DNA from: Symmachiella macrocystis
Lineage (GTDB): Bacteria; Planctomycetota; Planctomycetia; Planctomycetales; Planctomycetaceae
Direction: 5' to 3'
Length of the DNA stretch: 64,000 nt
NCBI RefSeq assembly: GCF_007860075.1
Contig: NZ_SJPP01000001.1
Location: forward strand, 310,001-374,000
Shown here: positions 1 to 64,000 of the stretch, one piece after another
Layout of the letters: the number at the start of each line of letters is the position of its first letter
Position numbering within the stretch: position 1 is the first letter of the stretch
The notes under the pieces: model-generated
Databases searched by the model: none
What the model was told of the DNA's origin: nothing
What the model saw: the letters and a program-made list of their open reading frames with translations, nothing else
Made by a program: the position numbers and the translations under genes

Positions 1-2
1 AA

Positions 3-683
3 CTGGATGGGCACTACATCGTCTGCGGCATGGGTCGCATGGGACGCACGATCTGCGACAACCTGGAGGAACAAGGGCAGCCCTTTGTGGTGATCGACAC
101 GGACGAGGAACGGGTCATTTCGCTCTGCCAATCGAAAGATTGGCCCCATATCGTGGGTGACGCCACCGACGACGGAATTTTGCAATTGGCGGCGATCGAG
201 CGGGCCAAATCGTTAGCGGCCGTACTTCCCACCGACGCGGACAATGTCTACGTTTGCCTGACCGCTCGGTTGATGGTCCCGGAATTGCAGATTGTTGTTC
301 GCGCGAGCGACGACAAGGCGGCCGCTAAAATGCGACAAGCGGGAGCCAATCGTGTCGTCAGTCCCTATCGCCAAGGCGCGTTGAAGATGGCAAGATTTAT
401 GGTCAGCCCCAACGTCGAGGACTTTCTGGAAATCGCCGGCAAGCGGGGGCAGGAGTTGGAACTGGTCGATATCCAAGTCGCCGACGATAGCCCCTACGTG
501 GGAAAACAACTGACCGAAACCAATCTGCGCGCGATGGGTGTGATGATCATCGGCATTCGCCGCAACAACGGAGAACGCCTGATGCCGCCGCCGGGAACCG
601 CTCAAATCGAGTCGGGCGATTGCTTGTTCGCGTTCGGTAGTTCATCAGCGATCAATGAAATGATCGGCAACATGCCCGAATGA
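3..683 (+). CDS. TrkA/RCK-type NAD-binding potassium channel regulatory protein, C-terminal part
   Basis: The frame is open at the left edge, so the true start lies outside the window. The first visible residues read LDGHYIVCGMGRMGR, the Rossmann glycine-rich loop of an RCK_N (TrkA-N) domain, followed by the acidic end of beta-2 (VIDTDEERV). The last ~75 residues fit a TrkA_C (RCK_C) ligand-binding domain. RCK proteins gate K+ channels or transporters in response to nucleotides or ions. An ion-channel membrane domain commonly precedes this pair and would lie upstream, unseen. It converges with pssA, 27 bp apart. Family call is secure; whether it is a channel or a free Trk subunit cannot be told. 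Confidence 0.85.
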   Translation: MDGHYIVCGMGRMGRTICDNLEEQGQPFVVIDTDEERVISLCQSKDWPHIVGDATDDGILQLAAIERAKSLAAVLPTDADNVYVCLTARLMVPELQIVVRASDDKAAAKMRQAGANRVVSPYRQGALKMARFMVSPNVEDFLEIAGKRGQELELVDIQVADDSPYVGKQLTETNLRAMGVMIIGIRRNNGERLMPPPGTAQIESGDCLFAFGSSSAINEMIGNMPE

Positions 684-710
684 TGCCGCCGCGGACATCA
701 TCCACCGGTG

Positions 711-1577
711 TCATCCACCGGCCGAGGTTCTAGAGTTTCGCCAACCACGATTGGCAATTTGTGCCCACAGTGCCCGGAGCGGTGCCCAAAAGGCGAATGC
801 GCAAAAGATCAATGGCACAGCCATCTCGCGCACGACGTAGACGGCAGCGATCGTAAAAATCAGTTGCAGCATGTGGTGGTAGTTTTGCCGGCCGCGAAAG
901 AGTTGGTTGAACACGTGCGGATAGCGGATGCGGGAAACCATCAAGCAACCGACTGCCAACGTCACAAACGGGAGTCCCATGCGAGCGAAAGTATCCAGGT
1001 CGGGTCGCACTGATTCCAAAGCGCTGGATTGCCATTCCGTGATCCGTTCTAAAAACTCGGGGTAGGCGACAGCGAAGGCCGCCACCGTTCCGGCCGCTGC
1101 CGGCGAAGGCAACCCGCTGAACGATTCGTGCGTATCCTCTTCACCTGTTTCCACATTAAATCGTGCCAGTCGCAACACCGCGCACATCACATACAACACG
1201 GCAATCGCCCACAACATCCGCCCGTGAAACGGTGTGGAGAACTTGACGAGGATAAACGCCGGCGCAACGCCAAAACTGACCGCATCGCACAGGCTGTCCA
1301 ACTCCGCACCAAAATCGCTGGTGTTTTTGGCCAATCGCGCGGCGCTGCCGTCCAGCATGTCGAACACCATGGCGATAAAGATCAACAAACCGGCCACAAA
1401 CAGGTTGTGAGGATCTGTCTCGGTGCCGTTGAGTTTCGCGGCAAAGGTGATGCTGCCGAAACCACAGGCGACGTTGCCCAACGTCAGTAACGTCGGCACC
1501 ACAGCAAACATTTTTTGCCGGCGCGTGCGTTTCGTCTTGGCCGGGACGGCCAGCGATTCGTCAAACTGTTCATTCAT
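711..1577 (-). CDS. pssA: CDP-diacylglycerol--serine O-phosphatidyltransferase
   Basis: A 288-residue integral membrane enzyme that makes phosphatidylserine from CDP-diacylglycerol and serine. It carries the full CDP-alcohol phosphotransferase signature D-G-x2-A-R-x8-G-x3-D-x3-D (it begins DGSAARLAKNTS and ends ELDSLCD), with several hydrophobic segments before and after. The gene overlaps the 3' end of psd by 4 bp (ATGA type), so the two are probably translationally coupled and work in sequence: psd decarboxylates the product to phosphatidylethanolamine. Length is normal for the short Gram-positive/archaeal-type PssA. The first ~20 residues are Arg/Lys-rich and cytoplasmic. Confidence 0.93.
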   Translation of the reverse strand: MNEQFDESLAVPAKTKRTRRQKMFAVVPTLLTLGNVACGFGSITFAAKLNGTETDPHNLFVAGLLIFIAMVFDMLDGSAARLAKNTSDFGAELDSLCDAVSFGVAPAFILVKFSTPFHGRMLWAIAVLYVMCAVLRLARFNVETGEEDTHESFSGLPSPAAAGTVAAFAVAYPEFLERITEWQSSALESVRPDLDTFARMGLPFVTLAVGCLMVSRIRYPHVFNQLFRGRQNYHHMLQLIFTIAAVYVVREMAVPLIFCAFAFWAPLRALWAQIANRGWRNSRTSAGG

Positions 1578-2461
1578 GACGCTGACTCCTCAGCCGACGC
1601 AGCGGGATACCGTGCGAAGATGGTCGCCCCCGCCTTCACGGTTTGCCCCAATTTCACGACAATCTCCAGCCCCTCTTCGCGGGGCAGTACCAGTTCGGTT
1701 CGCGAGCCGAGTTTGATCATTCCGAACAATTCGCCGGCAGCCAATTCATCCCCCGGCTTGACCCAACATACAATCCGCCGAGCGATGGCACCGGTGATTT
1801 GTCGCACGGTCATACGACGGTACGGTGCGCGGTTTTCTTCAATGCGGACCGCGAGTTGTTCGTTTTCCCGTGCCGATTCGGCGCGCATGGCATTCAGGAA
1901 CTTGCCTTTGCGATAGACGATGCCGATCACCCGCGCCGGCACCGGAACACGATTGACGTGGACGTTGAAGATCGAGAGAAAAATCCCAATCAATACCGCC
2001 GGACCGCCGATGAATTCGTCATGCTCGATTTCCTCGATCGTGGTGACTTTTCCGTCCGCCGGCGAGACCACAACCCCCGCTCCAGCCGGAACCGTGCGGT
2101 TGGGATTGCGAAAAAACGAAACGAAGAACAGACCAAACACAGCCGGCACAATCGCCGCCGGCCAATAATAATACGCCAGTACAGCAGTCGCCCCGAAACA
2201 AACCACCGACAATATGATCAGTTCCGCTAAGCCCGCACGGGCAAACGGCAGTCGGTCGCGCCATGTGAAGGGATCGTCTTCAGGCCGCCAATAGTACCCG
2301 CCTTGATTCTGATAAAACTTCACGTCGCGCGGATCGAGCACTTCGTGCGGACAAACATTCTCCGTCCCCTGCCGTAACTCAGCCATCTTACGCACGTAGC
2401 CGCGGCGAAAAGTCTTCAAATACGCCCGCCGCAGTGCCCCCCAGGCAAGTTCGATCTGCAT
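1574..2461 (-). CDS. psd: Phosphatidylserine decarboxylase proenzyme
   Basis: Converts phosphatidylserine to phosphatidylethanolamine at the membrane. The self-cleavage site is visible as LGSRTEL, about 42 residues from the C terminus; the Ser becomes the pyruvoyl cofactor and the downstream piece is the small alpha chain. A histidine-containing stretch (FNVHVNRVPV) and two hydrophobic segments near residues 70-110 match the short PS-decarboxylase class. I chose the ATG at 2461 because GGGGGGAGGG stands 6 bases before it; an upstream in-frame ATG at 2554 would add 31 residues but has only a weak ribosome site. Forms an operon with pssA (4-bp overlap). Confidence 0.9.
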   Translation of the reverse strand: MQIELAWGALRRAYLKTFRRGYVRKMAELRQGTENVCPHEVLDPRDVKFYQNQGGYYWRPEDDPFTWRDRLPFARAGLAELIILSVVCFGATAVLAYYYWPAAIVPAVFGLFFVSFFRNPNRTVPAGAGVVVSPADGKVTTIEEIEHDEFIGGPAVLIGIFLSIFNVHVNRVPVPARVIGIVYRKGKFLNAMRAESARENEQLAVRIEENRAPYRRMTVRQITGAIARRIVCWVKPGDELAAGELFGMIKLGSRTELVLPREEGLEIVVKLGQTVKAGATIFARYPAASAEESAS

Positions 2462-4448
<1,987 letters not shown>

Positions 4449-4529
4449 ATTTTTAGTAGGCAGTCGGCGGAAGACAGTAGGCAGAAGTGAGTGGCCGGTG
4501 GTTAGTGGCCAGTGGCCAGAAAGGTGTAG

Positions 4530-4547
4530 GTCAGGCTCCCGCCTGAC
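4530..4547. terminator. Hairpin downstream of eno
   Basis: GTCAGGC-tccc-GCCTGAC is a perfect 7-bp stem with a 4-base loop, 80 bases after the eno stop. It has no following T-run, so it may be a processing or stability hairpin rather than an intrinsic terminator. A similar stem with the same tccc loop (CAGAC/GTCTG) lies at about 10766-10779, between hemC and the PhyH gene, hinting at a dispersed hairpin family. Confidence 0.4.
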
Positions 4548-4615
4548 GCGCACCACATTTGGTTCTCCACTCCTAACCCTACCGTCTAAAGCCGACAGCC
4601 TAAGGCCTAACCCGA

Positions 4616-5119
4616 ATGAAAGTCGCATTCGAACAACGGACGAACTTGGAGCAGAGCTGGGTGCCCTCGATGGCATTCTGGCTCTGCTTGTTCGTAGCTG
4701 CTGCGCTGTTTGCGATTCCATTTCTGGCCCCCAAACTGCTCGCGCACGCGCGACTCAGTAGCCGGCATGACGACAATCAGGCCCAATTGATCACGCTTAG
4801 CGAGCATTGCGAACATTTAAAAATCGTGCAGGATGCGCTGCAAAGCGATCCCGGTTTTCAAGCAGAGTTGGCCCGCATCGAATTCGACGCGGTCAATCCA
4901 GCCGAACAACGCATCCCGGTCGGCAACGGCCTCACGCTCAACGCCATCGCCGCCGCCCCGATTCCCACGCCGCCGGGCAACACCCTGGCTTGGTACACAC
5001 CGCTGCTGGAATTTCTGACCAACAACCAATCCTACACAGACTGCATGCTGGCCTTCGCAGCCGTGTTAGTGATGTACGGTTTCATCGGCCTGCACCGCCC
5101 GGTCGCATCGCGCATGTAG
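4616..5119 (+). CDS. Membrane protein with DivIC/FtsB-like (septum formation initiator) segment
   Basis: A 167-residue protein. Residues ~18-42 form a transmembrane helix; 52-80 look like a short coiled coil; 78-102 (DPGFQAELARIEFDAVNPAE) resemble the DivIC/FtsB motif 'DP.yiE..AReeLg.v.pgE'. A second hydrophobic helix (~143-160) closes the protein, which FtsB and DivIC do not have. Position directly after eno matches the eno-ftsB order of many bacteria. From this I infer a distant septum-initiator relative; that is notable because planctomycetes lack FtsZ. A decayed copy of residues ~114-167 lies at 35485-35650. No strong ribosome site is visible before the ATG. The functional inference is moderate; the membrane topology is clear. 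Confidence 0.6.
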   Translation: MKVAFEQRTNLEQSWVPSMAFWLCLFVAAALFAIPFLAPKLLAHARLSSRHDDNQAQLITLSEHCEHLKIVQDALQSDPGFQAELARIEFDAVNPAEQRIPVGNGLTLNAIAAAPIPTPPGNTLAWYTPLLEFLTNNQSYTDCMLAFAAVLVMYGFIGLHRPVASRM

Positions 5120-5268
5120 CATACGTCGCGACGCACCAGTCTCACGTAGGACCAACGAATTCCCTTCGCAAACCTGCGTTGCACACGTTTTCTAGCGACG
5201 TACAATATCGAAGGGCGAAGAACCGTCGCTCGCTTCCGAACCGCGTGCAAAACACAAATGCCGCCCCC

Positions 5269-5853
5269 ATGTCGCGCCTACACCAAACCCTGCTGATCTT
5301 CGCCACGCTAGGGACATCCTGGCTCGGCATGATGATCGTGCATGAAGCTGGGCACGTTCTGCTGGCTTGGCTCACTGGAGGAACGGTCACCCAGGTTGTC
5401 TTGGGCCCGTTGGTTATCTCGCGAACCGACGTAGATCCCAATCCGCATCCACTGTGGGAAATCTGGGGCGGACCGGTCGGCGGGTGTTTGATTCCACTCA
5501 TCTTCTGGAGCCTTGCCCGCTGGCGGCGCTCTTCGTGGACGTACCTCGCTGCTTTTTTCGCCGGATTCTGCTGGATCGCCAACGGCTGCTACCTAGCTAT
5601 CGGCTCGTTCGACCGCGTGGGCGACGCCGGCGACCTGCTCAAACATGGTGCGCCCGCCTGGCAATTATTTCTGTTTGGCATCGTTACAATCGGACCCGGG
5701 TTTTGGCTGTGGCATGGGCTGGGACCACATTTTGGCCTGGGATCTGCCCATGGCAGAGTCAAGGAATCCCACGCCGTGGCCTTGTCCGTACTGTTTGTGC
5801 TGCTGGTTTTAGTCGAGTCGTTATTTTTTGGAGAAACCGGGGCGATTTTTTGA
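5269..5853 (+). CDS. M50-like membrane zinc metallopeptidase
   Basis: A 194-residue polytopic membrane protein. Residues 25-29 are HEAGH, the HExxH zinc site, inside a hydrophobic segment as in site-2 proteases (M50). Further conserved-looking points are GGPVGG near residue 67 and a GDAGDLLKHGAP segment near 120 that may supply the third ligand; the classical NPDG motif is not obvious, so this is a divergent M50-like group. The frame is open much further upstream but there it overlaps the previous gene out of frame, so I start at the ATG at 5269, where the hydrophobic N-terminal segment begins. Substrate unknown. Confidence 0.7.
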   Translation: MSRLHQTLLIFATLGTSWLGMMIVHEAGHVLLAWLTGGTVTQVVLGPLVISRTDVDPNPHPLWEIWGGPVGGCLIPLIFWSLARWRRSSWTYLAAFFAGFCWIANGCYLAIGSFDRVGDAGDLLKHGAPAWQLFLFGIVTIGPGFWLWHGLGPHFGLGSAHGRVKESHAVALSVLFVLLVLVESLFFGETGAIF

Positions 5854-5876
5854 ACCGAACCCGGGCTAGCCCCGTT

Positions 5877-5891
5877 CTGTCTAGCAGACAG
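5877..5891. repeat. Small hairpin after the M50-like gene
   Basis: CTGTCT-agc-AGACAG, a perfect 6-bp stem, immediately follows a near-palindrome (gaacccgggctagccccgttc) at 5857-5877. It may mark transcript ends; no T-run follows. Confidence 0.35.
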
Positions 5892-5939
5892 CGGCCAACT
5901 TGAGAGAAACAGCAAGAAACAACCAGGAGTTTTAAAGCC

Positions 5940-5969
5940 GCTCCTCCCCCGGCGCCCGCGGGGAGGAGC
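5940..5969. promoter_or_regulatory. GC-rich inverted repeat abutting a ribosome-binding site
   Basis: GCTCCTCCCC and GGGGAGGAGC are perfect 10-bp arms around a 10-base GC-rich loop. The 3' arm ends just before the strong AAGGAGGG ribosome site (5971-5978) of the next gene and itself contains GGAGG. If folded it could control ribosome access or act as a mRNA stabiliser. Confidence 0.45.
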
Positions 5970-5984
5970 TAAGGAGGGAATCTT

Positions 5985-6254
5985 ATGAAAATCTTGATCG
6001 CACTATTCGTCATCGCTGTCGTGATGCTGATGGAAGGGTTCGGGATTTGGATGCTGTTGGGAATCAACGAGCACGAACCAACCAGCCGCGGCCGCATGTT
6101 CTGGCTCGTCACGATCATCGCCACGCAATGGCTGGGCGGACTGGCCTACTGCACCTACCGCACACTGCGGCCAATCCAAGGCCGCAGTCTCTTCTCGCGA
6201 CGACGCGGCTCACCACTGAAACGTGGCTGGCAGCCGCACGTGGGCGGGGTTTGA
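5985..6254 (+). CDS. Small two-helix membrane protein, function unknown
   Basis: 89 residues. Residues ~2-26 and ~39-62 are hydrophobic helices; the C-terminal third is basic (SRRRGSPLKRGW). The ATG is preceded by an excellent AAGGAGGG site with 6-7 bases spacing, which supports real translation. I recognise no family. It sits downstream of a GC-rich hairpin that may regulate it, and upstream of a small zinc-ribbon gene. Confidence 0.6.
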   Translation: MKILIALFVIAVVMLMEGFGIWMLLGINEHEPTSRGRMFWLVTIIATQWLGGLAYCTYRTLRPIQGRSLFSRRRGSPLKRGWQPHVGGV

Positions 6255-6338
6255 CGGACCGGTTCGCCCCCCCGATATGGGAGGCCGATGGCCTGCACTC
6301 GGCAATTGGTCATACTCCAAAGGACCGTGATCTCCGCC

Positions 6339-6593
6339 ATGATAAAGCCAACCTGCTGTCAAATCTGCGAATCTGAAAAAATTATTACTAACGCGCGGAT
6401 TGTCGACCAAGGTCACTATTCCACGGGAATCTATAAAGCTGTTGCCTATGGGAAACCCAATGCGGTGATTTTTAAGGACCGAATCATGGCAGATGTGACG
6501 GCTTACGTTTGCGGCGAATGCGGTCACATTGAATTTCGAGTGGACCAGCCACAACAATTCTACTCTCAATACATTCAAGCGCGGGGCCGGTGA
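6339..6593 (+). CDS. Small zinc-ribbon protein
   Basis: 84 residues when started at the ATG at 6339. Two cysteine pairs, CQIC near residue 7-10 and CGEC near 59-62, frame a small beta-rich core and would bind one zinc. Proteins of this kind often resemble nucleic-acid-associated or adaptor zinc ribbons, but nothing here identifies a partner. An upstream TTG/ATG in frame would add ~17 residues; homology to a metal-binding core begins just after the chosen ATG. Function unknown. Confidence 0.6.
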   Translation: MIKPTCCQICESEKIITNARIVDQGHYSTGIYKAVAYGKPNAVIFKDRIMADVTAYVCGECGHIEFRVDQPQQFYSQYIQARGR

Positions 6594-6757
6594 ACTGGAA
6601 ATCGTAATTGCACGGATGGGCTCCTAGCTGTGCGTAACTTCTGATCAGTCATCCCCATGCGCGTCAGTTTGCAATTGGAATCGATAACGCGTTCCAAGCG
6701 GGTTATCATGGGTTCTAATCCTATATGGACTGCTCAACGCACCGCGGGGTTTGAATC

Positions 6758-7327
6758 ATGTTTCAACAATTCGATCGACTGTTTTGCGGCATGCTATTCG
6801 TCGCGTTCGGCGGAGTGATCGAGGGTCTAGGCGGCTTGTTGGTCGCGTTTGGATACATTGCCGTCGCTCTCGCATGCCGGGATCTCGCACAGTATTCGGC
6901 GAAGTTTACCCAGGTTCAGCGATTGTGTCTATTTTTCGCGGTACTGAGCGTCGCAGGCACTGTGATGTTCACGAGATCGTCGTTTCTGCTGGCGATTCCG
7001 GTCGCCTTAATGCAGCTGCTGATGACTTGGCAATTGCTTCGCGGGGTCGCCGAGTTTTCTCGCAACCACGACGCGCCGCAACTCGCCGAAACGGCTGATT
7101 GGCGTCGCCGCATTTACTTGATCGCAAATATCACTTCCGCAGTGGCGTTGCTGATCATCCTGCTCATCGCAAAGGCCTTTGGCGACGTCCACCCCAGCAT
7201 CTTTTTCGCTGCAATAATTCCCACATGGGTCACCGGTTTGATGGTCCTACATCTGCTCTATTTGACGAGATTGCGTTTCGCGGAAAAGAAGCCGACCTTC
7301 GCCAGTGCAGAGTTGTCCCCGAAATAA
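6758..7327 (+). CDS. Polytopic membrane protein, function unknown
   Basis: 189 residues with about five hydrophobic segments (~residues 12-40, 57-72, 74-92, 118-141, 150-170) and a charged tail (RLRFAEKKPTFASAE). No family is recognised. The gene stands alone between the zinc-ribbon gene and the convergent sulfatase gene, and has no strong ribosome-binding site. Codon use looks like its neighbours. Confidence 0.6.
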   Translation: MFQQFDRLFCGMLFVAFGGVIEGLGGLLVAFGYIAVALACRDLAQYSAKFTQVQRLCLFFAVLSVAGTVMFTRSSFLLAIPVALMQLLMTWQLLRGVAEFSRNHDAPQLAETADWRRRIYLIANITSAVALLIILLIAKAFGDVHPSIFFAAIIPTWVTGLMVLHLLYLTRLRFAEKKPTFASAELSPK

Positions 7328-7477
7328 GTGCGATGCGGGAACACAGCCCGCTACAGCTTTGAGCTACAGTCTCAGTGCCTTGCGTATCTCTTGAGACCGT
7401 CTATCCGATGCATCCTTGCACGCGAAACACGTTAACGGTTAATGGCACTCAAACAATACCTCGAAGGTGAAGCCATT

Positions 7478-9055
7478 TCATAGCAAAATCTCAGGGGGCG
7501 CCAAACATGCATTGAGCCGTTCGAACAAGGAGCCCCCTCGGCTAGCGATGGCATTTTGATTGATATGTGTTTTTAAGATCGCCTCTTCAAGCGATTCTAG
7601 CATCCGCATTGCACGTTGCTGTTCTTTGGAGGTTTCAGCGAGGTTGATTACTTCGTCCGGGTCGTTTTTGAGATCATAGAGTTCGAACTTTGGTCCGAAT
7701 ACGGGGTTTCGTAACTGGTAACCATCATCCCAATAACATGCTCCCGTACCATAGACCAGCTTCCACTGTTCCTCCACAAGGCAGGCTTCCTCGTTGTACG
7801 CGTAATGTGAAATCAGTTCGCGTCGCCAATCCGACGTTTCGCCGATAACCAACGGCCACAGCGACCGTCCGGGCAACTCGCGGGGAATTTGGATATCACA
7901 GAAATCCAGCAGCGTGGGGACGATATCGACGAGCGACACCAGTTTATCGCACGCTGCTCCGCCAGCGGTGTCGCCGGGCACTCGGAGAAGGAACGGGACG
8001 CGGACTGCCGGCTCATAGCAACAATGTTTTTCAAACCGGCCGCGCTGCCCTAGCAAGTATCCATGATCACTAGTGAAAATCACCAGTGTGTTTTCGACAA
8101 GCTTGTATTTTCTCAAAGCGTCGAGAATCAAACCGATGTTCTTATCCATGTATGACGCACAGGTGTGGTAGGACGCAATGATGCCCTGCTTTTCTTTCCA
8201 GGTCAGGCTCTCGAATATCTCCGGGATTTTTGAATGTTCAACGCGTGGTTCGGGTGGTTCAACACATTCAGGCTTGCAGCGGTATTCAAAATTGACCGGA
8301 AAATGAAATGGCGAGTGCGTCTCATGGAAAGCGACGTACGCAAAAAATGGCTCAACAGGGGGCTTCGAAAGGAATTCTACGGCTGATTGGGCAACGTACG
8401 TGCCGTACATTTGCTCGTCGCTTGCCGCGTAAGGCCAAACCATGCTATTCAGCCAGACGGCTGCTGGGTCAAAGAACGGACGCCAATCCGGCAAGACCTT
8501 GCCGTTGGGCGTACTCGGCGGCAAGGACGATTCCCCGTGCGTCTCAAGCCATTCTGCATGGTCTCTATGATCGATTGCCTTGTCGAAGCGATGTTTCAAA
8601 TCAGCATAGTAATGCGTTTTACCAAATGCGGCAGTGTGATATCCATGGCGTCTCAGACGATCGGCAATTGTCAGTTCGTAATCTGGAAGTGGAGTCGGTG
8701 ACAGCGTGACACCGATGGACCAGGGGAATTTACCAGTCAAAAACGATTGGCGAGAGGGTGTTGAAAGTGGAGCTGTACAGTAGGCACGATCAAATCTAAC
8801 ACTTTCCGTAGCCAACCGGTTGATATGGGGTGTCTGCGCAATGCGATTTCCGTATGGCTGGCACGCTTCGCAGGAGAAATCGTCGGCACAGATCCACAAG
8901 ATGTTCCGGGTGGGAGTGTTTTGCACGAGGGCCCCATCCCATTTATTAAGTGTAGTGTGGCACTCCAGGCTCGCTAATGCTGCCTGACGAAGCATTTCAA
9001 GCTGATAGGAAACAAGACTTGACTCAAGTGGCAGAGACAGCCCTCTGGTGTTCAT
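7478..9055 (-). CDS. Sulfatase, serine-type active site
   Basis: 525 residues from the ATG at 9055 (a GTG at 9154 would add 33). It is an alkaline-phosphatase-superfamily sulfatase: WICADDF (DD at 58-59) supplies metal ligands, and the modification motif is S-T-P-S-R at 98-102, with serine in place of the usual cysteine; FTSDHGYLLG and KHCCYEPAVRVP follow as expected. Serine-type sulfatases get formylglycine from a radical-SAM anSME maturase rather than FGE. Unlike the two other sulfatases in this window, it shows no clear signal peptide; ~48 residues precede the core. Likely acts on a sulfate ester of a polysaccharide or small sugar; substrate unknown. Confidence 0.9.
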   Translation of the reverse strand: MNTRGLSLPLESSLVSYQLEMLRQAALASLECHTTLNKWDGALVQNTPTRNILWICADDFSCEACQPYGNRIAQTPHINRLATESVRFDRAYCTAPLSTPSRQSFLTGKFPWSIGVTLSPTPLPDYELTIADRLRRHGYHTAAFGKTHYYADLKHRFDKAIDHRDHAEWLETHGESSLPPSTPNGKVLPDWRPFFDPAAVWLNSMVWPYAASDEQMYGTYVAQSAVEFLSKPPVEPFFAYVAFHETHSPFHFPVNFEYRCKPECVEPPEPRVEHSKIPEIFESLTWKEKQGIIASYHTCASYMDKNIGLILDALRKYKLVENTLVIFTSDHGYLLGQRGRFEKHCCYEPAVRVPFLLRVPGDTAGGAACDKLVSLVDIVPTLLDFCDIQIPRELPGRSLWPLVIGETSDWRRELISHYAYNEEACLVEEQWKLVYGTGACYWDDGYQLRNPVFGPKFELYDLKNDPDEVINLAETSKEQQRAMRMLESLEEAILKTHINQNAIASRGGSLFERLNACLAPPEILL

Positions 9056-9279
9056 TGCGATTATGACAGCTTTCTCACCGATTATGAATAAGAAATACAA
9101 GCTTTTGCGGACTTCAAAAAAACGAATGCAAGAGCCTAATTTTCTACTACCCACTTCCGAGTAAGGTTCAACTCCGGGGTAATGTTGTCACATAGACCAC
9201 CAGCGACGTACAATATACAACGCGCCATTGGCGACGACATGAAATCACCGAATTTAAATATGAATAGGGAAATTCTCGC

Positions 9280-9552
9280 ATGACTACCGACCCCCTGGAA
9301 CCTGAAATTCTCGCAACGGTCCGTTCCCAAGTTGAAGCGACGATGATTGTGGCTGATTTGTCTGAACGGGGTATTGAAGCTTCTTGCGGTGGCGGCGATC
9401 CGGCTGGTATTCCGGTCGAAGGCGTGACGCATGTCGACATTGTCGTCCGCCAGGATCATCTCGAAGCTGCCAAAAAGGCGTACGCTGAAATCCAAGAAGA
9501 AAAATCACACATCGACTGGTCGCAAGTCGACGTTGGTAAACCGGAGGAGTAA
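9280..9552 (+). CDS. DUF2007-like small protein, tandem copy 1
   Basis: 90 residues. The pattern of a short ferredoxin-like fold with an EATMIVADLSERGIEAS helix and a THVDIVVRQDHLEAAKKAY strand-helix resembles the DUF2007 'putative signal transducing protein' group. It ends VDVGKPEE, identical to the end of the next gene, of which it is a tandem duplicate with roughly 55-60% identity. No signal peptide or membrane segment. Role unknown; members are often seen as regulatory-looking domains. Confidence 0.7.
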   Translation: MTTDPLEPEILATVRSQVEATMIVADLSERGIEASCGGGDPAGIPVEGVTHVDIVVRQDHLEAAKKAYAEIQEEKSHIDWSQVDVGKPEE

Positions 9553-9608
9553 CCGGGAAGCTCGTCGGCTAGTCATTTCGCCCAATGATTTAATAAGGCT
9601 TCAACCGT

Positions 9609-9893
9609 ATGACCACCGATCCCCGCGAACCGCAAGTCCTCGCTAGCTTGTACGCTGAAACCGAAGCGGCGATGATCGTTGCCGCTTTGGCCGGTCATGG
9701 TGTCGAAGCCTCGACGACCGGCGGCATCACCGCCGGTTTTCGCGCCGAAGCTCCAGGTCGCGTTGATATCATTGTGCGGCAAGAACAACTCGAAAAGGCA
9801 CAGCAGGTGTACGCCCAAATTCAAGCGGACTTGTCCGACTCGGACTCCGAAGTCGACTGGTCGAAAGTCGACGTTGGCAAACCGGAGGAGTAA
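9609..9893 (+). CDS. DUF2007-like small protein, tandem copy 2
   Basis: 94 residues, paralog of the preceding gene: both begin MTTDP.EP..LA and share EA.MIV..L...G.EAS, VDI.VRQ..LE.A...YA.IQ and the terminal VDVGKPEE. The two are 56 bp apart and probably co-transcribed. Its last codons and stop form one arm of a perfect hairpin with the stop region of the convergent PhyH-like gene. Function unknown. Confidence 0.7.
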   Translation: MTTDPREPQVLASLYAETEAAMIVAALAGHGVEASTTGGITAGFRAEAPGRVDIIVRQEQLEKAQQVYAQIQADLSDSDSEVDWSKVDVGKPEE

Positions 9894-9905
9894 CCTACTC
9901 CTCCG
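9883..9905. terminator. Bidirectional hairpin shared by two convergent stops
   Basis: CGGAGGAGTA-acc-TACTCCTCCG is a perfect 10-bp stem with a 3-base loop. Its left arm encodes the final Glu-Glu-stop of the DUF2007-like gene and its right arm the final Glu-Glu-stop of the PhyH-like gene on the other strand. It could terminate or stabilise both transcripts. Confidence 0.5.
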
Positions 9906-10761
9906 CCCGTCCCCAGCGGCTGGGGTTGATTCCCGTCGCTGTGTCCTGCATGCCTGCTGGTTTGTTTCCCCCTTCGGGGAACCAGACGCGGCGATTTCGG
10001 CCGGTCATCAGTGTCCGGACCTCTGGCGGCACGTTTGCCAATTCGCTGGCGTCCCACTCCCGCACCTCCCCCGCCGGTCCGGCCCACGCGGGGCGATAGG
10101 CGATCGCCAACATTTCGCGGGCGAAATCGCCGGTGTTCGGATAATTGCCGTGAAAGACGTTCTGCTGTAACAACACCGCCGACCCCGCGTCACAGGTCAC
10201 CATCACCTGTTCGGGATGTCCTTCGTATCGCAAATAGGGATTCGCATCGGCATGTAGCGACAAATGCGAGCGCGGCACCACGCGAAACGGCGAGACTTCC
10301 GGCGTCAGGTCATCGAGATAATACAGCACGCGAATCAGTCGCGGGCAACTGTGCTCAAAGCCAAAAATCTCCGAACCCCAAGGCTGCCCGTCACAATGCA
10401 GACTGATCCCTGGATGCCCGGGAGCAGAGCGGGCGTAGCCGTAATCCATCATCACGATCTCATCACCGAACAAGGCCGTGAGAAATTCAAGCGTCGGCCG
10501 ATGCGCGATCAACTCGGTGATTGCCGGGCCGGCGAATTGCACATTCGGATAGACTTGTTGATGCACGCTGTAATCAACCGCAAAGGTGTCCAGCTCGCGC
10601 GTTTCACGATTGAGCCGCGCAATGTGCTCCGCATCCAACAAATCGGGCAGCACCAAAAAGCCTTCCACTTCCAGGTGCTGAATCTGGGCCCCGAGGTCGA
10701 GTGCCCGCCAATCCCTCTCCAGCGGTCGGTCGTGCATCGCGTCAATCCCCCAAAGAACCAT
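9895..10761 (-). CDS. PhyH-type Fe(II)/2-oxoglutarate dioxygenase
   Basis: 288 residues of the phytanoyl-CoA dioxygenase family. The metal triad appears as H-x-D in SLHCDGQPWG (near residue 122) and a distal His in QNVFHGNYPN; a following Arg (FAREMLAIAYRP) would bind 2-oxoglutarate. N-terminal FLVLPDLLDAEHIARL is typical. Members hydroxylate diverse small molecules, so the substrate cannot be told. The ATG at 10761 is preceded by GGGAG at 8 bases. It follows hemC by 43 bp on the same strand and may be co-transcribed, with a small hairpin between them; convergent with the DUF2007-like gene. Confidence 0.85.
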   Translation of the reverse strand: MVLWGIDAMHDRPLERDWRALDLGAQIQHLEVEGFLVLPDLLDAEHIARLNRETRELDTFAVDYSVHQQVYPNVQFAGPAITELIAHRPTLEFLTALFGDEIVMMDYGYARSAPGHPGISLHCDGQPWGSEIFGFEHSCPRLIRVLYYLDDLTPEVSPFRVVPRSHLSLHADANPYLRYEGHPEQVMVTCDAGSAVLLQQNVFHGNYPNTGDFAREMLAIAYRPAWAGPAGEVREWDASELANVPPEVRTLMTGRNRRVWFPEGGNKPAGMQDTATGINPSRWGRAEE

Positions 10762-10804
10762 AGGGCAGACTCCCGTCTGTCATAGCTGCTGCGAGCAGCG
10801 CCGT

Positions 10805-11737
10805 TCAAAACTCCGCAGCTGTAATCAACGCATCAGCCCCTTGCGTGCGCAAGTCGCCGGCAACAGCGATCCCCAGAGCCACGGCATCTTCACCCATGGC
10901 GGTCGCCATCAGTCGTTGTTGGCCGTCGGAACTGAGTACAACGGCTGTTAATTCCAGCTGATCATTTTGCAGACTCGTTGCAGCAGCAATCGGGGCATGG
11001 CAGCCCCCGCGTAGTTCGTGCAACAAAGATCGCTCCGCAGTCGTCGCCTGCTGGGTTGCCGAGTCGTTGATCTTTTCCAGTATTTCCTGCGCAACGACGT
11101 CGTCGCTGCGGCATTCGATGCCCAATGCCCCTTGACCGATGGCCGGCAACATTACCGGTGGCTGCAACTCACAATCGATCCGTTCGGCCAGTTCCAGCCG
11201 CATCAATCCGGCTGCCGCTAGAATCAAGGCGTCGAATTCGCCCTCATCGAGTTTGCGCAAACGGGTTTCGACGTTGCCCCGTGCTTCGGCAAATTTCAAA
11301 TCAGTTCGCTGGTGCAACAATTGCGCGCGGCGGCGCATACTGCCGGTCCCCACGATAGCGCCTTCGGGCAGGTCATCTAGAGCGCCACCACGGCGTGAAG
11401 CGGGTAGCAACAACGCGTCATGCACCGCGCCGCGCGGGGGAATCGCTCCCAGCGTCAGCCCGGCGACCATTTCGGTGGGCAGATCTTTGAGGCTATGCAC
11501 GGCGATATCCGCATCGCCATCCAGCACCACTTTTTGCACTTCACGGGTGAAGACCCCGAATTCGCCCAGGCTGGAGAGCGGCTCCGATTTGTCGCGGTCG
11601 CCAATGGTCGACACGTGCACAATTTCGATGCTCGTACTGGGCGCAGCGGCGCTGAGCAGTTGCTGCACATGATGGGCTTGCCACAACGCCAAACGACTGG
11701 AACGTGTGGCAATCCGAATAGGCGGTGTCTCACTCAC
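10805..11737 (-). CDS. hemC: Porphobilinogen deaminase (hydroxymethylbilane synthase)
   Basis: 310 residues, normal length. Joins four porphobilinogens into hydroxymethylbilane for heme/corrinoid synthesis. N-terminal IRIATRSSRLALWQA, the VHSLKDLPTE loop, and ELRGGCHAPIAA with the dipyrromethane-binding cysteine are all intact. The start is the ATG at 11737. A run of imperfect ~22-base tandem repeats lies just upstream (11761-11826). Possible operon with the PhyH-like gene downstream. Confidence 0.97.
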   Translation of the reverse strand: MSETPPIRIATRSSRLALWQAHHVQQLLSAAAPSTSIEIVHVSTIGDRDKSEPLSSLGEFGVFTREVQKVVLDGDADIAVHSLKDLPTEMVAGLTLGAIPPRGAVHDALLLPASRRGGALDDLPEGAIVGTGSMRRRAQLLHQRTDLKFAEARGNVETRLRKLDEGEFDALILAAAGLMRLELAERIDCELQPPVMLPAIGQGALGIECRSDDVVAQEILEKINDSATQQATTAERSLLHELRGGCHAPIAAATSLQNDQLELTAVVLSSDGQQRLMATAMGEDAVALGIAVAGDLRTQGADALITAAEF

Positions 11738-11760
11738 GAGGTCGGGTCTCGATCTACTTT

Positions 11761-11840
11761 GCTCTGCAAAAAAGAAGACGGGCTCTGCAAAAAAAGAACT
11801 CGGGCTTCGTAATAAAACGAAGACGGGCGTTGCAATATTA
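11761..11840. repeat. Imperfect ~22-base tandem repeats upstream of hemC
   Basis: Three consecutive units start gctctgcaaaaaag, gctctgcaaaaaaag and gcttcgtaataaaac and each end in gaagacgg or gaactcgg; a fourth partial unit is gcgttgcaatatt. The third unit also contains the hairpin CTTCGT/ACGAAG on the minus strand. It lies in the hemC 5' region and could affect its expression. Confidence 0.6.
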
Positions 11841-11925
11841 ACAATGACAGTTTCCCGCCAGTGTCGTCGATGCAGCGCTGTGGAGCAACCGACCGCGTAA
11901 TCGATTCACGACAAACTGATTCGCG

Positions 11926-13077
11926 TTACTCGGTTTTGGGCGGACCGGTCAAAATTGTACCGCTGTCGCTGATCGCCGGCAGCGCCGAGGGGAGTTGTTT
12001 GCCGAATGCTTTTTTGAGCACTTCAGGGGTGACTTGTTGACGTCCGGGAACCAGTACGCCGCACGAGATACAGAATTGGAAGGCCTCGTCAACGGAGATG
12101 TCCAGGTCGATCACTTCACTGCGGGGCACGTTCATCGTATAGCCCGTCACCGGCATTGGTGAACTGGGGATGAGCACGCTGATCATTGGTTCCCCCGCAG
12201 CTGTGGCAATATCCAGCATACTTTCGCCCGTCACCAGACCCAACGACCAGATTCCCCGGCGGGGATATTCGATGGCCACAACCCGGCTGTATTCGACTTC
12301 GGTTTCGGTCAGCAGAAAATCGGTGACCTGCTTCACCGACGAATAGACATTGCGGATCAACGGTAGCCTGGCCAGGATTTTCGTTTCAATTTTGTGCACG
12401 ACCCAAGAGCCCAACTGGGCCGTCATCAATCGACCGACGAAATAAACACCCACTACGGTGAGCAAAATCGCCAGCGCGCTCAGGTGCCAAAAACTGTAGA
12501 AGTATTGCGTCGTGACGTAATCCATATACGCCCCGATCGCCGTCGGCGGCATGGCTAGTGGACCGACCTGTCGCTCCACGGTCGCATAGACGTGCAGCGG
12601 AATATACCCGCCCCCCATGGGGATGTAGATGTTCTTGGAGAGTGCATCGCTGTTGTAGGCAAAGTCCTTTTCTGCCGTATCTTCGCGGATAATGGTTTCC
12701 CACAGATGCCGCTGATCCACCCGCTTGCCTGCCGGGGAAGCAGCGCGCTTCTCGGCAATCAACTTGTCGATTTCGGGAATCTTTTTTTGCAGGCCCGGTG
12801 TAATGCGGTAGCGGTTTCCGATTGTAGGAAGCGGCGGCAATTCTTCGCTGGGGAGCAGCTCCCGCTCTTGCCGAATCTCGTTGACCGTACTGGCGATGGT
12901 CCATCGCACACCATCGCCAATCGGTTGGATGATGTACGTATTGAGTCCTTGGCCGACCCACAGCAAGATCACCAACGTCAAAATCGGCGGCAGACTGATC
13001 GACAGCCCGCGGAGGAAGACGCGCGTCGCGGCCCCTTTGGGCAATTTCTTTTTAATCCGTGCTCCATCTTCGGTCAT
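11926..13077 (-). CDS. DUF502 family membrane protein
   Basis: 383 residues from the ATG at 13077, which has GAGG 9 bases upstream; a GTG at 13125 would add 16. Two transmembrane regions: near residues 22-45 (SLPPILTLVILLWVGQ) and ~175-200 (LSALAILLTVVGVYFVGRL). Between them lies a ~110-residue insert, longer than in typical ~220-residue DUF502 proteins. The second half carries the family core: RLPLIRNVYSSVKQV, a PRRGIWSLGLVTG strand, IPSSPMPVTGYTMNVPRSEV and the terminal SCGVLVPG. Function unknown; widespread in bacteria and plants (COV1/LCV-like). Located between comF-like and hemC on the same strand. Confidence 0.82.
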   Translation of the reverse strand: MTEDGARIKKKLPKGAATRVFLRGLSISLPPILTLVILLWVGQGLNTYIIQPIGDGVRWTIASTVNEIRQERELLPSEELPPLPTIGNRYRITPGLQKKIPEIDKLIAEKRAASPAGKRVDQRHLWETIIREDTAEKDFAYNSDALSKNIYIPMGGGYIPLHVYATVERQVGPLAMPPTAIGAYMDYVTTQYFYSFWHLSALAILLTVVGVYFVGRLMTAQLGSWVVHKIETKILARLPLIRNVYSSVKQVTDFLLTETEVEYSRVVAIEYPRRGIWSLGLVTGESMLDIATAAGEPMISVLIPSSPMPVTGYTMNVPRSEVIDLDISVDEAFQFCISCGVLVPGRQQVTPEVLKKAFGKQLPSALPAISDSGTILTGPPKTE

Positions 13078-13134
13078 GCGCAACCGCCTCGCTGGTTGAT
13101 TTTTCACTGTTCCAAAGCGCCACACGGTCGCCGA

Positions 13135-13932
13135 TCAATTCCGCATGGCGCGGGCAACGACCGCTGTAATCACGCGCTCGGCACCCGCTTGTTTGAGAAC
13201 CCGCGCCGCTTCGTGCGCCGTGGCGCCGGTCGTCATAATATCATCGACCAACAGCACCGTCGCCCCTTGAATTTCTTCCGGACGGCAGACTTTAAAGGCT
13301 TTTCGCACATTTTCGCGACGCCGGTCGGCCGGTAACGATCGTTGCGGCTTGGTCCATTTGGCCTTCACAAGTATATGGTCACTCTTACGGACCTTCAAGT
13401 TGTGTGCCCAGACACCAGCGAGCGTTTCCGCTGGATTGTGCAGACGGGACAAGCGTTGCAACCAGAAGTGAGGCACCGGGACGACGACGTCAATCGGCGT
13501 ATCTCGAAACGCTTCTACTCGGCGCTCCCATTGCAATTCCGCCAACCCCGCCGCCAATGCCTGTTGTCGCCCCCCTTTGGCTCCCAGACAGGCTTGCCGT
13601 AATTGATCCTCATAAATCCCCAACCGTATCACCCGTTCGAAGGCGAACTTTTGGCGAACACAAAAATTACAGCCACGCGCCGGATCCACATACGGTCCAA
13701 TCGGCGCCCCGCAACGATCACAAGACACCCCCGCATTGCTCAACAAGTCACGTCGACAACCGTCACAAATCTCAGCACGACACGTCAGCGATTCCGGAAG
13801 GGCCGTCTGGCAAACGGCGCAGTGGCGAGGATAAACAAAATCTACTGCGCACCGCCCAAAGCCCTGTATCGCCCCCGAGACTGCCGCAGGCAGACGAGAT
13901 CTCAGCGTTTGCATTTCTGATCGTGATGCCAT
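13135..13932 (-). CDS. ComF-family phosphoribosyltransferase-like protein
   Basis: 265 residues. An N-terminal double zinc-binding region (CAVC...CDGC...CDRCGAP...CNFC) precedes a PRTase type I domain whose PRPP loop reads VLLVDDIMTTGAT. ComF proteins take part in natural DNA uptake in competent species, but many genomes keep them without known competence. I used the ATG at 13932; a TTG four codons earlier is possible. It lies upstream of the DUF502 gene with a 57-bp gap. Confidence 0.88.
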   Translation of the reverse strand: MASRSEMQTLRSRLPAAVSGAIQGFGRCAVDFVYPRHCAVCQTALPESLTCRAEICDGCRRDLLSNAGVSCDRCGAPIGPYVDPARGCNFCVRQKFAFERVIRLGIYEDQLRQACLGAKGGRQQALAAGLAELQWERRVEAFRDTPIDVVVPVPHFWLQRLSRLHNPAETLAGVWAHNLKVRKSDHILVKAKWTKPQRSLPADRRRENVRKAFKVCRPEEIQGATVLLVDDIMTTGATAHEAARVLKQAGAERVITAVVARAMRN

Positions 13933-13990
13933 CGATTCCCCCAACCCACGCCGGTAACCAGTAAGGAAATCCTCTTTTTTTATTTCTTAT

Positions 13991-14024
13991 CCGTGTCCAT
14001 CCGTGTTAATCCGTGGCTAAAAAG
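13991..14024. repeat. Dispersed 'ccgtgttaatccgtggcta' repeat
   Basis: The stretch ccgtgtccatccgtgttaat followed by ccgtggctaaaaag is the reverse complement of the repeat at 43228-43262. Such degenerate 12-mer arrays occur between genes in several environmental bacterial phyla. It lies between the propeller gene's stop and the comF-like start. Confidence 0.6.
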
Positions 14025-14034
14025 AATTCAAGAT

Positions 14035-15348
14035 TCACTCAGCCGCCAAATTGACCCGCACGATTTCCTTATCATTCCGCGCAAAAACGCTCTGCATCGC
14101 AAAGGCCGGGTGCGACCAGATTGTCAGGCGACGGCGGACTTTGCGTGTTGGCTCGAGCAATTCTGCGCGGCTCAGTTCTTCGTAACCCTCCGGCGTCAAA
14201 CGAGCGATGATCAATTCGCCTTGTTCGTTGCAGATGAACACGCGGTCCTTGTGGGGGATCAAAAACGCGTTCCACCAACGGTCTTCCCCCGTCGCCTCAA
14301 ATGTCTCCCAAACACGATCTCCCTGTTCGGCGTCCAGGCAGCGCAATTGTCCAAAACTACAGACTCCGTAAATGTGCGATTCTGTAAAAATCGGCGTCGG
14401 CATAATCGAATGCAGGCCGTCGGTCTTTTTTTCGCTGTCGCTATTTCCTTGCCAAAGCAGTTTCGCCGCTGGGGGATCGGAGGAAACTTCCAGCATCCGC
14501 GGTCCGTTGTAAAACGCAGTGACGAATAGCCGATTGCCTTGACGTTTCGGCGTCGGCACCGTCAGCCCTACGCGCACATCGAAGGGGAACTCCCAGTATT
14601 TTTCGCCGGTTTCTGGATTGAGAGACGTGATGGCTGTGGGGTGCCAAGCAATCAGTTGCCGCACTCCATCGAACTCATAAATCACCGGCGGAGCATACCC
14701 CACGGCCGGATCATCTATTGCCCGCCACAGTTCTTGGCCGGTCATTTTGTCAAAGCTGACCAGACACGCGCCGTCGCTGCCCCCGACGAGGGTGATCAAT
14801 TGTTTGCCATCGACCAGCGGCGAGGCCGCCATACCCCAGTTCGGCAGTGCGGTCCCATACTCCTCGACGAAGTTCTTTTTCCAAAGGATTTCTCCCTGTT
14901 CGACGTCAAAGCAAAACATGTCTCCCTGCGTGCCGATTGTATAGACACGATTGCCATCGACCACCGGCGTCGCCCGCGGGCCATGGGCATAGCTGACTGT
15001 GTAGCGGACGTCGTAAGCGTGCTGCCACAGAACCTTGCCCGTTTCGGCGTTCAAGCAGAGGACGCGTTCTTGGCGGTCCGCCGGTTGGTAATCGGTAACG
15101 AATACCCGTCCGTCCGCCACGGCCGGGCCGCTGTAGCCTTCTCCCAAGGGAGTCGACCAAACGCGCGGCAATGGTCCCGGCGGGAGGGACTCGACGATCC
15201 CGTCTTCGCGCCAAACACAATCCCGGTGCGGCCCACCCCATTGGGGCCAATCTTCGGCGAAACTGGAGCGGATGGGGATCACGAACAGCAGGACCGCAAA
15301 GCAGAAGGATAGGCAAGTCGTCGGCGCGACGGCAAATCGGCAGGGCAT
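14035..15348 (-). CDS. Secreted PQQ-type beta-propeller protein (BamB-like repeats)
   Basis: 437 residues. A signal peptide (hydrophobic ~10-30, ending SSFAEDW) is followed by WPQWGGPHRD, the entry motif of planctomycete PQQ-like propellers, and by repeats such as VLCLNAETGKVLWQ, FCFDVEQGEILWK, VSFDKMTGQELW, TSLNPETGEKYWEF and RCLDAEQGDRVWE. It therefore folds as a periplasmic or outer-surface propeller. No quinoprotein dehydrogenase active-site signature is evident, so a scaffold or binding role is more likely than an enzyme. Confidence 0.87.
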   Translation of the reverse strand: MPCRFAVAPTTCLSFCFAVLLFVIPIRSSFAEDWPQWGGPHRDCVWREDGIVESLPPGPLPRVWSTPLGEGYSGPAVADGRVFVTDYQPADRQERVLCLNAETGKVLWQHAYDVRYTVSYAHGPRATPVVDGNRVYTIGTQGDMFCFDVEQGEILWKKNFVEEYGTALPNWGMAASPLVDGKQLITLVGGSDGACLVSFDKMTGQELWRAIDDPAVGYAPPVIYEFDGVRQLIAWHPTAITSLNPETGEKYWEFPFDVRVGLTVPTPKRQGNRLFVTAFYNGPRMLEVSSDPPAAKLLWQGNSDSEKKTDGLHSIMPTPIFTESHIYGVCSFGQLRCLDAEQGDRVWETFEATGEDRWWNAFLIPHKDRVFICNEQGELIIARLTPEGYEELSRAELLEPTRKVRRRLTIWSHPAFAMQSVFARNDKEIVRVNLAAE

Positions 15349-15502
15349 CGAGGAACTCCCGGAGGTGTGATGAGCGGGCTGGACAAACTGATTCTAGCGA
15401 TGCATGTCCAATTCCCGGCCATGCGCGCGACCCCCGCATCATACGCAGCATGGCGTGCCAAGCCAACCACCGTTTGCGTGCAGCGGGCAGCAGGCCTCGA
15501 AA

Positions 15503-17014
15503 TCAAGCAGCCCCGCCGCCGTCCCCCGCTTTTTTCGCGGGTGGGGCTGGGACTTTTTTTGCCGCCGGCGATTGCTGCCGCACGAGTAAAATCATGCGTA
15601 CACGTCGCGGCGCGTCAGCGTTTTGCTTTTTGATTTCAGCGTTGTCCACGCCGATGGCTTCCTGTTCGGCCAGTTTAATGGCAGGTTTGTCCGCTAATTC
15701 TTCACTCGAAGAGGGGACTGCAGGTTTGCTGGGCGTTTTCTCAATGTCGACCGTGCCTGCCGGAATCTGTGATTGCAAAGCCTCGGGAACGGCTGTGACT
15801 TGAGCTCGTGTTGTTTGCCGGGCGATTGCGCGGCCAACAATTTGGCTCCCTTCCAATCTCGAAGCCTTCGGTTTTTGCTTCCCATCGCTTTGCCCCTCGC
15901 CACGGCTTTCCTTTGCGGTCTCATTCTTGCGCGTGATCGATCGTTTCTTCGAACCTAGTGCGGGGGGAGGGACATCCTTGGGGATGTGCGACTGCGGAGA
16001 GGTTCGGCTGCCAAACTGTGGGGGAACCGATAGCGCATCGTCAGCACGATCATCGGTTTGCTCACCGCCAGAGGCGCCAAAGTGGGCCTGCTCTTTGGTG
16101 GAGAGTTGAGCAACGAGAATCGGTTGGCCAGCCTCCAGGTCCAGCAATTGGCCGCCATCGTCGTTGATATTGGCGACAAGATCCGCCAATTCCTCCGGCG
16201 AGCCTTCTAGATGGATGGCAATCGTATCGGGCGCGCCTTCCAAGCCAATGACATCCACTTGCGTGCCACCGATCCATTGATCGATATTGACCACAACCGC
16301 CTTGAAAACCGCCACTTGCTCTTGTGACTCGTCCAGTTCCGTCATGTGGATGACTTCGCCGATTCGGCTACGGTTCCATTTTTGACCGGCGGGCAATCTC
16401 ACCAATTTGTCTTTTTTTATCGCGGGCTGCTTGCTTTGCCGCAGCATCGTGTCGGCCTCATCCGTCGCAATGAATTTCTCAGCGTCAGCGGTTTGTCCGC
16501 TATTGATCGCTGGTAATGCAACGGTTGCCGCATTCCGGGAAACTGTTTTTAGATCCGATTGGGCATCCGTCGTCAAAGCTTCGGCCGGAGCGGTTTCGGC
16601 CTCCATCTGATGATTGTCCATATCCTCCACGACTATCGCTTCTGTCATGGGCTGCTGCACCGGTTGGGGGGCGGGCACTGCGCGGACCAGAAACACCACA
16701 GCTGCTGCGGCGGCGGCGATTCCCAATGTTGGTTTCAGCCAGGATCGCCGGGTCGTGGTCACGGGGGCCGGAGGGGTCGGTTCGCGCAGCAATGAACGTC
16801 GTTCCGCCTGGAGGAGGACTTCTTGCGCGAATCCTTGCGGAGGCTGCGCGGGGGGCAGCTCCTGCATCCACTGCGAGAGCTTTTGGAAGTCCGCCAGTTG
16901 TTGCTGCGCAGCGGGAGAGGATTCCAACAGCTGCGCCACATCCGCGCGCTCACTCTGCGACAGTTCCCCGTCCAGATACGCGGATAGCAATTCTTCGGAT
17001 ATTTTGTCGTTCAT
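15503..17014 (-). CDS. Membrane anti-sigma factor
   Basis: 503 residues. Residues 1-50 (SEELLSAYLDGELSQSERADVAQLL) form the typical anti-sigma helical domain without the zinc ligands of ZAS proteins; a transmembrane helix follows at ~95-112 (LGIAAAAAAVVFLVRAV). The long C-terminal part is periplasmic, low-complexity and charged, with a small alpha/beta-like segment around residues 240-300. Immediately downstream of the ECF sigma gene (153 bp), it is the likely inhibitor of that sigma factor. The large external domain may be the signal sensor or protease target. Confidence 0.83.
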   Translation of the reverse strand: MNDKISEELLSAYLDGELSQSERADVAQLLESSPAAQQQLADFQKLSQWMQELPPAQPPQGFAQEVLLQAERRSLLREPTPPAPVTTTRRSWLKPTLGIAAAAAAVVFLVRAVPAPQPVQQPMTEAIVVEDMDNHQMEAETAPAEALTTDAQSDLKTVSRNAATVALPAINSGQTADAEKFIATDEADTMLRQSKQPAIKKDKLVRLPAGQKWNRSRIGEVIHMTELDESQEQVAVFKAVVVNIDQWIGGTQVDVIGLEGAPDTIAIHLEGSPEELADLVANINDDGGQLLDLEAGQPILVAQLSTKEQAHFGASGGEQTDDRADDALSVPPQFGSRTSPQSHIPKDVPPPALGSKKRSITRKNETAKESRGEGQSDGKQKPKASRLEGSQIVGRAIARQTTRAQVTAVPEALQSQIPAGTVDIEKTPSKPAVPSSSEELADKPAIKLAEQEAIGVDNAEIKKQNADAPRRVRMILLVRQQSPAAKKVPAPPAKKAGDGGGAA

Positions 17015-17167
17015 ACCGCACCGATCACATGTGCCTCAGGCACGTCGATTTTCTGTGAGACATTCGCGGCCACAGCTGCCGGGGAATCATTGCCCTCGAC
17101 CCGACTGTTAAAAACCGCTGCTCACCCCTTCAAATAAAATAGGCCGTTCTGCGTAGGACGTTTCCTG

Positions 17168-17743
17168 TCAAACTTCTTCGTCCTTGAGTATGCGCTGAAG
17201 TTTTGCTCGTAATTCGATCCGCCCGCGGTGGATGCGGCTGCGAACCGTTCCCACGGGACAATCGAGCGTTTCAGCAATCTGTTCGTATTTCATGCCCTCA
17301 ATTTCCTTGAGGACCAAAACTGTGCGAAAATCTTCTGGGAGTTCGGCGAGAGCGGTCCGGACGGCAAGTTGTCGTTCTGTCTGTTCGAGTGCAAATCCGG
17401 GGAATGCTTGTGGGTGTGTGTCGGCCGGTTCCTGTCCCGTGTTGTCCCGTGCGGCGTCTATCGAGACGGTCGCACGTCGTTTCTTGCGATGGCGGGAAAC
17501 AGCCGCGTTGAGAGCGATGCGAAACAACCAAGAATAAAAAGCCGAATCGCCTCGGAATGAATCTAATTTTTCAAAGGCCTGTACAAAGGCATCCTGCGCG
17601 ACATCGAGCGCTTCATCCGTGGATCCAACCACAGAAACAAGACTGTTGTAAAGCCGGTCCTGATAGCGCTCCACCAGCGCACCAAACGCCTGCGTTTGGC
17701 CACTGAGACAATCGGCAATCAGTTCTCGGTCGTCCTGTTTCAC
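17168..17743 (-). CDS. ECF RNA polymerase sigma factor (RpoE-like)
   Basis: 191 residues. Region 2 is seen in DEALDVAQDAFVQAFEKLD and FYSWLFRIALN; region 4 in ELPEDFRTVLVLKEIEGMKYEQIAETLDCPVGTVRSRIHRGR, giving the -35-binding helix-turn-helix. It should direct a small regulon and be held by the membrane anti-sigma factor encoded right after it. Such pairs typically autoregulate; a promoter would lie in 17744-18007, where I saw no clear ECF motif by eye. Confidence 0.92.
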   Translation of the reverse strand: MKQDDRELIADCLSGQTQAFGALVERYQDRLYNSLVSVVGSTDEALDVAQDAFVQAFEKLDSFRGDSAFYSWLFRIALNAAVSRHRKKRRATVSIDAARDNTGQEPADTHPQAFPGFALEQTERQLAVRTALAELPEDFRTVLVLKEIEGMKYEQIAETLDCPVGTVRSRIHRGRIELRAKLQRILKDEEV

Positions 17744-18007
17744 GGTCTTCCGTTCAATGTGACGCCCTGAGGCGGCGGAAAGTTCCCTAAATCCACAGTT
17801 TTGTGAAGTAATTGTGACACCTGCGTCTGACGTTTATACGCGTAAACCGACGATTTTACACAACCGCAGGCCCAATCAGTAGATATGTTGGCCGGTTTTT
17901 CGCTGCAGATCGAGTCGTCAGTACTCCACGGCGATTACCAACTCCGCCTTCAGTCACAGGTTTTGCCGGGAAGACCGCTCCCCGCCCCCACTATGTTCGT
18001 GCTGGGT

Positions 18008-19096
18008 TCATGCCGGGCTGGCGGTTGACTTTACTTGTGGTTTTGAATTGAGCGGGGTCGGTTGCGGCGGTTGAAACGATCGTTCCGGTTGGCGGGTGAC
18101 GTACCATAAAAAGGCCAATGCCGTTGCCAGTAACCCGAAGCTAAAGAGCTGCGCCGGCGTGAACGGCGTCCCCCATTTGCCCCCCTCGTCGTTTCGTAAA
18201 AACTCGATCGTAAACCGCGATATCGGATAGGCCAACCAGCCAACGGCCAAGACCGCACCATCCTTATGGCGATAGGGATAATAGCAAAACGTCAGCACCG
18301 CCAAGACGAGGGCGTTGATCGCGCTGTAGATTTGCGTCGGATGCAGCGGTCGACTGCCGGCCGCGTCGGGGAAGATGATCCCGCGCTGCACTTCGGCCAT
18401 GAAAGGCACGCTCTCCGGCGGAAAGGTCACTGCCCAAGGGAGTGCACAGGCATCCCCCCAACAGCAGCCATTGAGAAAACATCCCATGCGTCCAAACATC
18501 ATTCCCACAAACACCGACGTGATGGCGATGTCTCCCAGTTTCAGCAGCGGAATACTCTTAACGCGACAATAGATCACCGTCGCCAAAACTCCGCCCAGCA
18601 GTCCGCCGTAAAAGACCAATCCGCCGTCCGGGAGATTGATCAGATTGGCCAGATTCTTGCCCGGTCCAAAATACCGCTCGCTGTATTGAATCACGTACCA
18701 CAATCGCGCGCCGCCGATCCCGCACAAGAAGACCCAAAAGGTCAAATCCCAGACGGCACTTTCAGGGAATCCCTGCCGATTCGCGCGGTACGAGGCGATG
18801 GTCGTCGCAAACACGAAACCAAGAAACAACATGAACCCATAGCCAAAAATCGGGATCCCGACTAAGCGCTGTTGGTGTGGGGCGTAAAAAATGGCTAACG
18901 CAACCGCTGTCCACAACCCAACCCCGTACAGCGAAGGCACGAGCGACTCGGTTTCGCGATAACGGACATAGAGTAAGCTCGCGCCGATCACAGCCCAGAC
19001 CGCGAGCAGTAACCCTAGACCGAAGACCGGCAGGTCGCCCAGCGACCCCAGCGGAATCTCACCATCAAATCGAATGACGAACAGTGTTTGCCGCAT
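18008..19096 (-). CDS. lgt: Prolipoprotein diacylglyceryl transferase-like membrane protein
   Basis: 362 residues with about seven or more transmembrane segments. FGYGFML (84-90), GGLVFYGGLLGG (158-169), GRMGCFLNGCCWG (202-214) and HPTQIYSA match the Lgt family, which transfers diacylglycerol to lipobox cysteines. Compared with the E. coli signature GRIGNFINGELWG, the Asn after GRxG and the Glu after NG are both Cys here (C206, C211), placing it in a divergent branch. It also has an extra ~70-residue hydrophobic N-terminal part. At least one lipoprotein candidate is in the window (51053). Symbol is by family; activity is not proven. Confidence 0.75.
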   Translation of the reverse strand: MRQTLFVIRFDGEIPLGSLGDLPVFGLGLLLAVWAVIGASLLYVRYRETESLVPSLYGVGLWTAVALAIFYAPHQQRLVGIPIFGYGFMLFLGFVFATTIASYRANRQGFPESAVWDLTFWVFLCGIGGARLWYVIQYSERYFGPGKNLANLINLPDGGLVFYGGLLGGVLATVIYCRVKSIPLLKLGDIAITSVFVGMMFGRMGCFLNGCCWGDACALPWAVTFPPESVPFMAEVQRGIIFPDAAGSRPLHPTQIYSAINALVLAVLTFCYYPYRHKDGAVLAVGWLAYPISRFTIEFLRNDEGGKWGTPFTPAQLFSFGLLATALAFLWYVTRQPERSFQPPQPTPLNSKPQVKSTASPA

Positions 19097-19140
19097 CCTG
19101 CGTGTATCCTTGTCCGAGAGTCTGAAAAATCTGGTTTTGC

Positions 19141-20022
19141 TTACGGAGTATTCGTTGGCTCAATGACCATATTATCAATCAACCGCGTCGTCCCCACCCG
19201 AGCCGCAATAAGCGCCACAAGACGCGCCGTTGGTTGTGCGTCCTCCTTCAACGTCTCCGCATCAACGATGGTTGCATAGTCCAACTCAATGCCGGGAGTT
19301 TGTTGCATCCGCTGTACCATCTCCTGACGGAGGGCTGTTAAATCGGTTTCCCCCGCTGCGACCCGATCGCAAGCGAATTGTAGGCACTGGCTGAGGGAGA
19401 GCGCCGTTTCCCGTTCCGATTCACTGAGATAGCGGTTACGGCTGCTCAGCGCCAATCCGTCCGGCTCACGAATGGTGGGGCAGGTGGTAATTTCCACCGG
19501 CAGTGCCAAATCGCGACACATCTGGCGAATGATCAATTGCTGTTGGTAGTCCTTGCGACCGAAATAGCCGACGTCGGGCGCAACGATGTTCAGCAGCTTT
19601 AAGACCACCGTCGTGACGCCGCGAAAATGTCCCGGCCGATGCGCCCCTTCCACAATGGTCGAAAGCTCGACTGCTTCGACAATCGTCTGGTCGCCGGCCG
19701 GGTAAATCGTCGGCACATCGGGATGAAATACGAGGTCGACACCTTCCTCACCACAGCCCCGCAGGTCCGCTTCAATCGGCCGCGGATAGCGTTCCAGATC
19801 CTCGCGCGGACTAAACTGGGTGGGATTGACGAAGATCGAAACAACCACAAAATCGCACTCCTCCCGCGCGGCACGCATCAAACTGAGATGGCCCTCGTGC
19901 AGTGCGCCCATCGTCGGCACCAGACCGATTTTCTTCCCCGCGCGCCGAGCAACAGCAACCGCCGCTCGCACGTCGGCGATCGATTTTGCGATGTTCATTG
20001 TTTGCAGATCCGTAGCAGCCAA
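19141..20022 (-). CDS. panC: Pantothenate synthetase
   Basis: 293 residues, normal length. Ligates pantoate and beta-alanine with ATP in coenzyme A synthesis. The HIGH-type motif GALHEGHLSLMR, the preceding GLVPTM, FVNPTQFSPREDLERYPR, and FGRKDYQQ are intact, as is the KMSKS-like segment LSSRNRYLS. It is followed by the lgt-like gene 44 bp away. Start at ATG 20022. Confidence 0.96.
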   Translation of the reverse strand: MAATDLQTMNIAKSIADVRAAVAVARRAGKKIGLVPTMGALHEGHLSLMRAAREECDFVVVSIFVNPTQFSPREDLERYPRPIEADLRGCGEEGVDLVFHPDVPTIYPAGDQTIVEAVELSTIVEGAHRPGHFRGVTTVVLKLLNIVAPDVGYFGRKDYQQQLIIRQMCRDLALPVEITTCPTIREPDGLALSSRNRYLSESERETALSLSQCLQFACDRVAAGETDLTALRQEMVQRMQQTPGIELDYATIVDAETLKEDAQPTARLVALIAARVGTTRLIDNMVIEPTNTP

Positions 20023-20234
20023 CCTTCTGTCTCCGCCTTCACCGATAATGCTTGCGATTTAAGTATTCCCAGTCACTCCATCGCTTGTCTCAATTTTTAG
20101 GGGGATGCCACCGGCCCCCTCATGATGCGCTGGGACCAAGTCCTGAGGATTTCCGCCGAAATTTTAACGGTTTGCGACGTTTAAGGCGAGACCTGACGGT
20201 GAAACCTCAGGGGTGAGCAGCAGACAGGCGTGGA

Positions 20235-20921
20235 TTATGCATCGTCGCTGTCGGGCGACTCTCCGATTTCCGGCCGGTGGCGGACGATTTCTCCTTCTAC
20301 CAGATAGATCACATCCTCGGCGATATTCGTCGCATGATCGGCAACACGTTCGACGTGGCGCGAGACCGAAAACAGATGCATCATTGGTTCGATCAGATCC
20401 GGAGTCCGCTTCATCGTTTCGGTCAGTTCCTGGATGATGTTGCGATTGTACTCGTCGACGGTCTCGTCCCGTGTGCAAACGCGGCGCGCTAAGTGGCTGT
20501 CGAGTTGGACCAGCGCATCGATACTATCGTGCAGCATCGACAACGCTTCGCCAGCCATTCGCTCCAGTGTTTCGGGAATCGTGACCACCGGACCCGAGGC
20601 GAGACTGGCGGCCCGCTCGGCGATATTCACGCCCAAATCGGCCACACGTTCCAACTCACCGGTGATTTTTAACACTGTGGTAATCCGCCGCAGATCGTCG
20701 GCAACCGGCTGATACAGCGCCAGAATTTTCAGGCAGTCCTCTTCCAAGCGGACGTCCAAATCGTCAATGGCATCGTCTTGCGTGACCAGATCATGGCAAA
20801 CAGCCGAATCGGGTTCCTGCAGCGCCGCCAGCGACTTATGCACCAACTCTTCCGCCATACCACACATCAGCAGCATGTTGCGGTGCAGGGTTTCCAAATC
20901 CCGTGTGAGATGTCTGGACAA
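20235..20921 (-). CDS. phoU: PhoU-type phosphate signalling protein
   Basis: 228 residues with two three-helix PhoU repeats: DDAIDDLDVRLEEDCLKILAL and DETVDEYNRNIIQEL are the acidic metal-binding repeats. PhoU normally links the Pst transporter to PhoR to restrain the phosphate regulon; no pst genes are within the window. It sits 73 bp after a sigma factor gene on the same strand, so the two could be co-transcribed. Confidence 0.93.
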   Translation of the reverse strand: MSRHLTRDLETLHRNMLLMCGMAEELVHKSLAALQEPDSAVCHDLVTQDDAIDDLDVRLEEDCLKILALYQPVADDLRRITTVLKITGELERVADLGVNIAERAASLASGPVVTIPETLERMAGEALSMLHDSIDALVQLDSHLARRVCTRDETVDEYNRNIIQELTETMKRTPDLIEPMMHLFSVSRHVERVADHATNIAEDVIYLVEGEIVRHRPEIGESPDSDDA

Positions 20922-20994
20922 TGAAACGTCCGTCCTTGCGAAGGAATGTATCGTCCTTGCGAATAGTAAACTTCGATTCCCGCAAACAGGGCAA

Positions 20995-21627
20995 TCACCG
21001 CCCCATGGGGTTGGCGTCCGGGCCGAGTAGATCTTGTAGTTTGTTCAACGAGCGGCTGAGCAGCACGCGGACAGAACCGTCGGTCTTGCCAATTTTTTGC
21101 GCGATTTCTTTGGTCGGCAGACCTTCGACATACCGCAAACGCAGTGCCTCTTGGCTTTCCGCCGGGAGCGTGGCGAGGACTTCTTGCAATTTGAATTCGC
21201 GCTGATCGCGGGAGAACGCCTGACTGGGCGTTGTCATGGTCACGACCAGCATGTCGATCAGTCCCCCTTGTCCCGTCGTGGAACTCGTACCGCCCACCGG
21301 CGAATTACCCGAGACCTCTTTGTTCGCCGATCGTTTTTGTGCGCCGATGTATTTTCGATGCGCGTCGATAATTCGACGTTCGGCAATTTGGCACAACCAA
21401 TTGAACGGATCGCGGTCTTTGAATTCCATGTCCGGCAAACCGCGTAGGGCATGAATCGTCACTTCCTGCAGCAGGTCGTTCGGTTCGACTTTGCTGGCCA
21501 ATGCGGAACTGACATTGCGGTTGATGAATGCCAGCAACTGCATGCGACGCAATTCAATGAATTCCCCCAGCGCATCGGTATCCCCCTGTTTTACGCGTTC
21601 GACAAGTTGTGCGTCGGAGTCGGACAT
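20995..21627 (-). CDS. Sigma-70 family (ECF-type, planctomycete group) sigma factor
   Basis: 210 residues. Region 2 (VEPNDLLQEVTIHALRGL, FNWLCQIAERRIIDAHR) and region 4 (TLPAESQEALRLRYVEGLPTKEIAQKIGKTDGSVRVLLSRSLNKLQ) are clear; between them lies a Ser/Gly/Thr-rich linker. No anti-sigma gene is next to it, as is common for this group, so control may be through other means. Its 5' region contains one copy of an 83-base inverted-ended repeat. Confidence 0.9.
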   Translation of the reverse strand: MSDSDAQLVERVKQGDTDALGEFIELRRMQLLAFINRNVSSALASKVEPNDLLQEVTIHALRGLPDMEFKDRDPFNWLCQIAERRIIDAHRKYIGAQKRSANKEVSGNSPVGGTSSTTGQGGLIDMLVVTMTTPSQAFSRDQREFKLQEVLATLPAESQEALRLRYVEGLPTKEIAQKIGKTDGSVRVLLSRSLNKLQDLLGPDANPMGR

Positions 21628-21657
21628 GCAATTCGCTCCTGGATCTGTTTACAAGCA

Positions 21658-21740
21658 GTTTCAAAACCCACTGACGCATCCCACTGACACTGATCTGACC
21701 GTTTCGGGAACAAGCGCAACCGGGTTTTGAAACGGGTTCT
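21658..21740. repeat. 83-base hairpin-ended direct repeat, copy 1
   Basis: Starts gtttcaaaacccactgac and ends caaccgggttttgaaacggg plus ttct. The two ends are reverse complements (gtttcaaaaccc / gggttttgaaac), so the unit could fold into a long stem-loop. Copy 2 at 21841-21923 has the same length and aligns without gaps. It lies in the 5' region of the sigma factor gene. Confidence 0.65.
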
Positions 21741-21840
21741 CATCATGACGTGGGCCGCCGCGCGTCCGCGGATTACCGAGTTGGATGTTATCCCGAACGA
21801 CGGCAAATTGACAACAGGTTTTGAGCATTCCCGTCAAGTT

Positions 21841-21923
21841 GTTTCAAAACCCTCGGGTGCGTTCCGCTGATACGGGGCTGTCAGTTACCGGAACAAACGC
21901 AACCAGGTTTTGAACCGGGTTCT
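21841..21923. repeat. 83-base hairpin-ended direct repeat, copy 2
   Basis: Starts gtttcaaaaccctcgggtgc and ends caaccaggttttgaaccggg plus ttct. Aligned to copy 1, the outer parts are nearly identical (gtttcaaaaccc, ggaacaa.cgcaacc.ggttttgaa.cgggttct) and the middle is diverged. Its last two bases enter the stop codon of the neighbouring oxidoreductase gene. Confidence 0.65.
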
Positions 21924-22917
21924 ATTCACAACGGACCATCCGGCCGGTTGTGACCGAGCGCAAGACTGCCGCAGTGAAGTCAAAGACCGGCAGCGCGCAA
22001 TCCGCCGGCGCCGGATTCGCCGCCCCCGCTACCAAACAATCTACGAATCCGCGATCTGGATCCGAACAGGTCTCGTTGATGGGGATTTCCTGCAGATCAT
22101 TGTTCTCCGCACGCCACAACCGATCTTGCTTGACGATCAAATCAGCGTCCCGGCAATAAATCACAATATCTTCGTGATAATGTTCAGCATTGCCGGTCAG
22201 CGTCATGCTCAATGTCACATCGTTTGTGAGTTTCCCGGCGATGGCCGTGACGATTTCAATATGGCTGCCATGACGATGGCTGACGGCGTACACCTCCTCC
22301 GGTTTAAGGCCGGTGAGAAAAAACAACAGGTCCACTTTGTGGCTGCCCGCATCGCCCAGAAACCCTCCGGGATTGTGTTCATGGCTGTCGCGCCACGTGC
22401 CGCCGATGGTTTGTTGCCAACGTTCGGCCAAGTCGAATGTCACCGTATGGATCGGTCCCCAGCGGCCCGATTGCAACTCGCGGCGCAGCATTTGATAAAT
22501 CGCCCAGTGACGGCGTTGATAGGCAACCGACAGCAACGGCCCCCCCGCCCCGGCTGCGTCGATCATCTCGACAATCCGCTCCCGCGATTCGGCCAACGGT
22601 TTTTCACACAGTACATGCCACCCCCGCGCACGACAGGCGGTCGTCTGCTCGAAATGCAACTGCGTCGGCGTACAGATGACGGCTGCGTCCAATGGGATTG
22701 ACGACTCCAACAAGGCTGCGAAGTCGTCAAAGACTTGGCTGTCGGCTGCGTACTCCTCCGCCAGTTGCACAGCGTTGTCGCGGAGCGGGTCACAGAATGC
22801 GGCCAATGTCACGCGGGGATCGCGGGCCAACCGTTGTGCATGCAGGCGGCCAATTTGACCGCAGCCGATCAAGGCGACTTTGACCGGAGGTGTTAACGGC
22901 AGCTGTTGTCTGTCCAT
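21922..22917 (-). CDS. Gfo/Idh/MocA family NAD(P)-dependent oxidoreductase
   Basis: 331 residues. N-terminal Rossmann fold with VALIGCGQIGRLHAQRL, then AVICTPTQLHFEQ and HVLCEKPLAES, the EKP motif that lines the active site; the C-terminal beta domain has GGFLGDAGSHKVDLLFFL with the usual Gly-Asp-x-Gly-x-His. The family oxidises sugars, inositols and related polyols; the substrate is not evident. ATG at 22917 preferred over a TTG four codons upstream. Downstream end is overlapped by repeat copy 2. Confidence 0.88.
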   Translation of the reverse strand: MDRQQLPLTPPVKVALIGCGQIGRLHAQRLARDPRVTLAAFCDPLRDNAVQLAEEYAADSQVFDDFAALLESSIPLDAAVICTPTQLHFEQTTACRARGWHVLCEKPLAESRERIVEMIDAAGAGGPLLSVAYQRRHWAIYQMLRRELQSGRWGPIHTVTFDLAERWQQTIGGTWRDSHEHNPGGFLGDAGSHKVDLLFFLTGLKPEEVYAVSHRHGSHIEIVTAIAGKLTNDVTLSMTLTGNAEHYHEDIVIYCRDADLIVKQDRLWRAENNDLQEIPINETCSDPDRGFVDCLVAGAANPAPADCALPVFDFTAAVLRSVTTGRMVRCE

Positions 22918-23064
22918 CGGCGATTCCAATGAGGATGACTCGGGGTACGGCAGGATGCGTCCGGCGTTGTCATTTGTATCGGACCGGCCTAAGATCGCAA
23001 CCGTTGGGGGATCGCCCCGTGTTGAAATTTATTCCGCAGAAAAATCCTACGAGAGTCGTCTGTT

Positions 23065-23409
23065 ATGTCACAACCGGAATTGCATCCGCTAGAAATCAGT
23101 TGCACCGTCGTGAAGGCCAAACTCGATGGCGGTGATGAGTTTTTCTTTCTCGACTGCCGCGAAGCAGACGAACATCAACTCGTGAATATCACCGAAGCAG
23201 CGTTGGTGCCGATGAGTGAAATTCAAGATCGCGTTACTGAGTTGCAACCGCATCAGGATGGCGAGATCATCATCCACTGTCATCACGGCGGCCGCAGTTT
23301 GCAGGTGGCCACATGGCTACACGGACAAGGCTTTGCCAACGTTAAAAGCATGGCCGGCGGCATTGACCAATGGGCGATGGAGATTGACACCGCGCTGACC
23401 CGCTATTAA
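23065..23409 (+). CDS. Rhodanese-like sulfur carrier/transferase domain protein
   Basis: 114 residues, a single rhodanese domain. FFLDCREADEHQLVNI is the entry motif and HCHHGGRS holds the catalytic cysteine with a CxxGxR-type loop; MAGGIDQWA ends the domain. It resembles the stand-alone rhodaneses that feed sulfur to MoeB/ThiF-type enzymes, though none is adjacent. Cytoplasmic; no signal peptide. Confidence 0.9.
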   Translation: MSQPELHPLEISCTVVKAKLDGGDEFFFLDCREADEHQLVNITEAALVPMSEIQDRVTELQPHQDGEIIIHCHHGGRSLQVATWLHGQGFANVKSMAGGIDQWAMEIDTALTRY

Positions 23410-23483
23410 CGCAATCGGTCGACACGCGAAGCGGTACCCCTGCGTTGATCGACCATTCTTAGAAATTGCAAAGGGCAGGACAA

Positions 23484-23723
23484 ATGGCCGTTGCGATCGT
23501 TGTCCCCCAACTCGGTCTCGAAGGTCAACCGCTGCAGGTGAGCCTCTGGTTTGTCGATGTTGGCCAGGAGGTGCTCGCCGGGGACCGCTTGGTGGAAGTC
23601 ATGCTGCCCGGCATGACGTTTGACATCTCAGCCAGTTGCAATGGGACCTTGGCTGCTATTGATGTTCGCGAAGGGGCGTCGATTGCCGAAGGAGAGACGT
23701 TGGGGAAAATCCACCCCGCCTAA
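23484..23723 (+). CDS. Lipoyl/biotinyl-like domain protein lacking the modified lysine
   Basis: 79 residues from the ATG at 23484. Residues 1-79 follow the barrel-sandwich hybrid fold: VPQLGLEGQPLQVSLWFVDVGQEVLAGDRLVEV ... CNGTLAAIDVREGASIAEGETLGKI. The hairpin turn normally reading E-T-D-K-A is here E-V-M-L-P-G, with no lysine; the only lysine is K75. It therefore cannot be lipoylated or biotinylated at the usual site. It lies 74 bp after the rhodanese gene. It may be a structural or binding relic, or a protein of different function with the same fold. Confidence 0.75.
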   Translation: MAVAIVVPQLGLEGQPLQVSLWFVDVGQEVLAGDRLVEVMLPGMTFDISASCNGTLAAIDVREGASIAEGETLGKIHPA

Positions 23724-23751
23724 GCACTTCCCGTGGTCCAGGCCGTTTTCG

Positions 23752-24696
23752 TCAAATCCCCTCTGCATCGCCGGCCAATGTCTCAAGATGCACGCGCACA
23801 CAATCGGGGAGGATCTCCAGGTTGTAGCCCCCTTCGAGGAAACTGATCAGCCGTCGATCGGCGTATTCGTTGGCGATGTCGGCGACCAGTTGTGTCAGCA
23901 TGATGTAGTCGTGAGTCTCTAATCCCAGCGAGCCAACAGGATCGAGCCGATGCGCGTCGAACCCGGCGCTGAGCAACACCAGTTCCGGCCGGCACTGGGC
24001 GGCAATATCTTTGATCATGATTTGAAAGCGGGAAAAATAATCATCCCGCGACGTACCGAATTCGATCGGCAGATTCATCGTTGTTCCCAGGCCGGGACCC
24101 TCACCCGTCTCGTCTTCGGTCCCCGTGCCTGGATAGAACGGGTGCCGGTGGATGGAGAGAAAGTACACATTTTCCGAACGATAAAACGTCGCTTGTGTGC
24201 CGTTGCCATGATGCACATCCCAATCCACAATCAACACACGCGATAGCTTATGGTGTTCCACTGCATGCTTGGCGGCGACAGCAATGTTGTTGAATAGACA
24301 AAAACCCATAGCTTGATGCCGTAAGGCGTGATGTCCCGGAGGACGGACCAAACAGGCTGCGCGGATCTCATCGCCGGTCAGCACCGCATCGACGGCGGCA
24401 ATTCCCGCGCCGCATGCCAAGCGCGTGGCGTCGTAGGACTGGGGACTGACCACGGTGTCCGCCTCGATACGGCCGCCCCCTTTTTCAGCGAATTTTGAAA
24501 CCAATTGGACGTAGTTTGAATTATGAACGCGGGCAATTTGCTCACCAGTCGCCGCTTTGAACTGGGGCCGCGTATAACGTTTGTTGAGTTCTGATCCGTC
24601 AATGTTCTCCAGAATGCGCGACAATCGCTCTGGGCACTCCGGATGGTGGCCGGTTTCGTGTTCGAGAAACAGCGGATCAGTGTAGAGTAAAGGCAT
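23752..24696 (-). CDS. Histone deacetylase-like / acetoin utilisation (AcuC-type) amidohydrolase
   Basis: 314 residues of the zinc-dependent deacetylase superfamily. RPPGHHA holds the catalytic His pair, VDWDVHHGNGTQ gives Asp and His zinc ligands, and LLSAGFDAHRLDPVG gives the second Asp. In bacteria members deacetylate polyamines, acetoin-pathway enzymes or other acetyl-amides; which one cannot be told. Start at ATG 24696; convergent with the lipoyl-like gene. Confidence 0.92.
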   Translation of the reverse strand: MPLLYTDPLFLEHETGHHPECPERLSRILENIDGSELNKRYTRPQFKAATGEQIARVHNSNYVQLVSKFAEKGGGRIEADTVVSPQSYDATRLACGAGIAAVDAVLTGDEIRAACLVRPPGHHALRHQAMGFCLFNNIAVAAKHAVEHHKLSRVLIVDWDVHHGNGTQATFYRSENVYFLSIHRHPFYPGTGTEDETGEGPGLGTTMNLPIEFGTSRDDYFSRFQIMIKDIAAQCRPELVLLSAGFDAHRLDPVGSLGLETHDYIMLTQLVADIANEYADRRLISFLEGGYNLEILPDCVRVHLETLAGDAEGI

Positions 24697-25490
24697 GGCG
24701 AGGGAGTTCGATTCTAGAATCGGTTCGGCTCAGAGCCGACGCCTACTGTTGTATGACGTATGCTCAATTATTGCTAAGACGTTTAAGAGTATCCGGAATT
24801 TTGCTTGGCAGGACAATCGATCCAGCCACGATAACTGGAAAAAACGATTGGTCTCCAGCACTGGAAATGAGTCATTTTAGAGGCCGGGATGGAAGTGGGG
24901 GTTTGCCAAGGGATATGGTCAACACACAGCCTGCTGCGTCCTGAGAATCAGAACTTCAGCAAACTTGTCCCAAAGTTTTAGTGGCTCTCTTAGGGAATCA
25001 ACTTGACACTTCCGACTCTGCGGTGATAACGTAGATTTTCATTACTGTTGTTATTCTTTATCGTTTTCAGTCATTTCATTGCGGGTCGCCGTCAAGGCGA
25101 GGGCCACGTCATTCCTTATTTCGCATTTTTTGCGCCATCCGACTTAAGAGGGCTATGTCCTCGGAACCGAGTTATTTTTCGGTCACTTTTCATTGGGTAA
25201 GGTGGAATTGGTCGATTGATCGCGGCCTAATGGTCTTCATGAAATCCTTGCGAATCGATCATTCCTGCGAAAAAAGACTCTGAGACTGCAAATTTGCTAC
25301 TCTTGGCCATTGATCTCCGGCATAATATCAGAATGTCAGCTTTGACCGGTTATCGGCCGAACTGCAGCATCCTTCGTAACAGTCGGATGTTGTGCGTGTT
25401 TGCGGTAATATGTCAGCGATACCGACGTGTTGCATGAATTGTGCCTGAGAAAGAATTCGAAGACTCAGCCACTACTTAGGTTCTCTAAAC
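24697..25490. other. Intergenic region, ~790 bp
   Basis: A gap between two divergent genes. It is more AT-rich than its flanks and carries no convincing coding frame or tRNA. A possible promoter-like pair is TTGACA at 25003-25008 with GATAAC 16 bases later, about 460 bases before the next start. Short open frames near 24695-24944 lack coding character. Confidence 0.4.
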
Positions 25491-27041
25491 GTGCCCCGAC
25501 TGAATCGACACATGAATCGAGTACTCAACGAAGAGACCGGAATTAGCAACCGCATGGTCAACAGGGACGATCAACCGACCATGTGTTTACAACTCCGTCG
25601 CCGATCCCGCCTTCTGGCCCCGATTTTATCGGTTGCTGCCATGGCGGTGGTGATGCCCATCGCAGCAGCGTTCGGACCGACGCAGCTGATGGCAGCAGAC
25701 GGAACGCCAGCGGATTCGGCTCCGGCTGAAAGCCCCGCGACTGCAGAGCAGGAAAAACCTGACTCGCAGTTACCCTATGGGTATAAGCCACCCGCGGTCC
25801 TCCCGCCGGGCGCCTCGAGCGATGAAGAATGGATCGTGCAGTTTGGAGACGGAGGCAAACGCGCGACGGACAATGCACGACGAGACTTCCTCTCCGTGTT
25901 CAACCGGGGAAATTTCGAATCCGCCGAGGACCGCGAAAACTTCGATAAATACGTGCAGTGGCGGTTATCGCAATTCACGCTGCGAAAGTATTTGACCGCC
26001 AATGCCCAACAACAACAAATTGGAGCCATGCGCTCAAAATGGCTTCGTGACGTCGATCGCGCCCGCAAAGCTAGCCCAACCATCTTCCAGGCGTATGTCG
26101 ACACTCTTGTGCGGGAAACCCCCAAATTATTTAAGTACCATATGGTTGCTCGGCTGAATGCGGCTGTGCTACTGGCCGAATTGAACGAAACCCCGGAAGA
26201 AAATAACAAACCTGCAGTACCGTTATTGGCAGTGACAGAACCGCTGTTAGATTTTCTGGGACAGGAAAACCAACTCGGTGTCGTGCGTGTTCCCGCAGTG
26301 CGGGGCTTAGCACGAGTGATTCGGGATGGTCAGCCACCCGAAAAATTACGCGACGATATTATTACCGCTTTTGTCAATGAGCTGCAAAACGGCGACCCGA
26401 AAAACGACGAGCTTGCCACCACCATTGCCGAAGAACTTGGCAGATTGGGAATCATCAATGGCAGTGATCGCACACCGGTCGTTGTCAATGCTCTCACAAA
26501 AGCACTGGCGGACAAAAAACGAGGTTATCGGTCTCGCAGTGAAGCCGCAGCAGCCCTGGGGCGGCTCTCATTGGACAACACGATCAACGTACGGCTGATT
26601 GCCTTTGAAATCGCCGCCCTCGCTCAGGAAATGGCCGACGCCTTCCAAAAAGAGGCGGCCAATGCAGTGAAAAATGAACAGAAACCAGATTACGTCGCCT
26701 GGAAGAAAAGTTTTTACAACCTGTATCTGGCGTTTAAAGGGGATACACGGGCAAATATTGAGCGTGGACATGGCCTGAGCAACAAGGATGGCCTGAACGG
26801 GGCGATCAAACAAACGGTCAATAGCGCGTATGGTCAGGTACTGCCGTTGATCCTTTCGATCCTCGTGGAAAAACCAATTGACTCCAAGGATCAGGATGCC
26901 ATTTTGCAATGGATACAGGCGAACACGCCGCAAAGTCGCAAGGTGCACGATTCCTTCCAGGAAATCATCAGCGACGACCAATCCCGCGCTCCCGGCACCA
27001 TCTCGAGTGCGACCGCAAGCAATACGGATGCGAATAATTAA
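25491..27041 (+). CDS. Secreted HEAT-like helical repeat protein
   Basis: 516 residues from a GTG at 25491; ATG codons at 25512, 25557 and 25581 are alternatives, and the last sits directly before a signal-peptide-like stretch (RRRSRLLAPILSVAAMAVVMPIAAAF...LMAADG). The mature part begins with a Pro/Ala/Glu-rich linker, then helices typical of HEAT/ARM-like arrays (e.g. AVPLLAVTEPLLDFLG, VVVNALTKALADKKRGYRSRSEAAAALGRLS, NVRLIAFEIAALAQEM). No catalytic motif. Planctomycete-type exported protein of unknown role, probably protein-protein binding. Confidence 0.72.
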   Translation: MPRLNRHMNRVLNEETGISNRMVNRDDQPTMCLQLRRRSRLLAPILSVAAMAVVMPIAAAFGPTQLMAADGTPADSAPAESPATAEQEKPDSQLPYGYKPPAVLPPGASSDEEWIVQFGDGGKRATDNARRDFLSVFNRGNFESAEDRENFDKYVQWRLSQFTLRKYLTANAQQQQIGAMRSKWLRDVDRARKASPTIFQAYVDTLVRETPKLFKYHMVARLNAAVLLAELNETPEENNKPAVPLLAVTEPLLDFLGQENQLGVVRVPAVRGLARVIRDGQPPEKLRDDIITAFVNELQNGDPKNDELATTIAEELGRLGIINGSDRTPVVVNALTKALADKKRGYRSRSEAAAALGRLSLDNTINVRLIAFEIAALAQEMADAFQKEAANAVKNEQKPDYVAWKKSFYNLYLAFKGDTRANIERGHGLSNKDGLNGAIKQTVNSAYGQVLPLILSILVEKPIDSKDQDAILQWIQANTPQSRKVHDSFQEIISDDQSRAPGTISSATASNTDANN

Positions 27042-27726
27042 TCGCCGCCCTGCTGCTGTCACACCGCTGCCACCGCACCACTTCCGCTTTCGCTGCGCCA
27101 CTTTTGCGATACTTTGCGATCAACGCTTCGTTGGAGATTTTCTCGCCAGGACGTAGGTTTAGGGAAACGGCGGCATATTTCCGGCGGGGAATTGCAGGTA
27201 ATTTCTAAAATCCCGCTCTGACGGTGCTGCCTGTCGCCGTTTTTTGCCGCGTGCGCATCCACACGATGAGTTTGGCTCGGTCACCGTTTGCGTAAACAGC
27301 GGTTTCTGTGGAATTGGGCTGGCAGGACCCGGCGTGAATCGACTATCTTCCGCCTCGCTTCTGAGATTAACCGCCCAGTGTGACATACCTGACGTTCGGT
27401 TGGCACGACTATTGTCAACCTTTAGAATTAGGGTCACTTTGCAGCGCGGTTATGCTCCAGTTGAACAGTTGGCCAAAATTTGCCGAAAACGAGTAAGGCT
27501 TTTTTGCCGCGAAGCAAAAAGCTCGGATGAGTTGAGGGACGCGTTTATCTCAAAATCAAAACTCCGTTTTTTGCGTGGCATTTGAAATTCCTGTCAATTC
27601 GGCGACAGGGGAAATTGAAGTTGCGGTTTGGATACTTTCTTGTGGTGGGCGGATGGGAAATTTGAATTTCTCGGCAGCTCAAACCACTCCATCGGCTTGA
27701 ATGATCATTTTGATCGAGGTGTGTTC
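27042..27726. other. Intergenic region before the DUF1571 gene
   Basis: About 685 bp without a supported gene. An open frame on the plus strand (27244-27585) has no recognisable features. A sigma-54-like element is at 27400-27416. A TTG at 27628 would extend the DUF1571 protein but lacks a ribosome site. Confidence 0.45.
27400..27416 (+). promoter_or_regulatory. Possible sigma-54-type promoter
   Basis: TTGGCACG-acta-TTGTC closely matches the TTGGCACG-N4-TTGCT consensus, with the -12 GC changed to GT. It points towards the DUF1571 gene 310 bases away. The spacing is right but the -12 mismatch weakens the case. Confidence 0.3.
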
Positions 27727-28560
27727 ATGGGACAGTTTAGGCAGTTGCGGGTTTCTGGTTTCTTAGTACAACTCTTAGCGTCTCGGGCCACGATTGCCGT
27801 AGCAATCACCGCTGGCATCATGGGGATGGCCACATGTGAAGCACATGGTCAGGAGGCCCCGAAAGAGCACCCGCTGGTCAAGCCGCTAAAAATCGTCCGT
27901 CAAAGCCGCAAAGCACTCGATGGCGTTAAGGACTACACCGCGACCTTTTCGAAAAAGGAACGCCTGGGCCGCGGCGGCCGCCAACTGTTGTCGCAAACCA
28001 TGCGAATGAAATTTCGCGAGGAACCTTTCAGCGTCTACTTTTTCTTCCAAAACAAGGACGCTGCAGGTCGCGAAGTGATTTACGTCAACGGCCGCAATAA
28101 CAACCAATTAGTCGTTCATGAAGGCAGCGGCATCGCGTCGCTCGTTGGTACGCTCACTTTTGCTCCGACCGCCAGCGAAGTGATGAAGGAAAACCGCTAT
28201 CCAATCACCAAGGTTGGTCTGAAAAACATGGTGGACAAAGTCATCGCGCAGTGGGAAGGCGAATCCAAAGTTGGCGAATCGACCGTCAAATACTACAACA
28301 GCGCCAAATTGGGCAATGTCGACTGCATGGCGATTGAATGCAGCCACCCCACGCCGCGCCGGCAGTTCACGTATCATATGACCCGCGTCTATGTTGATAA
28401 AAAATCCAAACTGCTCGTCCGTGTGGAACAGTACGGTTGGCCCAGCCGCGCTGGACAACAACCGCCGATCGTCGAGGAATTCACCTACTCCAACATCAAG
28501 ACCAACGTCGGACTTCGCGACGCCGATTTCGATCGTCGCAATCCTCAGTACAACTTCTAA
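27727..28560 (+). CDS. Secreted DUF1571 protein
   Basis: 277 residues from ATG 27727, which has GAGG 7 bases upstream. A signal-like hydrophobic region (residues ~10-40, ending CEAHGQE) precedes the DUF1571 domain: KDYTATFSKKERLGR, MRMKFREEPFSVYF, GREVIYVNGRNNN, IECSHPTPRRQFTYHMTRVYVDKKSKLLVRVE. The domain resembles the LolA/LolB-type fold of lipid or lipoprotein carriers in its strand pattern, which suggests a periplasmic carrier role by inference only. Common in planctomycetes. Confidence 0.8.
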   Translation: MGQFRQLRVSGFLVQLLASRATIAVAITAGIMGMATCEAHGQEAPKEHPLVKPLKIVRQSRKALDGVKDYTATFSKKERLGRGGRQLLSQTMRMKFREEPFSVYFFFQNKDAAGREVIYVNGRNNNQLVVHEGSGIASLVGTLTFAPTASEVMKENRYPITKVGLKNMVDKVIAQWEGESKVGESTVKYYNSAKLGNVDCMAIECSHPTPRRQFTYHMTRVYVDKKSKLLVRVEQYGWPSRAGQQPPIVEEFTYSNIKTNVGLRDADFDRRNPQYNF

Positions 28561-28738
28561 GGCGGTGCACCCGCATATTGTGTTGTGGATCTGGTCGCAC
28601 TTCGGTAAGTGTTTGTAGGTGGAAATCGGTAGCAACCCCTAGCCAATCACGGTTGCCTGAAAGCTGCGCCCGTGCCATTACGGCCGGGTGCAAACAAGGT
28701 GAAACGCGACGGCAGTATGCGTCGCGACGAACGATGTC

Positions 28739-29911
28739 TTAATGTTCGTCGCACGCCCCACGATCCATTTCCAGCAGCACGCCGATAATCTGGGCGACGC
28801 CGGTGAGAATCGGTTCGATCATCACAAAATCTGGCCGGCGCAAATGCGTTTGGCCGTCAGTGATCCCCAAAGTCACCGCCGGGATCCCCGCGGCAATAAA
28901 CTCCGACAACTCGGAGGGGCGATCGTCCTGGGCGGGTTGAATGTCGAGTTGCGACATCACATCGACCACGGATTTAACAAGAGAATGCGAAAAAGGGACT
29001 CCGCCCGGTTCGCGTCGGAAAAAGCAATCCAGACGGGTCTGGATACCGCTGCTGGCTGAGGATTCCGCAACAATCTCCTCGATCTCGCCCACAATCCGGT
29101 CCAACTCTTCGCTGGAATCGCTGAGGACTTCCAGTCCCAACTCACCGTAGACCGGTTCCACGTGATACAACTCGCCCGCCTTGATTTGCCCCAATCGAAT
29201 CTTGGTGTACGGTCGCGTCGGCATTGCGATCTTCAGCAGACGGTCAATGATCCGGTTTAAGACTATCAACGCGTTCCCGCTATCCCCAGAGATATTGCAG
29301 ATGATGTCCGCGCGAACCGTGCCAGTGGCGAACGTACTGAGCCGTCCCAACCTGATGCCTTCCAACACCAGTCCGAAATCGCTGGGCCGTTCTGCATGAT
29401 CAAGAACGTATCGAAGTCCCTCGTCGTGGCCCCGTTTTAGCGATCGGACCGAGCCGATAAGTTGCAGGTTCGAGTCCAGCGTGATGCCCAATTCTTTAAG
29501 GCAGCAAGGGACCATGGACATCACCGCGGCGCCAAGAGAGTTGTCAGCCACACCGTGACCCACAATGCGATCCGCCTCGATAACGACGTCTGGCTCCGTC
29601 GCATGGCAAATCGGGGTGCCCAGGTGCGCTACCAGCATTACGGTGCGGAGACCAGTTTTTCCCGGTAAAAATCCGATCGCGTTGCCTGCAGCATCCGAAC
29701 TCGCCTCGGGGAGCCCAGCGGCGACGAGGCGATCGAGCAGATAACGCCTCCGCTGTGATTCCACGCCGTCCGAAACGGGGATCTGGGCCAACATCGCCAG
29801 GTTGGCCAGCACCTCTTCGCGGAGGGGTGTGAGAGCGTTTGCTAACTCGGTCAATGTCGGTCGCTTAGCAGGGGGACGCACATCCGTCAAAGTTGCCGGT
29901 TTTCGCGTCAT
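28739..29911 (-). CDS. M20-family peptidase-like protein with altered active site
   Basis: 390 residues from ATG 29911 (GGAG 8 bases upstream); longer starts lack a site. The fold markers of M20/M28 metallopeptidases are present: VMLVAHLGTP (H96), GHGVADNSLGAA (D123), LVLEG (E184) and a terminal THLRRPDFVMIEP. But the usual H-x-D is H-L-G and the Glu-Glu catalytic/ligand pair is replaced by the sequence around SVRSLKR (155-161). If the alignment is right, it lost the general base and a metal ligand and may be a non-catalytic binding protein or bind one metal. Confidence 0.7.
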   Translation of the reverse strand: MTRKPATLTDVRPPAKRPTLTELANALTPLREEVLANLAMLAQIPVSDGVESQRRRYLLDRLVAAGLPEASSDAAGNAIGFLPGKTGLRTVMLVAHLGTPICHATEPDVVIEADRIVGHGVADNSLGAAVMSMVPCCLKELGITLDSNLQLIGSVRSLKRGHDEGLRYVLDHAERPSDFGLVLEGIRLGRLSTFATGTVRADIICNISGDSGNALIVLNRIIDRLLKIAMPTRPYTKIRLGQIKAGELYHVEPVYGELGLEVLSDSSEELDRIVGEIEEIVAESSASSGIQTRLDCFFRREPGGVPFSHSLVKSVVDVMSQLDIQPAQDDRPSELSEFIAAGIPAVTLGITDGQTHLRRPDFVMIEPILTGVAQIIGVLLEMDRGACDEH

Positions 29912-30548
29912 CGGTTGATCTCCACCTGAAAGGAAGGCCGACGCCTGAAACGCCATGACCCACGAACGTTGAGGGGATTTGATACCGGTCAGCCTGAGGG
30001 GAACAGGGCGTACCCTCCACAAAAGGCCGTGTGTCATTGTAACAACCGCTGACCACCCAAGCCATTCCAGCCAAAACTAAGAGTGTCCAACCCGCTAGAC
30101 GAATCGCCCCAAGGTAGGTGATCCAATCAGTTTGTGGCACAGTTCCCCAGACCGCCCAACTGTTTCGTCTGAACTGACAGCGCCCCAAAGACGCGGATAG
30201 AGACCGCCTCCGGCGTACACACCGGGTGAAATTGGTGTATAATACTACCTATGTAAGTCCCACTACTTAAGTGGGGCGCTGCACGGTCGGTCAACGAGCA
30301 GGTCTCCCGCGGCGTTTCGTGTGGTTTTGCCATTTGTGGGCCGACAAAAAAACGACGACCGTGCAGGTAGTGGTAAACCCCAAGTTTGTATTCGTTGCTG
30401 ATCGTCGGAAACTGGACGGTTCTTCAGGGATGTGCCGAAATCTAATGATCTTCCCTGAGATCGTTATTCTAGTGCGAATTTGTACTCGCAATCGGTATCC
30501 TGATAGCGGTACTATGTGCTCAGCCCAGCTGTTATTTGCGAGGGAAGA
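29912..30548. other. Intergenic region upstream of the FHA kinase
   Basis: About 640 bp. A perfect TATAAT lies at 30238-30243 without a good -35 at the right distance. A hairpin CCCACT-actta-AGTGGG is at 30259-30275. An open frame on the plus strand (30271-30567) overlaps the kinase start and looks spurious. Confidence 0.4.
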
Positions 30549-32315
30549 ATGGCGTCGCAGCTTCTGACAAACTCGTTTTTGGAGTTGCTCGAAAAGAGCG
30601 AATTGCTGCCACCTGCGCAATTCAATGCGGTGGTGCGCAAGTTAAAGCTCCAGGAAATGCCATCGGGGTTCGAAGCCGCTAAGACTCTGGTGCTCAATGG
30701 GGTGCTCTCGCGGTTTCAAGCAGACCGCTTGATGCAGGGCCGCTATCGTGGTTTTTTCATCGGCAACTTCAAGGTCCTGGAAATTCTCGGTGTCGGCGGT
30801 ATGGGCTGGGTCTATACAGCTGAGGACCTGCAATCGGGCCGCGTCGTCGCGCTCAAAGTTCTTTCAGAGCATCATCAGCATATTGTCGATATGCAGGCTC
30901 GCATGAAGCTGGAAGTCCGCGCCGGCCAAAAACTCGACCACCCCAACATCGTCCACGCCTACAAGGCCGAACACACTGGCGATGTCGACTTCCTCGTCAC
31001 TGAATATGTCGAGGGGATCAATCTGCAGGAATGGTCAGAGCTGGCTGGTCCCACCTCGTTTCCGCAAGCGTGCGATTTTATTTGCCAGGCCGCGGCCGGT
31101 CTGCAACATGCCCACAGCAACGGACTCGTGCACCGCGACATCAAGCCGTCGAACTTAATCGTTGACAAATTGGGCACGGTGAAGATTTTAGACTTTGGTT
31201 TGGCGCTGACCCGCAACGACGAAGACGAATTTTCGTTGGCGATGATTTTCGGCCATGATTGCTTGGGGACCGATGACTTCATCCCGCCGGAACAAGCCCG
31301 CGAAAGTTATGCGGTCGATTCACGCGCCGACCTTTATAGCCTGGGGTGCACGCTGTATTTCCTGCTCAGCGGCCGGGTGCCGTTTCCACTCAAGACCACG
31401 CCGGAAAAACTACGTGCGCATCTGAGTAAAACACCGCAATCGATTGGTGAGCTCGTACCGTCGCTCCCCGAACCGGTCATCGCCGCCGTCGAAAAGATGA
31501 TGGCCAAAGATCCCGGCGAACGGTTTCAAACCGCCGCTGAGGTCAAAGCCGCGCTTGAGCCATTTGCCGAACGCAAACTGATCCCGTTCGATTTTCCGGC
31601 CATGCTGGTCGAGCGTTGTAAGGACGCCCAGCGCCGGGTCTCTGCGATCAAGCAACGACGACGAAAAATAGCCGAGGCAAGTTCCTCCAGTTCGATGGCG
31701 CGACGGATGATGTTGGATTCCTCGAGCCAGCATCTGCAAGCGGGGGTCGATACTGGTGTTCCCGGCGAAACGCGACCGCGGCGCTCCGCCGTTTCACTCG
31801 TCAACCCGCTGGACTCGTATACCGCCTCAAAAATTCCGACCATTAACATGAAAGCCAAGTCCAGGCCACAACAGGGCACGCAACCGTTTCCCTCGTCCAG
31901 GCCACAGTCGATCGCATCAGCCACATTTGCACCGGCTTATTTGACATCCCAAGCTGGCGGCCGACCCATCAAGCTCTATCAACCGTATCTGGTGGTTGGC
32001 CGTGACGAAGGTTGCGACATCACAATCGACGGGGCGGGTGTTTCCAGCCGGCATTGCGAATTTCGCTGTGATGGACAGCATTGGACGGTCACCGACCTGG
32101 GGAGTAAAAACGGCATCCAAATCAACGGTCAATCGGTCGAGTCCCATGCGATCCAATCAGGGGATGAACTCACGTTCGGCAAGTTGCAGCGGTTCCGCTT
32201 TATGACCACCGCCCAACAACCTCAGTCGGCCCGCATCACCTGGCCGGCCATCGTAGCCAGCCTCGCAGTCGGAGCCGCCGCCGCAACCGCCTGGTGGTGG
32301 TTTCTCGCACGGTAG
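30549..32315 (+). CDS. Serine/threonine protein kinase with FHA domain and C-terminal membrane anchor
   Basis: 588 residues from ATG 30549, preceded by GAGGGA. Residues 1-70 are the planctomycete kinase N-terminal module (SELLPPAQF... LVLNGVLSRFQADRLMQGRYRGFFIGNF). The kinase domain has the G-loop GVGGMG (81-86), Lys103, HRDIKPSN (195-202) and DFG (215-217), with a GTDDFIPPEQ P+1 region, so it should be active. After a Ser/Arg-rich linker an FHA domain (VVGRDEGCDITIDGAGVSSRHCEF, VTDLGSKNGIQINGQ) binds phosphothreonine. A hydrophobic tail (IVASLAVGAAAATAWWWFL) would anchor it at the C terminus, unlike the usual central anchor. Convergent with the next gene, stops 4 bases apart. Confidence 0.92.
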   Translation: MASQLLTNSFLELLEKSELLPPAQFNAVVRKLKLQEMPSGFEAAKTLVLNGVLSRFQADRLMQGRYRGFFIGNFKVLEILGVGGMGWVYTAEDLQSGRVVALKVLSEHHQHIVDMQARMKLEVRAGQKLDHPNIVHAYKAEHTGDVDFLVTEYVEGINLQEWSELAGPTSFPQACDFICQAAAGLQHAHSNGLVHRDIKPSNLIVDKLGTVKILDFGLALTRNDEDEFSLAMIFGHDCLGTDDFIPPEQARESYAVDSRADLYSLGCTLYFLLSGRVPFPLKTTPEKLRAHLSKTPQSIGELVPSLPEPVIAAVEKMMAKDPGERFQTAAEVKAALEPFAERKLIPFDFPAMLVERCKDAQRRVSAIKQRRRKIAEASSSSSMARRMMLDSSSQHLQAGVDTGVPGETRPRRSAVSLVNPLDSYTASKIPTINMKAKSRPQQGTQPFPSSRPQSIASATFAPAYLTSQAGGRPIKLYQPYLVVGRDEGCDITIDGAGVSSRHCEFRCDGQHWTVTDLGSKNGIQINGQSVESHAIQSGDELTFGKLQRFRFMTTAQQPQSARITWPAIVASLAVGAAAATAWWWFLAR

Positions 32316-32319
32316 TCGA

Positions 32320-33243
32320 TTACCGGAACTCAAGCACGAACCGCATCTCGGGTGCTGCATCCGGAGACTCAGGTCGATCTCTCCACAGGCGAATCGTCAT
32401 CCGCGCCGGTAAGTCCGTAAGCCGCAGCCCGGTGAATTCTTTTTGCGGCGGACTGACTTCGTTGCAGCCGCCCGGTGCACCACAGTGCGGATCATGCCGC
32501 AGGTATTGTTCAATCAGCACCGCCTCAGACAGTTTTTGTGGCAGCCACACGCCGTTCGCTTCGTTGGGCAAGATGGCTGCATAATTCAGATTCATGTCCC
32601 GCGCGTTCATGCCCACTAGCTGTAGCGAAATTTCATCCAGCGAGACCGGTTCCACGTCCAAGCGTTCGGAATGTCGCAAGTCTCTACTCACGTCATAAAC
32701 TGCTGTTGCGCGACATTGATTGGATTCCCAAGACAACGAGATGGGAAACAGCTGCCCAGCCGAAGCATCGACGTTTGGCTCGACCGGCGGCGGAGCAAGT
32801 TTCGCCGCTACCAGCAAATAGGGATTCAACACATACTCCGACCCGGCCGACAGTTCAGGCTCAGCGTCACTCACGGACTGGGATTCGCCGGGCAATTCGC
32901 GCCAAGCAGACCGGCTGCGCAGGCGGCAAAACACTGCTTCGGACGGCCGATAATTGATGCCAATCAGCAGCGGTTGTTGCCAGACCGCTTTGACGCGCAA
33001 TCGCAGGATTTCCTCAACAGTCATCCCGCCAAACGAACTCACCGGCGCAATGGGAATCATATAGGAATCCTGCGACAGTGCCTGCTTGCCAATCAGCAAC
33101 GTATTTTGATTCGCAGCGGCGAAAACCGGCTGAATGGGGTACTCAATGATCCAACAGATCAAGCCACAGCAAACGGCAAAGGAGAACAACTGCCGGTAAT
33201 TTGTGCGGCGTTCCGGAGGTTTTTTGGCCGAAGCATCGGTCAT
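32320..33243 (-). CDS. Membrane-anchored protein of unknown function
   Basis: 307 residues. A short basic cytoplasmic start is followed by one transmembrane helix (~20-43, QLFSFAVCCGLICWIIEYPI) and a large extracytoplasmic region rich in beta-like strands. No family recognised. Its position tail-to-tail with the FHA kinase does not imply a shared operon. Confidence 0.6.
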   Translation of the reverse strand: MTDASAKKPPERRTNYRQLFSFAVCCGLICWIIEYPIQPVFAAANQNTLLIGKQALSQDSYMIPIAPVSSFGGMTVEEILRLRVKAVWQQPLLIGINYRPSEAVFCRLRSRSAWRELPGESQSVSDAEPELSAGSEYVLNPYLLVAAKLAPPPVEPNVDASAGQLFPISLSWESNQCRATAVYDVSRDLRHSERLDVEPVSLDEISLQLVGMNARDMNLNYAAILPNEANGVWLPQKLSEAVLIEQYLRHDPHCGAPGGCNEVSPPQKEFTGLRLTDLPARMTIRLWRDRPESPDAAPEMRFVLEFR

Positions 33244-33598
33244 GGGGATTGGGGCCTACGACGAGGGAGCGGAATTCCGGCCTGTGGGGCATTTTTATAG
33301 CATAGCTTACGGCCACTGCGGCAAGTTACCTTTCCGAGACTACAGCTGATTTGGTGCAGCGTTATAACCGGCATAGCCCTCACAGGTCGGCTCCCGCATT
33401 GGACGTGATGCAAACTGAACCTAGTTGTGTTCATTGCGTCTTACGTAGAAGGAAATCCCAGAACGTTGGTTATTTGCCCCCACAATCACGGCCTGACCGG
33501 CGATGTGGTTGATTCCTGTTTCCTTCGCCTCTAAAGTGCGTCAGGCGGTTTTTCGAATCCGCGATTGTTCATCAGTAACGTCAACAGGAGTCAGTTCC
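33244..33598. other. Intergenic region upstream of argH
   Basis: 355 bp between divergent genes. The frame in line with argH is open from 33503 but its sequence does not resemble argininosuccinate lyase. No RNA gene, terminator or clear promoter was seen. Confidence 0.4.
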
Positions 33599-34978
33599 GT
33601 GGCTGCAAAAGCCTGGGGTGGTCGGTTTGCTCAAGCGACCGACCCGCGCGTGGAAAAATTCACCGAGTCGATCAGTTTCGATGCAAGATTGGCCCCCTAC
33701 GATATTCAGGGGTCGCAAGCGCATGCGACTATGCTGGCCCACGTCGGTCTGATCAGCGAAGACGAGCGGGACCAAATCGTCACTACGCTCGACGAGATCG
33801 GCCGCCAAATCGCCGCCGGCCAACTTCCATTCCGGACGGAATTGGAAGACATTCACATGCACGTCGAGTCGGCGCTCACCGAAAAACTGGGCGATATCGG
33901 ACGCCGACTCCACACCGGCCGCAGCCGCAACGATCAGGTCTCCACCGATTTGAGGCTGTACGTCCGCGACGCCATCGGGCAAATCGACGGGCTACTCCGC
34001 GATTTACAGTCCGCCTTCGTCGCCCGCTGCGAGCGGGATGCCGATGTGGTGCTGCCCGCCTACACACATCTGCAACGCGCGCAGCCGGTCTTAGCTGCGC
34101 ATTATTGGCTGGCTTATTGCGATAAATTCAGCCGCGATCGCGCGCGATTGCAGGATTGTCTGCAGCGCGTGAACGTCTGCTCGCTCGGTGCCGCGGCCTT
34201 GGCGGGGACGTCGCTTCCCATCGATCGCCAAATGACGGCCGACCTGCTGGGCTTTACCGCTGTGGCCGGCAATAGTCTGGATGTCTCCAGCGACCGCGAT
34301 TTTCTGGTGGAGTTCACGTTCTGCCTGTCGTTGATCGCCGCTCACCTGAGTACCTGGGCCGAGGAGTGGATCATTTGGTTCACGACCGAGTTTGGTTTCC
34401 TCAAACTGCCCGATGCGTACACAACTGGTTCGTCGATCATGCCGCAAAAACGCAATCCCGATGTGTTGGAACTGATCCGCGGTAAATCGGCCCGCCCCAT
34501 CGCCGCTGTTGGGCAATTGCTGGTACTGATCAAAGGCCTGCCCATGGCCTACAACCGCGACTTGCAGGAAGACAAACTGGCCGCCTTCGACGCGCACGAC
34601 ACCGTCTCGGCCTGTTTGGAACTGGCAGCCGCCGTTGTTGAGGGAGCCGAACTGCAGCGCGACACGATCAACGCCCGCATCGAAGAGGGCTTCTTGGATG
34701 CGACAACCTTGATGGAGTACCTGATCAAACAAGGCGTCCCCATGCGGACGGGCCACGAAACGGTCGGCAAACTGGTCGCACTGTGCGAATCCAAATCCTG
34801 CAAACTCGCCGACCTTTCGCTGACGGAACTCCAAGACGCCTGCGACAAAATCAGCGACGACGTCTACAGTGTCCTCGGCACAGCCAACGCCATCGCCGCC
34901 TTCCAAAGTTATGGTTCCGGAGGCAAAGAACCGGTGGCGGAGCGCGTCAAGTATTGGCGAGACGAGCTAAAAATGTAA
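33599..34978 (+). CDS. argH: Argininosuccinate lyase
   Basis: 459 residues, the usual length. Cleaves argininosuccinate to arginine and fumarate, the last step of arginine synthesis. Starts at GTG 33599 with AGGAG 9 bases upstream and the typical N terminus [31 protein letters not shown] and the fumarase/ASL signature [11 protein letters not shown] are intact, including the catalytic Ser loop. Confidence 0.97.
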
Positions 34979-35107
34979 AATGCAGGGTGGCCGCGATTGC
35001 CACAGCAATCGGGGCGGGCGTAGCCCGCAAGAAGCCGCAGTTACCTCAATCGTTGGCAAGAGAAGCCTCATCGGCACGGACTGCTGGAAATGCTGCGTCT
35101 TGTGCCT

Positions 35108-35138
35108 TTGGCACACGGATTGCCGTCAGCAATCCGTG
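35108..35138 (+). promoter_or_regulatory. Inverted repeat overlapping a sigma-54-like motif
   Basis: CACGGATTGC-cgtca-GCAATCCGTG (35114-35138) is a perfect 10-bp stem. The overlapping TTGGCACA-cgga-TTGCC (35108-35124) has the GG-N10-GC spacing of sigma-54 promoters and lies 60 bases before the next start. It could be either a hairpin after argH or a promoter; the repeat nature makes a chance promoter match quite possible. Confidence 0.35.
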
Positions 35139-35183
35139 CCACCCGCGGTGTTGGTGCCGGTTTCAAAAGGAGTGTGTACAACG

Positions 35184-35477
35184 ATGGGTCTGCATTTTCC
35201 TAGTTTCCGATCATGTATCGCGATTGCTCATATAGTTTTCGGGATCATAACAGTCTTTGGTGCAGTTTATCGAATGGAATCACCACCTCAACCGGGGATA
35301 ATGGGCCACCCTTTTGAAGAAATCTTTGAGATGGTGTTCGGGCTACTGATTTCAGTCACATCAACTCTGTGGCTTATTAACGGTGCCGGCTGGGGCCGCT
35401 ATGTGGCTTACGTATGGTTATTTTGTCTTGCCATAGGTGTTTATTTTGGTTTGTCAATTGCGTTGGCAAGCACGTAG
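35184..35477 (+). CDS. Small membrane protein, three helices
   Basis: 97 residues from ATG 35184 (AGGAG 11 bases upstream). Hydrophobic segments at ~10-30, ~48-65 and ~73-92; the middle loop is Pro-rich (MESPPQPGIMGHPF). No family recognised. The frame extends upstream through repeat-like sequence that is unlikely to be coding. Confidence 0.55.
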   Translation: MGLHFPSFRSCIAIAHIVFGIITVFGAVYRMESPPQPGIMGHPFEEIFEMVFGLLISVTSTLWLINGAGWGRYVAYVWLFCLAIGVYFGLSIALAST

Positions 35478-35484
35478 TTTCACC

Positions 35485-35650
35485 CTACATCACGATGCGA
35501 CCGGACCGCGCAAGCCGATGAAACCATACATTACCAACTTGGTTGAAAAGGCCAGCATGCAGTGGGTGTAGGAATCGATGTCGGTCAGGAATTCCAGTAG
35601 CCGTTGTACCAAGTGAGTGTGTTGCCCGGTGGAGTGGGGATTGGAGCGGG
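35485..35650 (-). pseudogene. Decayed partial copy of the DivIC-like gene's 3' end
   Basis: Read on the minus strand, this piece aligns with bases 4955-5119. In one frame it encodes LLEFLTDIDSYTHCMLAF and then STKLVMYGFIGLRGPVAS, against LLEFLTNNQSYTDCMLAF and AAVLVMYGFIGLHRPVAS in the intact gene. A one-base deletion near 35610 shifts the frame relative to the preceding PIPTPPGNT-like part, and another base is missing just before the end. Similarity stops at about 35650, so only the last ~53 residues are represented. Confidence 0.75.
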
Positions 35651-35700
35651 GCCCCTGCCCTTCGAGCGGAAGCTCGCACCAAGCGGTTGTGCCGCCTTGC

Positions 35701-36945
35701 TTATTCGCCGGGGAAGGCGGAGAGGACGCGGTTCATTTCTTCGTAGCTGGTTTGTCCGGCGATGACTTTGCGGGACGCAGCCATTTCCAGGGTTTCCATC
35801 CCCTTTTCTTTGGCGATTTGCAGAATGTCGAGTCGTGGTTTGTGATGCAGGACGGCGCGGCGGAGGTCGGCATCCATGCCCAGGACTTCGAAGACGGCGG
35901 TCCGTCCGAGGTAACCGGTGCCAAAACAGGTATCGCAGCCGGTGCCTTTGAAGATTTCCACCGTACCGGCGGCTGCTGGGTCAAGTCCCAGGATTTCGCA
36001 TTGCGGTTCGTCAGGCTGGTAGGCGACCTTGCAGTTTTGGCAGATTTTTCGCAGCAGACGTTGCGTGACGACGCAATACACAGAATCGGCGATCACCATC
36101 GGTGGGACATTGAAACCACGAAGCACGTCGAACGTGGAGGTGGTGTCATTGGCGTGGAGCGTGCTGAGGACCAATGTTCCCGCCAGTCCGGCGCGCGAAC
36201 CGATTTGCGCGGTTTCGGGGTCGCGAATTTCGCCGATCATGAGCACGTCGGGATCTTGCCGCAATAACATTCGTAGAGCGCGAGCGAAGGTGAAATCGAT
36301 TTGTGTATTGATCTGCGTCTGATTGATACCGTCCATCCGGCGTTCCACCGGGTCTTCGATTGTGCAGATCGACTTGCTGGGATCGTTTAATTCGTCGAGG
36401 CAACCGTACATGGTGGTACTCTTGCCCGCTCCGACGGGGCCGACCGTGAGAATCATACCGTAAGGAATGTTCAGGAACCGTTTGAGCATGGGGAGTTGCG
36501 CATCATCGAAGCCGAGATCGTCTAAGCGGTGGAATGCCTGTTCGCCGGGCATCAAACGCATCACGACTCGTTCGCCGTAATTCGTGGGTCCACAGGCGAC
36601 GCGGATATCGCGCTGGGTGCCCATGACCAGATTGGAAATGTGGCCGTCCTGCGGCAGACGTTTCTCGGTGATATCCATGCCGCCCATCAACTTGATGCGT
36701 GAGATCATGTGCGCGGCCTGGGCCGCAGGGACGTGCAAAATGGCGTGCAACAGGCCATCGACGCGGAGCCGGATGCGGATTCCGTTTTCGTCGGGATCGA
36801 AGTGGACATCGGTGGCGTTGAGTTGAAAGGCACGTTCGAGCAGCAAATCGACCAATGGACCGGGGCCGACAACATCCACCAACTCGCCTAATTCTTGCTG
36901 CAAGGCCTTTTGGCGAATGTCGCGTTCTTTACTTTTGGAATCCAT
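35701..36945 (-). CDS. GspE/PilB-PilT type secretion/pilus ATPase
   Basis: 414 residues. Walker A GPVGAGKST (169-177), the Asp box IEDPVERR, Walker B VLMIGEIRD, His box LVLSTLHANDT and a C-terminal zinc pair (CQNC ... CDTC) identify a type II secretion/type IV pilus hexameric ATPase. The N-terminal GspE_N domain that docks PilM/GspL is missing; only a short helical segment precedes the N2 domain (ATDVHFDP). ATG 36945 has GGGAG 9 bases upstream. No pilus genes are adjacent, so it may serve a dispersed T2S/T4P system. Confidence 0.9.
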   Translation of the reverse strand: MDSKSKERDIRQKALQQELGELVDVVGPGPLVDLLLERAFQLNATDVHFDPDENGIRIRLRVDGLLHAILHVPAAQAAHMISRIKLMGGMDITEKRLPQDGHISNLVMGTQRDIRVACGPTNYGERVVMRLMPGEQAFHRLDDLGFDDAQLPMLKRFLNIPYGMILTVGPVGAGKSTTMYGCLDELNDPSKSICTIEDPVERRMDGINQTQINTQIDFTFARALRMLLRQDPDVLMIGEIRDPETAQIGSRAGLAGTLVLSTLHANDTTSTFDVLRGFNVPPMVIADSVYCVVTQRLLRKICQNCKVAYQPDEPQCEILGLDPAAAGTVEIFKGTGCDTCFGTGYLGRTAVFEVLGMDADLRRAVLHHKPRLDILQIAKEKGMETLEMAASRKVIAGQTSYEEMNRVLSAFPGE

Positions 36946-37240
36946 TGTTGCAACTCCCTAGTACCGTGAATGATTGGTTTTGCTGGATCTATCGATTGAT
37001 GCTGAAATCAAACGGCGGGACGCTGTTGGAAGTTCCGCCGCAAACAAACGTACGCTGCTGATAAATATCATTTCGGCAGTGCCCCAGTCGTCGCGTGTAG
37101 CTGATGGCATCCGTGCCAAGAATGGGCAATTCCTCGTCTTTGTTCCAGACAACGCATCGTATTGGCTGCGTGATTCATGCCGGACAGCACCCCTTGGTTG
37201 ACCGGTGGATGTGACTGCGGGGGGCATACCGATTCGACGA

Positions 37241-38014
37241 TCACTTGTCTTTTTTGTCGCTGTCGAGTCGGTCTATTCTTAATTGTGGCTTGGGGGTCTG
37301 CTCGGTAGCATCCGCCGCGGCGGCAGCATCGGAATCTACGACGGGCGGAGCAGCATTTGCGGCAGACAGTTGTTGGAACCCACCTACGCTGACTGCGAGG
37401 CCAACGAGGAGAATTAGCCCGCCGACAATCCGCGCAGCGCCGGCATTGCGGACTAACGTCAAGCCGCTGATAACAACAGCAACGGCCGCCAGCGCGAATA
37501 GCACGTACACCGATTGTTTGGCGTCGTTGAAGAGAGGGTCGCCGGAGTGTGTGGTCCACCAAACCCAACCGGCGGCTACTGCTGCAATCAGAGCGATGAT
37601 TGGTCCGGTCCAAGAGGCTTCTGCAGGTCCATTCTGTGAAGTCGGAGGCGCGTGCTTCATGGCGCCGATGGCCTCATCGCGCGTGGGGACGACGTCCCAT
37701 AGAGAATTGAGTCCGGCGATGCTCAAGACCTCCGTGACCATTTTCTGTTCGCTTTGGACGACCATTCTACCGTTTTTCTTTTGAACGGCTTTCCAGAGCC
37801 TGACGAGCAGCGCGACCATTGAACTACCCATGTAGTCCAATGCCGAGAGGTCGACCAGGAGTGCGGGGGACCGCAGGGCATCCAAATCGGGAATAATTTC
37901 GTTACCGACCTGTTGAACGTCGCCCCACTGGACTTCGTTCAGCTTAGGCAAGAGGCACAGGACAACGTACCCTCGTGTTTTTTCGAGAGTATAAGGGGCA
38001 TCGCTGGTCGACAC
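37241..38014 (-). CDS. STAS-domain protein with C-terminal membrane helices
   Basis: 257 residues from GTG 38014 (GGAGAG 5 bases upstream); a TTG eight codons earlier is the only other option. Residues ~10-110 form a STAS domain (LLVDLSALDYMGSSMVALLVRL; Ser after 'YMG' is the site phosphorylated in anti-anti-sigma proteins). After a linker come three hydrophobic helices (IIALIAAVAAGWVWW, VLFALAAVAVVISGLTL, GGLILLVGLAVSVGGF) and an acidic tail. A STAS-first, membrane-last order is unusual; it may sequester an anti-sigma partner at the membrane. It lies 295 bp upstream of the ATPase gene on the same strand. Confidence 0.78.
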   Translation of the reverse strand: MSTSDAPYTLEKTRGYVVLCLLPKLNEVQWGDVQQVGNEIIPDLDALRSPALLVDLSALDYMGSSMVALLVRLWKAVQKKNGRMVVQSEQKMVTEVLSIAGLNSLWDVVPTRDEAIGAMKHAPPTSQNGPAEASWTGPIIALIAAVAAGWVWWTTHSGDPLFNDAKQSVYVLFALAAVAVVISGLTLVRNAGAARIVGGLILLVGLAVSVGGFQQLSAANAAPPVVDSDAAAAADATEQTPKPQLRIDRLDSDKKDK

Positions 38015-38038
38015 GTGGATCTCTCCGAGGTTGTTCAA

Positions 38039-38785
38039 GAAGTGGTCAAAAAGACAGCCCTGGACCGGCCGGGTAGCCCGTGGCAGTGCCTTTCAAATCA
38101 AACCCGTAGCGAACGCAGACTTTATCGATGTGTGAAGACTCGTCGATAATGACAATCATGCCATTTCCGCGAGCCACGCGTTCCTGTGGCCGTTCAGGAT
38201 AACAACTTCCCCGTCATTCGTCAGCTAAGTGCAGCCTGCGATTGAACGGTGCCGATAGTGATTACGTGTCATGTGAGTGAAAACGAGGCTAGCACACGAG
38301 TCCCCCCCACGCGCCAGCGAAGTGTTGAGACTCGCAGACAAAGTGTTTCCCGCTATTTTGCACGAGTTGGCACAAAATATCCAAGCATTATTATGGTTTT
38401 CCCGCGACTTCGCTACAAATTCAGCCACAAAACAGGGGCGTGGGGCCTGTTGGAATTGTGAAGGAAAGGCGAAGTTGGTCCGGTCGTGTTGGTTATGGCG
38501 GCCACACGGGATGGCGGAGACAGGTACAGGGACGTTTGGGGGAATCCGGTAAGATATGCTTTTCTGATTGACATCCGTTTTTTTCGATCCGTATACTAAA
38601 GACTGAATCGCATGGCCGTAAATAAAAGTCTCTCGCATTACGGCGGAGCGTGCGAATGAAAGTCTCAACAGTGAAATCTGCCGTTCAATCAGCGTAGCTA
38701 TTGTTTTGAACTAAAAAACTGGCGCCCCCTTTTCGCGGGTGTGTGTCGGCGACAAAAGGTTATAGGCTCGGAAAGGTTCGTTTTG
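38039..38785. other. Divergent intergenic region upstream of the coiled-coil cluster
   Basis: About 750 bp between the minus-strand STAS gene and the plus-strand coiled-coil genes. It holds the best sigma-70-like promoter of the window (38568-38597, separate entry). A minus-strand open frame (38225-38668) lacks any domain and has unlikely composition. Confidence 0.45.
38568..38597 (+). promoter_or_regulatory. Sigma-70-like promoter for the coiled-coil cluster
   Basis: TTGACA at 38568-38573 and TATACT at 38592-38597 are separated by 18 bases and point towards the gene starting at 38786, with a leader of ~180 bases. The -35 is a full consensus match and the -10 has one mismatch. Confidence 0.5.
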
Positions 38786-39334
38786 ATGACAAAATTGGGG
38801 AAAAGCCTGGTCGTCTTTCTGGCGTTTGCCAGTGTGGCATTCATGGGCTTTGCCGCCGTGACGTCATTGGGCAGCACGAATTGGAAGACGTTTCTTACTG
38901 AAAAACGGGTCGACCGCGGCACGATGACCTATGCGGAGAAGGTCAAAGCCCAGGAAGACGAATTGCGTCAGTTGCGGGAAGAGTTCCAAGCCGCCGAAGC
39001 CGCCTTAAAAGATGCCAAAGCAACACGTGAGGCAGATACCGCCGCGATCATCGCACGCGAAGCCGCACTGGTCGCAGCGGTTGAAGAGTTGAATGGGCAA
39101 GTCATTGCGGCGACCAAAGAAGCCACGGTCACCGGCAACAAGGTGATCGACATTAAAAATCAAACGACCGACCGGCACGAAGAAGTGGTCCGCATGCAAA
39201 ATCAGTTGAAAGAACTTCGTTCACAAATTGAAATCGCCCGTGAGGAAGACCGACGACTTGCAGACCGAGTCATCCAAGCCAAAGAATTATTGAAATCCAC
39301 CCAACGGCGAAACGAGAGACTGAAAAACAATTAG
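38786..39334 (+). CDS. Membrane-anchored coiled-coil protein (TNWK family), copy 1
   Basis: 182 residues. A single N-terminal transmembrane helix (KSLVVFLAFASVAFMGFAAV) ends in STNWK; the remainder is nearly all charged coiled coil (e.g. QEDELRQLREEFQAAEAALKD and REEDRRLADRVIQAKEL). It shares the N-terminal pattern GKxLVV..(x)SV.FM.FA...TNWK with the next gene and is clearly its paralog, but lacks that gene's C-terminal beta domain. Probably an envelope structural or tethering protein. Start is ATG 38786; an upstream GTG would add 15 residues before the membrane helix. Confidence 0.75.
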   Translation: MTKLGKSLVVFLAFASVAFMGFAAVTSLGSTNWKTFLTEKRVDRGTMTYAEKVKAQEDELRQLREEFQAAEAALKDAKATREADTAAIIAREAALVAAVEELNGQVIAATKEATVTGNKVIDIKNQTTDRHEEVVRMQNQLKELRSQIEIAREEDRRLADRVIQAKELLKSTQRRNERLKNN

Positions 39335-39546
39335 CCGTACGGTGGCGTCCTGCGGGACGACAGTTCAGAAGAAACAGACTTTAAAAAACAGACTTTGCCG
39401 GACAGTGTCGGCAATCCCCAGGTGAAGAAAACGTTTAGTATAAGGGGGGCCTCGTCACGAGCTGACGATCCAAGGGGCCATCCCAATCTCTTCACCCGTT
39501 ATCTCATGCAATTTTAGTCAGCGCAACTTTCGAGGGAGCCACCTCC

Positions 39547-40389
39547 ATGTCGTTCGTTGGAAAACTGTTAGTCGTGTTGCAGGTCGTGTTGAGCGTCTGT
39601 TTCATGGCGTTCGCCGGTGCGGTCTTTGCGACGCATACGAACTGGAAACAGGAAAACGCAGCTACCCAAGCCAAATTGGAGTCTAAGACGAATCAAATGA
39701 CTGCGCTTCAGAACCGTTTTGAGCAGTTAGATGCTGAAACGGAAAAGCTGACGGCGGAATTAGAAAAAGAGCGAGACACGCTTGTCGCTGAAGTCCAAAA
39801 TTTGACGAATGAAAATAATCAATACAAATCCCGTCAAAACGACCATGAAAACCACGCCAATGTGGCCCAGGAGCAAACACGGATCGCACTGAAGCACGCC
39901 GAAAACCGGACCAACGAAGCGGTCACGCTGCGAAAAGAAAACAAGCAGATTACCGATTCACGCCATGAAGAACTGAAGGAACGGTTACGTCTGGAAGTCG
40001 AGCTCACGGCCGAGAAGGAGAAAACGACTCTGCTGAATGAAACGCTGAAAGGTCAATTGCGTGACATCGCTCAACTCAAATCGGCGTTACGCCGGGCCGG
40101 CCTGTCGGACACACCGGGACCGATTGCACAAGCTCCCCCGCAAGATGTTGATGGTCGTGTGCGACGCGTAAAGAAAAATCGTCGCGGCACTGTTGACCTA
40201 GTGGAAGTGAACATCGGCTCGGACGATGGCTTGATCAAGGGACACACTTTAACCGTCTATCGAGGCGGCAAATACCTCGGTGAACTAAGAATTGTAGAAA
40301 CATCGACTGATATGGCTGTCGCGGAAGTGCTGTCGACTGCCAAAATCGGACTGATTCAGGAGGGGGACAATGTCACCACGAAGCTCTAG
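39547..40389 (+). CDS. Membrane-anchored coiled-coil protein (TNWK family) with C-terminal beta domain, copy 2
   Basis: 280 residues. Transmembrane helix (KLLVVLQVVLSVCFMAFAGAV) and THTNWKQE as in copy 1, then ~140 residues of heptad-like coiled coil (EKLTAELEKERDTLVAEVQNL), a Pro-rich hinge (PGPIAQAPPQDVDGRV) and a ~75-residue beta-rich end (RGTVDLVEVNIGSDDGLIKGHTLTVYR ... EVLSTAKIGLIQEGDNVTTKL). That end resembles the small beta domains at the C termini of MreC- or FlgT-like envelope proteins in pattern only. Overlaps the next small ORF. Confidence 0.78.
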   Translation: MSFVGKLLVVLQVVLSVCFMAFAGAVFATHTNWKQENAATQAKLESKTNQMTALQNRFEQLDAETEKLTAELEKERDTLVAEVQNLTNENNQYKSRQNDHENHANVAQEQTRIALKHAENRTNEAVTLRKENKQITDSRHEELKERLRLEVELTAEKEKTTLLNETLKGQLRDIAQLKSALRRAGLSDTPGPIAQAPPQDVDGRVRRVKKNRRGTVDLVEVNIGSDDGLIKGHTLTVYRGGKYLGELRIVETSTDMAVAEVLSTAKIGLIQEGDNVTTKL

Positions 40390-40537
40390 CAGTCGCCGCA
40401 CGAAGAAAAAGCCCCAAGGCCCCCCGCCCGAGGCGGACATTTACGTCGCCTTGTTGTTCGTATCTGTCGCCGCATTAATCACCGGGATTGGATTCTTGTG
40501 GGTCGAATTGGATGCCTACGGATTCACATCGCCGTAA
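40370..40537 (+). CDS. 55-residue membrane protein overlapping the coiled-coil gene
   Basis: Short gene beginning inside the 3' end of the previous one (20-base overlap, +1 frame). ATG 40370 follows CAGGAGGGGGACA, the strongest ribosome site in this cluster. The product has a basic Ser/Arg/Lys start (SSSRRTKKKPQG), a Pro-rich stretch and one transmembrane helix (IYVALLFVSVAALITGIGFLW) ending ...GFTSP. A perfect intrinsic terminator follows 22 bases later, so the three genes form one transcription unit. Function unknown. Confidence 0.75.
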   Translation: MSPRSSSSRRTKKKPQGPPPEADIYVALLFVSVAALITGIGFLWVELDAYGFTSP

Positions 40538-40559
40538 CCGACTGACGTCGAGACACTTG

Positions 40560-40594
40560 AAGAACGCCGTTCCCCGCGAACGGCGTTCTTTTTT
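40560..40594 (+). terminator. Intrinsic terminator of the coiled-coil cluster
   Basis: AAGAACGCCGTT-ccccgcg-AACGGCGTTCTT is a perfect 12-bp stem followed by TTTT, 22 bases after the stop of the 55-residue ORF. Confidence 0.85.
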
Positions 40595-40733
40595 GCGCAA
40601 TGAGTGCTGCGCGATGACAGTTGCGCGACCACATTTGAGTCGCAACAGATTCCGTCAGTCACTTCCCACACCGTCGAGCAATGTGCATACTTGTTTGCGG
40701 AAGCTTTCAATTCGGGAAAGAGGGAAACGGAAC

Positions 40734-41510
40734 GTGAATCAACAACCACCGGTTATCGTCACCAACAACGAAGGCGTCGTGCGACTCGGCTTGAATCGCG
40801 CAGAAAAGAAAAACGCGATCACTGTCGAGATGTATGGATTACTCGCTGCAGGCATCGGACAAGCCGAAGCGGATCCGACAGTGCGGGCGATACTCATCCA
40901 CGGAGCCGCGGAATGTTTTACCGCCGGCAACGACCTTAAGGACTTTTTAGGCTCGCCCCCCGCGGAGGCGGACAGTCCGGTTGCGCAATTCCTGCAGGCG
41001 ATCAGTACCGCCACCAAACCGTTGGTCGCAGCTGTAACGGGACCGGCGATTGGTATTGGCACCACGATGTTGTTGCATTGCGATCTGGTGTTTGCCGGGT
41101 CGGGCGCGACGTTGCAATTGCCGTTCGTGAATCTGGGACTCTGTCCCGAAGCGGCTTCCAGTTATCTACTGCCGCAATTGATCGGTCATCAGCGGGCGGC
41201 GGAGTTGTTGTTGCTTGGCAAGCCGTTCTCGGCGGAAACGGCGTGTGCGTATGGCCTAGTGAACCGCGTGTTGCCCGACGGCGAAGTGCTCGACGCTGCC
41301 GTCGAATGCTGCCAAGAGTTGGCAGCGCTGCCGCCTTCGGCGCTGCGGGAGACGAAGCGACTGATGAAACAGTTCGCAACTCCGACGGTCGCAACAACAA
41401 TGCAGGCGGAAATGGGAGCGTTTGCTCAGCGGCTAAAATCACCCGAAGCCCGGGAAGCGATGACCGCATTTTTCGAACGTCGTCCGCCCGACTTTTCAAG
41501 TTTTGAATAA
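40734..41510 (+). CDS. Enoyl-CoA hydratase/isomerase family protein
   Basis: 258 residues from GTG 40734 (AGGGAAACGGAAC before it). Crotonase fold: FTAGNDLKDFL (oxyanion-hole region), VAAVTGPAIGIGTTMLLHCDLVFA and LGLCPEAASSYLLPQLIG, where Glu156-like position E is present. It may act in fatty-acid beta-oxidation; the substrate is not evident. The frame is open upstream (to 40488), but that stretch includes the terminator and is not coding. Confidence 0.88.
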   Translation: MNQQPPVIVTNNEGVVRLGLNRAEKKNAITVEMYGLLAAGIGQAEADPTVRAILIHGAAECFTAGNDLKDFLGSPPAEADSPVAQFLQAISTATKPLVAAVTGPAIGIGTTMLLHCDLVFAGSGATLQLPFVNLGLCPEAASSYLLPQLIGHQRAAELLLLGKPFSAETACAYGLVNRVLPDGEVLDAAVECCQELAALPPSALRETKRLMKQFATPTVATTMQAEMGAFAQRLKSPEAREAMTAFFERRPPDFSSFE

Positions 41511-41566
41511 CCCGCGCGTTTCGCTCGCCCCTCTTTGTCCATTCTCGTGTTTGATGTGAGCTGACC

Positions 41567-43189
41567 ATGGTCGTTTTTTTTCGCATGGCTGGATGTCTGA
41601 TCTTAGCGACCACATTCACGGCAAGCCTTGCCGCTGCCGAGCGACGACCGAATGTGTTGATTGCTGTTTCGGACGATCAGTCCTATCCGCACGCGTCGGC
41701 ATATGGATATCAGGCGATCCAGACCCCCAATTTCGACCGTGTCGCGCGGGAGGGGGTTTTGTTTCACAATGCGTTTTCCCCAGCGCCAGGCTGCAGTCCA
41801 ATGCGGGCGGCCTTTCTGACTGGCCGAAATATCTGGCAATTGGAGCATGCCGGGACGCACGCCAGTTCGTTTCCAGCGAAATACGTCGGCTTCCAGGACC
41901 AGTTGGAGGAGTCGGGCTATTTTGTCGGGTTCACCGGCAAGGGCTGGGGACCGGGCAATTGGGAGGCTGATGGGCGGACGAGAAATCCCGCGGGGCCGCA
42001 GTATTCTAAGCGGACTGCGAAGACCCCGCCCGGCATTCGTGCCACCGACTACGCAGCCAACTTTGCTGATTTTCTGGCTGAGCGTCCAAAAGATCAGCCG
42101 TTTAGTTTTTGGTATGGGGGCTCGGAGCCGCACCGGGTTTTTGAGAAGGGAATTGGCCGTCGCAATGGGCTGGATCCAGACAAGGTGGTCGTTCCGCCTT
42201 TTCTGCCCGACACGCCGGAAATCCGCGACGACTTGTTGGACTATTGCTACGAAATCCAATGGTTCGATCAGCACCTGGGACGCATGTTGGACCTGCTCGA
42301 AGAGGCGGGCGAATTGGAGAATACGTTGGTGATCGTCACCAGCGACAATGGGATGGCCTTCCCGGCTGCCAAAGCAAACGCCTATGAATACGGGATTCAC
42401 ATGCCATTGGCGATCGCTTGGCCGGCAAAAATCCCCGGCGACCGAGTTGTGAATGATCTGGTCAATTTGATCGACGTCACTGCCACGATCTACGCAGCAA
42501 CGGATGTCAAACCGCCGGAGAAATATCCGCTCTCGGGAAAGAGTTTGTTAGGGTTATTGGAATCCGATGCAAGCGGCGTCGTTGAGCCGCAGCGGAATGC
42601 GATCTTCTCGGGTCGCGAACGGCATTCGTCGTCGCGATACAATTCGCTGGGCTATCCGCAACGTTGCATCCGCACGGCTGATTATTTGTACATTCGCAAT
42701 TTTCGCCCCGAACGTTGGCCGGCCGGTGCGCCGCGAAAATTTGGACATGGACAGTACGCCAAAGGGGCCGCGGTGACGAACGACGATCTGGGTCCGGAAC
42801 ACGGCGGATACCACGACATCGACGCCTGCCCCGCTCTCGATTTTCTGATCGAGCACCGTGACGATCCCAAAATCTCGCGCTTCTTCCATCTAGCAGTCGA
42901 CAAACGGCCGGCAGAGGAACTATTCGACATTCGCACCGATCCCGGCTGTCTGAACAATCTGGCTGGGGATCCACGTTTTGCTGAAGTCCAACAACAGCTT
43001 TCGGCGCGGCTGATGGATTACCTCAAACAGACCGGCGACGCGCGGGTCACGGCAAGTGACGGCGGCGACATCTGGGAAACATATCGCCGCTACAGCAAGT
43101 TGCGTTGGTTCCCCAAACCGGATTGGGCGAAAGAGCATCCGGAACGCGTTCCACAACAAGATTGGGTGGAAGAACGCCGCCCGAAATAG
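41567..43189 (+). CDS. Secreted sulfatase (cysteine type)
   Basis: 540 residues. Signal peptide (MAGCLILATTFTASLAAA) then RPNVLIAVSDDQS with the metal-binding DD (36-37). The formylglycine site is C-S-P-M-R (C76-R80), followed by AAFLTGRN; TSDNGMAFP is the second metal motif. It belongs to the arylsulfatase/N-sulfoglucosamine sulfohydrolase-like group. Likely periplasmic, acting on sulfated sugars. Confidence 0.93.
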   Translation: MVVFFRMAGCLILATTFTASLAAAERRPNVLIAVSDDQSYPHASAYGYQAIQTPNFDRVAREGVLFHNAFSPAPGCSPMRAAFLTGRNIWQLEHAGTHASSFPAKYVGFQDQLEESGYFVGFTGKGWGPGNWEADGRTRNPAGPQYSKRTAKTPPGIRATDYAANFADFLAERPKDQPFSFWYGGSEPHRVFEKGIGRRNGLDPDKVVVPPFLPDTPEIRDDLLDYCYEIQWFDQHLGRMLDLLEEAGELENTLVIVTSDNGMAFPAAKANAYEYGIHMPLAIAWPAKIPGDRVVNDLVNLIDVTATIYAATDVKPPEKYPLSGKSLLGLLESDASGVVEPQRNAIFSGRERHSSSRYNSLGYPQRCIRTADYLYIRNFRPERWPAGAPRKFGHGQYAKGAAVTNDDLGPEHGGYHDIDACPALDFLIEHRDDPKISRFFHLAVDKRPAEELFDIRTDPGCLNNLAGDPRFAEVQQQLSARLMDYLKQTGDARVTASDGGDIWETYRRYSKLRWFPKPDWAKEHPERVPQQDWVEERRPK

Positions 43190-43227
43190 ATTATCACGCC
43201 GGGGCCGCTATCATCTGGGCAAGTTTT

Positions 43228-43262
43228 TTAGCCACGGATTAACACGGATTAACACGGATTTA
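43228..43262. repeat. Dispersed 'gccacggattaacacggat' repeat
   Basis: tttagccacggattaacacg followed by two more acggatta-type units. Reverse complement of the element at 13991-14024. It lies between the sulfatase stop and the convergent TIM-barrel gene. Confidence 0.65.
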
Positions 43263-43330
43263 AAAAAACTTGACCGTGTGGGGCCGCACAAAATGGGAAT
43301 TGAACCGAATCTCATGGGGACGCAACCGGC

Positions 43331-44122
43331 TTATTGGGGGGCGTCGATGTTGCGGAGGTATTTTAGGGCTCGTTCGGCGTCGCCTGCGCGGTCTTCACCT
43401 TGGGTGCGGGTGACGATCAGCCAGCCGCGATAGGCGATTTCATCGAGCGTGGCGACGAATTCCAGCCAATCGATCTCGCCGCGGCCTAACGCCACTTCCA
43501 ATCCGCTGCCTGAGGCGTCTTGCAGTCCATCGCGGGCTTGGACATGGAAGATCCATTGATGTAATTCGCGAAGCATGGGCAACGGGTCGTGGCCGGACAT
43601 CAGAAACCCGGCGGGATCGAAATCGAGACCCAAGGGGCCTTTGGTGATATCTCCCAACAGCCGCGCCAAATCGGCCGGATTATCGCCGCTGGGCGTGATT
43701 GCGGCGGCGACACCGACATGATTTCCATAACGGGCGATGCCGTTGAGCACCTCCCGCAGAATCAAATAGTCGGGCGATTCGGCATCGGTCGGGATGCGTC
43801 CGATACGGAGTGTGAGGATCTTGGCGCCAAGTTGATAGGCGAAGTCCATCGCCGCTTTGGTGGCCGCGATGCGGCGTTCCAGGTCGTTGGCATTGTAAAA
43901 CGCGCGGCGACTAGAAAAGCGGAGCGAGGGCAGTTCCAGATTCATTTCGGAGAGGAATTTCGAAAACTGCCGGCGGCCGGTGTGCGACAGATCGGACGGA
44001 CGCAATTCGGTCCGTACATCGAACTGCACTCCCTCAGCCCCCATTTCGGAGGCGGCGATCAAGGTTTCCCGGACGGGGAGATTCAAACAGGCGGCGGTCA
44101 CCGCTTTCTTTAAAGTTGGCAT
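43331..44122 (-). CDS. Sugar phosphate isomerase/epimerase-like TIM-barrel protein
   Basis: 263 residues of the AP-endonuclease-2-like xylose isomerase superfamily. Barrel strands show GAEGVQFDVRT, GAKILTLRIG, LGLDFDPAGFL, WIFHVQARDG and GEIDWLEFVATLDEIAYRGWLIVTRTQG. Metal ligands appear less obvious than in classical epimerases. No Tat or Sec signal, so cytoplasmic. Substrate not evident; neighbours suggest sugar catabolism. The next minus-strand gene starts upstream, 31 bp away, possibly one transcript. Confidence 0.78.
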   Translation of the reverse strand: MPTLKKAVTAACLNLPVRETLIAASEMGAEGVQFDVRTELRPSDLSHTGRRQFSKFLSEMNLELPSLRFSSRRAFYNANDLERRIAATKAAMDFAYQLGAKILTLRIGRIPTDAESPDYLILREVLNGIARYGNHVGVAAAITPSGDNPADLARLLGDITKGPLGLDFDPAGFLMSGHDPLPMLRELHQWIFHVQARDGLQDASGSGLEVALGRGEIDWLEFVATLDEIAYRGWLIVTRTQGEDRAGDAERALKYLRNIDAPQ

Positions 44123-44153
44123 GTGGTGTTTTTAATCTTCAAGCCGTGAAGAA

Positions 44154-45170
44154 TCAACTGGACGGCTCGTTGGCGGGTGGGAGGGCTGGCAAGTTCTTCG
44201 CCCAGGTTTGGTATTCCTCAAGGCAATCAGCGGGACTGACAAACCTTTTCCAGACCAGCCGCCCACGAAAGCCGTATTCGCGATTTTCTTCCACGCGGTG
44301 CACGACGTACTGAAAATCCCAAGCGGGGCGGGGATGTTGGGAGAGTTTGAATTTGAACAGGCTTAACCGCATCTCGTCGACCGGCGTGTGCGCCTTGTCG
44401 AACATGAGGATCAACGTCATGTCGCGTGCTGCCCGGCCGTAATAAAACGGTTTGGTGAACCGCGGTGCGTTGTAGCTCCAGCTATTGAGCCGAAATTTCA
44501 CGTCGTCGTCATACTTCAGCGGGGCAGCGTCGACGTGCCGATAGGTGCCTCCCGTGTTCCAATCGGCCGGACCGGCTGGTGCGTCGCCGGCGATCCAGGT
44601 TTCCTCGTCGCCGGGCTGCTTAATGCCGCGAAAATGCAGCGGAACGGCAGCAACGTCGTTCATGTAATTCGCAAAGAAAAACAACGCCCACTCCCGCTCA
44701 CCAAAAAGCTCCGCGTCTTGGAACCGGCAGCAAAATTCGAAGTCGATGTAATGTGGCGCGGTGACCTTATAGGTCAGGGTGCTACTCACCTTCCAAGGGC
44801 TGTCTTCGGCGCGGCGCACTAGTTGCACGGAATTCTGATCCAGCAGCCGGTGCAGTGTGAAGCGCCCATGCCGCGGCGTGAATTTGTTGTGGGGCGTTTG
44901 GTGTCCGGAAATGATGTGCTCAAAATTGAGCCCCGCCGAGGCGCCACGTCCATCGGGATCATAGGCATCGTACCCCAGTGCATCGCGCTGATTGAACAGC
45001 GACTGCACGCCGCTGAGGATCTTGGGCGAGGCGGAATTGTCGCGGAATTGGACGGTGAGGTTGCCGGATTGGATGTCGATGGTTTCTTCAGCCGGGCCGA
45101 GACGGTCGTCGGCAGAGGCCGCTGTGATTAGAAACGACACAATCAGCGAGCCGCAAAGTTTTTCCATCAT
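44154..45170 (-). CDS. Secreted protein of unknown function
   Basis: 338 residues. Signal peptide (LCGSLIVSFLITAASADD), mature start DRLGPAEETIDIQSG, then a beta-rich body with many aromatic residues (HYIDFEFCCRF, ALFFFANYMNDVAAVPLHF, WSYNAPRFTKPFYYG). It has the look of a beta-sandwich carbohydrate-binding or lyase-like protein, but no named family is recognised. The LGPAE start is shared with the sialidase gene at 46005. Confidence 0.6.
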   Translation of the reverse strand: MMEKLCGSLIVSFLITAASADDRLGPAEETIDIQSGNLTVQFRDNSASPKILSGVQSLFNQRDALGYDAYDPDGRGASAGLNFEHIISGHQTPHNKFTPRHGRFTLHRLLDQNSVQLVRRAEDSPWKVSSTLTYKVTAPHYIDFEFCCRFQDAELFGEREWALFFFANYMNDVAAVPLHFRGIKQPGDEETWIAGDAPAGPADWNTGGTYRHVDAAPLKYDDDVKFRLNSWSYNAPRFTKPFYYGRAARDMTLILMFDKAHTPVDEMRLSLFKFKLSQHPRPAWDFQYVVHRVEENREYGFRGRLVWKRFVSPADCLEEYQTWAKNLPALPPANEPSS

Positions 45171-45213
45171 CAGCCCTGCCTCATAATACGTTGTCGATGA
45201 ATTATGTACGTCA

Positions 45214-45846
45214 TCACGTCAAATCATTCTGTCTGTTCAGCCAGGACCGTGTGGCAGCGTCTTCGAGAAGTATTGCCGCTTTTTCATCATTCACCTTGAG
45301 CCACGCCTCATCAAATGGCCAAGGATGCCTCCGCTGAGGTTCTCCCAGCCAAGGCCATGCTTCAAGCTTAGGAGCGACATACCGTTGGTCAATTTCTCCA
45401 TTAGCTTGATATTTCGTGGTGAGATAATCGGCCCACAACTGAAAGTAGGATGCGAACGAGCCCGCTAACAAATGCGAGGGAGCTTCATTGACTTCATGAT
45501 CATAGAAAACGACAGCCCCCTCAGCGATGCCTCCCCCAATCACTAAGCAGTCGTAATCACCGCATCCGTCGCCCCGAACCGGCAGTAGCTGATACGCACC
45601 ATCCCTATGTGAAATCAGAGAGAGTAATTTCTGGGATTCTTCAAATTCGAAAATCAGCCCGACTACACTATCATGGAGTCCAACGGCGAGTCCGTTCGTT
45701 TGGGTGTAAAAATACTTTAATTCCTCCGCTGCCGTACTGCGTTGGAATTGTAAACCAATAATCTCGTCCTCCGTGATCGGCGTACGTAAACGCACATTGT
45801 CAAAATGTTTTGTCAACAGTTCGATTGTGCGATGAAACCACTGCAT
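45214..45846 (-). CDS. SMI1/KNR4 (SUKH) family protein
   Basis: 210 residues. N-terminal helices lead into the SUKH core (STAAEELKYFYTQTNGLAVG), followed by LLPVRGDGCGDYDCLVIGGG and AVVFYDHEVNEAPSHLLAGSFASYFQLWADYL, typical of the family. SUKH proteins are often immunity proteins against toxins, but no toxin gene is adjacent, so here it may be a stand-alone immunity-like or regulatory protein. Cytoplasmic. Confidence 0.75.
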   Translation of the reverse strand: MQWFHRTIELLTKHFDNVRLRTPITEDEIIGLQFQRSTAAEELKYFYTQTNGLAVGLHDSVVGLIFEFEESQKLLSLISHRDGAYQLLPVRGDGCGDYDCLVIGGGIAEGAVVFYDHEVNEAPSHLLAGSFASYFQLWADYLTTKYQANGEIDQRYVAPKLEAWPWLGEPQRRHPWPFDEAWLKVNDEKAAILLEDAATRSWLNRQNDLT

Positions 45847-45873
45847 GACAAAGAGTCCCCAAATTCAAATGGC

Positions 45874-45981
45874 TCACATCCTTGCTTCATCGGCATTGAT
45901 AGCGACCATTTCCTCTGCCAAACGGAGTGGTTCATCAGCCGCTGTTGCAATCACTAGCAGCGGGAGTTGTGTGAAATACAT
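45874..45981 (-). pseudogene. Possible relic of a secreted-protein N terminus (35 codons)
   Basis: A short open frame encodes MYFTQLPLLVIATAADEP followed by LRLAEEMVAI, which looks like a signal-peptide end plus the ADEPL..AEE start seen in the neighbouring sialidase ([10 protein letters not shown]) and secreted protein (ADDRLGPAEE). It stops after 35 codons. It could be a decayed copy or chance; it lies in a 158-bp gap. Confidence 0.3.
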
Positions 45982-46004
45982 AGATGCCCTGCGTTACAGT
46001 GCCG

Positions 46005-47108
46005 CTAATCCGCAGCCGGTAGCTTGGCACCGACATACACCGCGCGGTGACGGTTGTCGTCAAATGCGAAATGCAAATACTCTTTGTCGGGGCTGACGAA
46101 TCCATCGGGATAATTTAAGCGGCCGGGAGAGTCGACCAGGACACGGCGATACGGCCAAGTTTTCATACCGTCGTCGCTGATCCACAATGACAGGGGATTG
46201 CGCTGCTTGGGATTGGGATTGTGCAAGATCGCCACACGGTTGCCGCCGAGAGGATACAAGGTGGCTTTGGAACCGGGATTGGGGATGTCGGTCTTTGTGG
46301 CGAAATCGGGCCAGGTCTTGCCCCCGTCGTGCGAGTCGGTGCGATACAAGACGCCCCCCAATTTGTCGGCGCGAATCAGCATCGAAATCGTACCGTCGGC
46401 CAACTCGACGATGTTGTTTTCGGCCCAGCCTCGGTATTTGTCATTGTCGGTCAGCCTAATCCATCCGTGGACGGACCAAGTTTTGCCATCGTCCTCGCTG
46501 ATCATCACGCCGTTGCGCGGATTGTGCGGGAATCGTTCTCCGACATAAAACTGAAACGGCAGCATGATGCGTCCGTCGCGGGTCACAATGTGATTCCGTA
46601 TGAAACTAGCTTTATGCAACGGATCGGGCACGGGGGTCATTGCCGACCAAGTGCGACAAGAGTCGTTGCTGTGTGCCTGCCATGTCCGCGCCTCACCGAA
46701 ACGGCCGTCATGCGTTGTAAAAAACAGGGTGCAGCGTTCGCCGTGCACCATCAATTCAGTGGGGACCAAAGCGCGGTTGGGATCATTTTTCTTGACACCA
46801 AAATCAATCGGCTGCATCTCCGACCAAGTTCGCCCCTGGTCCAGACTCCGGGTGAGAAAGATCCGGTTTCGCGGCGACGGTTCCTTGTCTCCTCCACCGA
46901 GCATCACCATGACCCACGACCCGTCCGGCATCGCGCGGAGCGTGGTGTCGCAGACAAGTTTGTCGGGAGACTGGCCCTCGAAGATGGTGTGGATGACGTC
47001 ACCCGCATCCTTCCCCTGCGCGTCTTCCGCAGGACCGAGCGGTTCATCGGCACCAACGAACGTGGAAAGCGAGAGTAGCGTCAACACGGTGTATAGAAAC
47101 CGCTTCAT
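46005..47108 (-). CDS. Secreted exo-sialidase-like (BNR repeat) protein
   Basis: 367 residues from ATG 47108 (GGAG 8 bases upstream). Signal peptide ([21 protein letters not shown]) then a six-bladed propeller with Asp boxes: [32 protein letters not shown] and SDDGMKTW. Family members cleave sialic acids or bind related glycans; catalytic Arg/Asp/Tyr could not be confirmed by eye. It follows the Tat TIM-barrel gene by 73 bp and may be co-transcribed, fitting a host-glycan degradation role. Confidence 0.85.
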
Positions 47109-47181
47109 GAGTTTGCTCCATTGCATTGCCAAGCGGTAGTCGATTGCGACGGCAGAGCCGTCGGTTTGGGACTTGGACGCT

Positions 47182-48135
47182 TCAGACAAACTGCCGTACG
47201 AATTGAATGTCCTTGGCCGTCTGGGCGATGCAGCCGTCGGTATCTAGATTTTGGAAACTGTGCCGGCCTTTGTATTCGCTGTGCATCGAAATCACGCCGT
47301 GGTATCCCAGCGTATGCAGAGCTTCGATGAATTTGGGAACCGGGCAGACGCCGTCGGCGACGGGGACGTTGATTGTTTGCCAATGTTGTTGGCCGTATTT
47401 GTCTCGGTCGGTTTTTTCCCAGGCAAAGTTCTTCATCGAGGAGAGGGCAATCCAGGGGCCGAGTAAATCCAAGCCTTGCCGCCAACCGTCGATACCCCCT
47501 TCTTTGGTCATGTGCTGCGGGTCGACATAGGCGCCGATGTCTTCGGGGGAAAAGTCTTTGATCAATTCGTACAGATGCGTGCCGTGCGAGGGGATTGATT
47601 TTCCTGAGTGGATGTGCACGCAGGGGAGCACGCCATACGGTTTGGCCAATTTGATGACAGCGGCCAATTGTTTTTTGACTGCATCCATCTCCTGAGCCAT
47701 TGCACCAAATTTTTTGTATTTGTAGTAGCCCAATTTGATGCGGTCGATCCCCAAATCACTAGCGGTCGCCAAGAGCTTTTCCGCGGTCGCGTTTGGCTCG
47801 GTGATGGCGGTTGTTAGAAAATAAACCTTCAAACCGGCATCCTGGGCCGCTTGGACAGCTGCTGGCAATTCTTCGGCGACGTTTTCGGGAGCGATATGCC
47901 CACCGGGCCGGACGGTCAGGTCCAAACCATCGGCGCCGATCTCTTTGAATATGCGGCAAACTTCAGGAATCGGGCGGTCCTGGAAACTTTTGCTGAATAC
48001 GGCGAGCGGATTTCCGGTCTTCGCCTCCGCTGCTACAGCTGAACGAGACTGTCCCAAGACGGTCGCCCCGGCCGCCAGAGCCAACCCAGTACGTGCGGTT
48101 TGGTGGAGAAAGGTTCGTCGGTTGGGTTGCGACAT
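47182..48135 (-). CDS. Tat-exported sugar phosphate isomerase/epimerase-like TIM-barrel protein
   Basis: 317 residues from ATG 48135. A Tat signal ([21 protein letters not shown]) is followed by a xylose-isomerase-like barrel: [51 protein letters not shown] and [14 protein letters not shown]. His/Asp/Glu residues in those strands could bind metal. Likely periplasmic sugar processing; precise substrate unknown. Adjacent to the sialidase gene. Confidence 0.85.
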
Positions 48136-48326
48136 GATTTTTGTAGCCTTGTGGTTGGCATTGAAGAACGCGGACCGTAGACGACAGCCGCCGCCGGATA
48201 ACAGTTTGATTATGACGTAAAAGCCGCGGCTGTCCAAGACAGGGCGGGGGTTCGTCCTGAGGCGTGAGGGGACAGGCTTGAGGGAGGTGCTTGGTATCCT
48301 GGCTTGGTTTGGATTACATTTGGTAC

Positions 48327-49520
48327 ATGAATCAGCGACAGACATATCGCGCGCGGTGGGTGTTTCCCGGGGACGGGCCGCCGCTGGAGCGTGGAGTGAT
48401 TGAAATCGAGGCGGGGCGAATTGCCGCTGTGCATGACCGCACCGACAGCGCAGCGCAAGACCTGGGTGATGTGGCGATCGTGCCGGGGTTGGTCAATGCG
48501 CATACGCATTTGGAGTTCAGCGACCTGACGCAGCCGATTGGGCCGGCATTGCCCTTTACGGATTGGATTCGCGTTTTGGTCGCCAATCGGCGCAGCCGCG
48601 ATGCGTCGACAAGTGCCGTTGCCACAGGCAAGCGTGAAGCGGAACGAACCGGCACGACCCTGCTGGGTGAAATTGCCTCGCCCGGTTGGAAGGCTGCGGA
48701 GTTTTTCCCGCCCGCTGCCCGCGTCGTGGTGTTTCAAGAAATCCTAGGACTGGCGGCTGCGCAACACGATCCGCAATTGACGCTCGCTCGTGAACATTTG
48801 CAGCAGCCACAACAGGACCGGCTGATTTACGGTCTCAGTCCCCATGCGCCCTACAGCGTGCGTCCGGCGTTGTACGCTGCGCTCGTTCAACTGGCCGTGG
48901 AACATCAATGCCCCTTGGCGGTGCACCTTGCGGAAACGCGGGCGGAGTTGGAATTGCTCAGTTCCGGCAGCGGCGAGTTTGTGGAGATGCTCCGCGAATT
49001 CGGCGTCTGGGATCCGACGGCAATCCCGACTGGATCGCGCCCAATGGATTACCTCCGCCCACTGGCGGATGCCGAGTATGCGTTGGCGATTCACGGTAAT
49101 TATCTGGATGAGGAAGAAATCGCATTCCTGGCGGAGCATCCCAACATCACGGTCGTCTACTGCCCCCGCACGCACGCTTATTTCGCTCACGAACCCCATC
49201 CCTGGCGACGTCTACTGCAGGCGGGTGTCTCTGTGGCGATCGGCACCGACAGCCGCGGATCGAATCCCGATTTGAACCTGTGGCGGGAACTACAATTTTT
49301 GCGACGGACGTTTCCCGATGTCGATCCGGCGGAGTTGTTAACGCTGGGGACCAACAACGGGGCGCGGGCCTTAGGACTAGATGGCGAAATCGGCACGTTG
49401 CGGCCAGGGAAATCTGCCGACATGGCTGTTGTGGCTTTGAATGGGGCGGCGGGTGAATTGTTTGCTCCGGAAACCGAAATCACCGCCACGATGTGCGCCG
49501 GGGATTGGATCGCGCGTTAA
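48327..49520 (+). CDS. Amidohydrolase (TRZ/ATZ-type, aminohydrolase) family enzyme
   Basis: 397 residues. Metal motif NAHTHLEFS near the N terminus, then SPHAPYSV, VHLAETRAE and a GTDSRGSNPDLN Asp; C-terminal GTNNGARALGLDGEIGTLRPGKSADMAVV is typical of the family. These enzymes deaminate or dechlorinate purine-like and other ring amines; the HLEFS form recalls aminofutalosine deaminase-type members, but no futalosine-pathway gene is adjacent. Divergent from the Tat barrel gene. Confidence 0.85.
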   Translation: MNQRQTYRARWVFPGDGPPLERGVIEIEAGRIAAVHDRTDSAAQDLGDVAIVPGLVNAHTHLEFSDLTQPIGPALPFTDWIRVLVANRRSRDASTSAVATGKREAERTGTTLLGEIASPGWKAAEFFPPAARVVVFQEILGLAAAQHDPQLTLAREHLQQPQQDRLIYGLSPHAPYSVRPALYAALVQLAVEHQCPLAVHLAETRAELELLSSGSGEFVEMLREFGVWDPTAIPTGSRPMDYLRPLADAEYALAIHGNYLDEEEIAFLAEHPNITVVYCPRTHAYFAHEPHPWRRLLQAGVSVAIGTDSRGSNPDLNLWRELQFLRRTFPDVDPAELLTLGTNNGARALGLDGEIGTLRPGKSADMAVVALNGAAGELFAPETEITATMCAGDWIAR

Positions 49521-49540
49521 TTCTCCTCACATCCAAAGTG

Positions 49541-49636
49541 GAACCCCTTCAGGGTTCGCTCCACGGTGACACGCGTTCCCAGGGTGGCGCGGCTTTGCCG
49601 CTTACCCTGGGCTAGGATGTCTCACCCCTTCGGGGT
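49541..49636. repeat. Three-hairpin intergenic element
   Basis: Three successive stem-loops: GAACCC/GGGTTC (49541-49557), CCCAGGGT/ACCCTGGG with an inner GCGGC-ttt-GCCGC (49578-49611), and ACCCC-ttc-GGGGT (49624-49636). The words 'accctgggctaggatg' and 'ccccttcggggt' recall repeats common between planctomycete genes. Probably a dispersed palindromic element after the amidohydrolase gene. Confidence 0.6.
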
Positions 49637-49808
49637 TTCGGTGTTTTTGCAGGGAATTCTGTTTGACTGTATTCTGTTTGACGGTTTTGGGGGATGACTG
49701 AAATTTCTGTTACCGGTCGAAAAACTGGCCTGCGCATGGTAATAGTACGGCTCCTGTGATTCCGCGTGATACCTGCTTAATTATGAAAACTGCGAAAACA
49801 GAACTGCT

Positions 49809-50864
49809 ATGCCACGATTGACCCCCGATGAACTCCGTGCTGCTGTTGCGAAATTGCCGCATTTTCCGTTGGCCCATACTCCCACGCCGCTGGAGCATCT
49901 GCCGAAACTATCCAAGCTGTTGGGCGGGCCGCAGATTTATATCAAGCGGGACGACTGCACCGGCTTGACGTTTGGCGGAAATAAGACGCGGCACAATGAA
50001 TTGATTCTGGGCGATGCAATTCAAAAACAGGCGGACATCTTCGTCTGGGGGGCGGGCATCCACAGCAATAACTGCCGTCAAACCGCTGCCGCCTGCGCGA
50101 AGGCGGGCATTGATATTCATCTGGTACTGGGTCGTGGTCGTCCGGCGAACGGGCCTGATCCGATTCAAGGTAATTTGTTGCTCGATTATCTGGTCGGCGC
50201 GAAGGTCGAAATTATTGAGGGCGCGATCGGTCCCGATGTCGACGAACATATCATGCACCGCAGCCGCGAATACGCAGCAGCGGGACGGACGGTGTATTCC
50301 TGGGACCGCAAAGTCGTCAAGCCATTGGCGGCGATTGGTTATGTGACCGCGATGATCGAGATCGCCGAACAGTCCGCCGCGCAATCGTTCACGCCCGATG
50401 CGGTCTACCTGTGTTCCGCCGGATCAACGGGCGCCGGCTTGGTGGCGGGGAGCAAAGCTTTGGGTTTGAATTTACCCATCACGCATTGTGCCCCAATCGT
50501 GTGGCCCTGGGACACGCGGGCCGATATGGCGCGGATTGCTCGTGAAGCGGGCGAATTGATCGGCGTTTCGATCGATGTGGAATCAAATGACATCGATCTG
50601 TCCGAAGAGTACATCGGCCCGACGGGTTACGGGACCTCTTCACCAGCCGGATTGGAAGCGATTTCACTCATGGCCCGCGAAGAAGCCATTTTGCTCGACC
50701 CGATTTACAGCAGCAAAGCGATGTCCGGCCTGATCGACCACATCCGCCAAGGCCGATTCACAGCGGATCAAAACGTGGTGTTCGTCCACACCGGCGGCAC
50801 CCCGGCGCTGTTTTCGCTGAATGACGAAATCATGCAAGGCATTGGACCGCGCGAGCTGGAATAA
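49809..50864 (+). CDS. PLP-dependent enzyme, D-cysteine desulfhydrase/ACC deaminase family
   Basis: 351 residues. KRDDCTGLTFGGNKTRHNE holds the PLP-binding lysine in GGNK; QTAAACAKAGIDIHLVLG and LCSAGSTGAGLVAG (phosphate cup) follow, and the C-terminal VFVHTGGTPALF is typical. The family deaminates D-cysteine, ACC or similar beta-substituted amino acids; exact substrate cannot be assigned. Start at ATG 49809. Confidence 0.87.
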   Translation: MPRLTPDELRAAVAKLPHFPLAHTPTPLEHLPKLSKLLGGPQIYIKRDDCTGLTFGGNKTRHNELILGDAIQKQADIFVWGAGIHSNNCRQTAAACAKAGIDIHLVLGRGRPANGPDPIQGNLLLDYLVGAKVEIIEGAIGPDVDEHIMHRSREYAAAGRTVYSWDRKVVKPLAAIGYVTAMIEIAEQSAAQSFTPDAVYLCSAGSTGAGLVAGSKALGLNLPITHCAPIVWPWDTRADMARIAREAGELIGVSIDVESNDIDLSEEYIGPTGYGTSSPAGLEAISLMAREEAILLDPIYSSKAMSGLIDHIRQGRFTADQNVVFVHTGGTPALFSLNDEIMQGIGPRELE

Positions 50865-51052
50865 TGACCCCACCGGGAAGGCAAGATCCACGGAGCCTCG
50901 ACATCATTGCTGACAGACAGGAAACGACCATCGAACAACACTGGTCGAAATTTGAAAATACGAAACACGAACGGTAGTATTTGAACGGCAACTACAATTA
51001 TTGTTTCTGTTAGAATGTTAAACACCCCAAAGTGCTTGAGGCGAAATCCACC

Positions 51053-51448
51053 GTGAAAACTTGGTCTTTATGCACAATTTTGTTTGCAGCATTGATGGTC
51101 GGCTGCGCACCCGATGACAGCTTGAATTCACAAGTCGGTGGAGAGACGACTTCAATTTACATCTACTCGAAGTCGCCTGCGCCTGTTGATCGGTATGAGT
51201 TAGAGGAGGATTTACAGGATTTTCTGGGCGACGACGGTATGGTCTCAGGCGGAGGGGCGGGCGACACCGGCTGGAATATTGATTTAGAAGTGGACTCCGC
51301 ATCAGCGGAGGACGTCATCCAACGGCTCATTCCATTTCTAAAAGAAAAGCAAGTCGGCAGCGATACCCACCTAGACGTGTTTCCGCCTGATTGGAAAGAG
51401 GGAGACGAGAAACGCCGTGTTAACGTTTTCGATGTTGGCGGTGAATGA
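51053..51448 (+). CDS. Small lipoprotein candidate
   Basis: 131 residues from GTG 51053 (GAGG 11 bases upstream). Hydrophobic segment ending LMVGCAPDD is an acceptable, slightly atypical lipobox. The mature part is acidic with no recognised domain (a DSASAEDVIQRLIPFLKE helix). Function unknown. Convergent with a sulfatase gene. Confidence 0.55.
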   Translation: MKTWSLCTILFAALMVGCAPDDSLNSQVGGETTSIYIYSKSPAPVDRYELEEDLQDFLGDDGMVSGGGAGDTGWNIDLEVDSASAEDVIQRLIPFLKEKQVGSDTHLDVFPPDWKEGDEKRRVNVFDVGGE

Positions 51449-51507
51449 TTGCCAACGCATCGTAAAAGGCCTCACGAAAAGTCGCCAAGATGTGTCTGCG
51501 AATGCCT

Positions 51508-51550
51508 CTCTTTTTCTTTGCGACTTTGCGCCTCTGCGAGAGTCTTTTTT
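51508..51550. repeat. Dispersed 'ctttgcgcctctgcgagag' repeat
   Basis: tttgcgactttgcgcctctg followed by cgagagtc; reverse complement carries gcagaggcgcaaag words that recur at 53078-53118. Low-complexity intergenic repeat type common in several phyla. Confidence 0.5.
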
Positions 51551-51645
51551 TCTAATCAGGGTAATTATATGCGCAGCTGAAGCCCCGGAAGATCGTCAGC
51601 AATAACGTCATTCGCCATGCCAGCGACTTGCACCTAATATTCTCA

Positions 51646-53037
51646 TCAGCGGCCTTTCCGGTCTTGGGGATGGACGATTGGGTATGCGGGGGTTTCGACG
51701 AAGGAATCCTGCATCGCCCGGTCGATTTTTTTGACAATCGACGTGTGCTCCGTGGCGACGTTTTGCTTTTCACCGGGATCCACAGCTAAGTCATACAGCT
51801 CGATGTCCGCATCGATGCCGTTGCGGATGCCCTTCCAATCCCCCATGCGGACCGCCTGCATAAAATTGCCGCGTGAATGTCCGTAATCCCAATAAAGAAA
51901 ATCGTGTTGTTGAGTTTGCGGCTTTCCTAATATTGCCGGTGCCATGGAGATGCCATCCGTGGATTCCGGAGCGGGGACTCCCGCCAATTCCGCCAAGGTC
52001 GGCATCACATCCCAGAAGGCCCAGACTTGATCGCTTTCGCGTCCGGCGGGGACGTGTCCCGGCCAACGGACGATCATCGGCACACGGATGCCCGCTTCGT
52101 AGAGGTCGCGTTTTTGTCCTTGAAAGGGACCGCGGCTGTTGAAGTACTTCGGGCGATGCGATTGGCTGGCTGTCGCGCAGGGGCCATTGTCACTGGTGAA
52201 AAACACAATCGTGTTGTCATCGAGGCCCTGCTTTTTGAGCAATGCTAAAATGGCGCCTACGTCACGATCCATGCGTGTGATCATGGCGGCGTAGTTCTTT
52301 TCAACCTGCGGCCAGGAGCGATTGGTATAAGGCGCGTCGCTGGGGACGATGAGCGATTCGGGCGTGTTGCCGGGAAAGTCGGACCAGTGCGGCAAGGTGT
52401 AGGCCAAATATAGAAAAAAGGGTTTGTCACCGGATTGTTCAATGAACTGCAATGCGCGCTTGGTGAACAGGTCGTGCGTATACTTACCCCGCTTTTCGGC
52501 ACGATTGCCGCGCAGCAATTTGATGCGATCGTTATTCCACAGGTAGTGCGGATAGTAAAAATGCGCCTGGTCCTGATCGAGGTGTCCGAACCAATCGTCG
52601 AAACCTTGATCGTTGGGTTTTCCTTCGGAACCGTGCACGCCAAGGCTCCACTTGCCGATGGCCGCGGTGCGATACCCGGCCGGTTTGAGGACTTCGGCCA
52701 ATGTGACATCGTCGTCGTGTAAGAACGTGCCGTGCGGAATATTGTCACGAATCCGCGCATGCCCGTTGTGTACACCAGTCATCAAACAACACCGCGACGG
52801 CGCGCAGACCGTCGACCCGGCATAGGCCTGCAAAAACCGCGTCCCTTCGCGCGCCATGCCATCTAAGTGCGGCGTCTGGATTCGCTTTTGCCCGTAACAC
52901 CCCAAGTCGCCGTAGCCGAGATCGTCGGCCATGATGAAAACGATATTCGGTTTCGCTGGCGGATCAGCGGCGGGAAGGTTAGTTGCCGCGCAGAAGAGGA
53001 TGGCCAATACGAAAACGGTGGTGATGCGTGGGGGCAT
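51646..53037 (-). CDS. Secreted sulfatase (arylsulfatase A-like, cysteine type)
   Basis: 463 residues. Signal peptide (VFVLAILFCAATNLPAADPP), then KPNIVFIMADDLGYGDLGCYG with DD at 38-39. Formylglycine site C-A-P-S-R (C78-R82), SRCCLMTG, then FFTSDNGPCA. Group of arylsulfatase A/N-acetylgalactosamine sulfatases. Periplasmic or secreted; the third sulfatase in this window. Confidence 0.94.
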   Translation of the reverse strand: MPPRITTVFVLAILFCAATNLPAADPPAKPNIVFIMADDLGYGDLGCYGQKRIQTPHLDGMAREGTRFLQAYAGSTVCAPSRCCLMTGVHNGHARIRDNIPHGTFLHDDDVTLAEVLKPAGYRTAAIGKWSLGVHGSEGKPNDQGFDDWFGHLDQDQAHFYYPHYLWNNDRIKLLRGNRAEKRGKYTHDLFTKRALQFIEQSGDKPFFLYLAYTLPHWSDFPGNTPESLIVPSDAPYTNRSWPQVEKNYAAMITRMDRDVGAILALLKKQGLDDNTIVFFTSDNGPCATASQSHRPKYFNSRGPFQGQKRDLYEAGIRVPMIVRWPGHVPAGRESDQVWAFWDVMPTLAELAGVPAPESTDGISMAPAILGKPQTQQHDFLYWDYGHSRGNFMQAVRMGDWKGIRNGIDADIELYDLAVDPGEKQNVATEHTSIVKKIDRAMQDSFVETPAYPIVHPQDRKGR

Positions 53038-53077
53038 GGGAGATCACCTACTGGGAGTGTTTGTAAAACTAAAAAAG

Positions 53078-53118
53078 ATCTCGCGCAGAGACGCGGAGGC
53101 GCAAAGAAGAAGAAAGGC
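53078..53118. repeat. Dispersed 'cgcagagacgcggaggcgcaaag' repeat
   Basis: ctcgcgcagagacgcggagg followed by cgcaaagaagaagaaagg, the opposite orientation of the repeat at 51508-51550. Between the sulfatase start and the topoisomerase B stop. Confidence 0.5.
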
Positions 53119-53239
53119 AATGAACTGCGGTTTTTCTTGGCGGCTATGCGTTTTGGCGCACGGCTTTTTTGGATGAGGACGAAAACCTACAGCATAATAG
53201 ATTTGGCGACAAAATGCGCGCTGGCTGTAACGTTTTCCT

Positions 53240-55162
53240 TTATACGTCCAGTTCATCCACCAAGCTGGCATCTTGCATGATCGCTTCGTAGCGGGGTGCA
53301 GGGTCTTTGCCGAGGAGTTGTTGGAAGGTTTTGTCGGCTTCCAAAGGGGCTTCGATGTCGACCCGCAATAGCGTGCGGGTTTTGGGATCGAGCGTGGTTT
53401 CTTGCAATTGCTTGGCGGTCATCTCGCCCAGACCTTTGAAGCGGCTGATGACCGGGTTGCGGTTTTCCGGCAGCGCGGCGAGGATCTCTTCCTTGTGCGG
53501 ATCGTCAGCGGCGTAGAACGTCTGTTTGCCTGATTCGATTCTGTACAACGGAGGTTGTGCGATGAAGAGGTGTTCGCTGCGGATCAAATCTCGCATGTGG
53601 CGGAAGAAGAACGCCAATAGCAGCGTGCTGATGTGGTGACCGTCGCTGTCGGCGTCCATTAACAAAATCACGCGGTTGTAGCGGAGTTTGTGCAGGTCGA
53701 ATTTGTCGCCGATCCCAGTGCCAAGCGTTTCGACGAGATCGTTGATGGCTTGGCTGTTCATGGCCTTGGCTGAGGAAATCGATTCGGTATTGAGTACCTT
53801 GCCCCTCAGCGGCAGGACGGCTTGCGTTTTGCTGTTTCGGCCCATAGCTGCGCTGCCGCCGGCCGAATCGCCTTCGACGATGAACAATTCGGATTCGCTC
53901 GGTTTGTTGGTGCGACAATCAAAAAGTTTGCCGGGCAGATTGGCGCGTTTGTTCGCGGGCGATTTACGACGGACATCGGAAGCGGCGTCGCGACTGGCCA
54001 TCCGCGCGCGAGCGGACAGGACCATGCGGGCGACGACTTCTTCGGCGACGGTGGGATTGCTGTTGAGCCAGCTTTCCAGTGCCGGGCGAACGAGTCCCTC
54101 GGCCTGGGCGGTCATTTCAGGGTTATTGAGTTTTTCCTTCGTTTGCCCCTGAAACATGGGATCGGGATGGAAGACCGACAGGATGCCGACGCAGCCTTCG
54201 CGGATGTCGTCGGCGGTCAGTGAAATCCCCTTGGGTTTGATTTTGTGCACGTCCATATAATTGCGAACGGCTTTGACGATGCCGCTACGGAAGCCGCTTT
54301 CATGCGTCCCGCCGCCATGGGTGCGGATGCCGTTGACGTAGCTGCGGATCTGCTCATCAGTGCTCTGCGTCCATTTGAGGGCGACCTCAATGCGGCATTT
54401 TTTGTCGTCTTTTTCTGCTTGAAACTTCGCCTCGTGAATCGATTTCTTTTCGCCATCGACAATCAATTTGTCGACATAGGCCCCGATGCCGTCGGGATGA
54501 GAGAATTCGTGTTTTTCGCCCTTGGTCTCGTCATGAAAAACGATCTTCAATCCGGCGTGTAGATAGGAGATGTCCTCCAGATGTTGAAAGATCTCTGTGG
54601 AATTGAAGTGCACACGCTTAAAGATGTCGACATCTGGGCGGAAATAAATCGTCGTTCCGTGACCGCGAAATCGCTTGGTTTTTTTGACCGGAGTTGTCGG
54701 TTTGCCTCGCTTATAGCGTTGCACCCATTCGTGTCCGTCGCGATGAATCGTGGCGACCATTTCGCTGGCCAGAGCATTAACGACCGAGGAACCAACGCCA
54801 TGCAGACCGCCGCTCCGCGCGTAGTTTTTGTCGGAAAACTTTCCGCCAGAGTGTAGCGTGGTGAGGATCAATTCCAGCGCGGGTTTTTTGGTTTTGGGAT
54901 GTTTATCTACCGGAATCCCGCGGCCATTGTCCTGAATGGTGAGCGACTCACCATCTTTGTGCAGCGTGACGGTACAACGATCTGCTTCGCCGGCGAGGTA
55001 TTCGTCGACCGCATTGTCAACGATTTCCCACAGCAGGTGATGCAAGCCGCGATTGTCGACGCCGCCAATGTACATCGAGGGACGGCGGCGGACCGCTTCG
55101 AGTCCTTCTAGGACCTCAATGTTCTTGGCTGTGTATTTCGATTTCGGTGTCGCGGTCGCCAT
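53240..55162 (-). CDS. Type II DNA topoisomerase subunit B (gyrase B / ParE)
   Basis: 640 residues: GHKL ATPase (VDNAVDEYLAGEADRC, LTIQDNGRGIPV, GGLHGVGSSVVNALA), transducer, and Toprim with IVEGDSAGGSAA and LMDADSDGHHI. ParE-like length, without the GyrB insert. ATG 55162. Lies 115 bp downstream of the A-subunit gene on the same strand, as a parC-parE type operon. Relaxes/decatenates or supercoils DNA with that subunit; gyrase vs topo IV is not decided. Confidence 0.95.
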   Translation of the reverse strand: MATATPKSKYTAKNIEVLEGLEAVRRRPSMYIGGVDNRGLHHLLWEIVDNAVDEYLAGEADRCTVTLHKDGESLTIQDNGRGIPVDKHPKTKKPALELILTTLHSGGKFSDKNYARSGGLHGVGSSVVNALASEMVATIHRDGHEWVQRYKRGKPTTPVKKTKRFRGHGTTIYFRPDVDIFKRVHFNSTEIFQHLEDISYLHAGLKIVFHDETKGEKHEFSHPDGIGAYVDKLIVDGEKKSIHEAKFQAEKDDKKCRIEVALKWTQSTDEQIRSYVNGIRTHGGGTHESGFRSGIVKAVRNYMDVHKIKPKGISLTADDIREGCVGILSVFHPDPMFQGQTKEKLNNPEMTAQAEGLVRPALESWLNSNPTVAEEVVARMVLSARARMASRDAASDVRRKSPANKRANLPGKLFDCRTNKPSESELFIVEGDSAGGSAAMGRNSKTQAVLPLRGKVLNTESISSAKAMNSQAINDLVETLGTGIGDKFDLHKLRYNRVILLMDADSDGHHISTLLLAFFFRHMRDLIRSEHLFIAQPPLYRIESGKQTFYAADDPHKEEILAALPENRNPVISRFKGLGEMTAKQLQETTLDPKTRTLLRVDIEAPLEADKTFQQLLGKDPAPRYEAIMQDASLVDELDV

Positions 55163-55276
55163 AGTTTATTATGAAGAGAGTCTAAAGTAGGTCATGCTTT
55201 GCATGAATTGCGAGTTATTGGATGCAAACCTTGAGTAGTGAACTTCGTCAGACGGCTGCCTGAGCTACCAATGTGA

Positions 55277-57733
55277 TTATTCAGTTTCTTCCATGGCTGT
55301 CCAATCGACGAGTTCGATATGAGGACGGATGATTTCGACGAAATCGGTGCGGTGGCTGGTTTTGACCCCTTTGCCCCCGCGGGAGGTGACGTTGTATTTC
55401 ATTTGGCCAAACGTTAACAGCTTGTCATGTTCATTTTTTACCCGCAAGCAATCTCGGGCTGCGATCAGCTGCACGCCGCCGAGTACTTCGTCGTCGTCTT
55501 GGAGTTTGATGCCGCGAACCCCTTTGCCCGGGCCGCCGAGGATCGGAACTTCATCGATCGGGAAATGCAGAATGCGGGCGGACTTCGTTGCCAGAAACAT
55601 TGTTTCCGCCTCAGTAGCCAACTCGACGAAGACGACTTTGTCCCCTTTGCTGAGTCGGCAAAACTTGCGACCGGCTTTCGTTGAAATTGCGCGAAATGTG
55701 CTGAGCGAAATCCGCATCACTTGGCCCCGCGCCGTGGCAACAAGCAGATACGGCGTGGGTGTGGCTTGGCCGCGTTTCTTTTTGTCTTCGGGAACAAATC
55801 GCACATCGGTGGACATGGCGGCAACGATTTTGGCGCCGTCCCCTAAGCGAAAGTGCTTGCCCAGCGGATCGCCGTAACCGGCCGAAGCGGGGATGCCATC
55901 AATCCGCATCGTATAGGCGACCCCTTCGGTCGAAAAGAAAATCATCTGATCCAACGTACTGCCGGGAACCACGTTTAGCACCGCGTCCCCTTCACGCACG
56001 CGCGTGCTTTCGACTTTCGCCATGCGACCGACCCGTTTGATCCAGCCATCTTGCGTAACGACGACGTTGGCGTTTTCGCGGACGATGTAGGCTTCGGGAT
56101 CAAACTCGGCGATTTCGTCGGTCGATCCGATACTGGTCCGCCGCTTATCGGGGTACTTGTCAGCCAGTTCCTTCAATTCGTTTTTGACGACGCCCCATAG
56201 TCGTTTGTCGGATTTAAGAATCCGCTCGATACGACTCGCCTCGGCGCGTTTTTCGGCGAGTTCTTCGAGGATATTGTCAATCTCCAGCGTGGAGATTTTG
56301 TACAACTGCATGACGAGAATTGCGTCGGTTTGGATTTCATCCAACGGAAATACCCGCATCAATTTCTGGGCGGCATCCTGTTTACCTTGACTTTTGCGGA
56401 TGATCTTCAGGGCTTTGTCGAGGCCTTTGAAGACGATTTCAAAACCTTCGAGGATGTGAATTCGTTTGCGGAGTTGCTCAAGCACATATTCGAAACGGCG
56501 ACGGACGGTGGTGAAACGAAAGTCGAGAAAGTGCTGCAACATTTCAACAAGATTCAACCGCGCCGGCACCGTGAGGCCATGCCCGTCGGGGATGAGCGAG
56601 GTAGAATTGAAATTGAAATTTTGTTCCAGCGACGTGTGTTTGTAGAGATAGGCCATCACCGCTTCGGGATCGGCGCCCGGTTTAAGTTCCAGGACAATCC
56701 GCAATCCGTTGTCGTCGCTAGTTTCATCATTCACATCCAGCAACTGCGGCAGTTTGCGATTTTGCACCACCGAGCCGATCTCATTGACGAGGTTGCCCGA
56801 CTCCACGCTGTACGGCATGGAATAAATCACCAACTGGTTGGAAAGGGTTTTGCGTCCTTGGCGGTCCGGCTTCCATTCCCCACGGACCTTGAGTGATCCT
56901 CGGCCTTCTTCATACACTTTGCGCATCGAACGACGATCGGTGATCAACCGGCCTCCCAGCGGAAAATCGGGGCCTTTGATGTATCTCAGTAGTTGGGCAA
57001 CGGTGACGTTTGAGTGGTCGATCATGTAAATACAGGCGGACACGACCTCACCCAGGTTGTGCGGTGGGATATTGGTCATCATGCCCACGGCAATCCCGTG
57101 CGCGCCATTGACGAGCAGATTGGGATATCGCGCGGGGAGCACGACCGGTTCCTCAGTGACCGCGTCATAGGTCGGCCGCATGTCGACCGTTTGGTACCGC
57201 AATTCGCTCATCAACTCAGCAGCAATCGTGGTCAATCGCGCCTCGGTGTACCGCGAGGCGGCGGCGGGAAGTCCCATCATCGAGCCAAAGTTGCCCTGAC
57301 CGTCAATGAGCGGCTTGCGTAAGGAAAAGTCCTGGGCCATACGGCAGAGCGCTTCGTAGACGGCCACATCGCCGTGGGGATGGAAGTTTCCCGTGGTATC
57401 GCCGCAGATTTTGGAACACTTACGGTGCTTGGCATCGAAGGTCAGCCGCAATCCGTCGAACATGACATATAAGATGCGTCGCTGGACCGGTTTGAGGCCG
57501 TCACGGATGTCAGGCAGAGCGCGGGCGGTGATGACCGACATGGCGTAGTTGAGGTAGCGCCGACGGGTTTCCTGGCTGATGGAAACGTACTCAATTCGAT
57601 CTGCACCGTTACTGCCGTTGGTGCCGTTGGAATTGCCGCCTTTGCTTTTCGCGGCGACGGCCTTTTTGCTCTGCTTGCGTTTCGGGTTACGTTTCGGGGC
57701 CAATGTCTTCTCCGTATGCCACAGTGTTGCCAC
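55277..57733 (-). CDS. Type II DNA topoisomerase subunit A (gyrase A / ParC)
   Basis: 818 residues. A Lys/Ser/Gly/Asn-rich N-terminal tail (~45 residues) precedes the breakage-reunion domain: [31 protein letters not shown], and the catalytic Tyr in [13 protein letters not shown]-terminal beta-pinwheel (e.g. [14 protein letters not shown]) follows. The only GyrA-box-like word, TSRGGKG, is near the extreme C terminus, not in blade 1, so ParC-like or atypical gyrase is possible. The start is a GTG at 57733; a TTG ten codons in has an upstream GGAGAAG. Confidence 0.93.
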
Positions 57734-58336
57734 TGCCAGTTGTCGTGTTGTCTGTCAAAGTTAGCGAAGGCAACCGCATCTGTGCTGCCGGACACTGCGG
57801 CGATATGACGGAGGCCTCCCTGCGCTGTGTTTGCACCACTGCCGGAATGCAGGGCCGATGCCGCGGCGCCAATTGTGGCAACTCCAGCGATTGATGCAAC
57901 CGTAATAATCGTTACTTTTCCACGAACGTGACTGTATCGATTTTAGCGACTTTTTCACTCCACGCGATTGCTCGGATTGTAGTCCTCATGACGGTATTTC
58001 CACAAGCGACGGCAGTCGTAAGGCCTTACCAGCATGAGAATTCGGAAAAATGCTCGGAATACGAACTGAGCGGAAGGAATGACTAATTGCGGTAGTCATT
58101 ATGAGCCGAATTTCTGTACTGATTGGCTCCATTCCGCCGCAAGGCGATGCGCCGATTGATGAGATTTTTTTTCAGCCGGATCACGAATGGATTCGTGCGG
58201 TTGAGCACCGACCCAAGATACAAAACGGCAGATTTGAAACGGCCTCGCCGGAGGTGAGGTTGCCGAGAACTCATTCCGGAACCGCGCACCCGGCGCGAAT
58301 CCAAAAATGGCAGACTGATCCCAAGGAGGGAAACCG
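57734..58336. other. Intergenic region, ~600 bp, divergent
   Basis: Between topoisomerase A (minus) and a secreted protein gene (plus). It has a perfect inverted repeat at 58078-58100. A plus-strand open frame (58101-58340) overlaps the next ATG by 4 bases, but its sequence is not gene-like. No RNA gene seen. Confidence 0.4.
58078..58100. promoter_or_regulatory. Perfect inverted repeat upstream of a secreted-protein gene
   Basis: AATGACTA-attgcgg-TAGTCATT, 8-bp arms around a 7-base spacer; a possible operator or short hairpin ~235 bases before the next gene. Confidence 0.4.
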
Positions 58337-58810
58337 ATGACCCGACGGATAATGTGCGCGGCCCTGGCAGGGGTCGCCTTGACACTGATCGTTTCGCAAG
58401 CCGCGCAGGCTGGTGATATTTTCTACTCGGACAAGGGCTACTACGGCGGGCCGGGCACGACCGCGCCTGTGATGAATGCCGGTCTGTATCCGATGCCGGT
58501 CCAAACCGTCCCAGCGCGGATGGGTGGCACCTACATCACCAACCCTGCGTTCTATCCCCACGAATACTTGTATGCTCACGAGCATCACTACCTGGCGCCC
58601 CCGTTTTACTACAAGCACAAGACCGGTCCTTTCGGCCTGCCGGGCAAGCATCTCCGAAATCGCTGCAACGACGAATGTGGTGAAGATGTCTGTCCGCGGT
58701 GCGGTATGGGTGGTTGCAAAGGCAACTGCAAATTGAAGGGCACAGAAATCATTGTGAAATATAAGCGGAAACGTTCGATCTTCAAAACGTTGTTCCTGCC
58801 ACCACGCTGA
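58337..58810 (+). CDS. Small secreted Tyr/His/Gly-rich cysteine protein
   Basis: 157 residues. Signal peptide (RIMCAALAGVALTLIVSQAAQAG), then Tyr/Pro/His-rich mature part (YYGGPGTT, PHEYLYAHEHHYLAPPFYYKHK) and a compact cysteine cluster CNDECGEDVCPRCGMGGCKGNC near residues 108-131, followed by a Lys/Arg end. Excellent AAGGAGGG site. The cysteine cluster could bind metal or cross-link. No family recognised; planctomycete cell-surface type. Confidence 0.7.
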   Translation: MTRRIMCAALAGVALTLIVSQAAQAGDIFYSDKGYYGGPGTTAPVMNAGLYPMPVQTVPARMGGTYITNPAFYPHEYLYAHEHHYLAPPFYYKHKTGPFGLPGKHLRNRCNDECGEDVCPRCGMGGCKGNCKLKGTEIIVKYKRKRSIFKTLFLPPR

Positions 58811-58912
58811 TTCCCACGATTCTCGGCCCAAAAGGCCGTTGGGCGGAATCGCGTGTGATGCGGACCGCCTCATTCCCAATAATCCCCCGTCTCGTGACCT
58901 AGGATTTGACCT

Positions 58913-59446
58913 ATGCAAATCAGATTTTTTCAAGTGCTTGCCACAGGCGGGATGGCCTGCCTGATGGTTTCAGCACTTAGCCTGAATAATGGGCAAGCGC
59001 AGGAGCCGGTCCCCGAACCGACCGGCGGCCCTGTGACCACCACCAGCCCCGAAACGACCTCATCGACAGTTGTCGATGAGGGGTATGTCGGCGCCGAATG
59101 CAATGGCTACGGCTACGGTGGCGGTTATGGCCACCGCAGGCGATACCTCCCCGACTACCGTCGGCGCTACTGCCGACCCGAGCCATTCAGCCGAAATGAT
59201 TGTCGCGATCAATACATCAATTCCCAACAAGGGTACGGTGTACCGGTCACGGTGCCGCTGGCGCCGGTTGTCTGCAAGCAATACAATTACGGCTGGGGCT
59301 TGCCCTCGTCACGATTGACGCATGTTCCGTTCGGTTGGCAAATGACTCGCCCTCCGATGGTGCAGGGACAAAACTCTCCCGCCATGGTCTACTGGCCGAC
59401 CGACACCATGCAACAAGGTGCCTACTACATGCGGACACCGTGGTAA
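58913..59446 (+). CDS. Small secreted Tyr/Gly/Pro-rich protein
   Basis: 177 residues. Signal peptide (RFFQVLATGGMACLMVSALS...GQAQEP), a Pro/Thr-rich linker, a Gly-Tyr run (CNGYGYGGGYGHRRRYLPDYRRRYC) and several spaced cysteines. No family recognised. It follows the previous secreted gene by 102 bp and shares its compositional style; both could be co-expressed envelope or matrix proteins. Confidence 0.65.
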   Translation: MQIRFFQVLATGGMACLMVSALSLNNGQAQEPVPEPTGGPVTTTSPETTSSTVVDEGYVGAECNGYGYGGGYGHRRRYLPDYRRRYCRPEPFSRNDCRDQYINSQQGYGVPVTVPLAPVVCKQYNYGWGLPSSRLTHVPFGWQMTRPPMVQGQNSPAMVYWPTDTMQQGAYYMRTPW

Positions 59447-59504
59447 CCCACGAGTCTGTCTCTTAGAGGTTCCATTGGACTTTCAGACGGGACGCAATCG
59501 CTGC

Positions 59505-62114
59505 TTAGGGCGATTGTGTCCCGTTTTTTGCGCGCTGGGCGTCACATTGCTTCGACAAATCTTCGTAGCGAGCCTTCAGTTCCGCCCCCCCCAATTCGGG
59601 GTAGAGCTGCGCAGCGATTCCCGTCAATTTGTGGCAGAGGTCGTAATCCTCGAGCGTGAAAGCGGTCAACGCGCGATAGTAGCGCGCATTTAACCATCGG
59701 GGTGTCCCCGACTTATTTGCCACTTCGAGACGCGCCCACAACTGTGTTGCTTGATTCAAACAACGTTGCGTTCCGCAATGAATCAGAGCCTCCCCCAGAT
59801 TTCTTTGTAACTCGCGATCTTTGGGAAACGTTTCCCGCAACGCTTCGTAGAGCTCAATCGCTTCATCAATCCGCCCCAGGGCTTCGTAGGCTTGTGCTCG
59901 GCATTGGTCTAAGCGTTTTGCCTGAGCGGGGGTGAGTTGCGCGCGTCGCGCGTCGAGTTTTTCGACAGCTTGTAGCTGCAGCGCGCCGACATCGCGGCCC
60001 GTTTCGTTACCGGCGCCTTCCACCAGTTTGGACAAGCCGCCCAGGATGCCCAACATTTCCACCGGACTGGTTTCCGATAGTTGATTGAGCAATTTACCTG
60101 CATCGGCCAGCCGGTTTTGTCCGGCGAGAGAAACCACGCGGAGCTGCATTGCCGCGGCCAATGTCTTGCGTAATTGCGGTGAATAGTTTGTCGATTCACC
60201 AGTGGCGCGGCCGTCAAACACCCGCGCCAACACGGCATCCGCAGCGGCAAAATTGGGGGGCGTCGCATGCAAATAAATCTTGGCCAAGTAGGTCGCAATC
60301 TCACACTGCGATTCTGTGAGCGGGGAACCGGGATTGGGAGGCTGCGGAAGGAATTCCTGCAATTCGGTGGTGGCAATCTCTAGCCAACTGTCCATCGGAC
60401 GCCCCAGCGATTGCAGTCGGCTGAGGATTTTTTCATAGCAACGGGCAATGGCAACGAGCGCGGCGGGGCCGCGAGCATGGTCGGCCGGAATTAATTGATA
60501 CAGTCTAAGCGCAACGGTTGTTTGTAACCGCTGCTCCTCCAATTCTGCCAGCATCCACGTGGCGGCGGCGGATGTTTTATGGTCGGCGAATTGTTCGCGA
60601 TGTTGCTCCAACGCCTGCGTATATTCTTTCCGCTTGCTTTGAGTACGTCTTGTATTATAGACCTGTCCCAAGGCGAATGCGCGCAACAATGACGCATCGG
60701 CGGCGCGGGCGTTTTGTGGAAATTTTTCAAACAGCTCGCCAAACGCGCGTGCGGCGACATCGTATTGTTTGGTGCGGAGCTGCAACGAGGCGCGGGTGAA
60801 TGCCAAATCGAACGCTAAGTCGCGCTGTCCCGTTCTAAATGCCGTCGAGGCGGCTTGGCCGTACCGTTCGATCGCGTCGAGTACCTTCCCGTGTGTATAC
60901 AGGGCGCGGGCTTCGCGAATCGCTAGCGCGACTTCCTCACCGTATTGGCTGGATTCTTGATTGAACTCCCACAAGGCCCAGGCGCGCGCTCCCCAATACC
61001 CGCCAGTTTGCTTTTGCGCCTTTTCCGCTTGTTGATGAATCAATTCCAACAAGCCGGTCGCTGCAGCCGAATTGCCCTCAGCGACTTGTTGTTGCCATTG
61101 CGTGGACAAGATGAGCACGTTGAGAAACTCCAACTCTGCGGGAAGTTCCCGGCCGGCGATTGTGAAATCGTCAATCAGTTTGGCCGCTTCATCCGTCCGT
61201 TTCATGCCCAATAACGCGCGAATCCGCTCGCCGGTGGCACGATCGCCGATCACCGAATTCGCGCCGGCTTTGGAAAACTGGTTGAGCAAATCCAATGACT
61301 GTTGATAGTGACGCTGCAATCGCAAGCAGCGCGCGTACAGCAACTGAACCTCAGCTGCGCGGATTTTTCCTGGACCACTGCTGCTTTTGGGCAACTCTTT
61401 TAACCGTTTCGCCGCATCGATCAGGGCAACCGCGCGGTCGGGTGAATCACTGGGCAATACCATGGCCAAATCAAACAGCGCTGTCGCCTCCGACTGTTTG
61501 ACCTGCGCCACCAAACCGGCAAGTTCCGACTCGGTGTAGGGCGATGCGGAACTGGTCGCTTGGCCCAATCCTTTCAATATCTCGACCGCGGAGCGTTGCA
61601 CGGCGCGAAATTGTTCAATCGCCTGGACAAGGATTTTCGCCGCTTGGTCGCGGAGAACGTGGTCGTACGGCGCGATTTGGGACTGGTAACGTAAGGATTG
61701 GCCGCGGAGGGCGTCCAACTGGGCCAATTGAAACTCCAGCGACAATTGCTGCTGCGGAGTTTGCTGAATCAACGTGTTGAGAATTTCACGTGCCTCGGTC
61801 CATAATTTTGCCTGTTGCTGTGCGTCGCCGGCGTGCATCGCATGGTCGGCCAGAGTCCGCGACAATTCGATGGTGAATTCCAGGCGTTCTTCGGGTAGCA
61901 AATCGTCTCGAAGCAGTTGGTCCCGGCCGTACAATTCGGCAACTTCGTAAAGCTGACGGCTGCGCAGTCCATCAAAATAGCGAGCTGTGAGCGACGCCTC
62001 GTCTCCACAAGCGCCCAGCGGAGCCAACAGAACCAGGGCCGACAACAATAAAGCTAGGGTGAGCGGAGAGGGCGGAAAATTGAGTTGTCGTGTCGGTCGA
62101 TTCATCGTACTCAC
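59505..62114 (-). CDS. Large secreted tetratricopeptide-repeat-like protein
   Basis: 869 residues. Signal peptide-like start (PLTLALLLSALVLLAPLGACGDEA; 'LGAC' also fits a lipobox) followed by an all-helical array with TPR-type pairs, e.g. QLYEVAELYGRDQL, VLDAIERYGQAASTAFRTGQRDLAF, QLRTKQYDVAARAFGELFEKFPQNARAADASLLRAFALG and GRIDEAIELYEALRETFPKDRELQRNLGEALIHCG. Likely an envelope scaffold. Convergent with the small secreted genes, divergent from mreB. Confidence 0.8.
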   Translation of the reverse strand: MSTMNRPTRQLNFPPSPLTLALLLSALVLLAPLGACGDEASLTARYFDGLRSRQLYEVAELYGRDQLLRDDLLPEERLEFTIELSRTLADHAMHAGDAQQQAKLWTEAREILNTLIQQTPQQQLSLEFQLAQLDALRGQSLRYQSQIAPYDHVLRDQAAKILVQAIEQFRAVQRSAVEILKGLGQATSSASPYTESELAGLVAQVKQSEATALFDLAMVLPSDSPDRAVALIDAAKRLKELPKSSSGPGKIRAAEVQLLYARCLRLQRHYQQSLDLLNQFSKAGANSVIGDRATGERIRALLGMKRTDEAAKLIDDFTIAGRELPAELEFLNVLILSTQWQQQVAEGNSAAATGLLELIHQQAEKAQKQTGGYWGARAWALWEFNQESSQYGEEVALAIREARALYTHGKVLDAIERYGQAASTAFRTGQRDLAFDLAFTRASLQLRTKQYDVAARAFGELFEKFPQNARAADASLLRAFALGQVYNTRRTQSKRKEYTQALEQHREQFADHKTSAAATWMLAELEEQRLQTTVALRLYQLIPADHARGPAALVAIARCYEKILSRLQSLGRPMDSWLEIATTELQEFLPQPPNPGSPLTESQCEIATYLAKIYLHATPPNFAAADAVLARVFDGRATGESTNYSPQLRKTLAAAMQLRVVSLAGQNRLADAGKLLNQLSETSPVEMLGILGGLSKLVEGAGNETGRDVGALQLQAVEKLDARRAQLTPAQAKRLDQCRAQAYEALGRIDEAIELYEALRETFPKDRELQRNLGEALIHCGTQRCLNQATQLWARLEVANKSGTPRWLNARYYRALTAFTLEDYDLCHKLTGIAAQLYPELGGAELKARYEDLSKQCDAQRAKNGTQSP

Positions 62115-62464
62115 AGTTGATTGCCGGGAAGGCGGCCTTATCTCGAAACGAATTGGCCGCAGTTTCTAATAACAATTAGACCTGCGCCGCCGTTTTAGGG
62201 CAATGTCCGTTTGCCTGTGACCGCTTGCGAGTTTTGAGATACCGGTGCTGTTCAAAGTGCATCTTGCGAGAATTCGAGACAAGCGGTACAAATTGCGGAC
62301 TTGCAAGTCACGTGACGGCTTTGATTTACAGATTAGACAGTACAAAGTGCACAGGTTGCGGACATCGTCGGTTCGTAACCTTCCAATTTTAATGTGGCGA
62401 CTCGCGGGAATCCCCCTTCTCTGCCCGCAAGTCACGCCGCTCCTGACCCCGCCTAAGAGTACGG
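62115..62464. other. Divergent intergenic region before mreB with short imperfect repeats
   Basis: 350 bp. Three imperfect copies of a ~22-base word occur at about 62247-62268 (gttcaaagtgcatcttgcga), 62283-62305 (ggtacaaattgcggacttgc) and 62339-62362 (agtacaaagtgcacaggttg). They could be binding sites. No gene is supported. Confidence 0.45.
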
Positions 62465-63508
62465 ATGCTCGATAGATTTCGCAGATGGGCCTGCCCAGAC
62501 CTGGCCATTGATCTCGGCACGGTCAATACATTGGTGGCAGTGCCCGGTGAAGGGATCGTCGTCAACGAACCGTCCGTTGTTGCCCTGCAAAAGGGAACAC
62601 GCCGCGTTCTGGGGCAAGGTACGGCTGTTGGGAAACTCGCGCGACAGATGTTGGGGCGGACCCCCGATTCGATCGTGGCCGCCCGCCCGTTGCAAGATGG
62701 TGTGATCACCGATTTTGAACTGTGCGAAGCGATGATGCGGTATTTCATGCGCAAGGCGAGTCGACAACGCCGTGGGTTGCGTCCCCGCGTGGTGATTGCG
62801 GTTCCCGCGGGAATTACCCCGGTCGAACGCCGCGCGGTTTTTAACAGCGCCGAACGCGCCGGTGCGGGGCGCGTGTATGTGATTCCAGAACCGACGGCCG
62901 CTTGTATCGGCGCGGGACTGCCCATTGCCGAACCGATGGCCAGCATGATTTGTGACATCGGCGGCGGAACGACCGAAGTTGCCGTGATGAGCCTGTCCGA
63001 CATCGTAGCAGGAACGTCGCTCAAAGTGGCCGGCGATGAAATGGATGCGGCGATTGTCGACTATATGAAACGAAATTTTTCCCTCAAAATTGGGATGCAG
63101 ACCGCTGAGAAACTCAAAATTGGTCTGGGAAATGCTTATCCGCTCGAACAAGAATTGACGCACGACGTGCGTGGGTTGGACACGATTAGCGGCGTCCCCC
63201 GTAAGGCGATGGTGACCAGTGAAGAGATCCGGCAGGCCTTGCTCGATCCGTTGGAGAAAATCATTGCCGGCGTGAAAAACGTGATTGAACAATGCGATCC
63301 GGAATTGGTTTCGGATCTGGTGGATAATGGATTGGTTCTCACCGGCGGCGGCGCGTTGCTGCGGGGTATTGATTCGTTGATGAACGAACAATTGGGAATC
63401 CCCGTACGGGTGATAGACGACCCGCTGACGACCGTTGCCCGCGGGACGGCAATTTGCGTCGAGCACCTGGCAAAATGGCGTGAAAGCCTGGACGCCGGTG
63501 ACGAGTAA
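62465..63508 (+). CDS. mreB: Rod shape-determining actin homologue
   Basis: 347 residues. Actin-fold nucleotide motifs: AIDLGTVNTLVAV (phosphate 1), MICDIGGGTTEVAVM (phosphate 2), LTGGGALLRGI (adenosine). It polymerises under the membrane to guide wall growth. Planctomycetes vary in keeping it. It is followed directly by mreC (29 bp), so the mreBC cluster continues beyond the window. ATG 62465; short leader with repeat-like words upstream. Confidence 0.96.
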   Translation: MLDRFRRWACPDLAIDLGTVNTLVAVPGEGIVVNEPSVVALQKGTRRVLGQGTAVGKLARQMLGRTPDSIVAARPLQDGVITDFELCEAMMRYFMRKASRQRRGLRPRVVIAVPAGITPVERRAVFNSAERAGAGRVYVIPEPTAACIGAGLPIAEPMASMICDIGGGTTEVAVMSLSDIVAGTSLKVAGDEMDAAIVDYMKRNFSLKIGMQTAEKLKIGLGNAYPLEQELTHDVRGLDTISGVPRKAMVTSEEIRQALLDPLEKIIAGVKNVIEQCDPELVSDLVDNGLVLTGGGALLRGIDSLMNEQLGIPVRVIDDPLTTVARGTAICVEHLAKWRESLDAGDE

Positions 63509-63537
63509 TCCGGAAGCAAAGGGAGCGGTCTCTAGGC

Positions 63538-64000
63538 GTGCGACAAAAACGTTCACAAATCGCGATTTGGCCAGCCGGTCTGCTCTGCCTGGTCGGGTTG
63601 GTGCTGGCAGCATCACCGGCGTCGACCGCAGCAGCGCTGCGCGTTCCGTTTCGTGATCTGCTCAGACCGGGACAACGCATTCTAGTGGACGTGCAACAGC
63701 GTGTGCGCGATTGGCGATCCGCTCCACAATTCCAAGCCGAGGAATACGCCGAGTTGGAACAGGTGCGGCACGATCTCGCCAGCGCTGAATTGCGCGAAAG
63801 AAAATTGCTGGCTGAGAATGCAACGCTCCAACAGGAACGCGACACATTGCAGGCGGAAATGCGAATTCCCATCGCCAAGCAAGGCAGTCTGCCGTTGGTC
63901 GTCCCCAATTTGTTAAGTGCGAATGTGTTGAGCAAAAAAACGGCCGACCACCTGCGTCAAGCGGTAGCCATCGATGTCGGAAATCGCGATGCCGTGGATC
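63538..64000 (+). CDS. mreC: Rod shape-determining protein MreC, N-terminal part
   Basis: At least 154 residues, running off the right edge. GTG 63538 has GGGAG ~13 bases upstream. A transmembrane helix (IAIWPAGLLCLVGLVLAAS) precedes a ~50-residue coiled coil (EEYAELEQVRHDLASAELRERKLLAENATLQQERDTL), the MreC layout; the following PLVVPNLLSANVL begins the beta domain. Partner of MreB in wall elongation. Confidence 0.85.
   Translation, partial: MRQKRSQIAIWPAGLLCLVGLVLAASPASTAAALRVPFRDLLRPGQRILVDVQQRVRDWRSAPQFQAEEYAELEQVRHDLASAELRERKLLAENATLQQERDTLQAEMRIPIAKQGSLPLVVPNLLSANVLSKKTADHLRQAVAIDVGNRDAVD

Follow-up and report, generated by a model that had tools for sequence, protein, structure and literature searches.

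The stretch of DNA analysed here, referred to as the window, comprises 64 kb of the genome of Symmachiella macrocystis. Its open reading frames (ORFs) include a same-strand trio, called gene 1, gene 2 and the small ORF, which is preceded by a promoter-like site and followed by a terminator. Two genes of the mre cluster, mreB and mreC, lie near the end of the window. The features are listed below by their positions in the window, all on the forward (+) strand.

38568..38597, +: promoter-like site of the sigma-70 type, TTGACA-18-TATACT, 11/12 consensus positions
38786..39334, +: gene 1 (ORF), 182 aa, predicted membrane anchor and coiled coil, no barrel
39547..40389, +: gene 2 (ORF and structural model), 280 aa, predicted anchor at residues 1-33, long helix to about residue 183, linker, beta-barrel at 202-280
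40358..40365, +: ribosome-binding site of the small ORF (from the sequence), AGGAGGGG, before its ATG
40370..40537, +: small ORF, 55 aa, basic N-terminus and one predicted membrane helix at about residues 24-45
40559..40591, +: intrinsic terminator hairpin, 14-bp stem and then a T run, fold z -4.47
62465..63508, +: mreB, the ancestral operon neighbour (PF06723, E 1.7e-126)
63538..64000, +: start of mreC, which continues beyond the end of the window (the full ORF in locus L230 matches PF04085 with E 6.8e-23)

An earlier note on this DNA had described the trio as one transcription unit for two related, anchored coiled-coil proteins and a hidden membrane protein of 55 residues. The observation itself is confirmed and extends further than was described, whereas the interpretation placed on it holds in part. 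All three ORFs lie where they had been reported, and the small ORF overlaps gene 2 by 20 bases; its ribosome-binding site sits within the codons for gene 2's conserved C-terminus. Gene 1 has an alternative start, a GTG at 38741, which would give 197 aa instead of the 182 aa obtained from the ATG, and 212 bases separate it from gene 2. The upstream site does resemble a consensus promoter, as had been claimed, but the region holds two such sites against 1.8 expected from shuffles, and because this count is close to the shuffle expectation, the site at 38568-38597 is not significant as a promoter by itself. The terminator stands firmly: its fold has an energy of -22.2 kcal/mol (z about -4.5), and none of 200 shuffles was equally stable. 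This hairpin is missing from the list of a simpler scan.

Searches of family libraries agree with the view that the products belong to no recognised family. None of the three exceeds the cut-off of any Pfam or NCBIfam family, and the sub-cut-off matches of the full-length proteins are coiled-coil noise. For 51 relatives of gene 2, NCBIfam returned nothing except one SMC coiled-coil match, and a gene 2 profile searched against PDB sequences retrieved coiled-coil proteins only, the best being a myosin (E 0.0011). A role in anti-phage defence is rejected after a PADLOC search of the locus products gave no match. A mobile or viral origin is likewise rejected, as a scan of viral contigs matched 32 stretches, none of which is a relative.

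Gene 2 is close to universal among the relatives sampled. In the sample taken from the order, in which all the genomes listed belong to the window's own family, 144 of 150 genomes carry it. For the class Planctomycetia the figure is 290 of 297, and for the class members not belonging to that family it is 208 of 213. Across the phylum Planctomycetota it is present in 248 of 294 genomes, with 46 lacking a match. For locus comparisons, 125 loci that differ in their gene 2 DNA were assembled, comprising 80 "family" loci and 45 from outside, the former being assigned by retrieval and title rather than by taxonomy and including 66 (minus duplicates) from a single contig profile search. The titles of these 66 are planctomycete-like or undetermined; two read "Kuenenia" and two only "bacterium".

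The hidden small membrane protein proves to be genuine. A homologue lies at the 3' end of gene 2 in 110 of the 125 loci (79/80 in the family and 31/45 outside it; E<0.01) according to a profile built from a pattern found in 78 loci. Because the iterations ran on these loci as well, its sensitivity is partly built in. More weight is carried by two results that are free of this bias. Among 19,335 small ORFs in the 125 loci, the profile matched no other place (E<0.01). Moreover, base differences between 18 independent pairs, counted in the part of the ORF beyond gene 2, fall on codon positions 1, 2 and 3 in the numbers 97, 43 and 201. This codon-position pattern, together with the homologues at the end of gene 2, marks the small ORF as a real gene under purifying selection. 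It is a conserved protein for which the libraries searched offer no family model scoring above cut-off. At E<0.01 the profile misses 15 loci, of which 14 are from outside the family; three of the 15 have weaker matches and 12 have none, several of these 12 showing a small membrane ORF by eye. The start lies at exactly -20 in 68/80 family loci and in 5/45 others, and outside the family the small ORF often has a different overlap or a short gap relative to gene 2. The earlier note would have been contradicted if the small ORF or the pair had been unconserved in relatives; both are conserved. Judged by their distribution, gene 2 and the small ORF form what is evidently an ancient pair.

Gene 1 has a different history. 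A gene 1 profile matches directly upstream of gene 2 in 79/80 family loci, the contig of the 80th beginning at gene 2, and in only 1/45 of the others. The anchor that genes 1 and 2 had been said to share is indeed common to both, and the gene 2 profile matches gene 1 weakly (45 bits). Gene 1 looks like a later, paralogue-like addition at the level of the family. The view of the trio as one conserved unit holds, but only the combination of gene 2 with the small ORF is ancient; gene 1 is a family-level component. The shared TNWK motif is not a signature by itself but a local form of the anchor's end, where position 33 of gene 2 is a tryptophan in 110/125 loci.

The predicted anatomy of gene 2 is simple. 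AlphaFold2 models a single helix at residues 3-183, a flexible linker and a six-stranded barrel at 202-280, the strands of which span 202-277 (mean pLDDT 88.6, pTM 0.38). The low pTM means that the mutual arrangement of rod and barrel is not fixed by the model; modelled alone, the barrel reaches pLDDT 86.4 and pTM 0.73. The N-terminus may be a cleaved signal peptide rather than a membrane anchor. Conservation is uneven along the protein, with mean pairwise identities among 51 family sequences of 0.62 for the anchor, 0.18 for the proximal rod, 0.28 for the distal rod and 0.47 for the barrel. The length of the rod is nevertheless held within narrow limits: the median distance between W33 and G203 is 172 residues across the 125 loci of the phylum-wide set (5-95% 168-181, range 165-201), and the total length of gene 2 has a coefficient of variation of 0.021, compared with 0.070 when gene 1 is measured at these loci. 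An alpha-helix rises by 0.15 nm per residue, and a rod of 172 residues would be about 25 nm long if fully helical and extended. Constant length combined with a drifting sequence is the pattern that a spacer would be expected to show, and the constancy of the rod suggests a molecular ruler.

The earlier note did not mention the most telling part of the context, the mre genes, which the pair heads elsewhere in the phylum and which also occur in the window itself. There, mreB and mreC lie 22 kb downstream of the pair on the same strand, and a PBP2 gene follows in the genome. Outside the class, the pair stands at the head of the rod-shape genes. Among the 79 scorable phylum genomes, defined as those with both gene 2 and the best MreB place among the matches listed and counted once each (excluding a second gene 2 match of genome G374), mreB follows directly downstream of gene 2 on the same strand in 68, at distances of 157-1734 bases. 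The remaining 11 carry mreB on a different contig; in no genome does it occupy a distant site on the contig of gene 2. Among the 125 fetched loci, 34 contain an mreB-like ORF, which lies downstream on the same strand in 33; the exception is 28% identical and on the opposite strand. After mreB come mreC, mreD-like and PBP2 genes, and lnt (apolipoprotein N-acyltransferase) precedes the pair in several loci. Within the window's family, mreB adjoins the pair in only 9/80 loci. Other frequent neighbours in the family are genes for a divergent STAS protein and a T2SSE-type ATPase, each in 10/21 loci.

Patterns of gene loss separate the pair from MreB. Without a strict threshold, the MreB model PF06723 matched 294/294 genomes through related actin-fold proteins, and MreB was therefore called at E<=1e-40. 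HSP70 likewise matches the MreB model. In the 118 class genomes used for MreB and FliG counts (G000-G029 and G150-G237), MreB is present in 30/30 genomes of the window's family and in 9/88 others. Of the 79 class genomes without MreB, 78 keep gene 2, as do 19 of the 20 among the MreB-less genomes listed. The converse pattern occurs in family f62, whose members are identified as anammox bacteria because hydrazine synthase is present in 4/5 genomes. In 5/5 loci of this family, lnt lies directly before mreB, and gene 2 and the small ORF are both absent while lnt-mreB-mreC is kept. In one of these genomes, G546, the gene 2 profile is matched weakly at another place (E 2.6e-6), although its own mre locus is without the pair. 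The pair is thus jointly absent from the anammox loci and persists without MreB elsewhere. An accessory of the Rod complex should be encoded in the mre operon, as is found in most scorable genomes of the phylum, and should occur only together with MreB, a restriction that gene 2 does not obey in the class.

The reading that best accommodates these results, to which we give a probability of roughly one half, is that gene 2 and the small ORF encode a translationally coupled periplasmic strut and its membrane partner, which arose as an accessory of the Rod complex and later became independent of MreB. The N-terminal helix of gene 2 would anchor the protein in the inner membrane, and the helical rod of about 172 residues would reach into the periplasm, where the barrel may dock on a peptidoglycan-associated or outer-membrane partner. 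Translation of the 55-residue protein would be coupled to that of gene 2 from within the latter's last codons, and its product would sit beside the gene 2 anchor as a stoichiometric membrane partner. In the ancestral state, the pair would have been expressed from the head of an lnt-gene2-small-mreB-mreC-mreD-pbp2 operon as a Rod-complex accessory. In the class Planctomycetia, the pair would have been freed from MreB and retained after its loss as a strut or spacer of fixed length, or as a positioning element; in the window's family, gene 1, a shorter relative of the anchored rod, would have joined it. Work with the Rod complex may matter little in budding species, because deletion of mreB has no phenotype in Planctopirus limnophila, in which mreB, ftsI and ftsW are all reported to be deletable without an effect on growth (PMC6952346). 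A bolder form of this idea, which we put forward tentatively and regard as probably too far-reaching, places the pair, as a component specific to the phylum, at the core of the machinery by which planctomycetes grow and divide without FtsZ. It would be an envelope-spanning ruler of fixed length, formerly a partner of the Rod complex, that has taken charge of positioning envelope synthesis in lineages lacking MreB, MreC and FtsZ.

The constancy of the rod is equally what would be seen if gene 2 were a purely structural spacer between the inner and outer membranes, setting the width of the periplasm, with the mre linkage surviving only as an old arrangement for co-expression. Retention of the rod's length while its sequence drifts, a barrel tip that is more conserved than the rod and the persistence of gene 2 in nearly all MreB-less class genomes fit this account. 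That many families keep the pair at the head of the operon points instead to a functional tie to the Rod genes. In addition, the Pfam scan of gene 2 found no lipoprotein or peptidoglycan-binding domain, and the outer-membrane partner is hypothetical. Such a purely structural role is rather unlikely.

The proposed strut also recalls MreC (PF04085), which has an inner-membrane anchor, a coiled coil and a C-terminal beta domain, as gene 2 has according to AlphaFold2 and its probable anchoring, and both are encoded beside mreB. On this likeness, gene 2 could be a divergent, MreC-like scaffold for PBP2 and RodA that replaces MreC where MreB and MreC are lost. The best Foldseek match of the full gene 2 model is indeed MreC (2j5u; E 1.6e-3, TM 0.17), and profile-profile comparison of full-length gene 2 with MreC gave Prob 88 (E 2.9e-6, valid for this one comparison). 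Part of this full-length score comes from the coiled coil, however: the barrel alone reaches only Prob 22, for which reason kinship with MreC is not established. In the barrel-only Foldseek list, Upf1 and F1/V-ATPase barrels come first, MreC ranks 22nd and none attains E<0.001. MreC was not among the best 50 VIA-align matches listed, which is no evidence against a relation. The two proteins also differ in gene order, in that MreC is encoded downstream of mreB and gene 2 upstream, and in the much longer rod of gene 2. The beta domain of MreC consists of two barrels, whereas a single six-stranded barrel is predicted for gene 2. When gene 2 was scanned against Pfam with E values up to 10, no PF04085 match appeared, and a true MreC, separate from gene 2, exceeds the PF04085 cut-off in 13/13 genomes of the window's family; gene 2 is on these grounds rejected as a member of the MreC family, and a divergent, MreC-like scaffold is an unlikely reading of it. 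A published study states that budding planctomycetes are without MreC, apart from one probable false positive (PMC5147048).

The barrel further raises the question of a flagellar basal-body or secretion-associated protein. Its best VIA-align matches include the flagellar LPHT ring 8z5n (Z 10.8) and FlgT 3w1e (Z 9.9, rmsd 3.8, 79 residues aligned), and the C-terminal domain of FlgT from the Vibrio flagellar H/T ring (FlgT_C, PF16538), which resembles gene 2 in its predicted barrel fold, matches 16/24 gene 2 barrels weakly (best E 0.0013, below cut-off). The T2SSE-type ATPase found near the pair in the family points in the same direction, but it is encoded on the opposite strand. F1-ATPase barrels are about as near as FlgT (Z 9.3-10.0), and the gene 2 barrel, as modelled, is a common fold. 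FlgT_C scores 15.7 bits against gene 2 of the window, below the cut-off of 27, and gene 2 lacks the other domains of FlgT and occurs independently of flagellar genes. Because 20/20 of the FliG-less class genomes listed keep gene 2, the protein is, on genome content, not tied to flagella; a flagellar role is rejected as the main reading, and a flagellar or secretion-associated function in general is improbable. It is more improbable still, to the point of being hardly credible, that gene 2 alone matters and translation of the 55-residue ORF is a mere by-product of their overlap. The start and ribosome site of the small ORF could indeed persist for the sake of gene 2's conserved codons. Its conserved core, however, lies beyond gene 2's stop with mostly third-position changes, a codon pattern that refutes this reading, and homologues outside the family often show other overlaps or a gap.

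The significance of the proposed strut and membrane partner lies in the question of how planctomycetes grow and divide without FtsZ and, in many lineages, also without MreB. A near-universal pair that heads the mre genes and outlives MreB provides named, testable candidates. Since the pair occurs throughout the phylum, usually heads the mreB genes outside the budding class and persists without MreB, gene 2 and the small protein are candidate components, as yet undescribed, of the way planctomycetes build their envelope, and the earlier suggestion of an undescribed envelope system is plausible at this candidate level. Among the proteins reported as essential in a genome-wide study, 108 are specific to the phylum and have no known function (PMC10632474). 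Plim_2621, Plim_2622 and the Plim_07xx genes are all absent from its main text. No description of the pair was found in listings of the largely open-access literature on planctomycete mre operons, small proteins, coiled coils, envelope tethers and signature proteins. In P. limnophila, mreB-mreC-mreD apparently form one unit (PMC6952346), which is the same cluster as that described here; the account of the operon in that study does not mention the upstream pair. The small ORF resembles the published description of the PVC signature protein CT421.2, which is also short (53 to >80 aa), conserved at the phylum level and so far without a function; CT421.2 differs in being found also in Chlamydiae and Verrucomicrobia (PMC3444138).

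The window carries two cell-shape genes, the second of them cut off by its end:

62465-64000: mreB, followed by the first part of mreC

The MreC model PF04085 scores above its cut-off in all 13 of the family genomes (13/13). This result is at odds with a statement in a 2016 paper (PMC5147048), according to which MreC is missing from budding planctomycetes.

In some relatives, divergent MreB-like ORFs accompany the cassette of gene 1, gene 2 and the small ORF. Those of loci L206 and L207 lie just downstream of it and share 37-39% identity with the window's MreB, and that of L199 lies downstream on the other strand, at 28% identity. These ORFs perhaps represent decaying or repurposed MreB.

At L220 (7469-9175), two tandem copies of gene 2 are followed by a small ORF and then by mreB. 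L227 (6741-8664) does not belong to the family; there gene 2 has a gene 1-like copy upstream and a pair of consecutive small membrane ORFs downstream, which together suggest a module duplication.

Two divergently oriented genes lie upstream of the cassette in the window:

35701-36945, minus strand: T2SSE-type ATPase (PF00437, E 9.5e-105)
37241-38038, minus strand: STAS-domain protein with predicted membrane segments

Each is found near the cassette in 10 of the 21 family loci. Another neighbour occurs near the cassette at locus L061:

L061 4271-4864: ORF with a MraZ domain (PF02381)

Its cluster is found again in 3 of the 21 family loci.
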